From positions 1 to 38,050 of IMG/VR virus record IMGVR_UViG_3300021405_000036: 38,050 nucleotides of DNA. One strand, given 5' to 3'. The position numbers were made by a program, and so were the translations under genes. This DNA comes from a virus. Below the pieces are notes generated by a model that did not search any database, was not told the origin of the DNA, and saw nothing but the letters and a program-made list of their open reading frames with translations. Each line of letters starts with the position of its first letter. Position 1 is the first letter of the stretch. Below are positions 1 to 38,050 of this stretch, one piece after another.

Positions 1-41
1 CGTTCTTCTTTCTTTTCCATCATCCGTGAGTCTTTTTTCAT
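1..41 (-). CDS. Start of 36-residue Lys-rich protein, cut by contig edge
   Basis: The first 14 codons of the gene that is complete at 37645-37755 lie here, beginning MKKDSRMMEKK. The rest continues across the circular junction. See the complete copy for description. It should be counted only once in the genome. Confidence 0.6.
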   Translation of the reverse strand, partial: MKKDSRMMEKKEE

Positions 42-43
42 TG

Positions 44-223
44 CTATTCCTTAGGTTGGGGTTGTAGTTTATCTAATTTATTCTCTGCCCATTGTAGCAT
101 TTGATTGGCTAACTGGCTTGCCTCTTGCGCTAGAAATTGTTGTACATCAGGGGTATGGGTTAAAAACTCAGCCTCTAATGCCTTTAACAATTGGTTTTGT
201 ATAAATGATGATAATAAACTCAT
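44..223 (-). CDS. Small hypothetical protein, 59 aa
   Basis: Unrecognised protein, complete here and repeated at 37758-37937 because of the contig overlap. It starts MSLLSSFIQNQ, ends LQPQPKE, and has an amphipathic helical middle (QQFLAQEASQLANQMLQWAENKLDKL). Its ATG overlaps the stop of the upstream 73-residue gene in an ATGA arrangement, so translation is probably coupled. It belongs to a run of tiny late genes downstream of the fibre gene on the minus strand. Function is unknown. A virion-assembly or accessory role is only suggested by position. Confidence 0.72.
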   Translation of the reverse strand: MSLLSSFIQNQLLKALEAEFLTHTPDVQQFLAQEASQLANQMLQWAENKLDKLQPQPKE

Positions 224-441
224 GATTTTCCCCTTTGATAACCACCTGGTTTTTTATAATCACTTTCCATTTTAACCGCTTCTAAATCCTCAGTGTAATC
301 ATTAGGGTCTTTTCTTTTTGGGGGTTTATTTCGAACATATTCCCCTTGCTCTTCAAAATCTCGTGCCATTCTTCTAGCTTCAGCGAGATTATGCTCTTTA
401 TGTCTATCCGTTTCATAAACAGAATTTTCTTTTTTAGCCAT
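220..441 (-). CDS. Small charged hypothetical protein, 73 aa
   Basis: Unrecognised hydrophilic protein (starts MAKKENSVYETD, ends GGYQRGKS), rich in Lys, Glu, Asp and Arg, with no membrane segment. Its ATG overlaps the preceding stop as TAATG, with an AAAGGAT Shine-Dalgarno inside the preceding gene. Its stop overlaps the next start as ATGA. It sits in a translationally coupled run of four tiny genes after the fibre gene. The right-hand copy (37934-38050) has a frame-breaking difference, which is best explained as a contig-end error. Confidence 0.72.
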   Translation of the reverse strand: MAKKENSVYETDRHKEHNLAEARRMARDFEEQGEYVRNKPPKRKDPNDYTEDLEAVKMESDYKKPGGYQRGKS

Positions 442-665
442 TATCCTTTAGCTCCTCTGTTTCCACCGTCTAATATTCTATCCGCTTTAGCATCAATCTT
501 TGCTTTGCTTGATGCAGATAGTTTTCCTTTATGTTCCATTTCAGATGCGCGTGCCTTTGCATTCCTGGCGTGATTTTTATCATTCATGGGATATTTTCGC
601 TCACCAGGGAGTCCAAAATCTGATTTTGGTAATTTATTTCTCTTTTTAGCATTCAACTCGCTCAT
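441..665 (-). CDS. Small basic phage protein with LPKSDFGLPGERKYP motif, 74 aa
   Basis: The N-terminal half carries KLPKSDFGLPGERKYPMND followed by HARNAKARASEME. I know this pattern from many small phage and prophage proteins of unknown role (SDF-LP-ER-YP, then H-RNA-AR). It is basic, without a membrane segment, and ends GGNRGAKG. An AAGGAG Shine-Dalgarno lies upstream of the ATG. The start overlaps the end of the 71-residue gene by 20 bases. Function is unknown; the motif match is from memory. Confidence 0.78.
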   Translation of the reverse strand: MSELNAKKRNKLPKSDFGLPGERKYPMNDKNHARNAKARASEMEHKGKLSASSKAKIDAKADRILDGGNRGAKG

Positions 666-861
666 CGGGCAAATCTCCTTGATTTAATTCTTCTTGTTTG
701 TCTTCTTGCTGTGCTGCGCATTCTGCGGCATGACACATATTTATTTGTTCACTGAGTATAGTAATGGCACCTAAACATTGAATGTAGGTATGCTGTGCTG
801 AATCACGTTGTTTGATAACATTATTTAATTGTTCTTTTAATGTTTCTACTGCTAACGACAT
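646..861 (-). CDS. Small hypothetical protein, 71 aa, helical N-terminus
   Basis: The frame is open further upstream, but I place the start at MSLAVETLKEQ because a perfect AAGGAG lies 8 bases upstream and because this avoids overlapping the fibre gene. Residues 6-40 look helical (LKEQLNNVIKQRDSAQ...). The C-terminal half is acidic, rich in Gln and Glu, and contains Cys-His (MCHAAEC). It is the first of the tiny genes after the fibre gene. Its function is not recognised. A chaperone or trimerisation role for the fibre is conceivable from position only. Confidence 0.72.
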   Translation of the reverse strand: MSLAVETLKEQLNNVIKQRDSAQHTYIQCLGAITILSEQINMCHAAECAAQQEDKQEELNQGDLPDERVEC

Positions 862-884
862 GTAAAACTCCTTTTGTTCAAATT

Positions 885-3278
885 TTATGAAAATTCCCAA
901 ACTACAATGACACCCGTTGAGCCATTACCACCCGCTCTGCTGACGGTTCCTGTAAAGCCTACAGCACCACTACCGCCCCCTCCATACTGACTTGCATTAT
1001 TTCCAGCAGTACTTGTGGTTAATGTATTATTAAATACTCCGGAAGCACCGCCCCCAAAATAGGAGCTACCCCCGTTTCCAGAACATGCATTATTTCCTAA
1101 TGCAACGCCACTACCTCCAGACCATCCACCTGTATTAATATCTCCATTTGATGAGGTGGAAGCAACACCTCCCTGATATACGCTAGTTCCTGAAATAGCA
1201 GATGCACCTTGCCCCCCGCCACCCCCAGGAGCGCTCATAGTATCAAAAGATGTCGCTGTGCCAGTTGTGCCTGTATTGGCGCCAGCCACACCACCAGCAC
1301 CTCCTCCTCCAACAGTGTAGGTATACGTTGAAGAAGCTGAACTAAAGAATTTTCTACAATAAGAGCCTCCTGCACCACCTCCGCCAGCTGAGATCCCTCC
1401 GGCGCCTCCTGCAATTCCCCCACCGCCTCCTCCTCCCCCTACACATTCCACCAAAATTGCTGAAACTCCAGCGGGTCTTGTATAAGTGGCTGATGAGCCG
1501 GAAGTAAGTATTTGAAAAGATTTTAAAGTACCTGATGCAGTTCCAGACGCCCATGTGCCATCACCACGCCAAAAGGTACTCGATGAGGCGCTTGTCCCTG
1601 AATTTAAATTGGTAACAGGTAAATTTCCGGTCACACCATTAGCAAGATTTACTTGATCCCATGCAGGATTATTTGTAGCACCTGTATTAGCTAAATAACG
1701 TGTTGCAGTAGTATTTTTAGCTAATGATGAAAGCACATTTGTAGCACTTCCGTAGAGTAAATCGCCTTGAGCCGAAGTAGAAGGATAAGTAGTGCTTGTC
1801 CAAGATGGAGCACTAGAAGCACCTGATTGCAAATGCTGCCCAGCTGTAGCCGTACCAGATAAAATAGCCCCTGCACTTGCTGTTGAATAGAATATGCCGC
1901 CATTACTAGCTGTTAAAGATGCGTTAGTTCCTCCATTGGCAAGCGCTATATTGGTACCTGTCCAAACTCCTGTTGTAATCGTACCCAATGTTGTTATAGA
2001 TGTTTGTCCAACATAACTTGCTGATATATCAATTACTGGAGTTGTGCCGCCCGTTGATGTAATTCGATTTGAAGTACCTGATACAGATGTTACTCCGGTT
2101 GCTGATGTCTCAATAGTCGCCCATGTTGACCCATCAACTGTTGCCTCAAATACTGTAGTTTGTGAGTTAAAGCGCATAGTACCCGCGCCACCTGCGCGAG
2201 CCGCTGTATTTCCTGAAGGCAATGTAACCCCACCAGTTCCAGGTAATATAGGATTGCTAACAATAGATATTACAGGAGTGGCACCCCCTGTTGATGCAAT
2301 CTGATTTGCAGTGCCGCTCACAGAGGTAACACCGGTGCCGGCAGGAATAGCCCATGTTCCATCCCCGCGCCAAAACGTCGTGCCAGAGGCAGAAGTACCA
2401 CTGTTGAGATTAGTAACCGGAAGGTTACCTGTAAATCCCACACTAATAGAACCACTGGCATTAGACACAAGTATATTTTGACCAGAGCCTATGGCGCCTG
2501 CAACAGGGTCTCCAGATGTCGTTCCAATCAATACCTGCCCCGCACCCAATAACACGGAGTTAATAGGACTAGCACCCTGACCAAGCAACACCGCATGTGG
2601 TGTGCTACCCGATAAATGCAATCCTGAAAAGGTAGGTGAGCTACCTGTAGCTATATCTTGAGGCAAGGACAAAGTCACATTACCCGTAGGAGATGACGCT
2701 ATAACTTGATTTGTTGTACCCGTTATCGAATGCACACTTGCGGTATACAATCCATCCGCATAAGTTTTATTGACTAAATCTGTTCCTGCAACAGGGGCTG
2801 CAACCACGGAGCCCGCGGTCAATGCAGCTGTAGAACCTGTAATCGTGGCACCCGGTATGGTTAATCCACTGGGTAGTGTTGTGCTTAAACTAGGTACTTT
2901 TGAGCCATCGGTCACTAAAACAGCATTAATGGCGCCAGCAATTGGAGATAATACTGTCCCCGCAGCCGGATAAAATACCAAATCATTTTGGTTGCCCGGG
3001 TTAACGGTACCTGTGCCACTCCCCGACAACTCCGTCCAAGTCGCTGTATTTGAATCATAATATTCATAGACAAATAATGTTTGATTAAAACGCAATCGAT
3101 TATTTGTAAGCAATGATGGGGCGGGACGTGCGGCCGTTGACCCTGGCGCTAAAAACGTCCAAGGGTTATTAAATTGGGTATTGATAGTTGCCGTACTATC
3201 TAACCCCACGGTAATGACACCTGGTGGCAAATCACCACCACTTGCAAATTGGCTAAACTTTATTGTTTGTATCGTCAT
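885..3278 (-). CDS. Tail fibre/adhesin with repeats and glycine-rich tip, 797 aa
   Basis: Probable receptor-binding fibre. The start is ATG at 3278, with AAGGA just upstream; the GTG one codon earlier is less likely. The N-terminal ~110 residues form a distinct block. The middle repeats modules twice: [18 protein letters not shown], and [25 protein letters not shown]. The last ~200 residues begin [18 protein letters not shown] and are a glycine-rich domain with long Gly runs separated by Ser, Thr and Asn, ending GVIVVWEFS. Such glycine-rich tips occur on phage adhesins (polyglycine-II sandwich in Salmonella phage S16 gp38). The terminal domain therefore probably touches the host surface. Fibre function is confident; receptor unknown. 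Confidence 0.85.
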
Positions 3279-3308
3279 CACTAATCCTTGTGATTAACTT
3301 AGGATAAA

Positions 3309-3644
3309 CTATCCTTGTATCTGCCTAAAGGATACACCAAAATAGGTAGTTGCGTCCGGCGTGCTAAAATGTAATACATCTCCCCCTCGCACATAACGCT
3401 TTTTAGGCTTGAATTCCACGAATGCTTGAGAGCCTGTGCTACCCGCAGTCACCACTGTCGGTACTACATTTAAACCCACATAAACATTTGTATTTACATT
3501 ATATTCAAAATAAGCCTGATAGACTAAATTACTAGCACCTGGAACCGTTACCGCTTGGGGCGTGCCTACTTGGACACTCACCTGGGAACAGGTATCACTA
3601 AAAGGCATTGTTTCCAGATAGTTTGCATTATATTGTGACGTCAT
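3309..3644 (-). CDS. Small beta-rich probable virion protein, 111 aa
   Basis: Lies between the 716-residue tail protein and the fibre, same strand, with AAGGAT upstream of its ATG (MTSQYNANYLETMPFS). The composition (Val, Thr, Tyr, alternating hydrophobics such as VYQAYFEYNV and VLHFSTPDATTYFGVSF) suggests a beta-sandwich. There is no signal peptide or membrane segment. A decoration, tail or adapter protein is plausible from context. I do not recognise the family. Confidence 0.75.
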   Translation of the reverse strand: MTSQYNANYLETMPFSDTCSQVSVQVGTPQAVTVPGASNLVYQAYFEYNVNTNVYVGLNVVPTVVTAGSTGSQAFVEFKPKKRYVRGGDVLHFSTPDATTYFGVSFRQIQG

Positions 3645-3659
3645 GTTTTATCCTTAAAA

Positions 3660-5810
3660 TTAGACTATTCCTAAGCGGGCATCGGCTGAGAAATGATAAA
3701 ATATATTACCAAAAGGTCTTGTTGATGTAGCAGTTGCGGCTGTAACTAAATCATTGGCATTTTTTGCAATGGCTGAAATTCCTCTATTGTCTGCAAGAAT
3801 CGTCCAGTTTGTTGTGGATGATATGGCAAGAGAATTTTGAGACGTTCCCCCACTGTATACATTAAATGTCACTGTATTAGCTGTACCAGAATCGGGAGAG
3901 TACAATACGACATTGGGCCCTGCACGCTTATAGGTATTAAATAGTGAGCCAAATGATGTCGCATAGCCTCGTACACTTCCGCCACTATAATCTGCTCCTT
4001 GTTCCTCAATTAAAGTGGTTGAAGATATGGTGCCTTCTGGAACGCCTGCGATATAATTAGTCTCATAATAATATTGGCATTCCTCAAGAACTTGATTAAA
4101 TGTTTGAGGTGCTGGACGTGTTGGAATATCGCCAGGGACTAAAGAAATTGAGTTAATAATAGCAACCGTAGCATTGGTATTATATGTAAATGTAACTAAA
4201 ACGCAGAATTTATCAGTATCACCAATTTGAGTTGCATTAATTATTTCCCAGCCATTAAATCCATAATCATTGGCACTATCATTAATTTCATCATTAGTCG
4301 TTACGACATTTAATGTACCTTGAGCAACTCCTGTGGTATCACCAATGCCCGCGCGTGGGACATAAGACCAGTTTTGCCCCTGGCCTGCTGTTGAATTTAA
4401 TGCAAAATCACCATTGGAACCCACAGTACCTAATTTTAGTGGTAATGTTGGAACAACTGCCGCTGATGAACCCCGTAACAAATAAATCTTAAATCCTATA
4501 GCTCCACCTACAGCTGTTTTATAAGCATTCAAATTAATTGATAAAGTCGTGCCTAGAATTTTTTTAGCTTGGGCCCCTGTGATGTATTGAGAGATATACC
4601 ATACTTCAGTATTGGCATTTCCAGTTGTAAATTCTAATCCTGAGCTTATCGCATTTCGCGCATAGCTTACACTTGCAGTACTACCCTGAACGCCTAGAGT
4701 TTGGTCCCAAAGATAGGCAAGACTTCCAGTTAAACTCCCAGTGGAACCAAATTGGGCGGGATTTAATGGGAAATCCCATGCTGTTAATAGGCTTGGGATG
4801 GGTTTAAAGAATATCGGATCTTTAAAATAATTAAATGTATGGTCAATCTGTCGGTTAATCGTATCCTGTGTGAAATTAACACTTACCGGTAAATCTTCTG
4901 CTAATATTTGAAAGCTTGTAAGGTAAATATCATTAGTACTAGCTAATTGAAGTTGATATTCAATGTAGGCATCAGGGGGAACATCAGAATTAGTTGTAGG
5001 AGGCAATTTAACCGGTGTTACAAAAGAGTATTGCGTTAATGTTGCATTAACAATTGGCACACTTAGAACGGTACCTAATGGTGTGCCTTGGGAATCCACA
5101 AGTATTGCTGTAAGAGGCTGGAAAGCAGGCCCGCTACTTCCAGTGGCCGCCGTTACTGCTGATGATACGTATTTACCCGCCCAGAGCATTCCATTTTGCT
5201 CAAATCGTTGTCGAAGCACAACTGAGTTGCTATTCCATCCACTTAATTGTAATCGTAGTGCGTAGGGGGCATTAGATGGATTAGAGCTTGTATTATTTAA
5301 TGGAACTTGAGTGATTGTTGCAGTCCCTGCCCCTCCTAAGTCTAAAAACCATCCTGGGGCTATTTCATAAGTACCGCCTGCTGTTATGGTTAATGGTACT
5401 TCAAAGTTTACTAGGGCAAATTGTGGGTTTGTAAACTCATTATCTGTTGTGGTTGCGACCGTATTAATTGATGATGAGTTCCCTGATGCAGGCGTATAAT
5501 CATCAACCTCATAGATTAGTGCATCGGCTTGTGAAGGTGGCATTGTGCCATCGTTTTGGCGAAATTCCAACCTATAAACTAGGGTTGGATCGGGGTTCCA
5601 AAAGATATCTAATGGTAATGTTCCATTGGCTAGAAACTGTATGGGTTGGTCCCAGGGTTGAGCTAGATTAATGTCATGAAAGACGTCTGCAAAATTATAG
5701 GGAATAGTGTTTTGTAGGACGTATAGATAAAACGTGTCATCGAATAGATGGCCTGTAAGGTCGGCCTCAAGCCATATCGGATTTATACCCCTAATACCTA
5801 CTGTTGGCAT
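3660..5810 (-). CDS. Large tail protein with N-terminal virion-attachment-like domain, 716 aa
   Basis: The start is ATG at 5810 (MPTVGIRGINPIW), 8 bases after AGGGA; the GTG at 5816 sits too close to that site. Residues 1-90 (LYVLQ-...-PIQFLANGTLP...VYRLEFRQ) resemble the layout of phage head-binding domains, where a short tail-attachment fold has prescribed 'property' strands. The remainder is beta-rich with Gly, Ser, Thr and Asn, and includes stretches resembling carbohydrate-binding sandwiches (about residues 125-310 and 345-580). No catalytic motif is evident. In the P22 order the tailspike follows the ejection proteins, as here. Tail fibre or spike is inferred; enzymatic activity is not supported. 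Confidence 0.75.
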   Translation of the reverse strand: MPTVGIRGINPIWLEADLTGHLFDDTFYLYVLQNTIPYNFADVFHDINLAQPWDQPIQFLANGTLPLDIFWNPDPTLVYRLEFRQNDGTMPPSQADALIYEVDDYTPASGNSSSINTVATTTDNEFTNPQFALVNFEVPLTITAGGTYEIAPGWFLDLGGAGTATITQVPLNNTSSNPSNAPYALRLQLSGWNSNSVVLRQRFEQNGMLWAGKYVSSAVTAATGSSGPAFQPLTAILVDSQGTPLGTVLSVPIVNATLTQYSFVTPVKLPPTTNSDVPPDAYIEYQLQLASTNDIYLTSFQILAEDLPVSVNFTQDTINRQIDHTFNYFKDPIFFKPIPSLLTAWDFPLNPAQFGSTGSLTGSLAYLWDQTLGVQGSTASVSYARNAISSGLEFTTGNANTEVWYISQYITGAQAKKILGTTLSINLNAYKTAVGGAIGFKIYLLRGSSAAVVPTLPLKLGTVGSNGDFALNSTAGQGQNWSYVPRAGIGDTTGVAQGTLNVVTTNDEINDSANDYGFNGWEIINATQIGDTDKFCVLVTFTYNTNATVAIINSISLVPGDIPTRPAPQTFNQVLEECQYYYETNYIAGVPEGTISSTTLIEEQGADYSGGSVRGYATSFGSLFNTYKRAGPNVVLYSPDSGTANTVTFNVYSGGTSQNSLAISSTTNWTILADNRGISAIAKNANDLVTAATATSTRPFGNIFYHFSADARLGIV

Positions 5811-5856
5811 TGTCACATTCCCTGTGTTTTTATTTTTATAAGTTTAGCATATTATT

Positions 5857-6000
5857 TTATTTTTTCTTCCTTTTCTCACCAGCTTCTGAATAGGCTATTG
5901 CTACAGCTTGTTTTTGTGGTTATCCAGCGTCCATTTCACGCTTCACATTCTCTGAAAATCCAGCACGTGTTTTAGCCTTCTTTCCTTTTATTAATGGCAT
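5857..6000 (-). pseudogene. Small basic phage protein gene broken by one ochre codon
   Basis: ATG at 6000 with an AAGGAT Shine-Dalgarno opens MPLIKGKKAK..., and 26 codons later (5920-5922) meets TAA. The same frame continues PQKQAVAIAYSEAGEKRKKK to a second TAA at 5857-5859. Small phage proteins I know have an MPL-KGKS...GKPQKQAVAIA pattern with Lys at the stop position. One A-to-T change (AAA to TAA) would explain the break. Options are a fresh nonsense mutation, a sequencing error, or suppression. The conserved C-terminal half argues that the break is recent. Confidence 0.7.
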
Positions 6001-6043
6001 TTTAATATCCTTATTAAATAATGCTTGTTTTTTGTTCATCCAC

Positions 6044-6071
6044 TTGATATTCTAGCAACTATAACTATAAA
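6044..6071 (+). promoter_or_regulatory. Sigma70-like promoter for plus-strand cassette
   Basis: TTGATA (6044-6049), a 16-base spacer and TATAAA (6066-6071) lie just before the ribosome-binding site GAGGT and the ATG at 6082. This is the only plus-strand gene pair within the leftward late block, so it needs its own promoter. Confidence 0.5.
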
Positions 6072-6081
6072 CGAGGTAATC

Positions 6082-6309
6082 ATGGCTAAAGAAGAGAATA
6101 TTGTTAATTATCCCAATAGCATTGATACTAGAGTAGCTTTACTTGAATCTTCTATAGCAACTATCAATCAAACCATGTTTCGTTTAGAAAATAAAATGGA
6201 TAAAGGATTTGATGATATGAAAAAAGATGCTAAAGCAGATTTTCGTTGGTTATTAACTATAATTGGTGGGCTAGGATTTATTATGGCTCATGGATTTCAC
6301 TGGTTTTAG
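6082..6309 (+). CDS. Small coiled-coil protein with C-terminal membrane segment (XhlA/holin-like), 75 aa
   Basis: The start is ATG at 6082 (MAKEENIVNY), preceded by GAGGT; the longer frame lacks a ribosome site. The middle (RVALLESSIATINQTMFRLENKMDKGFDDMKKD) is a helical coiled-coil candidate. The C-terminus FRWLLTIIGGLGFIMAHGF is one membrane segment. This soluble-helix-then-membrane plan resembles XhlA-type haemolysin/holin-associated proteins and similar phage lysis proteins. It is transcribed against the flanking late genes, with its own promoter and a 22-residue membrane peptide directly after it. A lysis role is an inference from topology; it could also be a membrane accessory protein. 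Confidence 0.72.
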   Translation: MAKEENIVNYPNSIDTRVALLESSIATINQTMFRLENKMDKGFDDMKKDAKADFRWLLTIIGGLGFIMAHGFHWF

Positions 6310-6318
6310 GGGGTTAAT

Positions 6319-6387
6319 ATGGGTATGGCAATAGCATCAATTTTATTGGCTTTTTTAGTTTGTTGGTTTTCTCCTCGTGGAGGTTAA
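6319..6387 (+). CDS. Tiny membrane peptide, 22 aa
   Basis: MGMAIASILLAFLVCWF, then SPRGG: one short hydrophobic helix with a small basic tail. The AGGGGG ribosome-binding site lies 5 bases before its ATG. The gene begins 9 bases after the XhlA-like gene, and its stop abuts the end of the converging 725-residue gene. It could be a holin or lysis partner, but at 22 residues it could also be chance. The good ribosome site is the main support. Confidence 0.45.
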   Translation: MGMAIASILLAFLVCWFSPRGG

Positions 6388-8565
6388 TTATTTAAATAAA
6401 GTTTTGAATATTTTATCCATGACATTAACCCCTATGAGGTAGCCAACTCCACTTCTGGCAACACTCCATAGCATAGATTTTAATTCATCTTTTTTCTTTT
6501 TATGTTGCTTTAATTTTTCATTGCGTTCTTTAGATTTTCCATATTTTTCTATTTCTGCTTCCAAATTTTCTATTTGTTTATTATTTTCTTCCAAAGCTTC
6601 AGTTAATTTATTAATTTCTTTTTCAATTTTATTTTTTTGTTCCTGAGCTCCTTTTGCCTGATTCGCCAATGATTCTTGACGAGCTCTAACATCTTCAGCT
6701 CGTTGAGTTGCTAAATTATGTACTTGTTGTGCGCGCTCTCCAGATTGTACGGCCCTTTCCTGTGCCTCCATGAGTCGCTGTGTAGGCTGATGTGTAGCAA
6801 TATAAGGCTCTGTCATTTCATTGTAAGTAAATAAATCTTGGGGTGAATTGGCATAAATCTGCCCTAAAGCTAAACGATTTAATTCTGGATTTCTTTGAAT
6901 CAGCTCTTGCAATGCACGATTCGACTCTGTAGTTCCACGGGTTGATTTAATAATGTTGTCCGGTGTTTTTCCTTCACGCAAAACCATGCGATAAACAGAA
7001 TTATTGTAAAATGGAATGACGCGCTGCCCCCATTGTCTATCCGCTGTAGTAAGATTATTGAATGTCGTTGTAGGAATTGAATCTCTAAGTAATTCTCTTT
7101 GTTCTCTAACTAAAGGCTCTAATTCTCTAGCTTGCATTTCCCAGCGCCTTCTTTCATCCGCTGGGATTCCTGTTTGTCGGGATCGACTTCTTGCTATGCG
7201 CTCTAAATCTCGTGTTGATTTATATATTTGAACAAAATCAGCGGCAGGCATCGAATTAAATTCTTCACCGCCCCATTGTTGCTGAAGTTGTTGCAATATA
7301 TTGTCATAAATAGCATCATTTTCTGAAGTAATAATCCCTTGATTCATTAAATCTACCATTTGATTATTAATTTCTGTAGCGCGAGCATTATTTGGAATCA
7401 ATATATTTCGTTCCCGCAAATCATTATCTACTGAGTCGTATAAGGGTCGAATAGAATTCTTAATTTCCTCAACGCCTCCTGAAATTAATGGAGATGCGCG
7501 TTCTGCAAAGTTTTGGCCCCTGCCTAGTTGTAAGCCTTGAGCTTCATGTGCTGCATTAATATTATCTTGTGATTGGGTTAATAATTGATTGGCTTCTTCA
7601 AGATTAGCCTCATGATTTAAATCAGGAATTAATTGGGATGGGTTAGTAATCTGGCCTTCATGTTGAGGTTTTATTTCATTTAATTGATTATTCAGATTAT
7701 TAATTTTTCCTTCTAAATCCTCTGATTTAACTTTTAATGCTTCTGGTGAGCTAGAGTGAGCTTGAGCTGTTTTTAAAGCACTTTCGCGTGCAGATAAATC
7801 AGCATCGGATTCTGCTAACTTATTTTCAAGACCTACATTGTCTCTATTTGCTTCAATCCATCCTGGGGCATTCTTAGCAGATTTTAATGCATGTTCGGCA
7901 ATGAATGAACCCAAGGCGGCATGCACTGGGTCGCCCCCTTGCCCCGCAACAGTGGAACTTATTGCCGCAGTTCTTCCCAATTTTGATGGAATATTAGCAA
8001 TCGGTTTTCGAGCTAATAACATTTGCGCAATCGCTCTTAATTCGGACTCTCCCTCTTTAGTCGCGTCAACGCCAAATTTTTTTTCATAATCTTGCATCAA
8101 CTCATATGGCGTTGGTGTTTTATGTAATCCTTTATATAGAGCGCCATTGGGTTCTGCAAACTTTTCAGATAAATAACGAGCACCAGCTTGGGGGGCACTC
8201 AATAATCCGGCAATACCCTCCGCACCACCAATTCCAGCCTGCCCTAAAGAATGGTACCAAGGCTCTTCTTTAATGTATTTATTTCCTGCACGAATATGTT
8301 CTGGAATATTCATCAGTCCTTTTAAGGCCTCGCCTGGAGCTGATAGGGTTGATTCTATTATGTCGCGACCTATTCCTCCTAGTCCTTGGAATTGATAAGG
8401 AGATTCTTCTTCTGCTGTAGGTTGTTCAGGCATTGGTTTTTTGGATGCTTTAGATGGACTTGAATTATTAGGTGCAAAATGCTTTTTCAAAACCGATTCA
8501 ATTTGGTCATGAGGCATATCATCTGGAAATTCGGCAATTTGTCCATTAGGCAATTCAATTTCCAT
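6388..8565 (-). CDS. Probable DNA ejection protein (P22 gp16 position), 725 aa
   Basis: Third of three consecutive genes in the slot held by P22 genes 7, 20 and 16. The N-terminus MEIELPNGQIAEFPDDMPHDQIE matches the short 'I-LPNG---FP--M---I' motif common at the N-termini of large phage virion and ejection proteins. Residues ~60-210 are Gly/Ala-rich amphipathic stretches (GGAEGIAGLLSAPQAG). Residues ~230-300 and ~630-700 are coiled coils. The last ~20 residues are hydrophobic (GVGYLIGVNVMDKIF). Its ATG overlaps the previous stop (TAATG), with GGGAGG upstream. The role would be to leave the virion and help DNA cross the envelope; this is inferred from order and composition. Confidence 0.72.
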   Translation of the reverse strand: MEIELPNGQIAEFPDDMPHDQIESVLKKHFAPNNSSPSKASKKPMPEQPTAEEESPYQFQGLGGIGRDIIESTLSAPGEALKGLMNIPEHIRAGNKYIKEEPWYHSLGQAGIGGAEGIAGLLSAPQAGARYLSEKFAEPNGALYKGLHKTPTPYELMQDYEKKFGVDATKEGESELRAIAQMLLARKPIANIPSKLGRTAAISSTVAGQGGDPVHAALGSFIAEHALKSAKNAPGWIEANRDNVGLENKLAESDADLSARESALKTAQAHSSSPEALKVKSEDLEGKINNLNNQLNEIKPQHEGQITNPSQLIPDLNHEANLEEANQLLTQSQDNINAAHEAQGLQLGRGQNFAERASPLISGGVEEIKNSIRPLYDSVDNDLRERNILIPNNARATEINNQMVDLMNQGIITSENDAIYDNILQQLQQQWGGEEFNSMPAADFVQIYKSTRDLERIARSRSRQTGIPADERRRWEMQARELEPLVREQRELLRDSIPTTTFNNLTTADRQWGQRVIPFYNNSVYRMVLREGKTPDNIIKSTRGTTESNRALQELIQRNPELNRLALGQIYANSPQDLFTYNEMTEPYIATHQPTQRLMEAQERAVQSGERAQQVHNLATQRAEDVRARQESLANQAKGAQEQKNKIEKEINKLTEALEENNKQIENLEAEIEKYGKSKERNEKLKQHKKKKDELKSMLWSVARSGVGYLIGVNVMDKIFKTLFK

Positions 8566-9935
8566 TATTCAAGCCTCCCAGAGACAGGATTGAATTTCAA
8601 ACGCTTGCCGGACTTTTTGACGACTCCTTCATGGGCTTTATACCATTCCAAATCTCTTGCATGACCCGATTCTAATCCTTTTAGCATTTGGTCTAACTTT
8701 TCATCAACGGTTTCAGCATATTCTTCAAACTTTGGTTTTGTTACACCTGCCAAGTCAAAAGCCACTTTTAACCCTTTATGGGAATATTCAGTCGATTTTT
8801 TCCCAACTAATGTCCCAAATAAATCTTCAATCTCCCCCCAGGCTTTACGCTCTTTCTTTGTTTTTAATCCTCTTTTTCTTTGCTCCGGGCCTCCTAAGAA
8901 ATTTAATCCTCCTACACCAGGACCGAAAAGATGTTTATTATTTTTAATAGTTTCCTTGGCGTGCTTAATTTTTTTAATTAATTCTTCTGCCTCTGGAATT
9001 TCTTGACTCAGTGCATCTTTTCTTTTTACATCAAGAGATGTTTGCTCATGTTTGGCTTTATTTTCATCTTGTGTTTTTTGCTCTTCTAATTTAAGTTCAT
9101 GGTTATATTTCGCGAGCACTTTCTTTGCCTCTAATTCACGAGCTGTTTTTATTTCAGGTGTCTCTTTATAAACTCCATTAGCAGGCTGCTTCAATCCTAA
9201 CGCTTGGTAGGTTAATCCTCTTATAATATCGTCCATATTGATACCGCCTGGCAGACCAGATGATTTATTAGGTACGTAATCTGGAATATTCGGAATGAGG
9301 GTTTTTTCTTCTTCATGCCTGGGAATAGAGGGCACATAACTATGTTTTTTCATTTCAGGAACTGAAGGCAATTGACTTTCCATTGGAAATTTACCCTGAA
9401 CGGATGGAACGTAACTGCCTTTATTAGGGAAAAACTTTTGTAATTGGGCTAATAATTCAGGATTAGAAGCAATCATAGCCCCTAAATCACCTTGCTCTGG
9501 ATTATTTAACCCAACGCCGACTGGATTGATAAAACTATCATGGTTAAATTGATCCATTGAAGGAATAGGCCTATTTGTTCCTTCATTTATTTTTGGAATA
9601 GATGGAATATATGATTGAGCTTGATTAGGTGACTGCATTTCAGATTCAAATTGATGTAAATTTTTTATTAAGTTTTTAAACAAATTAAACTTATAATTTG
9701 GATCTAATTTTTGCAAAGCCAATTTATGCGCATCTGAAGCTGCCTGCGCCGCACGACCCCCAGCCGCCTTTTGTAATTCCAAATTATCCAAATGCTGACG
9801 CCAAGCACGCTGCATGTCCTCACGCTTAATTTGCGGATTAATCATCTGAGAAAATAAGTTACCACCTGTCGCAATTGCCTGATTTAACCCAGACAATGGC
9901 AATTGAGGCATAGGAATATTGAAGTTTAAGGCCAT
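8565..9935 (-). CDS. Probable ejection/virion protein (P22 gp20 position), 456 aa
   Basis: Similar in length to P22 gp20 and in the same gene position. Residues ~30-100 are helical and basic. Residues ~105-225 are low-complexity and carry four SYVPS-like motifs (SYIPSIP, SYVPSV, SYVPSIP, LIPNIPDYVP), which may be binding motifs. The C-terminal half is helical and Lys/Glu-rich (EAEELIKKIKHAKETIKNN). AGGAG precedes the ATG. Role in DNA delivery is inferred from context. I do not see a recognisable catalytic domain. Confidence 0.68.
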   Translation of the reverse strand: MALNFNIPMPQLPLSGLNQAIATGGNLFSQMINPQIKREDMQRAWRQHLDNLELQKAAGGRAAQAASDAHKLALQKLDPNYKFNLFKNLIKNLHQFESEMQSPNQAQSYIPSIPKINEGTNRPIPSMDQFNHDSFINPVGVGLNNPEQGDLGAMIASNPELLAQLQKFFPNKGSYVPSVQGKFPMESQLPSVPEMKKHSYVPSIPRHEEEKTLIPNIPDYVPNKSSGLPGGINMDDIIRGLTYQALGLKQPANGVYKETPEIKTARELEAKKVLAKYNHELKLEEQKTQDENKAKHEQTSLDVKRKDALSQEIPEAEELIKKIKHAKETIKNNKHLFGPGVGGLNFLGGPEQRKRGLKTKKERKAWGEIEDLFGTLVGKKSTEYSHKGLKVAFDLAGVTKPKFEEYAETVDEKLDQMLKGLESGHARDLEWYKAHEGVVKKSGKRLKFNPVSGRLE

Positions 9936-9936
9936 C

Positions 9937-10563
9937 TTAATGTGCTCCTGTATTCCAAGGATTATTATTCAATCCCAATTTACCCATTCCCCATGCCTGA
10001 CCTACAGGCGTCATAAAGGAAGTAATGCCTTGTAATAATTTACTAAGCATGTCCCCTGGTGCATTCATCTCACCAAACTTCATACCTGCACTGTTAGAAC
10101 CCATGTTCTGCGCATTTGTATTCATCTGCCCAGCTGCATTAGCACCGGTATTATACATACCACCTGAAGTATCAACACCCTTAGTGTACATATCCATCAT
10201 CTGTTTCAAATAATTTTGCTTATCTTCTGCCGCAATTCCCGCAGTCCCTGCTTGAATGGCTTGCAGCGCAGGCGATGAACCCAACAATCCCATAGAACTT
10301 GCCGCATCTAATCCTTGATTTTGCGCCATGTTCATGGTGTTTTTAGCTGCATCACTGGTTGTGTAATTCTTTTCCCACTGGTCTCGAAGCCCGCTAGGAT
10401 TCATCAATTGCTGGATGGCATCAGTTAATGTCTTACCCTGATTTATACCATTCTGGTTATAAGGCTGTTGAAAACCCTGTCCTTGATTATAATATTTATC
10501 CAGTTGCCCTTGAGCCCCTTGATAGCCCTTCTCAGGATGTAAAAAACTTGATAACCAGCTCAT
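9937..10563 (-). CDS. Gln/Asn-rich virion protein (P22 gp7 position), 208 aa
   Basis: The start is MSWLSSFLHPEKGY at 10563, with AAGGA 9 bases upstream. The frame is open 19 codons further, but that start would overlap the upstream gene. The N-terminus (SFLHPEKGYQGAQGQLDKYY) and the Gln/Asn-rich helical body (LGSSPALQAIQAGTAGIA) match a type of phage virion protein I recognise in podoviruses, usually next to ejection proteins. Length is close to P22 gp7 (about 229 residues). DNA-transfer function is inferred from position. Confidence 0.7.
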   Translation of the reverse strand: MSWLSSFLHPEKGYQGAQGQLDKYYNQGQGFQQPYNQNGINQGKTLTDAIQQLMNPSGLRDQWEKNYTTSDAAKNTMNMAQNQGLDAASSMGLLGSSPALQAIQAGTAGIAAEDKQNYLKQMMDMYTKGVDTSGGMYNTGANAAGQMNTNAQNMGSNSAGMKFGEMNAPGDMLSKLLQGITSFMTPVGQAWGMGKLGLNNNPWNTGAH

Positions 10564-10574
10564 AATGTATGTCC

Positions 10575-11042
10575 TTATACAATGACAAATCCTGTTGTCT
10601 GTGTGGAAAGTGTAATCCATGTCGTATTTTCAAGGACACACACTAATTCTATACTGTCATAACGGCTAGAAGATGCAACACTCGTTGTGGCAGTCGCCCC
10701 CACATCCGCAATCTGAATCGTCTGCCCTGCACCCGTTAACATAATCCACCCACCACTTCCTTGTCCTGCAATAGTCACACGATTGCCAGGAACACACATC
10801 ACGGGTAATTGAAAGGTAGTCACTAAAGTATTGGTTGGGATATAGAGCGAATTCACCTCAACCGTTTGTGTAAACGCAAGAGTTGAAGGCTGTATTACCG
10901 TGGTTGATAAAGCCGCTCCTTCAATATCGGCTATATTTTCATTCAATGAATCAATCAATACCCAAATCCATTGTAAAAATTCAGCAGGAAAGGTGCTGTT
11001 GGTAATCGGTGCTGAATCGATTCGGTCAAGATTTAGACTCAT
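10575..11042 (-). CDS. Small beta-structured tail/knob protein (P22 gp26 position), 155 aa
   Basis: Residues 1-40 include a helix (FLQWIWVLIDSLNENIADIE). Residues 40-155 are beta-rich, ending in TIAGQGSGGWIMLTGAGQTI and SSRYDSIELVCVLENTTWI. This G-GSGGW-I...YDSIELVC pattern recurs at the tips of phage tail proteins. The gene directly follows the gp10-like gene, where P22 encodes its tail needle. The start has GGAGGGG upstream and overlaps the previous stop as TGATG. A tail plug, needle or knob role is inferred, not shown. Confidence 0.66.
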   Translation of the reverse strand: MSLNLDRIDSAPITNSTFPAEFLQWIWVLIDSLNENIADIEGAALSTTVIQPSTLAFTQTVEVNSLYIPTNTLVTTFQLPVMCVPGNRVTIAGQGSGGWIMLTGAGQTIQIADVGATATTSVASSSRYDSIELVCVLENTTWITLSTQTTGFVIV

Positions 11043-12829
11043 CAGTTAGCCCCTCCTGACACACGACGTGTTGCGCGCACAGCACCTAATACAACAATGG
11101 GTGCAGAACTGACTGCAACTAGCTTATAACATCGATTTCTAGAGCATCCTAACTCATACCATCTCATACGCCAACGATAGGCCCCAAGGGGGCTAAATTC
11201 CCGCACATCTGCTTGGGTGAAGGTGATTCCCCCATCATCGCTATAATAAAGCTCAATGTAAGGCTTAAACAAAGTATAATAATGAGTGTCATCAAATTGT
11301 GGTGTGTTCGTACCTTCTTGGATAAGAAGCGCGCCATCCTCTGAGACGATATATACCGGGACATCCGGTGTAGATGTTTCGCCAACAATATAGACGGTAT
11401 TATTAAAGGGAGCAGTGCTCTTATAGAACGTCTGGTCACCGAATACAAAATCAATCTCCACGTACTCATCCAAAAACTCCGCGTAATCTTCCGGTGAATA
11501 AATCTGTTTGGTCGTCAACTCATAGCGCATAGGGTATTTTAAAAATGCATCAGGGGCTTGAGTGTCTAATTGCGCAGGATTTAATAACTCATTGTAATAA
11601 ATGTTTCCAGCCATCTGATACATGGCTCGGTCACCCTGTACGGTAACAAGATGCGTGTTATTGAAATACACATGCTTTTCAATTCGGTTCCTATCGCCAT
11701 CTAGTTCAATGGTGCGAGCCCATGTTTGTGTGGCAAAATTATATTCAATAGAGTTCGCATTTTGCTCTACATCTAAATCTGCAAGTCCTGCATAAACTCC
11801 CGCATTGGCTCGATAGAAAATTGTATTTTCGTATTGATATAAAAATCCATCAACCGTTGTAAATAAGAAGGGTGACATAGAGCTAGAATGTGCTGAATCT
11901 TGCAATAAAACGTTAATGGCCTGAGAGGATATAGGCTTAGGCAATTGCCCATCGCTCATCATAAAGGTCACTAAACCATCTTCATTTTGTGCAAGCCAGA
12001 CCATCATGCCAAAGTTTACAGCTAGTGAATTGGGATCGTTTATGCCAAAGTTAAAGTTGTATGAGGAGTTCTTTTTCCATGGGAATGTTCTTGTTGCATT
12101 GGCCACTGTAAGCGATGAGGTAATATTGGCCCACACATCGGTAGTATAGTCACAAAGAATATACAATTGATTCTGTAGTACGGCAAATTGACCAATTACT
12201 CCAGTAGCTCTATTAAATAATGCAAATTGATTTGGGGCAACACCAAAACTAAAGCAAGCTGAAGCACCACCCGCAACATTAACCGTACTTAACCTATAAT
12301 TGGGCGTTTTATCTGTGCTTACAACAAAACGATCTCCAAAGGTTGCAATATAGCGGGGATTTGGAGGTCTATTAGGATCGGTCACAACAACCGCGGTTGT
12401 TGTCATTCCCCCTTCTGTTATCAGAAAGGTATTATGACCATCCGTCATCATCACATAGACCAAATTATCAACGGGCAAATAAGCCGCCCAAATAGCTTCC
12501 CCAAGGGTCACGCTAATGGGCAACGTCACCTGATTATAAAACTTATCATATTGGTAAACAGTCGTACCATCCACCACATAGAAATAGTTAATTGATTTAA
12601 AAACAGCCACAGGCTCTGCGTTAAATATCAATCTATTTTGGCCTAGAGCATTAACATGAGCACGACCCATGGCAGGATATAGGGCATATTTTTTCTTGCC
12701 CGTAGGTACTTCAATGCCATACCAGTTGGCACAGTCTTGGGAGCCGTATTGTGTAAAGCGCTGCCTGTCGTAGTAACAGAAGATATCTAAATCTTGAAGT
12801 TCTGTGCCATTTGCAGACGGACCTTTCAT
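11042..12829 (-). CDS. Packaged-DNA stabilisation / tail hub protein, P22 gp10-like, 595 aa
   Basis: Repeated beta-blade-like segments (YALYPAMGRAHVNALGQNRLIF, YFYVVDGTTVYQYDKF, LVYVMMTDGHNTFLITEGG) fit the gp10 family, which closes the P22 portal after packaging and anchors the tailspikes. It is longer than P22 gp10 (472 residues). The C-terminal ~150 residues include IYIVSEDG-like insertions and RWRMRWYELGCSRNRCYKL. It follows the gp4-like gene and precedes a gp26-position gene, as in P22. The start has AGGAAT upstream. Family assignment is fairly secure from order and fold pattern. Confidence 0.78.
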   Translation of the reverse strand: MKGPSANGTELQDLDIFCYYDRQRFTQYGSQDCANWYGIEVPTGKKKYALYPAMGRAHVNALGQNRLIFNAEPVAVFKSINYFYVVDGTTVYQYDKFYNQVTLPISVTLGEAIWAAYLPVDNLVYVMMTDGHNTFLITEGGMTTTAVVVTDPNRPPNPRYIATFGDRFVVSTDKTPNYRLSTVNVAGGASACFSFGVAPNQFALFNRATGVIGQFAVLQNQLYILCDYTTDVWANITSSLTVANATRTFPWKKNSSYNFNFGINDPNSLAVNFGMMVWLAQNEDGLVTFMMSDGQLPKPISSQAINVLLQDSAHSSSMSPFLFTTVDGFLYQYENTIFYRANAGVYAGLADLDVEQNANSIEYNFATQTWARTIELDGDRNRIEKHVYFNNTHLVTVQGDRAMYQMAGNIYYNELLNPAQLDTQAPDAFLKYPMRYELTTKQIYSPEDYAEFLDEYVEIDFVFGDQTFYKSTAPFNNTVYIVGETSTPDVPVYIVSEDGALLIQEGTNTPQFDDTHYYTLFKPYIELYYSDDGGITFTQADVREFSPLGAYRWRMRWYELGCSRNRCYKLVAVSSAPIVVLGAVRATRRVSGGAN

Positions 12830-12831
12830 GA

Positions 12832-13773
12832 TTATATTCCTGCCCTAACGCGAAATGCTCCATTGAGCAAACTTTGCTCATCCCCTGCAATCGATAAATT
12901 AACCTCAGAAGATGCCTCAATAATATCCTTCAACTCTCGATAATCTGCCTCTAAATCAGGAGTCCAGGCCATGCCTCGTGATTTGAATTTAGAAACATAC
13001 TTGCCAACAGCATATAAAAAGAACAATTGATAGTAATCAGGCAATACAGATAAATCACTGTTAGCAGTCAATGGCAATAGAGAAAATTTGCCACGTGCAA
13101 AGAATGTAAAAAATTGACTTGGAGCTGGATAGAGCTGCGCACTAACAAAAGCTACATCAGGAAAAGTAATGATAAAACGTGGCAATCCAATGAGCGGCTC
13201 ATACTTCCATGCGGCCAAGAACTCATCTCGGCTTTTATCGATCAAGGGATAAGTCACACCATTAAGCAATAACCATGCGCTATCTAAATTAGCTAATCGC
13301 CCTTGTTTGATATAAGCAACCGTTGGGTCACTTGAGTCATGAGTGAATGTTAGATTATGCGTGCCGTTTTGGGTTGCATTGTTTGATATGGTAATCACGT
13401 TACCAATAATGGATATAATAGTGGATAGTGCTGGAATGCCGCCCCCTGTCACTAAATCCCCAATAAAATACAATCCACTATTAACGACCGTAAAACTGGG
13501 TGAGCCAATATTTGTGGTCACAATCTCATTTAATGTGGTTGTTGTAGAGTAATCGGGTGGTGTAAAAAATATTTGATTTTGAGGCGTGTTGATATTAACT
13601 GATACGGTTTTAGCAATCGTAAGCATCAATCCTGTTGAAGCATATGAGGCCAACAATTGATTTAAAACGCGTATTGCAAGACTCATATCATCGCCATGCA
13701 AAGGAATCGTAGGATTTGATGCGCTGATTAGGCGATACATTTGGAACACAAACTCGCGCACGCTAAATTCCAT
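12832..13773 (-). CDS. Head-tail adaptor, P22 gp4-like, with inserted beta region, 313 aa
   Basis: The N-terminus (VREFVFQMYRLISASNP, then MSLAIRVLNQLLASYASTGLML) and C-terminus (LPDYYQLFFLYAVGKYVSKF, then LEADYRELKDIIEAS) are the helical halves expected of a gp4-type adaptor. P22 gp4 is only 166 residues. Here a beta-rich insertion (about residues 75-145, FTVVNSGLYFIGDLVTGGG...) separates the halves. It would sit under the portal and seal packaged DNA. AAGGAAT lies before the ATG, and it is followed 2 bases later by the gp10-like gene. The insertion is the unusual point. Confidence 0.7.
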   Translation of the reverse strand: MEFSVREFVFQMYRLISASNPTIPLHGDDMSLAIRVLNQLLASYASTGLMLTIAKTVSVNINTPQNQIFFTPPDYSTTTTLNEIVTTNIGSPSFTVVNSGLYFIGDLVTGGGIPALSTIISIIGNVITISNNATQNGTHNLTFTHDSSDPTVAYIKQGRLANLDSAWLLLNGVTYPLIDKSRDEFLAAWKYEPLIGLPRFIITFPDVAFVSAQLYPAPSQFFTFFARGKFSLLPLTANSDLSVLPDYYQLFFLYAVGKYVSKFKSRGMAWTPDLEADYRELKDIIEASSEVNLSIAGDEQSLLNGAFRVRAGI

Positions 13774-13775
13774 GA

Positions 13776-14036
13776 TTATTCCTTAGGCAAAAACCCATCG
13801 TCCTTATTAAATTCAAGCGTTCGCACATTCTCTTTCTTGACACGCTTTGGCTTTTCAACGGGAATGCGGTTCACTGCATCTTCTTTTAATGCAAACCATA
13901 TGCCTGTCGCCATGTGCGCTTCGAATTCATCCCATGAATTCACTAATTTACTTACGCCATTTTCCCCATAAATAAATGCTCTAAAATTCTTTTTGGATAC
14001 AATCCTTCCCAGGTATGTAGCTGGAATCCCTTCCAT
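13776..14036 (-). CDS. Small hypothetical virion-region protein, 86 aa
   Basis: Sits between coat and the gp4-like gene, on the same strand. It starts MEGIPATYLGRIVSKKNFR and has a basic C-terminal tail (KPKRVKKENVRTLEFNKDDG). There is no membrane segment. AAGGATG lies upstream of the ATG. The family is not recognised. Position suggests a head completion or decoration role. Confidence 0.72.
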   Translation of the reverse strand: MEGIPATYLGRIVSKKNFRAFIYGENGVSKLVNSWDEFEAHMATGIWFALKEDAVNRIPVEKPKRVKKENVRTLEFNKDDGFLPKE

Positions 14037-14059
14037 AAATCATCATCCTTGTAAAGCAT

Positions 14060-14097
14060 AAAATTGACGCCCACGATTTTATGTAGGCATCAATTTT
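14060..14097 (-). terminator. Rho-independent terminator after coat gene
   Basis: Arms 14060-14071 and 14086-14097 pair over 12 bp with one G-T wobble, with a 14-base loop. On the minus strand the right arm ends in TTTT. It lies 7 bases past the coat stop, where many phages attenuate transcription so that coat is made in excess over downstream genes. Confidence 0.68.
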
Positions 14098-14104
14098 ACT
14101 TAAA

Positions 14105-15355
14105 TTAAGACATAATCATCACAGCAAACTCAGGGTTAATAGCCACACCGCAAATCACGTCAATACGGTCTAGCTGCTCATAGTTCCTGATATCAGCACC
14201 CAAAGAGTAGGTCATCGCCAACTTATACAAATCAGAATAACGTGTAACCGCCTCTACACCACCACGCAATTCTTTAATTGGGGGTGCGGCGAACACAACA
14301 GCTTGTGTGTGATAAGCCAAAGACACGTTATGTGATGCGTACAGCAACATTTGAGCACCATTTGGAATGGCGGCAGAGATGTTTTGACGTGCATCAGGAC
14401 CGACAACAATAGTTGGGTTCACAGGGATATCAGCTGTAGATCCGTTTGCTGAGATAACTTGTGCTGTAACCACAAATTGTGCAGGAGCATCATAGATTGG
14501 CTCATAAGTCAATGGGTTCACCATGTAGACACCAGCTGCAGGTGCTACTTGAATAATGTCGCCGACATTAAATACAACAGTCCCTGGAGCTTGTCCTAGA
14601 CCTGTTACAGAAATGGTATTACCACCTGTAATGGGTCCGTTGGTCACAGTACCTGCAAGCAACATACCAGCAGGAGGGGAGCCCCCTAATTGTCCCGCAC
14701 CTGCAATTTGACGTTGTAAGAAGTTAGTCTTAAAGAAGTCAAATCCAGATAGATGACCGACAAATCCGTCAATTAACGCACCTGTATTCACAGTCATGTT
14801 GAACGTATTGAATAAGTCATTAGAAAGGTTAGCTGCAATTCGAGGTGGGACACCTGCGTAGCGCTTACCATCCTCTGGAATCGCAAGCTCGGTCATAAGC
14901 GCATCGGCACTTAATACTGTATTAAAATCAACCGGAACGCCTGGAGTTCCTACAGATTGGTAGACCTGGTCTTGGAATTGCGTGGCAATGAAGTTTTCGA
15001 CTAAGTTTGCTAGGCGTTTAGCACGTGGAGCATTAGCCATTTCCAAATAAGGTTCATCACGTGCGCGGTCGAATGTCAGCTCAAAGCCTGTGTATTCGAT
15101 CATAGTACGAAATTGCTTGGTGATTGATAGCGGCCTGATAATCTGAACGCGAGCTTCAGAGGTAGCAGATGCACCTTCACCAGCGAGGTATCTTTCTTCT
15201 AAACGGTAATCAATGGTTTGACCAGTTGCGAAGCGTAGGTTTTTGAAATCAGCTTCAAGGTTTCTGTTCGAGGTTCTTGCGAAAGAAAGTGAATTCCAGA
15301 AGCGCACAAAGACGTCATCTAGTACATATTGGGTCTCACGAAATATATTCGCCAT
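14105..15355 (-). CDS. Major capsid protein, P22 coat-like, 416 aa
   Basis: Length and layout match the P22 coat family (430 residues). Early residues include an N-arm-like NSLSFARTSNRNLEADFKNL. The middle segment GHLSGFDFFKTNFLQRQIAG parallels the P22 RQVAGFDDVL region. A beta-insertion (TISVTGLGQAPGTVVFNVGD...) corresponds to the coat-specific region with GDKISFAGV in P22. It is preceded by scaffold (with a methyltransferase in between) and followed by a terminator. AGGGAG lies upstream of the ATG. The 150-base leader (15356-15504) has a TATAAT on the minus strand but no convincing -35. Confidence 0.87.
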   Translation of the reverse strand: MANIFRETQYVLDDVFVRFWNSLSFARTSNRNLEADFKNLRFATGQTIDYRLEERYLAGEGASATSEARVQIIRPLSITKQFRTMIEYTGFELTFDRARDEPYLEMANAPRAKRLANLVENFIATQFQDQVYQSVGTPGVPVDFNTVLSADALMTELAIPEDGKRYAGVPPRIAANLSNDLFNTFNMTVNTGALIDGFVGHLSGFDFFKTNFLQRQIAGAGQLGGSPPAGMLLAGTVTNGPITGGNTISVTGLGQAPGTVVFNVGDIIQVAPAAGVYMVNPLTYEPIYDAPAQFVVTAQVISANGSTADIPVNPTIVVGPDARQNISAAIPNGAQMLLYASHNVSLAYHTQAVVFAAPPIKELRGGVEAVTRYSDLYKLAMTYSLGADIRNYEQLDRIDVICGVAINPEFAVMIMS

Positions 15356-15504
15356 TATTGTACTCCCTGTACAAATAATTATAAAAATGCTCTATTGAGC
15401 GCCTTTAATCTCATTTGTCAGACGGAAGACAATAATTTACGCGTCTAAATCTTTTGTGGGTGATGGAGTCCCTTACTCATCGATTACAGGTTAGTTAAGG
15501 ATTG

Positions 15505-16248
15505 TTAATTTGTCAAATGTGACTTTATTCTATCCAGGGATAAGTCATAATAAGTTTTATCTTTCTCAAAACCTATATAATTTCTTTTGGTATTGATTGC
15601 AGCTATTGCTGTTGTACCACTTCCCATGCAGAAATCTAGTACTGTATCGCCTTCGTTGGAGTAGGTTTTGATTAGATATTCCATGAGGGCAATGGGTTTT
15701 TGGGTGGGGTGAATAGTTCTTTCAACTACTTTAAATTCTATAACTTGTTTTGGGTATCTTTTGCCATCTTTATTTGGATAATTTATTTTTTTATATTTTC
15801 CATAGCACTCAGATCCATTGGCGCTTATTTTATCGGGTCCTTTTTTATCTCCGAAGGGCTTTCCAATTGTGAATTGTGGATTATAAGTAGGTTTATTTTT
15901 GTAAAATACTAAAATATCCTCTTTATCTTTCAAAGGTTGGTTTTTGGCATACAGATGTCCCACACCTTTATTTTTTTTCCAAATCCAATCATATTTAAAC
16001 ATTTTTAAATTGCTACAAACCAATATGCTTGTAAATGGTTGAGCGGAAGTTAAAATCACAGCAGAATTTTTTTTTATTATTCTATTGATATGTATCCACA
16101 TTTTTTCCAAATCAATAACTACATCCCACTTACACGCGGTTTTCCCATAAGGCATATCACACAAAACCATATCAATGGATTTATCAGGGATACGCTTCAT
16201 GCCTTCCAGGCAATCTTCATTAAATATTTTATTGATTAAATCATGCAT
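15505..16248 (-). CDS. DNA methyltransferase (DPPY type, beta-class order), 247 aa
   Basis: Motif IV is DMPYG (residues 31-35), in a LCDMPYGKTACKWD context typical of phage N6-adenine or N4-cytosine methyltransferases. The AdoMet-binding motif DFCMGSGTT (205-213) comes near the C-terminus after HPTQKP. This IV-then-I order is the beta class. No partner restriction enzyme is adjacent, so it is an orphan that may protect phage DNA or mark it. It sits between scaffold and coat, which are adjacent in P22. It is AT-richer than those genes and has no clear ribosome site. It looks like an inserted accessory gene. Target sequence unknown. Confidence 0.86.
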   Translation of the reverse strand: MHDLINKIFNEDCLEGMKRIPDKSIDMVLCDMPYGKTACKWDVVIDLEKMWIHINRIIKKNSAVILTSAQPFTSILVCSNLKMFKYDWIWKKNKGVGHLYAKNQPLKDKEDILVFYKNKPTYNPQFTIGKPFGDKKGPDKISANGSECYGKYKKINYPNKDGKRYPKQVIEFKVVERTIHPTQKPIALMEYLIKTYSNEGDTVLDFCMGSGTTAIAAINTKRNYIGFEKDKTYYDLSLDRIKSHLTN

Positions 16249-16333
16249 TTATTTGTCAAATATGCTTATAATATAGGCACCTAGCCCGACGGGGCGAAAA
16301 GGCCGTGTCTCATCGCCATGGCCCTGGTATAAT
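16249..16333. other. GC-rich structured spacer between scaffold and methyltransferase
   Basis: The spacer contains overlapping hairpin options: GGCGA/TCGCC, and GCCC/GGGC around GACG. TATAAT-like boxes lie on both sides on the plus strand (TATAAT at 16266-16271 and again near 16320). No ORF is supported. It may be an attenuator after scaffold or the scar of the methyltransferase insertion. No known RNA family is recognised. Confidence 0.35.
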
Positions 16334-17248
16334 CTACCGTCTACCACCTGAGCGCTGCTTCATCTGCGCCAATTTCTTAGCCTCAGACTTTGCAATCAAC
16401 TCCTCAATGGTCGGCTCACGCTTCTTTTTAATCTCAGGCGCAACGCTATCCTCTTGCGTGCGACCCATGGGGCGTGGTGCTGTAGTTGTTTGTTTATTGC
16501 GTCTCATGCGCTCCTCAAGCTTTCCCATTTCTCGCACCTGTGCGTATGGGTCACGTAACTTAGAAATTCGCTCTAATTCTTTGGCCTCACGCTTGGCTGC
16601 CGCATATAAAAATGCTGCTGGATTTTCCATGTCACGCGTTGCAAGCGTCATGTGATTAGATATTTCAAACGGCAATGAATCAACCACATCCACAAAATCA
16701 TCAAACTTGTTCATACCCTCACGAAACTTAGTTGTAAATTCTTGCTGTACTTTGGCCTCTTCATAGCGTTGTCGTTCTTGAGCATCCTCATCATTCATTG
16801 ATCTTACAGTTTGCTTTATAACCGCTGCTAACTGTTGCTGCCAATCACCTGATGCATTAGGGTCGTACTCAAAGTCCTTTGCCGCTTGCTGGACCTTTTG
16901 GCTTGCCCCTTGGCTGGCAAGTTGTGCGCGCAAAGATTCAATCTCTGACTCATATTTTTTAGCTTGCTTTTTTAAGCGTTCGCGTATTTCTTTGTTCTCG
17001 GGCTCTTTTTCATTGCCGTAGTCATCGTATTCTTTCTTGGCAGCTTTGGGCTCCTCTGGCTCATCTTTTGCTTGTTCGCTCGGCTCTGGCTCTTGCTCGT
17101 CGGGCTCATCATATTCTGGAGCGTCCTCGTGCTCTGGCGTGCTGGATTCTAATTCTTCTTCAACCTCTGGTGCATCCACAGGCTCAACTTTCTGTGTCGG
17201 GCTTTGACCACCACCCATTAATAAATCATCTATATTTGTTGTTGGCAT
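16334..17248 (-). CDS. Scaffolding protein, 304 aa
   Basis: Classic scaffold composition: very acidic N-terminal third (EEELESSTPEHEDAPEYDEPDEQEPE), a long helical middle (RERLKKQAKKYESEIESLRAQL), and a basic helical C-terminus (KKKREPTIEELIAKSEAKKL) of the kind that binds coat. It is similar in length to P22 gp8 (303 residues), lying between portal and coat as in P22, apart from the inserted methyltransferase. AAGGGA lies 7 bases before the ATG. It directs procapsid assembly and leaves before packaging. Confidence 0.82.
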   Translation of the reverse strand: MPTTNIDDLLMGGGQSPTQKVEPVDAPEVEEELESSTPEHEDAPEYDEPDEQEPEPSEQAKDEPEEPKAAKKEYDDYGNEKEPENKEIRERLKKQAKKYESEIESLRAQLASQGASQKVQQAAKDFEYDPNASGDWQQQLAAVIKQTVRSMNDEDAQERQRYEEAKVQQEFTTKFREGMNKFDDFVDVVDSLPFEISNHMTLATRDMENPAAFLYAAAKREAKELERISKLRDPYAQVREMGKLEERMRRNKQTTTAPRPMGRTQEDSVAPEIKKKREPTIEELIAKSEAKKLAQMKQRSGGRR

Positions 17249-17276
17249 AAAGCATCCCTTCGTTACAGTTTAAAAA

Positions 17277-19598
17277 TCATCCTATCTTATGTGTCAAAAT
17301 CTTAACCAAGTTATTAGCATGAGCAATGGCTGTATCACTTTCAGTCCGGTTAGTTTCAGCCATATATCTCATCTTGCTTTCTTCAATCTCACCCAATACC
17401 GCAATCTTTTCAGCCTCAAGTTTTTGTTGTTCAATCTCTAGGTCAATCTGCATTTGTTGGGCTTTAAGTTGTAATTCTTTCTCTTTAATCTCAAGTTGTT
17501 TTTGCTTAAATTGTGCTTCCATCTGCATTTGTTGTTGTTGCGCTTGTGCCATTTGCTCTTCAGGCGATGGCCCATGCTGTTCTGGCATTTTACCTGTTTT
17601 GCCCGCTTCAATGATTTGGGGTGGAACACGGGTCTTAAGGCGATTCTTAATCTCAAGATTGTTGGAAAGTGGTAAGTTATCAGCAAATAAATCAGCAACT
17701 AAATTAAATGCCGTTGGGTCAACTTGCAGTACTTCACGTAAGGATAGAAGCGCTTCTTCTTTCTGGCCCTCGTAACTGGGTCCTGGTTTTAAGCGCACTT
17801 CATAACTTCCTTTGCGTATGTCGTTCTCTATGTGCTCACCATATTCATCCGATTGCTTATTAACTGTGATGTTTTTCATTCCTTCATCTGGAGTCATTAA
17901 GGCCATAACACGCTCAGTATCATAAACACGCGGTATCATTTCATTGACAATTGCGCCGCCCGTTGCAATGGCGCGGTTAATAGAGTTGTGGAACACATAG
18001 GTTGTATAACTACCCTGTCTTGTTCGTGCGTCAATTGCTTTTCCAGAGGCCTCATCACCATTATTGCCCATTCGCGCAGGATATAAACCAGTTGATGTGT
18101 ACAAATCTTCAATAGCCAATTGGTATTGTTGAAATAATGATGCGGAGAGTTCAGGTGGTTTGATTGGCTCAGGCTTATTACCATTGGGTGATTCGTCATA
18201 AGTAATCATCCCATGCGTAGAATTAGGGTCACGCCAGTTACGCTGTGTATCTAGGCTTTGAACGTTTTTCTTACTACCTATCCATTGGTCATAGCGTGAT
18301 ACTTTAAGGATATAAGCAGATTGCGTGCGTAAATAGTTAATGTATCGTTGAGTATCTTTCGCATCACCAAAGAATGAGCGCGTAACCTGCTTTCCTGTTT
18401 TGTCGTAGTAACTGTTGTTATCGACAAAGACTAAAGGCAATTGCTCGGAAGGAAACTCAGTTTTATCCAGTTCATAGTCACCAGCGAACTTATAATGAAT
18501 AATTTTATGACGTTTGCTGGGGCGTTTGTCTTCAATGCGCACCGTCTCGCCCTCATCCCAGAGCGTCATCATGTCGGGATTAGATTGTATATCCAATTCT
18601 GGCATTTGTGCCATTTTTGGCGAAACATTCATGCCATTTTCTTGAGGCAATATATCTTGATTGCCACTCATGCCAAAGCCTTCGCTTCCCTCGGGCGCCA
18701 TACCCTCTTGTGGTGCTTGAGGCATTTGGGGTTGTTGCTGCATCCCACCCATTAATTCTTGTTGCAATTCCATCATTTGGTTTTTCTGATTCTGAATTCT
18801 AGAATCCTCAATCAAATCATCCATTTCCTTTTGGTTTAATATGCGTCCATTAGATAGTTTATAAAGCGTATCTTTCTCATACTTGCGCACATAATGATGC
18901 AAAATGGTTATGGATTCGGAATCAGACCAGCTAAACGGATCGTCCCCCTCATCGGGCTGCGATGCTAGAGCCACCTCTTCTTCGGTTGCTGCGATATCTT
19001 TCTTGCCAATGGTTTCCTCAACATCACGCCCATAGGTTTGACGAAACTTCTTTCGGGTCATGCGCGATATATATCCACCAAACTCACCATCTGTCTTGTT
19101 AACAGATTCTGCCCCTATATCCCAGTAGCAGCGTGTCGCGTCTTTGAAATAACGATAGACAATATCTAGGTCAAAGGATTTGTCATGGCTGTAATCGGTA
19201 TCAACCAAGAACGCACCAAAGCCACCAATTGCTGTTTGAGATGCTGCAACCTGATACACCGTAGCTGTCGCATTGTTAAATATAATGTCTTTAGTGATGA
19301 GCTCTCGAAGGTGCGCCACCTCATCGTCACAGTTGGTCATGGGAACAACTTGTAATTGAGGTGTATTTTGTTGTTGTTCTCCAAGCAATGACTGGCTCAT
19401 GGTGCCAAGCTTGTTAGAGGTCATGGCGACTTTTCGGAAGGTTTTAATCATGTCGTCTTCTTCCTCTGGGGTCCATTGTTGACCCAACACGAAGGTATGC
19501 ATGATATGATATTCGTCGATATTGCGCTTAAAGTTACCGCGCCATTTCTCACAGGCAATGCGTGCCTGTCGTGCCATTGACTTTGCTTTCTTGGCCAT
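17277..19598 (-). CDS. Portal protein, P22 gp1-like, 773 aa
   Basis: The start is MAKKAKSMARQARI at 19598, with AAAGGAT upstream; the nine extra codons lack a ribosome site. The N-terminal region (YHIMHTFVLGQQWTPEE ... LGTMSQSLLGEQQQNTPQ) matches P22-type portals. The C-terminal ~130 residues are a long Gln-rich helix (EEQMAQAQQQQMQ...QLEIKEKELQLKAQQ), consistent with the barrel/crown helix. Slightly longer than P22 gp1 (725 residues); a Gln/Met/Pro-rich insert near residues 260-340 adds length. It forms the DNA channel at one vertex and docks the terminase. Confidence 0.86.
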   Translation of the reverse strand: MAKKAKSMARQARIACEKWRGNFKRNIDEYHIMHTFVLGQQWTPEEEDDMIKTFRKVAMTSNKLGTMSQSLLGEQQQNTPQLQVVPMTNCDDEVAHLRELITKDIIFNNATATVYQVAASQTAIGGFGAFLVDTDYSHDKSFDLDIVYRYFKDATRCYWDIGAESVNKTDGEFGGYISRMTRKKFRQTYGRDVEETIGKKDIAATEEEVALASQPDEGDDPFSWSDSESITILHHYVRKYEKDTLYKLSNGRILNQKEMDDLIEDSRIQNQKNQMMELQQELMGGMQQQPQMPQAPQEGMAPEGSEGFGMSGNQDILPQENGMNVSPKMAQMPELDIQSNPDMMTLWDEGETVRIEDKRPSKRHKIIHYKFAGDYELDKTEFPSEQLPLVFVDNNSYYDKTGKQVTRSFFGDAKDTQRYINYLRTQSAYILKVSRYDQWIGSKKNVQSLDTQRNWRDPNSTHGMITYDESPNGNKPEPIKPPELSASLFQQYQLAIEDLYTSTGLYPARMGNNGDEASGKAIDARTRQGSYTTYVFHNSINRAIATGGAIVNEMIPRVYDTERVMALMTPDEGMKNITVNKQSDEYGEHIENDIRKGSYEVRLKPGPSYEGQKEEALLSLREVLQVDPTAFNLVADLFADNLPLSNNLEIKNRLKTRVPPQIIEAGKTGKMPEQHGPSPEEQMAQAQQQQMQMEAQFKQKQLEIKEKELQLKAQQMQIDLEIEQQKLEAEKIAVLGEIEESKMRYMAETNRTESDTAIAHANNLVKILTHKIG

Positions 19599-19650
19599 AA
19601 ACAATCCTTTGTTTGTTCTTTGCAAGTAATCCGTACCTACAACTTAAATC

Positions 19651-19968
19651 TTATTTTTCTGTGTCTGGTCTTAATTCCAATCTTAATGCATCCATTTGAT
19701 TTTGTATTCTGTGTGGCAATGAGATTAACTCCTGTTGCATGCAATTCATGCGCACTTCCAAATATCTTTTGAGGTAATCGCTTTTAGTATCATCTAAGTT
19801 TTTAGTATAAGCAAAGGTCATTTGTTGTATTTTTTTCTCAAATTCCACGCCATATTGGGCGCTCATCAGTATAAATTTACCTTCCATCTCGCGTAATTCG
19901 CTTTCAAAAACAGAAATGCGCTCTGACAAGGTGAACAGTTCTTTAATGCGTTTAAATAGTTTAATCAA
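19651..19968 (-). CDS. Coiled-coil hypothetical protein between terL and portal, 105 aa
   Basis: Almost entirely helical (RIKELFTLSERISVFESELREME, LKRYLEVRMNCMQQELISL). Its ATG overlaps the terL stop by 4 bases (ATGA), so it is translationally coupled to terminase. No motif is recognised. Position suggests a packaging or portal accessory role, unproven. Confidence 0.75.
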   Translation of the reverse strand: MIKLFKRIKELFTLSERISVFESELREMEGKFILMSAQYGVEFEKKIQQMTFAYTKNLDDTKSDYLKRYLEVRMNCMQQELISLPHRIQNQMDALRLELRPDTEK

Positions 19969-21488
19969 ATCAACATCCCTCGTGTATGCTCAGGTATTCG
20001 TGCTACCTGAAACCCACCATCAACCACATATTCCCCACCAAAAAAAGTAAGCATCAACGCATCACTTGTATCCGGTGACAATAATCCACGTTTCTTAGCA
20101 TCCTCTTTGCCCTCAATCTGCAATCGGTCACTAGAATCATACTTATATCCTAGGCCGCATAAATCAGTTTGGAGCTCATCGCTATCTGGTATTTCAACAG
20201 TCATGTCTTGTTTTAGCCACTCACCCATTCTATCCCAAAGCTCAGCCCGGCAATTTCTGTATTTAGATGGCTCTTCAGCCTTTGTTGCGACATTAACACC
20301 TAACACAATATGAGCATAGCCTAATTCGTGCAATCTATCGACAACTCCTGCACCTATGCCGATACAATCAATACACACACGCTTTGGTTGTTCTTTGTCA
20401 ATCATACGCTTCATGATGCCTGCTAGCTCCATGGTGCTTATATTGTAATGGGTTTCTAGATTGTATGCACGTCGTCCACGGCGGCGAATTATTGCCGTAC
20501 GGTCATCACCCATTCTTGCTGGGTCGCATCCTATAACTAAATTAGATTGACTATCCACGTGCGCTTTACGTGCTTTCTTCACATAATCCATTTGAATAAA
20601 CGTATCAGTAATCGAACTTAAGAACGCCTCATCATCGGTAAATGGATATTCTTGGCGAAATTTACGGCACTTTTGCTCATAGTCGCCCTTAAAGTCTTGA
20701 AGCTTAATACGACGCCAGTTTAAATGCCCAAGTTTAAGGCCATTATCACCAAATCGCTCAAGCCATTCAATCTCCTCATCTTGTGGCACAAAGCTTGCAT
20801 CATCAATACAGTATTCATCTTGCCAATACCAGGGCACAAAGATTGCTTGGTAGCGTGATTTACCATTCTTAGCCTCTTGCCAGTCCATGTAAAAATCATT
20901 ATCTATACCGTTAGCCGTAGATTCTTTGATGACCTCTGTATCATCCATCTCAGCCACTGTTTGTAGCAAGCCTAAGCTTATGCGGGCCGCGTCTTTGTAG
21001 AATGCATATTCTGATAAATGTAAATACTGATTGGTCATTGACCTGCCTATCTCAGCACTGCCCGCAGTTCCTACGCGATAACCTGAGCCAAGCTTCTCAT
21101 ACATCAACGTATTGTCATTCTTTTTATCAGGCTGGGGGAATAATGAGGATTCTAGGTTTTCACTATAGCGCTTTGTCATCTCAAAGATGGCGCGTGTGGC
21201 GTCTGAAAGGTGCGTTAATATAAATGCTTTCTTGCCGCGCTTGGTGACAATCTTATGAAAATAACGGGCTTGTACATAGGTTGATACCCCTTGTTGACGT
21301 CCTTTTAGGATTAGGGCGCGTATTTTACCTGTGGCTTTGTATTGATCTTCAAGACGTTCGTGGATGTAGTGTTGTGCGCGATTGAACTCAAAATGGCGTT
21401 CAGCACCTGACTTGTCGTGGATTATGAGGAAGTTCTTAGCAAATAGAGGCAATGATTTAAGTATGCGTATTAGCTTGTCTTCTGACAT
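19965..21488 (-). CDS. terL: Terminase large subunit, 507 aa
   Basis: DNA-packaging motor and nuclease. The ATPase P-loop is LKGRQQGVST (61-70), a GRQ-G-ST variant without the usual GK. The acidic site is YLHLSEYAFY (E160). The coupling motif is near KESTANG. The nuclease domain has VIGCDPARMGDDRTA, then DCIGIGAGVVDRL and the late DALML. Length is typical of P22-like TerL (499 residues). Portal follows after one small gene. TerS is unusually far away (23749-24105), separated by about 2.3 kb of small genes and an RNA-like element. Confidence 0.92.
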   Translation of the reverse strand: MSEDKLIRILKSLPLFAKNFLIIHDKSGAERHFEFNRAQHYIHERLEDQYKATGKIRALILKGRQQGVSTYVQARYFHKIVTKRGKKAFILTHLSDATRAIFEMTKRYSENLESSLFPQPDKKNDNTLMYEKLGSGYRVGTAGSAEIGRSMTNQYLHLSEYAFYKDAARISLGLLQTVAEMDDTEVIKESTANGIDNDFYMDWQEAKNGKSRYQAIFVPWYWQDEYCIDDASFVPQDEEIEWLERFGDNGLKLGHLNWRRIKLQDFKGDYEQKCRKFRQEYPFTDDEAFLSSITDTFIQMDYVKKARKAHVDSQSNLVIGCDPARMGDDRTAIIRRRGRRAYNLETHYNISTMELAGIMKRMIDKEQPKRVCIDCIGIGAGVVDRLHELGYAHIVLGVNVATKAEEPSKYRNCRAELWDRMGEWLKQDMTVEIPDSDELQTDLCGLGYKYDSSDRLQIEGKEDAKKRGLLSPDTSDALMLTFFGGEYVVDGGFQVARIPEHTRGMLI

Positions 21489-21494
21489 TAAGAG

Positions 21495-21872
21495 TTAGTC
21501 CTTTTTAATGTATTCTATATAATTTTTTAATTTGTCTCTAAAGTCATCATCTTCAATCCATCCTGGAACACTACCCCCATGAGATGTTATTCTTTTGTGA
21601 TCTAATAAATAAAAAAGAACATAACAAATACCGTCATAATTTCTTTCAATAACATGTTTAATCGCATCTTTATCGGATTTACAGTGAGACTCCCACTCAG
21701 GACCTTGAAATGGACCATTATAGTGAGTGGACCAACGTTCTTCGATATAAATAAGCAACTCATGAATCAAGATTAAGGCAGCGTTCGGCATACCGCAACC
21801 ACAAAAACCCAATCTTTCAAGGAGTTCTCCTTCTATCTCTTCTTGGATTGCAACTATGTTTTCTTCTGACAT
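21495..21872 (-). CDS. Hypothetical protein, 125 aa
   Basis: Unrecognised acidic soluble protein. Residues ~20-30 contain CGCGMPN, the middle is helical (AALILIHELLIYIEERW) and the C-terminal part has HGGSVPGWIEDDDFRDKL. Its ATG overlaps the preceding stop as TAATG, implying coupled translation. It lies directly upstream of terL in the small-gene block. No function assigned. Confidence 0.72.
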   Translation of the reverse strand: MSEENIVAIQEEIEGELLERLGFCGCGMPNAALILIHELLIYIEERWSTHYNGPFQGPEWESHCKSDKDAIKHVIERNYDGICYVLFYLLDHKRITSHGGSVPGWIEDDDFRDKLKNYIEYIKKD

Positions 21873-22150
21873 TATAGCAAATGACCATAAGCAAATGATT
21901 CATGGGATGCCCAGGTTGTTTTGTCTTTTGGATCATAATGCCATAGAGGTTGAGGCATTCGATAGCCGTAAGAATCAAGATATACATCAGACTTCGTGGT
22001 TAATTCAGTGACGCTATTAATGTATTCTTCAAATACACCTTCTGAAAGAGGAAGCCTACGAACGCGCCTTGCATCGTATTGTACGGGGCTTTTAATAGTG
22101 TGTACACGTTTGTAAAAATGCAACCATCCTTTGTATATTTCGTTGTCCAT
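21872..22150 (-). CDS. Hypothetical protein, 92 aa
   Basis: I place the start at ATG 22150 (MDNEIYKGW). The frame extends to a TTG at 22183, but that lacks a ribosome site. It contains QYDARRVRRLPLSEGVFEEY and ends SHESFAYGHLL. It is rich in Tyr and Trp (WLHFYKRVHT, LWHYDP). Its stop overlaps the start of the 125-residue gene. Family not recognised. Confidence 0.65.
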   Translation of the reverse strand: MDNEIYKGWLHFYKRVHTIKSPVQYDARRVRRLPLSEGVFEEYINSVTELTTKSDVYLDSYGYRMPQPLWHYDPKDKTTWASHESFAYGHLL

Positions 22151-22189
22151 ATTGGGTTCTGCTCCATTGTCTTTCAATTTCAATCAAAA

Positions 22190-22414
22190 TTAATACTTCC
22201 TAATTTGCAGATATTTATGATTTAAATTCTTATCATTCAAAAATTCATCACATAATCTTGCAATATCCTCTACACCTTCACGGGGAATATTAATCTCTCC
22301 ATTATCAATGTCAATTATCATTTCTCTCGATCCTTTTATGCCATCCCAGAAAATTAATAAATTATATTTATCTTTAAAAGGATGGCGTATGCTACTAATT
22401 TTTAATGTTTTCAT
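22190..22414 (-). CDS. Small hypothetical protein downstream of structured RNA, 74 aa
   Basis: Begins MKTLKISSIRHPFKD (ATG 22414). A GTG three codons earlier is possible and would overlap the flank of the structured element. The ribosome site is poor (GTGGACAGA), so translation may depend on upstream RNA structure. The sequence NLLIFWDGIKGSREMIIDIDNG looks like a small beta fold, and the C-terminus is helical and basic. No family recognised. Confidence 0.62.
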   Translation of the reverse strand: MKTLKISSIRHPFKDKYNLLIFWDGIKGSREMIIDIDNGEINIPREGVEDIARLCDEFLNDKNLNHKYLQIRKY

Positions 22415-22424
22415 TCTGTCCACG

Positions 22425-22437
22425 CCGCGATTGTCAT
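22425..22437. repeat. 13-bp direct repeat, left flank of structured element
   Basis: CCGCGATTGTCAT on the plus strand, identical to 22761-22773. The nine bases CGATTGTCA also occur inverted inside the element at 22703-22711. Read on the minus strand, the element ends just before ATGA of this copy. Confidence 0.85.
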
Positions 22438-22760
22438 AATGAGTGAGGGCCTTTCACCCTCTTGTGTCTGACATCTTTTACTGCCGCCCCGCAGGTCATA
22501 TCTATGGCTCAATGACTTTGCCTCTCACTTAGTGCCTAGGTGAGTGAGTTAGGGGAAATCGGCTGGCCTCTCCCAGCGGTCACGAGCTTGCTTCACTATT
22601 GGACAATGTCGTTTAAGCCCTATATCCCCGTGAGCTAGGGATTCTATCTTTAGGAGCATCGATAGAACTTGCCGATACGAGATCGCTCCCGACACTATTA
22701 GGTGACAATCGTCCTGAATTTCACAGGACTTTCTAGCGTCCTAGGCGCGTGATGTCTGCA
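22438..22760 (-). ncRNA. Candidate structured non-coding RNA, ~323 nt, family unassigned
   Basis: No ORF is supported here, yet the segment is visibly GC-richer than its AT-rich neighbours and full of hairpins. Read on the minus strand these include GTCCTG/CAGGAC, ATCCC/GGGAT, GCTGG/CCAGC, CTCACT/AGTGAG, GTCAT/ATGAC, CTGC/GCAG and a final GAGGG/CCCTC. Long-range TAGGG/CCCTA pairing is also possible. Thirteen-base direct repeats flank it. An internal CGATTGTCA is complementary to both flanks. Large ornate phage RNAs, HEARO/omega-RNA elements (recalled to end beside ATGA, as here) and degenerate group I introns are candidates. I cannot assign one. The strand is chosen because neighbouring genes read leftward. 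Confidence 0.62.
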
Positions 22761-22773
22761 CCGCGATTGTCAT
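22761..22773. repeat. 13-bp direct repeat, right flank of structured element
   Basis: CCGCGATTGTCAT, second copy of the repeat at 22425-22437. It overlaps the stop region of the 56-residue gene (its TAA is immediately followed by TGACAATCG on the minus strand). This suggests the element arrived just past a stop codon. Confidence 0.85.
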
Positions 22774-22943
22774 TATTCTATAACTTTTAGTTCATCGGAT
22801 TGTTGTTCTATTATATCTGATAATAATTGGATTATTTTCTGACCGTGAATTTGTTTCATCATATCATTTGAATTTAATAAATCCTCACATCGTGTCCTGA
22901 CTATTGTCATCAACTGCATGATTTGTTTTTCACTGATTATCAT
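22773..22943 (-). CDS. Small helical protein, 56 aa
   Basis: Starts MIISEKQIMQLM at 22943, inside an 18-base repeat shared with the start of the next upstream gene. The whole sequence is predicted helical, with an acidic end (SDIIEQQSDELKVIE). The frame is open further upstream, but that would overlap the zinc-ribbon gene completely at its Cys-rich end. Function not recognised. Its stop abuts the structured RNA element. Confidence 0.6.
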   Translation of the reverse strand: MIISEKQIMQLMTIVRTRCEDLLNSNDMMKQIHGQKIIQLLSDIIEQQSDELKVIE

Positions 22944-23070
22944 TAAACCACTCCGCATTACATAATGAACAAAGGTCGGCATAACCAGGAATGTTTCCGT
23001 TTTCTAATTCATGAAATAGACGCCCACAGTTTACGCATTCAATTAGTTCATCTTTTTCACTGATTATCAT
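22930..23070 (-). CDS. Tiny zinc-ribbon protein, 46 aa
   Basis: Two CxxC knuckles, CVNC (residues 12-15) and CSLC (34-37), make a minimal zinc ribbon. It begins MIISEKDELIE, with the same six residues as the gene after it because the two starts share TTTTTCACTGATTATCAT on the plus strand. Its ATG overlaps the previous stop by 4 bases, and its stop overlaps the next gene by 14. A nucleic-acid-binding or accessory role is only a guess from the ribbon. Confidence 0.68.
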   Translation of the reverse strand: MIISEKDELIECVNCGRLFHELENGNIPGYADLCSLCNAEWFNDNQ

Positions 23071-23402
23071 TTGGGACCATACGGTAATGGCATCCAATGC
23101 GTAACGTGAGCTTTTTTATCTAAAGAATCATCCCAAAAATAGTACTCTCCAGGATGCCTTTGCTCAAAACGAACCATGCTTACAAAATTATATGGGTATG
23201 ATTGGCAATAGGCTATTACATGGTCTGTATCTGGAAGCCTATCTTTTATATTAATCCAGGGTGATTTATGCTCACAATAGTTATCAATCATGGATTGGAT
23301 TTTGTCGATAAGTGCTTCACTATATAAGGCTGAATCACCATCTAGCCACCAAATAATGCCTTCTAATATTCTTTCAAGCTCTTCTTTCGTGAAGTCACTC
23401 AT
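23067..23402 (-). CDS. DUF551-like protein with shared FTKEELE N-terminal module, 111 aa
   Basis: Residues 1-45 form a helical module (DFTKEELERI ... LIDKIQSMIDNYCEHK) also seen at the starts of the genes at 23403 and 33843. The C-terminal half (WINIKDRLPDTDHVIAY ... THWMPLP) matches the DUF551 pattern common in phages, W-...RLP...V...HWMPLP. Function of DUF551 is unknown. The module/domain join suggests shuffling. It is followed immediately by the zinc-ribbon gene. Confidence 0.78.
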   Translation of the reverse strand: MSDFTKEELERILEGIIWWLDGDSALYSEALIDKIQSMIDNYCEHKSPWINIKDRLPDTDHVIAYCQSYPYNFVSMVRFEQRHPGEYYFWDDSLDKKAHVTHWMPLPYGPK

Positions 23403-23630
23403 TTAGTCTTTCTCATGCCATAAAATAAAATCACAACGAGCGCATTGAACTAACATATGGCCATTATCATCACAATTTGAAACTTTTCCTTTGTGCTCAC
23501 AAAAAGTTTCAATCATGGATTGAAGTTTACTTTTTAGTTTCTCAGGACGATCTGCTGGATGTACATAAGTGTCTCGCCACAAAATACCTTCCAATATTAT
23601 TTCCAACTCTTCTTTTGTAAAGTCATTCAT
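23403..23630 (-). CDS. Small protein with FTKEELE module and C-terminal zinc ribbon, 75 aa
   Basis: I place the start at MNDFTKEELEII (23630), whose ATG overlaps the stop of the membrane-peptide gene (ATGA). Five upstream codons are open but unnecessary. Residues 1-45 match the shared module (KLKSKLQSMIETFCEHK). The C-terminus has C...H-LVQCARC, a possible small zinc site. Second member of the module family. Function unknown. Confidence 0.72.
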   Translation of the reverse strand: MNDFTKEELEIILEGILWRDTYVHPADRPEKLKSKLQSMIETFCEHKGKVSNCDDNGHMLVQCARCDFILWHEKD

Positions 23631-23749
23631 CTTAAGAGCCAACACGCAAGAATAATATCTAAAATGGATACTGCAATCGCACCAATGTAAAACCCTTTAG
23701 CAATGTCAGGGTTTGTGAAGAAATCCCGGAGTTTAAGTTTTAAATTCAT
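23627..23749 (-). CDS. Small single-pass membrane protein, 40 aa
   Basis: MNLKLKLRDFFTNPDI, then a hydrophobic helix GFYIGAIAVSILDIILACWLL ending in Arg. The start overlaps the TerS stop (TAATG), and its stop overlaps the next start (ATGA). This tight coupling on both sides is the best evidence that this very short gene is real. It could be a lysis or superinfection-related membrane peptide. No family is recognised. Confidence 0.62.
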   Translation of the reverse strand: MNLKLKLRDFFTNPDIAKGFYIGAIAVSILDIILACWLLR

Positions 23750-24105
23750 TATTCAACCAATTTGTCTATAAGCTTTTCAACAATACTGTCTGCCACAGTC
23801 TTGGGCTCTTTATCTTCTTTGTAATCGTCACGAAAACGGTTTTTCATGGTAAACATCCAAGCAGTTGCAGAAAAATTCTTTATAGCTCCTGTAATACCTG
23901 ACTCGCCAATATCTTCCCAGCGTGCCTGTGCAGCATCTTTTCCCTTCTTTAATGCAACAGCAAACTCTGGGTGTATGTCGCGCCATTCGTAAATGGTTTC
24001 ACGACATACACCTAGATTAGTAGCAACGCGTGCAATACTTTTACCATCAGCTAATAACTGCTCAGCCTGAGCACACATTGATTTATTATATATTAGATCT
24101 GCCAT
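23749..24105 (-). CDS. Terminase small subunit-like, 118 aa
   Basis: The N-terminal helix-turn-helix (KSIARVATNLGVCRETIYEWRD) is followed by HPEFAVALKKGKDAAQARWED, a pattern typical of phage TerS DNA-recognition proteins. The middle GITGAIKNFSATAWMFTMKNRF also fits, with an acidic/amphipathic tail that would contact TerL. It would recognise the packaging site and hand DNA to TerL. It is about 2.3 kb upstream of terL rather than adjacent, with small genes and the RNA element between. Fairly sure of TerS. A plain HTH regulator is the alternative. Confidence 0.78.
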   Translation of the reverse strand: MADLIYNKSMCAQAEQLLADGKSIARVATNLGVCRETIYEWRDIHPEFAVALKKGKDAAQARWEDIGESGITGAIKNFSATAWMFTMKNRFRDDYKEDKEPKTVADSIVEKLIDKLVE

Positions 24106-24119
24106 TATAGTGTGGGGTC

Positions 24120-24305
24120 CTATGGTCCAGCTTGTACATTTCTTTTCTCACCGCGCATTTCATCACCAGCAGCGCCTGGCTCACAATACTTAGGCTGCAT
24201 GCGGTTTTGCTCCTCAACACGCTTACCATAGCTAGATGGCACACCATTGTAATGCGTATTACCGCTATCTCCATCGCTACTTGTATAATCTTCGACGTCT
24301 TTCAT
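24120..24305 (-). CDS. Small acidic/polar hypothetical protein, 61 aa
   Basis: Starts MKDVEDYTSSDGDSGN, with AAGGA 8 bases upstream. It is polar throughout (KYCEPGAAGDEMRGEKRNVQ), probably disordered. First gene of the leftward late operon, 15 bases upstream of the TerS-like gene and just after a palindrome. Another frame over the same bases is less likely because it lacks a ribosome site. Function unknown. Confidence 0.65.
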   Translation of the reverse strand: MKDVEDYTSSDGDSGNTHYNGVPSSYGKRVEEQNRMQPKYCEPGAAGDEMRGEKRNVQAGP

Positions 24306-24323
24306 AATACATTCCTTGTATAA

Positions 24324-24341
24324 TTATTAATCGATTAATAA
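24324..24341. promoter_or_regulatory. Perfect 18-bp AT-rich palindrome
   Basis: TTATTAATCGATTAATAA is its own reverse complement, located between the candidate leftward promoter and the first late gene. Likely an operator for a dimeric DNA-binding protein. It could also be an unwinding or hairpin site. Confidence 0.5.
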
Positions 24342-24397
24342 TGTCAGGCAATCCCTTAATACTCATACTTCCCATATGTTAACTGCCCGACATGCTA

Positions 24398-24425
24398 ACT
24401 ATAGCACAAAGATAGATATCCACAA
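24398..24425 (-). promoter_or_regulatory. Candidate leftward late promoter
   Basis: On the minus strand TTGTGG (24420-24425) is followed by a 16-base spacer and TATAGT (24398-24403). It points at the late operon that begins at 24305. The -35 is imperfect, so phage-encoded or host activator help is possible. Confidence 0.42.
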
Positions 24426-24492
24426 ATTCTGGGCGTAACTCTGTGCATAACCCCCTAAACCCCTGTTACCTAGAGCAAAACCCCAAAAACCC
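24416..24492. other. DnaA-box pair beside a G-tract cluster
   Basis: 24442-24450 reads TTATGCACA on the minus strand, an exact TTWTNCACA DnaA box. 24416-24424 is ATATCCACA, one mismatch from TTATCCACA. Next to them, the minus strand carries four G tracts (24451-24455, 24460-24463, 24481-24484, 24490-24492), a loose quadruplex motif. The site lies between divergent promoters. It could be a secondary origin or regulatory site; the iterons in the initiator gene are the better origin candidate. Confidence 0.38.
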
Positions 24493-24520
24493 AGTGCGCT
24501 AATTATTTTTACAATAACAC

Positions 24521-24549
24521 TTGCTATATGCAGCAATGATTGCTATAGT
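24521..24549 (+). promoter_or_regulatory. Rightward promoter with operator-like motif
   Basis: TTGCTA (24521-24526), a 17-base spacer and TATAGT (24544-24549) precede the gene at 24576. The stretch 24508-24527 differs by one base from 28109-28128 of the divergent control region. The same repressor probably acts at both. Confidence 0.55.
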
Positions 24550-24575
24550 AAGGATAGAAATTAAGCGGAGAACTA

Positions 24576-24815
24576 ATGAAAACACTAAACGAAATAACCC
24601 TATGCGACCTTATGGCAGAAGATTTGGACGTATGGATGAAGAAAGAAACCAATAATTTTGGGTTTAATCTGCAAATAGATGACGAAAATGGGGAGGTGTT
24701 ATTAGATGCAGAAGGCGTGCATCCCTATGCCGCTGATTCATTTGCTGATTTTTGTAGGCGCTATTTAGCGAGTTATGATGCAGCGCTTAACCGTACCCAA
24801 GATAAACATGAGTAG
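24576..24815 (+). CDS. Hypothetical acidic early protein, 79 aa
   Basis: Preceded by a good promoter and a GGAG ribosome site. MKTLNEITLCDLMAEDL is followed by a region with FNLQIDDENGEVLLDAEG and a helical end (SFADFCRRYLASYDAALNR). Acidic, no membrane segment. Isolated plus-strand gene whose 3' end overlaps the converging cold-shock gene by 29 bases. The operator-like promoter suggests early, repressor-controlled expression. Small acidic early phage proteins often target host or defence proteins, but nothing here shows that. Confidence 0.7.
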   Translation: MKTLNEITLCDLMAEDLDVWMKKETNNFGFNLQIDDENGEVLLDAEGVHPYAADSFADFCRRYLASYDAALNRTQDKHE

Positions 24816-24990
24816 CCATGGGGCCTTTCACACCGGATTCAGGCTTGAAACGAACGGCATCACCTTCTTTCAATGTCTTGAATCCATCGGCTTTAATCTC
24901 TTTGAAGTGCACAAAATATTCTTTGTTATCCGAACGTATAAATCCATATCCTTTAGCCTCGTCAAACCATCTCACTACACCATTAATCAC
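24787..24990 (-). CDS. Cold-shock domain protein, 67 aa
   Basis: Single CSD fold that binds single-stranded RNA or DNA. RNP1-like KGYGFI (13-18) and RNP2-like YFVHF (25-29) are present, then DGFKTLKEGDAVRF and GPMATHVYL. I choose the GTG start at 24990, with AAGGGA upstream, because it gives the usual CspA length; the GTG at 25014 would add eight residues outside the domain. Phage-borne cold-shock proteins may melt RNA structure or antiterminate. It ends the leftward replication arm and converges on the 79-residue gene. Confidence 0.9.
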   Translation of the reverse strand: MINGVVRWFDEAKGYGFIRSDNKEYFVHFKEIKADGFKTLKEGDAVRFKPESGVKGPMATHVYLGYG

Positions 24991-25030
24991 GTTATAATCC
25001 CTTATTCTACCCACTAAATTTGTTCACCAT

Positions 25031-25318
25031 TCAACGCGTGCCATGACACCTATACCTTTTCATGGGTTTCTCGACGATCTCCCTGTAAACATCAAATTTG
25101 CCGTTTGCATAATCTGGCATCCCTGCCTTACACCATGTCCTTACCCCTGTAATCAAACAGTCAACAGGTAACAGCCCTGCTACCATATCCTGTTTGTCAT
25201 CAATGCTCAAGAGGCGTGTACTGATAAGTTCTGCTTTAACGCACATCATCTTGGCCACTATTCTCAACAAATCTTTGCACTGCTCGACCGATAGCGGTGT
25301 TGGTTGGGATGCTTCCAT
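25031..25318 (-). CDS. Hypothetical protein in replication arm, 95 aa
   Basis: MEASQPTPLSVEQCKDLLRI, then helices, then DYANGKFDVYREIVEKPMKRYRCHG. Basic C-terminus with several Cys. AGGATT lies upstream of its ATG. It overlaps the end of the 63-residue gene by 83 bases, so one of the two starts may be wrong. It follows the replication initiator, a usual place for replication accessory genes. Family not recognised. Confidence 0.62.
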   Translation of the reverse strand: MEASQPTPLSVEQCKDLLRIVAKMMCVKAELISTRLLSIDDKQDMVAGLLPVDCLITGVRTWCKAGMPDYANGKFDVYREIVEKPMKRYRCHGTR

Positions 25319-25427
25319 ATTCTGATAATCCTAGTATCTTCCTGATAACAGGCATGCATTGGGCCATGCCTTTGAGATGGGCGTATTGCGGTAATAGGCC
25401 TGATTTGGGTGGATAATCCTTATCCAT
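25236..25427 (-). CDS. Hypothetical protein after initiator, 63 aa
   Basis: Starts MDKDYPPKSGLLPQYAHLK, with AGGA 7 bases upstream, 9 bases after the initiator stop. Small helical protein (AQCMPVIRKILGL, TAIGRAVQRFVEN). The long overlap with the next gene is unusual even for this compact genome. It might be a helicase-loader-like or accessory replication protein by position only. Confidence 0.55.
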   Translation of the reverse strand: MDKDYPPKSGLLPQYAHLKGMAQCMPVIRKILGLSEYGSIPTNTAIGRAVQRFVENSGQDDVR

Positions 25428-25436
25428 GAGTTAATC

Positions 25437-26282
25437 CTATTTTAGGTATGAATTTTTTTCTCTCTCTAACTTATAGCGAGCGGCACGTTGCTCAGGTGTT
25501 TCTATGATTTTTTTAGGCTCATTTTTTTTGTTTCCAGAGACGAAAAAAACTTCATTTAATTTTTTTAGCTTCCTTAATAACTTCAATGCAGCTTGCTGAC
25601 GTATTATTAAACTAAATGATAAATCACTGCGTTCTTCAATATGTATTTTTACCTCAGTTAAAAATTCATCATCGCTTCTTTCGTCTTTTAAAAGTTTTTC
25701 ATTAAGCATTTGTCTATCAAGGGTTTCTGAAAAGAAAAAACTACTACTACTCGCGCAGTTAGTTAGTTTCTTCTGTAAGTACTCTTCTGTTCTTATAGTA
25801 GAATCGGCCAATTTGGCCGGTTCCGAACGGCCAATCTGGCCGGTTGGGGCAGATTTTGTACAGGGTTTTTGCTCGATATTTGGCTTATCCGGACAATCTG
25901 GCCGGATGGGGCACTTTGAATCCAACATGATTGAAATAGATTCAATTATTTTATCGATATGGGCTAATACATGCTTTGTGTTTTTGCCATTAATTTTCTT
26001 AACTTTTGTGGATATCCAGCCATTCATTTCTAAGGTATCAAAACGTCTTCGCAAGGTTCGTTCGGGAATATGAATTTCTTCAAACCATTCTTCATAAGTT
26101 TTGTGGAAAAATCCGTCTTTTGATTTAGATTTATTGGACCAAAAGACAGCTTGATTAAGGATAATAGCTAGTGAATGGCTTCCAGTTAATTCGATATAAA
26201 GCTTAGGGGTGGTGACTTGAGATGCTTGACCAGAAAATAATGCAATGATTTCTTTGTTTAGGTTTACTCTTGGCGTACTCAT
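25437..26282 (-). CDS. Phage replication initiator (winged-helix, O-like), 281 aa
   Basis: The N-terminal ~115 residues are a phage replication-protein winged helix: LTGSHSLAIILNQAVFWS, then GFFHKTYEEWFEEIHIPERT and LRRRFDTLEMNGWI. Residues ~120-170 are a linker rich in Pro and Cys (PIRPDCPDKPN, PTGQIGRSEP), encoded by the three iterons. The C-terminal part is Lys/Glu/Arg-rich helices. Lambda O-type proteins likewise carry the origin in the linker-coding DNA. It would bind the iterons and recruit helicase. Followed by small accessory genes. No DNA polymerase is encoded, so host replication enzymes are implied. Confidence 0.8.
   Translation of the reverse strand: MSTPRVNLNKEIIALFSGQASQVTTPKLYIELTGSHSLAIILNQAVFWSNKSKSKDGFFHKTYEEWFEEIHIPERTLRRRFDTLEMNGWISTKVKKINGKNTKHVLAHIDKIIESISIMLDSKCPIRPDCPDKPNIEQKPCTKSAPTGQIGRSEPAKLADSTIRTEEYLQKKLTNCASSSSFFFSETLDRQMLNEKLLKDERSDDEFLTEVKIHIEERSDLSFSLIIRQQAALKLLRKLKKLNEVFFVSGNKKNEPKKIIETPEQRAARYKLEREKNSYLK
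25805..25913. repeat. Three iterons inside the initiator gene (candidate origin)
   Basis: Copies at 25805-25820, 25828-25851 and 25889-25913 share CGGCCAATCTGGCCGG. Copies 2 and 3 match at 22 of 24 bases, including the following GGGGCA. Copy 1 has palindromic arms CGGCCAA/TTGGCCG. They are GC-rich in an AT-rich gene, with AT-rich DNA just leftward (25720-25800). This repeat-plus-AT-rich layout within an initiator gene is the lambdoid origin plan. Confidence 0.72.
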
Positions 26283-26331
26283 GGTATAATTGCTCCGTTA
26301 TTGGGCTGGTCGGCCTCGGTGTAAGGATGTA

Positions 26332-26373
26332 CCCACTTGTTACTAGCAAGTTGGGCTAAGGGCTGGATGCCCT
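26332..26373. promoter_or_regulatory. Tandem hairpins in leader of initiator gene
   Basis: CCCACTTG (26332-26339) pairs with CAAG-TT-GGG (26347-26355, one bulge), and AGGGC/GCCCT (26359-26363 / 26369-26373) form a second stem. They lie in the 96-base gap upstream (minus strand) of the initiator. There is no clear U-run on the minus strand, so a regulatory leader or weak attenuator is more likely than a strong terminator. Confidence 0.42.
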
Positions 26374-26378
26374 AAACT

Positions 26379-26627
26379 TTAATTATTTTTACTCATTGTG
26401 ATTAAATGCAAATCTTTTATTATAATTTTAAACATATTTAATATGATTTTTTCATCGATAAGAAATTGCTCTTTTATTTTATCTATAATTATTGCAACAG
26501 TATGCTCTCCATCATTCATCATCATTTTAACAAACGTATAAATACCTAGAATGCGAAGGTCTATTATTTTAAGAACATCCTCATTTTCTAAAACAAATGC
26601 TGGCAATTTTTCTTTTATTAAATTCAT
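26379..26627 (-). CDS. Small winged-helix-like protein upstream of initiator, 82 aa
   Basis: Entirely helical and Ile/Lys-rich. IYTFVKMMMNDGEHTVAI, then IKEQFLIDEKIILNMFKIIIKDLHLI, resembles a winged helix of DnaD/replication type. Ribosome site weak (AGGATTAATATAGC). Its position immediately before the initiator suggests replication control. Very AT-rich. Family not certain. Confidence 0.66.
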   Translation of the reverse strand: MNLIKEKLPAFVLENEDVLKIIDLRILGIYTFVKMMMNDGEHTVAIIIDKIKEQFLIDEKIILNMFKIIIKDLHLITMSKNN

Positions 26628-26685
26628 GCTATATTAATCCTAGTAATGCAATTCATATTTAAGCTTCCTTAGTTCGTGTTGTCCT

Positions 26686-26714
26686 AAGCCCTGTTTACTC
26701 CATTTACAGGGCTT
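26686..26714. terminator. 9-bp inverted repeat at end of 59-residue gene
   Basis: AAGCCCTGT (26686-26694) pairs perfectly with ACAGGGCTT (26706-26714) around an 11-base loop, overlapping the stop codon of the 59-residue gene. It is a stem of terminator quality. The T-rich run follows only on the plus strand, so direction is unclear. Confidence 0.45.
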
Positions 26715-26883
26715 TCTCTTCCTCTGTCATTATATGCCCTAAAATCTCACTAAGCCATGTCTCCACGACATGTACCTCATTTATGCTAAAGCAAAATTGA
26801 TTTTGGTTCGGATCTCTATCATGTATCGAATTAGCTAGGCGCTCTAGAATTTGGGACGATAAAAAATGAATATCAAAAGACAT
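26704..26883 (-). CDS. Small acidic hypothetical protein, 59 aa
   Basis: Excellent ribosome site AAAGGAG, 7 bases before the ATG at 26883. The protein starts MSFDIHFLSSQILERLANSI and ends EILGHIMTEEEKAL. It is helical and acidic, no Cys cluster or membrane segment. Part of the leftward early arm. No family recognised. A stem-loop overlaps its stop. Confidence 0.68.
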   Translation of the reverse strand: MSFDIHFLSSQILERLANSIHDRDPNQNQFCFSINEVHVVETWLSEILGHIMTEEEKAL

Positions 26884-26983
26884 GCAATTCTCCTTTGCAA
26901 TTGGTGTGTCCTATGTGTAAAATGTAATCATGCATGTGCTACTCCTAACTCTTTTAGCATATGTATTCAACGGCTTTCGCCAG

Positions 26984-27016
26984 CCTATTGTGCGAGCGGG
27001 TAACTTGCACAATAGG
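26984..27016. terminator. Perfect 10-bp stem-loop, possible attenuator
   Basis: CCTATTGTGC (26984-26993) pairs exactly with GCACAATAGG (27007-27016) around a 13-base loop. A smaller GGCT/AGCC stem abuts it. On the leftward transcript it follows the 47-residue gene. No U-run, so factor-dependent termination, processing or a protein-binding site are possible. Confidence 0.5.
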
Positions 27017-27042
27017 TCATCTTAACCTAAACCTATGATTAT

Positions 27043-27186
27043 TTACAGTTTATCAACGCGTTTCCAAACATCACACTTAAGACATCCCTTATAAAGTCCT
27101 GAGCTAATATTGAATAGTTCGCCACGCATGGCCGTAGTCTTTAATTGCTGTTTATGAAATAAAATACAAATCCATCGTTTAATCAT
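27043..27186 (-). CDS. Tiny Cys-containing protein, 47 aa
   Basis: MIKRWICILFHKQQLKTTAM, then GLYKGCLKCDVWKRVDKL: Cys7, His11 and a CLKC pair could form a small zinc site. The ATG lies inside the preceding gene (8-base overlap). Ribosome site weak. Similar tiny 'FHK...GxYxxCxxC' proteins occur in enterobacterial phages, from memory. Real but of unknown role; moderate confidence because of length. Confidence 0.52.
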   Translation of the reverse strand: MIKRWICILFHKQQLKTTAMRGELFNISSGLYKGCLKCDVWKRVDKL

Positions 27187-27394
27187 GTTTCTCATTCGTG
27201 TGTTCCTTCATAGCTTGTTCCATATCATCCATTAACTGATCTTGTATGTAACGGTGTAAGCACCAGGAGGCATACATAGCCCGACTTAACATCGGCTCTT
27301 CACAGCGTTTAATGTGAGCCAATAAACTTTCAAAGAATTTAATTTGGTGTTTTAAGCTTTTTTTAGCCTCTGTTATATTAATGTGTTCAGGCAC
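27179..27394 (-). CDS. Hypothetical helical protein, GTG start, 71 aa
   Basis: I choose the GTG at 27394 (read PEHINITEAKKSL after Met), because AAGGAG lies 8 bases upstream; the ATG at 27421 has none. The protein is helical (LKHQIKFFESLLAHIKRC, YASWCLHRYIQDQLMDD) with an acidic-basic tail. Overlaps the upstream gene by 8 bases. No family recognised. Confidence 0.65.
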   Translation of the reverse strand: MPEHINITEAKKSLKHQIKFFESLLAHIKRCEEPMLSRAMYASWCLHRYIQDQLMDDMEQAMKEHTNEKHD

Positions 27395-27569
27395 TATTTC
27401 TCTCCTTTTTCCATCGTTCATAATATTCTGGATTTAATTTATCCAATTCCTTACTCCTACTTTCTATTCCATCAATAAATTCTTGAAAAGGTTCAGATAT
27501 ATCTTTATGCCGTAACAATTCAATCATGTCGCGCCCAGCTTTATACATATTGTAAAAGTCTTCATTCAT
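27387..27569 (-). CDS. Small helical protein, paralogue of next upstream gene, 60 aa
   Basis: Starts MNEDFYNMYKAGRDMIELL at 27569, 2 bases after the upstream stop. FIDGIES-...-LDKLNPEYYERWKK matches FIDILDKMDSNYSDRYERLIKN of the 112-residue neighbour, so the two probably arose by duplication. Acidic-basic helical protein without motifs. Function unknown. Confidence 0.66.
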   Translation of the reverse strand: MNEDFYNMYKAGRDMIELLRHKDISEPFQEFIDGIESRSKELDKLNPEYYERWKKERNSA

Positions 27570-27571
27570 TC

Positions 27572-27910
27572 TTAATTCCCACAAATCATAGATTTCAATT
27601 GTTCCTTAGCATAACCCAAACGATGCTGGCCTTGTTTTAAATCGCATATAATGCGATCTTTCCATTCCATATACCATTCGCCTATCTGATAACAAATAAA
27701 ATCAATTTGCTCAGGAGTAAATGATTCTTGGTTTTTTATCAATCGCTCATATCTATCTGAATAATTTGAATCCATCTTATCCAAAATATCGATAAAACCA
27801 TTCCATTGGCTTAATAATAAACGACCTTCATCAGTAACATGTTCTGATTGCTCAAACTGTTTAATTAAATTTTTGGTTTCAACATAAATATTAAATAGCG
27901 TGTCATTCAT
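27572..27910 (-). CDS. Hypothetical helical early protein, 112 aa
   Basis: Second gene of the leftward arm, overlapping the Cro-like stop by 8 bases. MNDTLFNIYVETKNLIKQFE, then an internal YSDRYERLIKN shared with the downstream paralogue, then ICYQIGEWYMEWKDRIICDL. All-helical, no membrane segment. Family not recognised. Confidence 0.7.
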   Translation of the reverse strand: MNDTLFNIYVETKNLIKQFEQSEHVTDEGRLLLSQWNGFIDILDKMDSNYSDRYERLIKNQESFTPEQIDFICYQIGEWYMEWKDRIICDLKQGQHRLGYAKEQLKSMICGN

Positions 27911-28085
27911 CCTCTTTAACCTCTGCTTTCAATTCACCCTTCGTCAAACGTTCCAATTTATATTGCGACGCTTCTGGGATAAAGCCCCACCTCATCCAAT
28001 TGCGAAACGTCGCATCAGACATTTTTGTCCTCTTCATAAATTTATAACTATTACCATAATAGTTTTTAACCTCTTCAATAGTCAT
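27903..28085 (-). CDS. Cro-like repressor, 60 aa
   Basis: Compact helix-turn-helix protein: MTIEEVKNYYGNSYKFMKRT, then MSDATFRNWMRWGFIPEASQYKLERLTKGELKAE. The YG...G-IP--Q---IE--T-G-LKA pattern is that of Cro/YdaS-type regulators. AGGAGG lies upstream of its ATG. It is divergent from the rightward operon, and the dyad operator at 28122-28136 lies between. It probably represses one or both early promoters. No CI-type partner is seen, which fits a lytic or degenerate control circuit. Confidence 0.84.
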   Translation of the reverse strand: MTIEEVKNYYGNSYKFMKRTKMSDATFRNWMRWGFIPEASQYKLERLTKGELKAEVKEDE

Positions 28086-28108
28086 AAGACCTCCTATTTC
28101 GAAAATAG

Positions 28109-28147
28109 TTTACAATAATACTTGCTATTATAGCAACGCTTATTGTA
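28109..28147. promoter_or_regulatory. Divergent early promoters with dyad operator
   Basis: TTGCTATTATAGCAA (28122-28136) has perfect 7-bp arms. Its TTGCTA halves act as -35 boxes in both directions: rightward with TATTAT at 28146-28151, leftward with TAAACT near 28107-28112. The stretch 28109-28128 (TTTACAATAATACTTGCTAT) recurs with one change at 24508-24527. It is the likely target of the Cro-like protein. Confidence 0.62.
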
Positions 28148-28200
28148 TTATTCTTCTTACGCAAACCCGCGCAGACTACATAAAGTAAAGAGGTAATAAA

Positions 28201-28650
28201 ATGCAAGATAATGTTTTTGAGATATTTAAACCTGAGGACTATAGCGAAGAACATAAGCAAGAGCAGTGCTTTGTTGATAGTGTTAAAGAATTAGAAAAGG
28301 TCAATAAACAGCTAGCTAAGCTTTTGGTGCGTAAAGAGGAGTTGACTAATACCATTATAGCTGCATTAGACCATGAGCATGAAGGTCAAAAGACCTATGA
28401 GTATGATGTGTGGAAGATTGAGGTCAAGACTCCATTTGTTTATTCATTAAACAAGAAGTTGTATGAATCAGGTTCAGTCAAGTTACCCGATGACTTTAAC
28501 CCGATAAAAGAATCAGTTTCCTATTCAGTTGATAAACGATTATGTGACCAATACATGAAAAATGCGCCTAAGAAAGTGCGTGATGCATTGATTGAGTTGA
28601 TTGATAAGAAGCCTGGGAAGGCTGGTGTTACGATTAAGGAGCGAGTGTAA
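28201..28650 (+). CDS. Early protein ahead of recombination genes, 149 aa
   Basis: First gene of the rightward operon. The N-terminal helix (VKELEKVNKQLAKLLVRKEEL) is followed by EGQKTYEYDVWKIEVKTPFVYSLNKK and a C-terminal KKPGKAGVTIKERV. This 'helix, short beta, then Y-LDK...KP-V-IK' plan is common in phage proteins lying next to Sak4-type ATPases. Function is not established; a recombination accessory is plausible. AGAGG lies upstream. Confidence 0.78.
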   Translation: MQDNVFEIFKPEDYSEEHKQEQCFVDSVKELEKVNKQLAKLLVRKEELTNTIIAALDHEHEGQKTYEYDVWKIEVKTPFVYSLNKKLYESGSVKLPDDFNPIKESVSYSVDKRLCDQYMKNAPKKVRDALIELIDKKPGKAGVTIKERV

Positions 28651-28724
28651 TGAGATGCAACGATTTTATGTGCCAAATAGTATTGAAAATAGAGAATTGC
28701 TCCAAGATGAGGAGCCTATCATGA
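28650..28724 (+). CDS. Candidate 24-aa peptide coupled on both sides
   Basis: The ATG overlaps the upstream stop as TAATG, an AAGGAG lies exactly 8 bases before it, and its TGA overlaps the ATPase start as ATGA. MRCNDFMCQIVLKIENCSK, then MRSLS, has three Cys. It may be a real peptide or only a leader that couples translation. The same bases in another frame could extend the ATPase by 22 residues; this is less likely. Confidence 0.4.
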   Translation: MRCNDFMCQIVLKIENCSKMRSLS

Positions 28725-29389
28725 GTAATACTGTACTAATTATCGGTCAATCAGGCAGTGGAAAATCCACTGCTTTACGCAATCTCGATCCAAAATCAAC
28801 TTTCATAATTAATGTTTTAGACAAGCCATTACCCTTCAAAGGCTTTAAGAAAAATTATCAATTAATGACTAAAGAAAATAAAACAGGAAACTATTTCACA
28901 ACCCATGATTGGGCGACTGTTGTGCGTTGTATTGAAATGGTTAATAAAGAACGGCCTGAGATTACTACATTAATCATTGATGACTGGCAATATATCTTGT
29001 CTTATGAGTTTATTAAGCGTGCCACTGAGAAAGGGTTCGAGAAGTTTAGCGAGCTTGCACACCATGGTTGGGCTACCATGAATACCTGTACCACAGGTAC
29101 AAGACCGTCATTGACTACATTTATTTTGGCGCATAGTGATATGGATGTAACAGGGCGTTCTAAGCTTAAAACAATCGGTAAAATGTTGGATGAGAAGATA
29201 ACACTTGAGGGTTTGTTTACGACTGTCTTGCATTCTCGTATTGTGGATGGCCAATATTTGTTTCAGACGCAAGATGATGGGGATTTTTTGGCCAAGTCAC
29301 CCATGGGGATGTTCGATGAATTTTTGATACCCAATGACTTGTTGGTCGTGAAACATGCTGTGGAACATTACTTTAATGATGAGGAATGA
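28721..29389 (+). CDS. Sak4-like RecA-fold ATPase, 222 aa
   Basis: Walker A is GQSGSGKST (9-17) and Walker B is TLIIDDW (83-89). A NVLDKPLPFKG segment and the IILAHSD-like FILAHSD follow, typical of the phage AAA_24/Sak4 single-strand annealing group. I choose ATG 28721, with GAGGAG 6 bases upstream, because homologues of this type begin right before the first beta strand. With the SSB and Cas4-like nuclease downstream, it would anneal single strands during phage recombination. It could equally be called an AAA family ATPase. Confidence 0.85.
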   Translation: MSNTVLIIGQSGSGKSTALRNLDPKSTFIINVLDKPLPFKGFKKNYQLMTKENKTGNYFTTHDWATVVRCIEMVNKERPEITTLIIDDWQYILSYEFIKRATEKGFEKFSELAHHGWATMNTCTTGTRPSLTTFILAHSDMDVTGRSKLKTIGKMLDEKITLEGLFTTVLHSRIVDGQYLFQTQDDGDFLAKSPMGMFDEFLIPNDLLVVKHAVEHYFNDEE

Positions 29390-29619
29390 TGATGAATCAC
29401 GATAGATTTAGGATGGTATATCAAGAATTGCAGCCAAACGAAATAGAATTAATAGCCCAAGTTAAGGGTATGGCAGCCGAACTATGCATTAAATTGCATC
29501 ATATACAAAATAGAGAAATGAGTATTGCTATGACTAACCTTGAACAAGGCATGATGTGGGCGATTAAGGCTATTTGTATTCAATCAGAAGAAATTAAAGA
29601 AAGAGGGGATCAATTATGA
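29386..29619 (+). CDS. Acb2/Tad1-hairpin-like protein, candidate cyclic-nucleotide sponge, 77 aa
   Basis: The helical-hairpin pattern YQELQPNEIELIAQVKGMAAEL ... REMSIAMTNLEQGMMWAIKAI matches the Acb2 anti-CBASS family. Acb2 hexamers bind cyclic di- and trinucleotides and blunt CBASS signalling. Tyr12 and Lys27 keep the spacing of the ligand-binding Tyr11 and Lys26 of Acb2. Small proteins of this family are widespread in phages, and not all have been tested. Three in-frame ATGs make the exact start uncertain. It overlaps the ATPase stop and precedes an ssb remnant. Confidence 0.68.
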   Translation: MMMNHDRFRMVYQELQPNEIELIAQVKGMAAELCIKLHHIQNREMSIAMTNLEQGMMWAIKAICIQSEEIKERGDQL

Positions 29620-29717
29620 ATTTTTGGGAAAGCGAGCTCGGCGAGTTAACAGATGGTGACTTTATTTTAATGATGAGGAGTAACGATGCGAGCAAATGGA
29701 ACGCTATTAATTTATAA
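29616..29717 (+). pseudogene. Remnant of ssb gene (33-aa ORF)
   Basis: Codes MNFWESELGELTDGDFILM then unrelated residues. The first nine codons mirror the SSB start (MSFWESELG), and TTAACAGATGGTGACTTTA is identical to 30064-30082 inside ssb. So an internal deletion joined the start of a duplicated ssb to its middle, in frame. The ORF overlaps the following HTH gene. It could still be translated as a peptide, since the ATG overlaps the previous stop. Confidence 0.6.
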
Positions 29718-29901
29718 AAAAGAAGTGCAAGAATTACTTGGCATAGGTGCTACAAAATTTTATGAGCTTGTGAAACTCGCGGATTTTCCAAAGCCAAGAA
29801 CATGTGAGGCATTTAAAATGCCAGTTTATTTGCGATCTGAAATAATTAAATGGGCTGAAAATCTGCCTCAGTCTAAAGAAATTGAAGGGGAAAAGTTATG
29901 A
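29686..29901 (+). CDS. AlpA/excisionase-like DNA-binding protein, 71 aa
   Basis: Short winged-helix of the AlpA/MerR type: YKKEVQELLGIGATKFYELV, then DFPKPR, then PVYLRSEIIKWAENL. GAGGAG lies 6 bases before the ATG. It overlaps the ssb start by 4 bases. No integrase is present, so an excisionase role is unlikely; transcriptional control is more plausible. Confidence 0.78.
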   Translation: MRANGTLLIYKKEVQELLGIGATKFYELVKLADFPKPRTCEAFKMPVYLRSEIIKWAENLPQSKEIEGEKL

Positions 29902-30473
29902 GTTTCTGGGAAAGTGAATTAGGTGTCGTAACTGGTGAGCCATCCGATGCATTTGCAAAATCATTTACGCAGATACCTGATGGTACTATGGCATTAGCAA
30001 AGATTGAGTCTTTTGTTAATGCAGAATATCAGGGTAACCGATATTTAAGCATTCAATGGCTATTAACAGATGGTGACTTTAAGGGTGCTAAGGTTGAGCA
30101 AAAGCTTAAAGTGTGGGGAACACGTGAAGAAAAAGATCCGGCAAAAACAAGGCATCGCGCGCTTAATATGCTAAAGCTTATCTATCAACTATATAACACA
30201 AAGCCAAAGCATGCCGATGCGCCTACAGACCAAGATTTAGCAGTATTTGTTGGCAAAGCTGCGGGCATTAAGATACGCGAGACCGAGCCTAACGACCAGG
30301 GTAGGCAATACAATTGGGTTGCTGAGATTCATGAGGCCAAAGGGTTTAAGTGTGAAACTGGAGTGAGCATTGTTGTAACGCATACTAATGTGCAGAATTC
30401 TCAAAATACCTTTGATAGTGCATTTAGTCGAAATGCTGAGGTTAGTGCGCCTGATGATGATATTCCGTTCTGA
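29898..30473 (+). CDS. Single-strand DNA-binding protein, DUF669-type, 191 aa
   Basis: Starts MSFWESELG. The core (GTMALAKIESFVNAEYQGNR, LSIQWLLTDGDFKGAKVEQK) fits the DUF669 phage SSB-like group. The C-terminus is DDDIPF, the acidic tip by which SSBs recruit partners. The start overlaps the previous stop (ATGA). It lies in a Sak4-like ATPase, SSB, Cas4-like nuclease set. It protects single strands in replication and recombination. Confidence 0.82.
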   Translation: MSFWESELGVVTGEPSDAFAKSFTQIPDGTMALAKIESFVNAEYQGNRYLSIQWLLTDGDFKGAKVEQKLKVWGTREEKDPAKTRHRALNMLKLIYQLYNTKPKHADAPTDQDLAVFVGKAAGIKIRETEPNDQGRQYNWVAEIHEAKGFKCETGVSIVVTHTNVQNSQNTFDSAFSRNAEVSAPDDDIPF

Positions 30474-30495
30474 TAATAAGCAATTAGGACTGGAA

Positions 30496-31146
30496 ATGAT
30501 TAGAGACACATTAACAAAAATAATAGAAAAGCATCAGTCTAAGGATGATGACCAGGTACGTGACTATATCGGGGCCAGCATTATTGGCTCCGATTGTTTG
30601 CGCCAGATTTGGTATGAGTTTAAGGGAACAAAGGCTGAATCGGTTCCTACAAAGACTAGACGTACATGGGCTATAGGTAAGAAACTAGAAAGATTAATTT
30701 TTGGTTGGCTAAAAGATGCGGGAGCGCAGGTTCAAGTTCATGACTACACACATCATGCAAAAGATATGCCATATTTTCAGGGTCATTTTGATGGATTAAT
30801 AACTGTAAGACAAAAATTATCTATTCTTGAAATTAAAACCGCCAAAGATGCCAGCTTCAAGATTTTTGTTAAGAGTGGCGTTAAACTTTGGAATCCTCAA
30901 TATTTTGCACAAATTCAAAGTTATATGGGAATGAGTGGCATACATAGTACCTATATACTTGTACTCAATAAGGATAATAGCGATTTATCCGATGAATTAG
31001 TTTTGTTTGATGAGGAATATTATCAGCAATTAGAGCAAAAGGCTTTGATGATTTCTACGGCTGTTATTGAACCACCCAGGATTAACGGGAGTCCAATGTA
31101 TTTTAAGTGCAAGATGTGCAAATTTAATAAGGTATGTCATATATGA
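30496..31146 (+). CDS. Cas4-like PD-(D/E)XK exonuclease, 216 aa
   Basis: Start ATG 30496 (MIRDTLTKIIEK), with AGGA upstream; the longer frame overlaps ssb deeply. Active-site residues: GHFDG (Asp99), LEIKTAK (Glu112, Lys114) and Gln139/Gln141. Cys34 with Cys205, Cys208 and Cys214 (CKMCKFNKVC) would hold an iron-sulfur cluster, as in Cas4/AddB nucleases. It would resect DNA for the annealing ATPase. Overlaps the next start as ATGA. Confidence 0.84.
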   Translation: MIRDTLTKIIEKHQSKDDDQVRDYIGASIIGSDCLRQIWYEFKGTKAESVPTKTRRTWAIGKKLERLIFGWLKDAGAQVQVHDYTHHAKDMPYFQGHFDGLITVRQKLSILEIKTAKDASFKIFVKSGVKLWNPQYFAQIQSYMGMSGIHSTYILVLNKDNSDLSDELVLFDEEYYQQLEQKALMISTAVIEPPRINGSPMYFKCKMCKFNKVCHI

Positions 31147-31625
31147 CGCAAGATGAAGTTGATACAATATATAACTACTTACATGAGAATTTCCGATATG
31201 AGGATGGTTTGTTTATAAGAAAAAAAGACGGCGAAATAATTTATGGAAGAATAGATTCTCGAGCCAAAAAATTACTTTTTATGTTAGATGTTAAATTTAA
31301 CAAAAAGAGATATAAATGGTCATATGCTCATTTTATATATTTTTATCATCATAAAATTAAGCCTAAATATTTAATTAATATAAATGGAAATGCAGCGGAT
31401 ATCAGAATAGAGAATTTAAAAGAAGCAACTCATTCGGAAATGATGATTGAAAGTGACATCAAAGTAAAAAATAAGCATGGATATAAAGGGGTTTTTTTAG
31501 ATGGCAAGCGCTATGCAGCTCGCTTATGGCTGGGAACTAAATATAAATATGTAAGTTGGCATAATACTGCCAAAGAAGCCCATGAAGCTTACCTCAAAGC
31601 AAAAATGGAATCAGCAAATAAATGA
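31143..31625 (+). CDS. HNH/AP2-type endonuclease relative with degenerate active site, 160 aa
   Basis: Layout of a free-standing HNH endonuclease with an AP2 DNA-binding end: FIYFYHHKIKPKYLININGN, then IRIENLKEATHSE, then HGYKGVFLDGKRYAARLWLG and HNTAKEAHEAYLKAK. In active relatives the middle reads DHINGN-DNRIENL. Here the Asp-His pair is Ile-Asn (LININGN) and Asn is Ile. It may be catalytically dead, and retained as a DNA-binding protein, or decaying. AT-rich, looks inserted between nuclease and helicase. Confidence 0.78.
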   Translation: MTQDEVDTIYNYLHENFRYEDGLFIRKKDGEIIYGRIDSRAKKLLFMLDVKFNKKRYKWSYAHFIYFYHHKIKPKYLININGNAADIRIENLKEATHSEMMIESDIKVKNKHGYKGVFLDGKRYAARLWLGTKYKYVSWHNTAKEAHEAYLKAKMESANK

Positions 31626-33328
31626 AACAATTGCGCCCTTACCAACAACAAGCAATCAATGATTGTTGGCAAGCACTAAAAGCCAATAATGAGCCAGTCT
31701 TGCTCATGGCAAGTGTGGGCGCAGGTAAAAGCTTAATGCTATCAAATATATTATTATCAATGCAAAAATTTGGTAAACGCGCCCTATGTCTTGTTAATAA
31801 CGCAGAATTAGTACGTAACAACTGTGCCACTTTTATTGATGAGGGTGGTCGCGCATCAATTTATTGTGCTGCATTAAATTCAAAAGATGCAAGTGCACCG
31901 GTGGTGTTTGGAACGCCACAATCTGTACTTAATGGAATAAATAAACATGAAACGATTGGAACAATTAAATTCAATATCATCGTTGTTGATGAAGCCCATG
32001 CTATTAATTATCATGACCACCGCTCTTGTTTTATGCGTATATTGCGTCATTACCGACAAGAATATCCAAAGATGCGACTGCTCGGAGCTACAGGAACTAA
32101 CTTTAGATTTAAGGGAGCTCCTATCGTTGGGCGAGATTGTTTGTTCCGAAAACAAGTCGGAAACATCGCTACAGAACAGTTAATTAAAGAAAAATATCTT
32201 ATTGAGCCTAATTTTAAAATTGATGAAGAATTGGTTTTAGACTTTTCTAAAGTTAAAATAAAAAGAAATGGGTTGTTTGACCAGAAGGAATTAGAAAGCG
32301 TTGTTGAGCGAAGCACACGTTTAACGGAGCTCATTTGCAAACAAGTGGTTCATATTATGGATACTCAAAATAGATTTGGGGTGTTTTTCTTCGCTACCAC
32401 TAAAAAACATGCCTATGAGATTTTGAGTCACCTTCCCAAGGCACAAAGCGCTTTGATTCTTGGCGATACGCCACAACACGAACGAACAAGGATTTTAGAT
32501 GAAGCGCGCAAAGGGACGATTAAATATCTTGTTAATATCGCTATCATTAGTGTTGGTGTTGATGTTCCCGCTTTTGATACCATTGCATACTTACGTCCAA
32601 CAGAAAGTTTGGTATTACTCGTGCAAACTATGGGGCGTGTGCTTCGATTGTCACCAAACACCAATAAATCAGAAGCCCTTGTATTGGATTTTGCAGGGAA
32701 CATCGAAAGACACCGAGATTGGGACAATCCCTTATTGCAAGATGCCGTCAAACAAACCATAGATAAAGACAAGCCTTTTGTCATTCAATGTCCTCAATGC
32801 CAGGAGATGAATACAGAGCATGCAAGACGTTGCATAGGGATTATTAACGATAAACGCTGTGACTACTTCTTTGAATTTAAGGAATGTCCTAATTTATTAT
32901 GCAGGATTAAAAATGATGTTTCTGCACGCCATTGTCGAGAATGTGAGGCGGAAATAATTGACCCTAATGAAAAATTGACTCTTGCACCAATTAAAAATAT
33001 CACAAAAGAGGTGGAAGTATTAAAGGCAAAATTTGGTATATCAGGAACTAAGGAAAGTTTTAGGGTGATTTGTGGTTATCATTGTCGCGATACAGAAGGC
33101 AATTTCCTATCTATTCATGAAAGTTATTCTCCAATCAGCGATAAAGCGCGCCATGTATTTTATGGGCAATTTGTAAGGAAACATTGTGATAAAGCATCAT
33201 CCTATTTTATGAGCTTAAATAACCGTGACAAAGTAGAGGAGATGCTGGGATTGGCCAAAGTGCCTTTACGACTTGTCATTGAATATCAGGATGAAGGAAG
33301 AAAAATTAAGAAAAAATTATTTGAATGA
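31622..33328 (+). CDS. SF2 DEAD/DEAH helicase with zinc-ribbon region, 568 aa
   Basis: Motif Q/I LRPYQQQAI and ASVGAGKS (30-37), DEAH (123-126), GATGT (motif III) and QTMGRVLRLS (motif VI) define an SF2 helicase of the type seen in phage replication modules. After the two RecA-like domains, Cys clusters (CPQCQE...CIGI...C, CPNLLC, HCRECE) form zinc ribbons. The C-terminal ~90 residues are beta-rich. It overlaps the preceding stop (ATGA). With no polymerase or DnaB-type helicase encoded, it may be the phage replicative or repair helicase. Confidence 0.88.
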   Translation: MKQLRPYQQQAINDCWQALKANNEPVLLMASVGAGKSLMLSNILLSMQKFGKRALCLVNNAELVRNNCATFIDEGGRASIYCAALNSKDASAPVVFGTPQSVLNGINKHETIGTIKFNIIVVDEAHAINYHDHRSCFMRILRHYRQEYPKMRLLGATGTNFRFKGAPIVGRDCLFRKQVGNIATEQLIKEKYLIEPNFKIDEELVLDFSKVKIKRNGLFDQKELESVVERSTRLTELICKQVVHIMDTQNRFGVFFFATTKKHAYEILSHLPKAQSALILGDTPQHERTRILDEARKGTIKYLVNIAIISVGVDVPAFDTIAYLRPTESLVLLVQTMGRVLRLSPNTNKSEALVLDFAGNIERHRDWDNPLLQDAVKQTIDKDKPFVIQCPQCQEMNTEHARRCIGIINDKRCDYFFEFKECPNLLCRIKNDVSARHCRECEAEIIDPNEKLTLAPIKNITKEVEVLKAKFGISGTKESFRVICGYHCRDTEGNFLSIHESYSPISDKARHVFYGQFVRKHCDKASSYFMSLNNRDKVEEMLGLAKVPLRLVIEYQDEGRKIKKKLFE

Positions 33329-33342
33329 TTTATAATGCAATA

Positions 33343-33397
33343 GGCCTTGGAAGTGTCTTAGCGCATATAATCATCGATTGGTGATCCTCTCGAGGCC
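33343..33397 (+). promoter_or_regulatory. Structured leader before 56-residue gene
   Basis: GGCCTTG (33343-33349) pairs with CGAGGCC (33391-33397), enclosing ATCA/TGAT. A TATAAT box lies at 33331-33336, but no good -35. It fills the 87-base gap after the helicase gene. Could be a 5' leader element or an attenuator. Confidence 0.35.
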
Positions 33398-33415
33398 ATA
33401 TACAAGGTACAGGTT

Positions 33416-33586
33416 ATGAATGAAAAAGAAATGATTTTACACATAAAGTCTCTAACAAAAATTATAGAAAAACAATTTGAGTATAATGAACAATTGATGA
33501 GAAAATTTTTCAGCCTTGACCGGGAATTATCTATTTTGCAAGTTAGACTTGCAAGACAAGAAGGCATTAAAAAATATGAAGTCTAA
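33416..33586 (+). CDS. Small coiled-coil protein, 56 aa
   Basis: MNEKEMILHIKSLTKIIEKQ, then FFSLDRELSILQVRLARQEG: a single long amphipathic helix with basic ends. The upstream region is GGTACAGGTT, a weak ribosome site. The next gene starts 2 bases after its stop. Function unknown; a small dimeric helical protein by appearance. Confidence 0.6.
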   Translation: MNEKEMILHIKSLTKIIEKQFEYNEQLMRKFFSLDRELSILQVRLARQEGIKKYEV

Positions 33587-33588
33587 CA

Positions 33589-33846
33589 ATGAGTAACGAT
33601 TTAGTAATTATTATGTGTCCACCATTATCAGATTACCCAGAACAACCCAAAGACCAATCACATTGCGAGATATATGATTGCCCTAGATGCAAGGGTAAAA
33701 TGTGGCTATCGGAAAAGAAGAAAGGTGTATTACTGTTTTCAGCTGTTGCTGGAAAGGAAATACTTCTTGCCTGTTATGATTGCATTAAGAGATTAGCACA
33801 AGAGGATCCCGAACTTTTTCATGACCATGAGATGGTACGATTATGA
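33589..33846 (+). CDS. Zinc-ribbon protein, 85 aa
   Basis: CEIYDCPRC (26-34) and CYDC near residue 62 form a treble-clef or ribbon zinc site. Between them, KGKMWLSEKKKGVLLFSAVAG is basic and beta-like. The C-terminus is acidic and helical. Starts MSNDLVIIMCPPL; an internal Met (MCPPL) is an alternative start. Overlaps the next gene by 4 bases. Nucleic-acid binding is possible; no family is recognised. Confidence 0.68.
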   Translation: MSNDLVIIMCPPLSDYPEQPKDQSHCEIYDCPRCKGKMWLSEKKKGVLLFSAVAGKEILLACYDCIKRLAQEDPELFHDHEMVRL

Positions 33847-34184
33847 ATGATTTTACTAAAGACGAGCTTGAAGAATTATATTTTTTTACATGCGTGCATA
33901 AAAATAGATATCAGGTTGAATATCCTCAAGAGCTATTAGATAAAATCCAATCTATGATTGATAACTATTGTGAGCATGAAGAAACTAATCATAATTATGC
34001 TTCTGTACAGCAAGTGAATATAGATTGGCCAATGAATATGGCGAACTCTATAGTCGGACAGATTCTTAACAATGAACATTGTAAAAAAGAATTCGCAAGA
34101 ATATTGGCAATTGCAGCATTAAAAATTGACGATGCACTAAAGCAGGAATATACTACAATGACGGTTTTTTCCCCAATTTTTTAG
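33843..34184 (+). CDS. Protein with FTKDELE N-terminal module, 113 aa
   Basis: Residues 1-45 (MNDFTKDELEELYFF ... LLDKIQSMIDNYCEHE) are the module also found on the opposite strand at 23067 and 23403. DNA coding for KIQSMIDNYCEH (33942-33977) matches 35 of 36 bases with 23268-23303. The rest, FARILAIAALKIDDALKQEYT, is helical and different in each relative. Its 3' end overlaps the converging HNH gene by 32 bases. Function unknown. Confidence 0.72.
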   Translation: MNDFTKDELEELYFFTCVHKNRYQVEYPQELLDKIQSMIDNYCEHEETNHNYASVQQVNIDWPMNMANSIVGQILNNEHCKKEFARILAIAALKIDDALKQEYTTMTVFSPIF

Positions 34185-34629
34185 CATTAATTTTATGAAT
34201 TTGTTTTTTATTATAAAATGTTTCTTTCTTTTTATTTGCCTCAATTCTAAGCCTATCTTCTTCTGCATGAAGTTCACAATGACAATTTCTACAAAGTAAT
34301 TGGCATTTATCTAATTCTTTAACCAATTTATCCCAGCTTTTTTTTAATCCTGTCCCACCCAAATTAAATTCTTTTAAAAGTGGATCTATATGATGAAAAT
34401 CTAGAGAAGAAATACATTTAGAATAACCACAAATTTCACAAGACCCTCCCTTGTATTCCACACATTTAATTTTAGACAATTTTGTATGTTTATAAGATAA
34501 TTCAACGATACAAGAGCAACATTTCCATCTTTTTATTTTGCCGTTACTCAAAACATGTTCACTATCTCCATGCTTATTGCAATATAAATATTTTGTCTCT
34601 AATATTCGTTTTGGACCATGTTTTTTCAT
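34153..34629 (-). CDS. HNH endonuclease with zinc knuckles, 158 aa
   Basis: CEICGYSKCISSLDFHHIDPL...KEF, then CQLLCRNCHCELH: the HNH core (HH-DP, then N-H) with structural Cys pairs. An N-terminal Cys/His ribbon (YCNKHGDSEH ... CCSC) precedes it. This type occurs as free-standing phage homing endonucleases and as terminase-linked HNH proteins. Its stop lies inside the converging gene. Transcribed leftward alone between the rightward operon and the lysis genes. Confidence 0.85.
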   Translation of the reverse strand: MKKHGPKRILETKYLYCNKHGDSEHVLSNGKIKRWKCCSCIVELSYKHTKLSKIKCVEYKGGSCEICGYSKCISSLDFHHIDPLLKEFNLGGTGLKKSWDKLVKELDKCQLLCRNCHCELHAEEDRLRIEANKKKETFYNKKQIHKINAKKLGKKPSL

Positions 34630-34674
34630 TTTAAAAATGATTAATAAAGCTTGGTTTCTATGATACCATACTTT

Positions 34675-34706
34675 CTAAGTCTACCAATAATAATAATCAG
34701 ACTTAG
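34675..34706. promoter_or_regulatory. 8-bp inverted repeat upstream of HNH and membrane-peptide genes
   Basis: CTAAGTCT (34675-34682) and AGACTTAG (34699-34706) with a 16-base AT-rich centre, in the gap between divergent ORFs. Operator or stem-loop. No U-run. Confidence 0.4.
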
Positions 34707-34725
34707 GTACAATTTAAGGACAAAA

Positions 34726-34794
34726 ATGAGATTAGAAATACCAATGTGGATTGCTATGATAATAATTGCCATAATATATCACTGCTCAAAATGA
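34726..34794 (+). CDS. Tiny membrane peptide, 22 aa
   Basis: MRLEIPMWIAMIIIAIIYHC, then SK: a single hydrophobic helix. AAGGA lies 7 bases before the ATG. It ends 2 bases before the converging VRR-NUC gene. Like the 22-residue peptide at 6319, it could be a lysis, toxin or regulatory peptide. Alone in a 167-base gap. Confidence 0.38.
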   Translation: MRLEIPMWIAMIIIAIIYHCSK

Positions 34795-34796
34795 GC

Positions 34797-35210
34797 TCAA
34801 CAAATTGGCTTGTAATAATACAGATTTTTTGGTATATTTTGAGCACGAACTGAGATGTATCCAACTAAATAGTGCATGATTACTTCTTTGGCTTTATCAA
34901 ATCCCCAAACAACCTTAGCCTCATAGCCTCGCTCTGATTTTCTCAAAAGAAATGCTTCTTGTTCTTTAGTCAATTTATTTTTGCCTACTTTTAACTCAAG
35001 CCATAAACCCGCTTTATATTGCACAGGAAATGCGAGAAAAAAATCAGCTACCCCTTTTTTAACGCCCATTCGTTTTAAAAGTTGTCCTTGGGCGATTGAA
35101 CACTTGCGTTCATTGGCAAAATGGTGAAAATCATCGGCCAACTCTGGAAAGGTATGGTGAAACCAATTCACTATATTGATATGGTCTATTTGTTCGGGTT
35201 GAAGGGCCAT
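34797..35210 (-). CDS. VRR-NUC domain nuclease, 137 aa
   Basis: The VRR-NUC plan is clear: H-NIVNWFHHTFPE, then QGQLLKRMGVKKGVADFFLAF, then GLWLELKVGKNKLTKEQEAFL. Likely catalytic Asp (GVADFF), Glu and Lys (LELK). Small single-domain phage versions are thought to resolve branched DNA. It lies between lysozyme and the HNH gene, last of the leftward block. C-terminal ~25 residues are a Tyr-rich extension. Confidence 0.84.
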   Translation of the reverse strand: MALQPEQIDHINIVNWFHHTFPELADDFHHFANERKCSIAQGQLLKRMGVKKGVADFFLAFPVQYKAGLWLELKVGKNKLTKEQEAFLLRKSERGYEAKVVWGFDKAKEVIMHYLVGYISVRAQNIPKNLYYYKPIC

Positions 35211-35226
35211 CCTTAGCCTCCTATAA

Positions 35227-35628
35227 TCATCCTTGCATCATAACGGCAATATCTTTTGCACGTTGACCGACTTGTCGCGCCCATCGGCTATTTAGGGCGC
35301 AACGTGCAGCCTCTCTATAATTCTTATGTTCTAAGGCCTCAATCATTTCTTTAAATTCAAGTAATTTGTGAATACCAAGATTAAAGTTCATGTTGATTAA
35401 AGCGTTTTTAACCGCATTGGGTAACGGTTCATACCATGAGCATGAAAGAAGTTCATCAACAGTTTGCTTTAAGTCATTTTGAAACATAAGCTCTGCCTCA
35501 TCAATGTGAATGCCATTGACTAAATTGCGACCCCAACCTATGGTCAGATGCCCTGTAATATCCACATAGGGTTCAAGTCTTAGGCCCTCGCAGCGTTTAA
35601 TCCAGGCTTGGGTGTGTTCATCGACCAT
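35227..35628 (-). CDS. Endolysin, T4-type lysozyme (GH24), 133 aa
   Basis: CEGLRLEPYVDITGHLTIGWG holds the T4 lysozyme triad at the same spacing: Glu14, Asp23, Thr29. NMNFNLGIHKLLEFKEMIEAL and SRWARQVGQRA complete the family pattern. Slightly shorter than T4 lysozyme (164). No signal peptide, so it needs a holin; the best holin candidates are the plus-strand cassette at 6082-6387 or the tiny membrane peptides. It cleaves the sugar backbone of peptidoglycan for lysis. Confidence 0.92.
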   Translation of the reverse strand: MVDEHTQAWIKRCEGLRLEPYVDITGHLTIGWGRNLVNGIHIDEAELMFQNDLKQTVDELLSCSWYEPLPNAVKNALINMNFNLGIHKLLEFKEMIEALEHKNYREAARCALNSRWARQVGQRAKDIAVMMQG

Positions 35629-35642
35629 AATTTAAATCCTTT

Positions 35643-36506
35643 TTAAGCTACTGTTTTTGAGAAATGAAGGTTAATACCCCAAACTGTAAGATCGCCCCCA
35701 TTACTTTGGGTATCTACATCAATCTCTAAAATGTATTTACTGCATGATGTATTATCAAATGCAGGGGTTGCTACGGCTACATTGATTACATAGGATGAGC
35801 CAAGTCCTGAAGGTGTTGGGGTCCCTGGTAATGTGCTAGAGACTAGGGGGATGTTGGTTGTGACCGGATCGGTTAGATTTACAAATGTTTCTTTATAAAA
35901 GCTCGTAGTAATCGACATGTCATGAAGGGCAATATTATAAATGACATCATAACTATCCAATCTAAATCCGTGATTTGCTGCCAGTTGGATTTGGGCTCCT
36001 ACATCAAAAGGTATGGGAGCTGCAAAATCAGCAGTATTGTTTGTAACTGCATAATCGCCATTGCCATTATCTACAATGATTAATGAGGGATCGAACAAAA
36101 ATATAGACGCTATCCCTAAAAATTGTTGCATGCTCACAATTTGAGATCCCGACACAAGGCTACTTACAGCAACGCCTGAATCAATCAATGTGCCGGATGT
36201 ATTGTTAAACATCGCTACATCATTAGCAACGGTTGGCAATACGACCGCGGCCCCTGGCGTCACATTCGCAATTAACGTATTAAAATTAGAGCCGTTAAAC
36301 TTAAAAATATTATCTCCGTCACTGGCAGTCATGGCCACCAAATCACCCACAACCCATTGCCAAGCCCCATTATTTAACGAAGCGATTACAGGAGCTTGAG
36401 AGGCCATGTAATTTGCGGTTGCAACAGTGGCAAGATTATCGGATGAGGTGATTCGAACCATAGAGGGCGATACCCCCCAGTCACGACTAATACTTAGAAT
36501 AGGCAT
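35643..36506 (-). CDS. Virion/tail protein A with shared N-terminal domain, 287 aa
   Basis: The start is ATG 36506 (MPILSISRDW), with AAGGA upstream. Residues 1-80 (NYMASQAPVIASLNNGAWQW, then VAMTASDGDNIFKFNGSNFN) match the neighbouring gene's N-terminus. The rest is beta-rich (PFDVGAQIQLAANHGFRLDS) and ends ILEIDVDTQSNGGDLTVWGI. Looks like a phage particle protein with an attachment domain and a variable distal domain. No enzyme motif. Confidence 0.72.
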   Translation of the reverse strand: MPILSISRDWGVSPSMVRITSSDNLATVATANYMASQAPVIASLNNGAWQWVVGDLVAMTASDGDNIFKFNGSNFNTLIANVTPGAAVVLPTVANDVAMFNNTSGTLIDSGVAVSSLVSGSQIVSMQQFLGIASIFLFDPSLIIVDNGNGDYAVTNNTADFAAPIPFDVGAQIQLAANHGFRLDSYDVIYNIALHDMSITTSFYKETFVNLTDPVTTNIPLVSSTLPGTPTPSGLGSSYVINVAVATPAFDNTSCSKYILEIDVDTQSNGGDLTVWGINLHFSKTVA

Positions 36507-36548
36507 GAACATTCCTTGTAAAAATGGCGCACGAATGCGCCAAATGAA

Positions 36549-37406
36549 TTAAGCTGGAGTTACTATGCGATATCGCACATAGAGGGTCACAGTACTATCG
36601 CCAGTAGCAAAATCTGCTGTGGCATTTGACAAAAATACAGCTGTATTTCTAACAGTTGCAGGAGCATTTAAAGTAGCAGCGCCAGAACCATTAGCCAAAT
36701 ACCCACTGGCAGCCACACCATTTAAAGTAGCGGCCGCAATTGAGGCTGATGCCGGGGAGCCCGCACCATGAACGGTATTGCCGTATTGTGCCTGGATTGC
36801 CCCACCTGCTGTATATTGAGCTGAAACAAACGCAATATCCCAGAGAATTGAGTCGATAAGAATGAGCTTACCAGCACCAGGGGCCGCTACCAATTGAACA
36901 GGCGTATCGTAGAGCGCCTTAATTTGAGCAGCAGTAAGTGCCACAGTCACAGTGGCTGCGACATCTAGGGCTAATTGTGCGTAATCAACCGCATTGTTAG
37001 CAATCTTAGAGCCTGTGATGGCACCTGCTTGAACGGTGGTCACACCTGCATTAGTAATAGCAACATCGCCTGACATCGCAACGGCTGTCGCAACGTTTGA
37101 GGCATTACCCACTATGATTTCAGCAGAAGGTAAGGTTGAACTTACACCACCTGCAGGAGGATTAGCAATAAAAGTGTTGTTGGTTGCATCGTGTGTAAAA
37201 AAGCCAATACCACCAGAGTAATAAATAAGTACAATATCAGTTACAGCCCATTGGAATTCACCATTTTGTAATGCTTGAATTTCGGCATCAATTGCAGGGG
37301 TTGTTAAATAGCCATTAGTTGTAATAACGGTTAAGTCATCATCAACCACCATGGTTACAATATTGGGATTGCCGTCAAAGTTACGGGCAATTGCAAGTAC
37401 AGTCAT
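36549..37406 (-). CDS. Virion/tail protein B with shared N-terminal domain, 285 aa
   Basis: The N-terminal ~85 residues parallel protein A: L-IARNF-G-P-IV, then ALQNGEFQWAVTDIVLIYYSGG and FFTHDATNNTFIAN. The middle reads GSKIANNAVDYAQLALDVAATVTVALTAAQIK, which is typical of phage tail proteins. The C-terminus is beta-rich, Ala/Gly/Thr (SATVTLYVRYRIVTPA-like). AAGGAG upstream. Duplicated pair suggests two versions of a surface protein on one attachment domain. Confidence 0.75.
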   Translation of the reverse strand: MTVLAIARNFDGNPNIVTMVVDDDLTVITTNGYLTTPAIDAEIQALQNGEFQWAVTDIVLIYYSGGIGFFTHDATNNTFIANPPAGGVSSTLPSAEIIVGNASNVATAVAMSGDVAITNAGVTTVQAGAITGSKIANNAVDYAQLALDVAATVTVALTAAQIKALYDTPVQLVAAPGAGKLILIDSILWDIAFVSAQYTAGGAIQAQYGNTVHGAGSPASASIAAATLNGVAASGYLANGSGAATLNAPATVRNTAVFLSNATADFATGDSTVTLYVRYRIVTPA

Positions 37407-37423
37407 TCGAATCTCCTTTTCGT

Positions 37424-37633
37424 TTAACGGGTTTTATGTTTTAAATTCTTCTTACGTATTCTATCGATATCATCCATACCGATATAATCACAACCTTCAG
37501 CCGCGGCATCCGTACGCACGCCATAAGTTCCAGCGCTTTCAGCTTTATCTAAACATTCATCATGACTGTAGTATCCATCTTTTCTACCATCACGAATCTC
37601 TATAGGCTTTTTAGGTGTTTCATCATAAGCCAT
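37424..37633 (-). CDS. Small acidic/basic hypothetical protein, 69 aa
   Basis: MAYDETPKKPIEIRDGRKDG, then HDECLDKAESAGTYGVRTDA, and a basic end IRRKNLKHK-like. AAGGAGCAGGTC precedes the ATG. Part of the tiny-gene run across the circular junction. No family recognised. Confidence 0.68.
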   Translation of the reverse strand: MAYDETPKKPIEIRDGRKDGYYSHDECLDKAESAGTYGVRTDAAAEGCDYIGMDDIDRIRKKNLKHKTR

Positions 37634-37644
37634 GACCTGCTCCT

Positions 37645-37755
37645 TTAGTATTTACAGTCCTTTTTCATGGATTTCTTTTTATCCATCTTTTTGCCGTCTT
37701 TCTTATCCATTTTACGTTCTTCTTTCTTTTCCATCATCCGTGAGTCTTTTTTCAT
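37645..37755 (-). CDS. Tiny Lys-rich protein, 36 aa
   Basis: MKKDSRMMEKKEERKMDKKD, then GKKMDKKKSMKKDCKY: nearly all Lys, Asp, Glu and Met. Its stop is followed 11 bases later by the ATG of the next gene, and AAGGAAT precedes its own ATG. Such composition may simply be low-complexity coding; the spacing in a gapless gene run supports it. Crosses the contig origin in the left copy (1-41). Confidence 0.55.
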   Translation of the reverse strand: MKKDSRMMEKKEERKMDKKDGKKMDKKKSMKKDCKY

Positions 37756-37757
37756 TG

Positions 37758-37937
37758 CTATTCCTTAGGTTGGGGTTGTAGTTTATCTAATTTATTCTCT
37801 GCCCATTGTAGCATTTGATTGGCTAACTGGCTTGCCTCTTGCGCTAGAAATTGTTGTACATCAGGGGTATGGGTTAAAAACTCAGCCTCTAATGCCTTTA
37901 ACAATTGGTTTTGTATAAATGATGATAATAAACTCAT
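37758..37937 (-). CDS. Second view of 59-aa hypothetical gene
   Basis: Identical to 44-223, from contig overlap. Count once. Confidence 0.7.
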   Translation of the reverse strand: MSLLSSFIQNQLLKALEAEFLTHTPDVQQFLAQEASQLANQMLQWAENKLDKLQPQPKE

Positions 37938-38050
37938 GATTTTCCCCTTTGATAACCACCTGGTTTTTTATAATCACTTTCCATTTTAACCGCTTCTAAA
38001 TCCTCAGTGTAATCATTAGGGTCTTTTATTTTTGGGGGTTTTTTCGAACA
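37934..38050 (-). CDS. Partial second view of 73-aa gene, cut by contig end
   Basis: C-terminal part of the gene at 220-441. The single missing A relative to the left copy would break its frame; left copy is likely correct. Confidence 0.5.
   Translation of the reverse strand, partial: CSKKPPKIKDPNDYTEDLEAVKMESDYKKPGGYQRGKS

Follow-up and report, generated by a model that had tools for sequence, protein, structure and literature searches.

We identified a cluster of structured phage RNA genes on the minus strand of the window, by which we mean the whole 38,050-nucleotide stretch of viral DNA analyzed here. The cluster lies between terS (23749-24105) and terL (19965-21488), the location given by the initial annotation, and several small ORFs are also found between these two genes. 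It contains members of two RNA families, T1 and T2. We consider it probable that T1, a non-decoding tRNA mimic, and T2, an RNA with two pseudoknots, are phage RNAs freed by host tRNA-processing enzymes. Both structures, their conservation, their placement in tRNA arrays and among co-directional genes and, in a subset of members, an encoded CCA junction are directly supported. The parts of the cluster are as follows.

22773..22982, minus: 69-aa ORF, with its stop codon directly before T1
22698..22773, minus: T1 copy A, a reduced tRNA-like RNA of about 70 nt (best match of model R1 in the window)
Within 22698..22773, minus: acceptor-like stem of copy A (TGACAATCG/CGATTGTCA), then a D-arm-like hairpin
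Within 22698..22773, minus: 4-bp mini-hairpin of copy A in the pseudoknot's place (from the fold)
Within 22698..22773, minus: T-arm of copy A, GTCCTG-TGAAATT-CAGGAC, then CCT
22761..22773, minus: first 13-bp repeat, made up of A, the 5' strand of the T1 closing stem and the linker
22703..22711, minus: internal antisense copy, the 3' strand of the T1 closing stem (from the fold and family covariation)
About 22553..22699, minus: stretch of ~147 nt between T1 and T2, possibly a third RNA (weak, E 0.087)
22443..22552, minus: T2 RNA (from the R2 match, alignment and pair counts)
Within 22443..22552, minus: 5' hairpin H1 of T2 (CTCACTCA..TAAGTGAG)
Within 22443..22552, minus: H2 of T2, its loop GTCAT pairing with ATGAC (pseudoknot 1)
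Within 22443..22552, minus: H3 of T2, CTGC..GCAG
Within 22443..22552, minus: T-arm-like 3' hairpin of T2, GAGGG-TGAAAGG-CCCTC
22416..22437, minus: 22-nt stub from the 5' end of a second T1 (ATGACAATCGCGGCGTGGACAG), breaking off within the P2 loop; it includes the second 13-bp repeat (22425-22437)
22190..22423, minus: 77-aa ORF (GTG 22423 or ATG 22414) immediately following the RNA cluster, with no PHROG match

The sequence observations of the initial annotation are sound. The 13-mer CCGCGATTGTCAT occurs exactly at both 22761-22773 and 22425-22437, and the plus-strand copy of TGACAATCG at 22703-22711 is complementary to both. No gene-like frame spans 22425-22773 (the flanking ORFs stop at 22773 and begin at 22414/22423), and GC content is raised to 0.507, compared with 0.395 for the window, a level reached by only 1.3% of windows of the same size. 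The region is indeed structured, non-coding and leftward, but a strong fold of the whole stretch did not hold up, as minus-strand folding gave a z of only -1.34, matched by about one shuffle in nine. Strong folding is restricted to 22773-22700 (z -3.38). The 263 nt of 22438-22700 folded alone gave z -1.09, in a test to which the T2 pseudoknots are invisible.

What these observations had been taken to mean, a single mobile RNA of ~320 nt between target-site repeats, is wrong. The 13-mers are element sequence rather than flanks of an insertion, and are present in T1 members at unrelated sites. Nor does the RNA pair with its own insertion site: the internal complement is the other strand of the T1 stem, with compensatory changes across the family.

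The window also encodes three small proteins, apparently paralogs, that begin with M(S/N)DFTK(E/D)ELE and lie in two separate parts of the genome: 23067-23402, 23403-23645 (minus) and 33843-34184 (plus).

The tRNA-like T1 family

Relatives of TerL were collected as the starting set for the T1 search. At or near terL, several of them carry a segment with TGACAATCG at its start and, some 70-190 nt on, CGATTGTCA at its end; a T-arm-like hairpin immediately precedes the 3' strand of the stem. Stems of other sequence that are still complementary, GGTGGTTG/CGACCACC and GAAGACAG/CTGTCTTC, both occur in L030 and L031. Scanning the viral collection for the conserved hairpin CGNCGTGGACAGNGACACG returned at least 120 stretches. 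Among the matches listed, a stem of at least 6 bp adjoins the T-arm in 73 of the 107 unique P2-motif matches with enough flank, compared with 3-5 stems when upstream and downstream parts were exchanged between contigs. We found T1 on at least about 90 phage contigs, and aligned at least 113 matches from at least 95 sources. The sources are environmental phage contigs and a few contigs from bacterial metagenome-assembled genomes, some of them possibly prophage or phage.

A 39-member alignment of the closing stem, P2 and T-arm, nearly all of whose members had been chosen beforehand for having a T-arm and a stem of 6 bp or more, has 96.8% of cells paired and a covariation score of 0.634 (0.165 when shuffled and no more than 0.115 with slid partners), with double-sided changes at 15 of 19 pairs. 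Because of this pre-selection, the exchange of parts between contigs is the fairer test of the reality of T1. Applied to members outside the model, R1 gave E values of 3e-20 to 1e-8, and it found additional copies on the same contigs. Homologues were thus recovered for T1, as for T2 below, and the stems of both covary, an outcome that the initial annotation had proposed to look for.

In its predicted fold, the layout of T1 equals that of a tRNA. An acceptor-like stem of 7-8 bp is followed by a 2-nt linker, a 5-bp arm with an 8-nt loop, a variable part, a 5-bp arm with a 7-nt T-loop (UGCAAUU) and the stem again. A pseudoknot of variable size occupies the position that the anticodon arm and variable loop hold in a tRNA, and T1 therefore cannot decode. 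Both pseudoknot helices are 100% paired, with double-sided changes, in five sequences of the L010/L022 type (L010, L011, L072, L022 and L328). For 46 short members outside the terL clade, the best pseudoknot has a mean z only 1.0 above shuffles, a modest enrichment, so that the pseudoknot is suggested rather than demonstrated beyond the L010/L022 type. T1 members range from about 80 to 330 nt in length; sequence conservation is strongest in the D-arm-like and T-arm loops, and the stem and middle change fast.

Three long members of about 310-330 nt (L168:10262 and L262:9627, plus; L289:2259, minus) have a conserved inner insert in common, with GCGAACGASAGGCTGGAAAACGCCATAGGCGTG in two of them and a close version in the third. 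The sequence of this insert suggests a separate RNA domain carried within the tRNA-like frame. In L010:1997-2106 and L011:5076-5185 the displayed flanks are alike and the T-arm and 3' strand of T1 differ (GTGCAAGTCCGGTCGATTGTCA and GTGCAATTCCCGCCGATTGTCG, respectively), as if this part had been exchanged.

The best R1 match in the window, a sequence not included in the model, is at 22773-22698 on the minus strand (21 bits, E 5e-5, full scoring). It folds as a small cloverleaf (minimum free energy -27 kcal/mol, z -3.38) and has the closing stem, P2 and the T-arm beside the 3' strand, as a reduced member. Between P2 and the T-arm the pseudoknot is absent, and a 4-bp hairpin with a 4-nt loop is found there. 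Its P2 differs from that of the family, and a scan for this variant returned only L032 and apparent coding sequence. L032 is also the nearest relative, at the same genomic site (27.6 bits, E 6.5e-6). The stub ATGACAATCGCGGCGTGGACAG (22437-22416) equals the start of full T1 members such as L139 and ends inside the P2 loop; thus, the 13-bp repeat is a T1 stem strand plus linker, present twice. A second R1 match begins at the stub, where only the 5' part aligns convincingly and there is no real 3' half. Overall, the window T1 is reduced, with its pseudoknot lost, a second T1 is left only as the 22-nt stub, and T2 looks intact. Given its weak score and missing pseudoknot, the window T1 may be decaying.

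Gain and loss of T1 are frequent, as only 8 of 35 related contigs carry it, at differing positions. The 69-aa gene is followed by T1 in the window, L022, L032 and L328, and has no T1 after it in L004, L125 and L175. A single 13-mer had been predicted for such empty orthologous sites; none of these three contains it. Target-site duplication was rejected on this ground and because the 13-mer is element sequence. The gap between terL and the portal gene is likewise variable, with T1 in L010 and L030 and none in L043 and others. In the otherwise empty terL-portal gap of L018 (7522-7580), TTGACAATCG...GTTGTCAATC may be a remnant of T1, and a T1 remnant of ~30 nt (TGATAATCGCGGCGTTGATCCGATTGTCA) lies directly before an intact T2 at L324:4060-4095.

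T2 and the genomic company of both RNAs

The sequence before the stub in the window weakly matched the sequence directly before T1 in L231 and L241. A pattern derived from this match identified 20 contigs, most with one fixed 34-nt spacing; pattern matches in L313, L316, L319 and L325 look like chance or coding matches and were set aside. T2 occurs at about 20 loci and is an RNA of ~110-145 nt with four hairpins. H1 has a CCUAGG-like loop, the loop of H2 pairs with the strand before H3 (pseudoknot 1), the loop of H3 (CUGC..GCAG) pairs with the strand behind H3 to form the second pseudoknot, and H4 is a T-arm-like 3' hairpin. Across 17 sequences, the window included, 92.4% of cells are paired and none of 500 shuffles reaches the observed values. 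All pairs of pseudoknot 1 change on both sides in these 17 sequences, and both pseudoknots covary.

Model R2, which was built without the window, finds 22552-22443 on the minus strand with 63.3 bits (E 3.1e-15). No other single result argues as strongly that a conserved RNA is encoded in this stretch. The window T2 has the hairpins in the order H1-H2-H3-H4, with GTCAT and ATGAC complementary. The idea of a further tRNA-like element spanning the entire gap from T1 to the stub was dropped in favor of T2. Between the window T1 and T2, a 43-nt part near the 3' end of the intervening stretch is 77% like a sequence in L198 and L213, where the counterpart lies directly upstream of T1 and consists of AAGCAARCTCGTGAC, a hairpin and then TTCCCC. 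By this similarity, the intervening stretch is perhaps a third RNA.

Both RNAs keep company with tRNA genes. In L276 the order is tRNA-Thr, Asn, Pro, 4 nt, T1, 3 nt, tRNA-Met, Arg, and in L205 it is T1, 4 nt, tRNA-Gln, 14 nt, T1; T1 is 1 nt from a tRNA call in L151 and L265. All 24 T1-tRNA neighbor pairs within 500 nt are on the same strand. T2 often begins directly behind a tRNA (as in L314, L317 and L326), a T1 (L271 and L328, abutting in L271) or the stop codon of a gene, and L231 has tRNA-Tyr, T2 and T1 in a row. An encoded CCA directly precedes T2 in 6 of 15 scored members and also in L271 (7 of 16), giving the junction CCA|GAAYUC; over all loci, T2 junctions included, GAAYTCAV is preceded by CCA at 14 of 491 places. 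T1 overlaps same-strand ORFs less often than random placements (31% vs 68%) and more often lies within 150 nt after an ORF stop (62% vs 34%).

Two other tRNA-like sequences were noticed on these contigs. Right after terS in L011 (3129-3277), a canonical-looking T-arm (GGGTTCGAATCCC) and one more hairpin lie within the stem GAGACACG/CGTGTCTC, which ends in GCCA; the models miss this odd tRNA-like RNA. L037:5877-5976 is tRNA-like, with a canonical-looking anticodon arm, CTCGC-CTGTGAA-GCGAG (GTG), and a region of ~40 nt in the position of the D-arm; ARAGORN misses it. Rfam matches on contigs of phages carrying T1 or T2 include abiF RNA (L171:7662-7698 and L322:3893-3937, both minus) and int-alpA RNA (L003:5729-5797, minus).

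Proposed processing, alternative readings and known systems

The minimal substrate of RNase P consists of an acceptor stem with a T-arm stacked on it. In T1 the commonest signature letters are T at -1 (67 of 113), G1-C72 (61 of 113) and A at 73 (51 of 113), although the G1-C72/A73 signature is a trend and not a rule. From these features we infer that RNase P and the tRNA 3' machinery may excise T1 and T2. The phage RNA genes on the late-operon strand would be transcribed as one polycistronic transcript. Host RNase P would cut before T1 and the tRNA 3'-end machinery behind it, and these cuts would trim the transcript, releasing T1 and the 5' end of T2, in a manner akin to the tRNAs that punctuate mitochondrial transcripts. 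Only 8 of the 113 aligned T1 members are followed by an encoded CCA (in the alignment register used), which speaks against the generality of the predicted processing. Once released, the two RNAs might serve as decoy, scaffold or regulator. We also propose, tentatively and with less confidence than the release itself, that T1 and T2 are two new functional RNA classes acting as a pair, in which T1 captures host tRNA-handling enzymes (for processing, stability or counter-defense) and T2, freed by the same cleavage, serves as a pseudoknotted effector.

It seems rather unlikely that T1 and T2 are instead cis-acting elements, riboswitch-like or in translational control, of the following gene, for example terL or portal. 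T1 and T2 often lie 20-50 nt before a same-strand ORF, and for T1 the ORF is within 150 nt in 58 of 113 members, compared with 32% of random placements; the double pseudoknot of T2 resembles a ligand-binding architecture. However, the following gene varies widely (terL, portal, tRNA genes and small ORFs with no assigned function), copies are found inside tRNA arrays and in tandem, and T1 is missing from most close relatives. We regard as unlikely the suggestion that T1 acts as a decoy or inhibitor, mimicking tRNA against host tRNA-targeting defenses or tRNA-binding enzymes, with T2 as its partner RNA. Its tRNA-like frame, in which the two arm loops are most conserved, is consistent with this, as are the fast-changing stem and middle, the multiple copies and the patchy presence in related phages. 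Phage tRNAs have been proposed as a means of evading tRNA-targeting defenses (PMC10264068). As T1 has no anticodon loop, however, it cannot mimic the cut site of an anticodon nuclease.

It is very improbable that T1 is what remains of a decayed tRNA gene, with T2 arising as a by-product when tRNA arrays decay. The location in tRNA arrays, the reduced copy in the window and the best R1 score in the T4 stretch, which falls on a canonical class II tRNA-Ser (10.4 bits), fit such an origin, but decay cannot yield coordinated double-sided changes. Moreover, the P2 loop and T-loop are fixed across very different phages, and a pseudoknot is conserved at the position of the anticodon arm. One mobile, ornate HEARO-like RNA flanked by a 13-bp target-site duplication, as the identical 13-mers, the internal complement and the differing sites of T1 among phages might suggest, is hardly credible given the lack of an Rfam match, the identity of the 13-mer as element sequence and its absence from the empty sites.

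We favor the release of T1 and T2 by host enzymes as phage RNAs, and no known family could be assigned to either, as the initial annotation had allowed for by calling the RNA perhaps unassigned. Against Rfam, at curated and relaxed thresholds, T1 and T2 in the window and in members fall below every threshold. The covariance models of HEARO, group I introns, GOLLD, ROOL and tmRNA, all named in the initial annotation as candidates to search for, gave no match; the region also lies between complete ORFs and not inside a gene, as a group I intron would. ARAGORN called no tRNA or tmRNA genes in the window. BLAST searches of cultured phages, with the region or members as queries, gave either no match or one of 23 nt that lies within a gene and is due to chance, and no cultured phage with T1 or T2 was found in this search. 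Plasmid matches were scattered, short and mostly inside unrelated annotated genes, and pattern matches in L045 and L047, considered as members, look like coding sequence.

GOLLD and ROOL are structured non-coding RNAs that occur in phages and prophages, in many cases close to tRNA islands; tRNAs can lie within GOLLD linkers, and many GOLLDs exceed 800 nt (PMC12286853). They resemble T1 and T2 as structured phage RNAs near tRNA islands, but are much longer, with other sequences and folds. T4 rnaC and rnaD ('species 1' and 'species 2') are likewise two stable RNAs directly behind tRNA-Arg in a tRNA cluster, and rnaC ends in a T-arm, GGTTCGAATCC. Neither gave a meaningful R1 or R2 score, so the likeness is one of kind and position only. 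T1 shares with tmRNA and class II tRNA an acceptor-like stem, an adjoining T-arm and a D-side hairpin, and with tmRNA the replacement of the anticodon side by pseudoknots; it differs from canonical tRNA in having no anticodon arm and from tmRNA in having no tag reading frame. The last 37 nt of the L231 T2 align with Ocean-VII (RF03092) at GUA..AGGGAUC.GAGAGGG.GAA..AGCCCCUC (18.2 bits, E 0.002 on 141 nt; gathering score 53.5). Ocean-VII is without the further hairpin and pseudoknot parts of T2, and it gave no match for the window T2.

The source of Ocean-VII is reportedly a paper describing 224 motifs. In a literature search we found no description of T1 or T2 and no paper with their motif sequences. 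A large, uncurated catalogue from 2023 reportedly lists more than ten thousand candidate structured RNAs from viruses and phages, where T1 and T2 could be unnamed clusters. Since T4 rnaC/rnaD and GOLLD/ROOL are similar but do not match the models for membership, and since no description was found, we class T1 and T2 as new families within an already known general category, that of phage RNAs located in tRNA islands.

Knowledge of phage tRNA arrays goes back to the 1960s, and the stable RNAs C and D within the array of T4 are annotated merely as small stable RNAs. Two covarying families, present in many phages and interleaved with tRNAs, make function testable by comparison and expression. The results indicate that tRNA finders and Rfam overlook whole RNA genes in phage genomes. 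If T1 and T2 are indeed paired new classes, both would be frequent among environmental phages that have not been cultivated, and missing from RNA catalogues. T1 also provides a natural tRNA-like frame that tolerates inserts of roughly 30 to 270 nt, a tolerance that bears on substrate recognition by RNase P and other tRNA enzymes.
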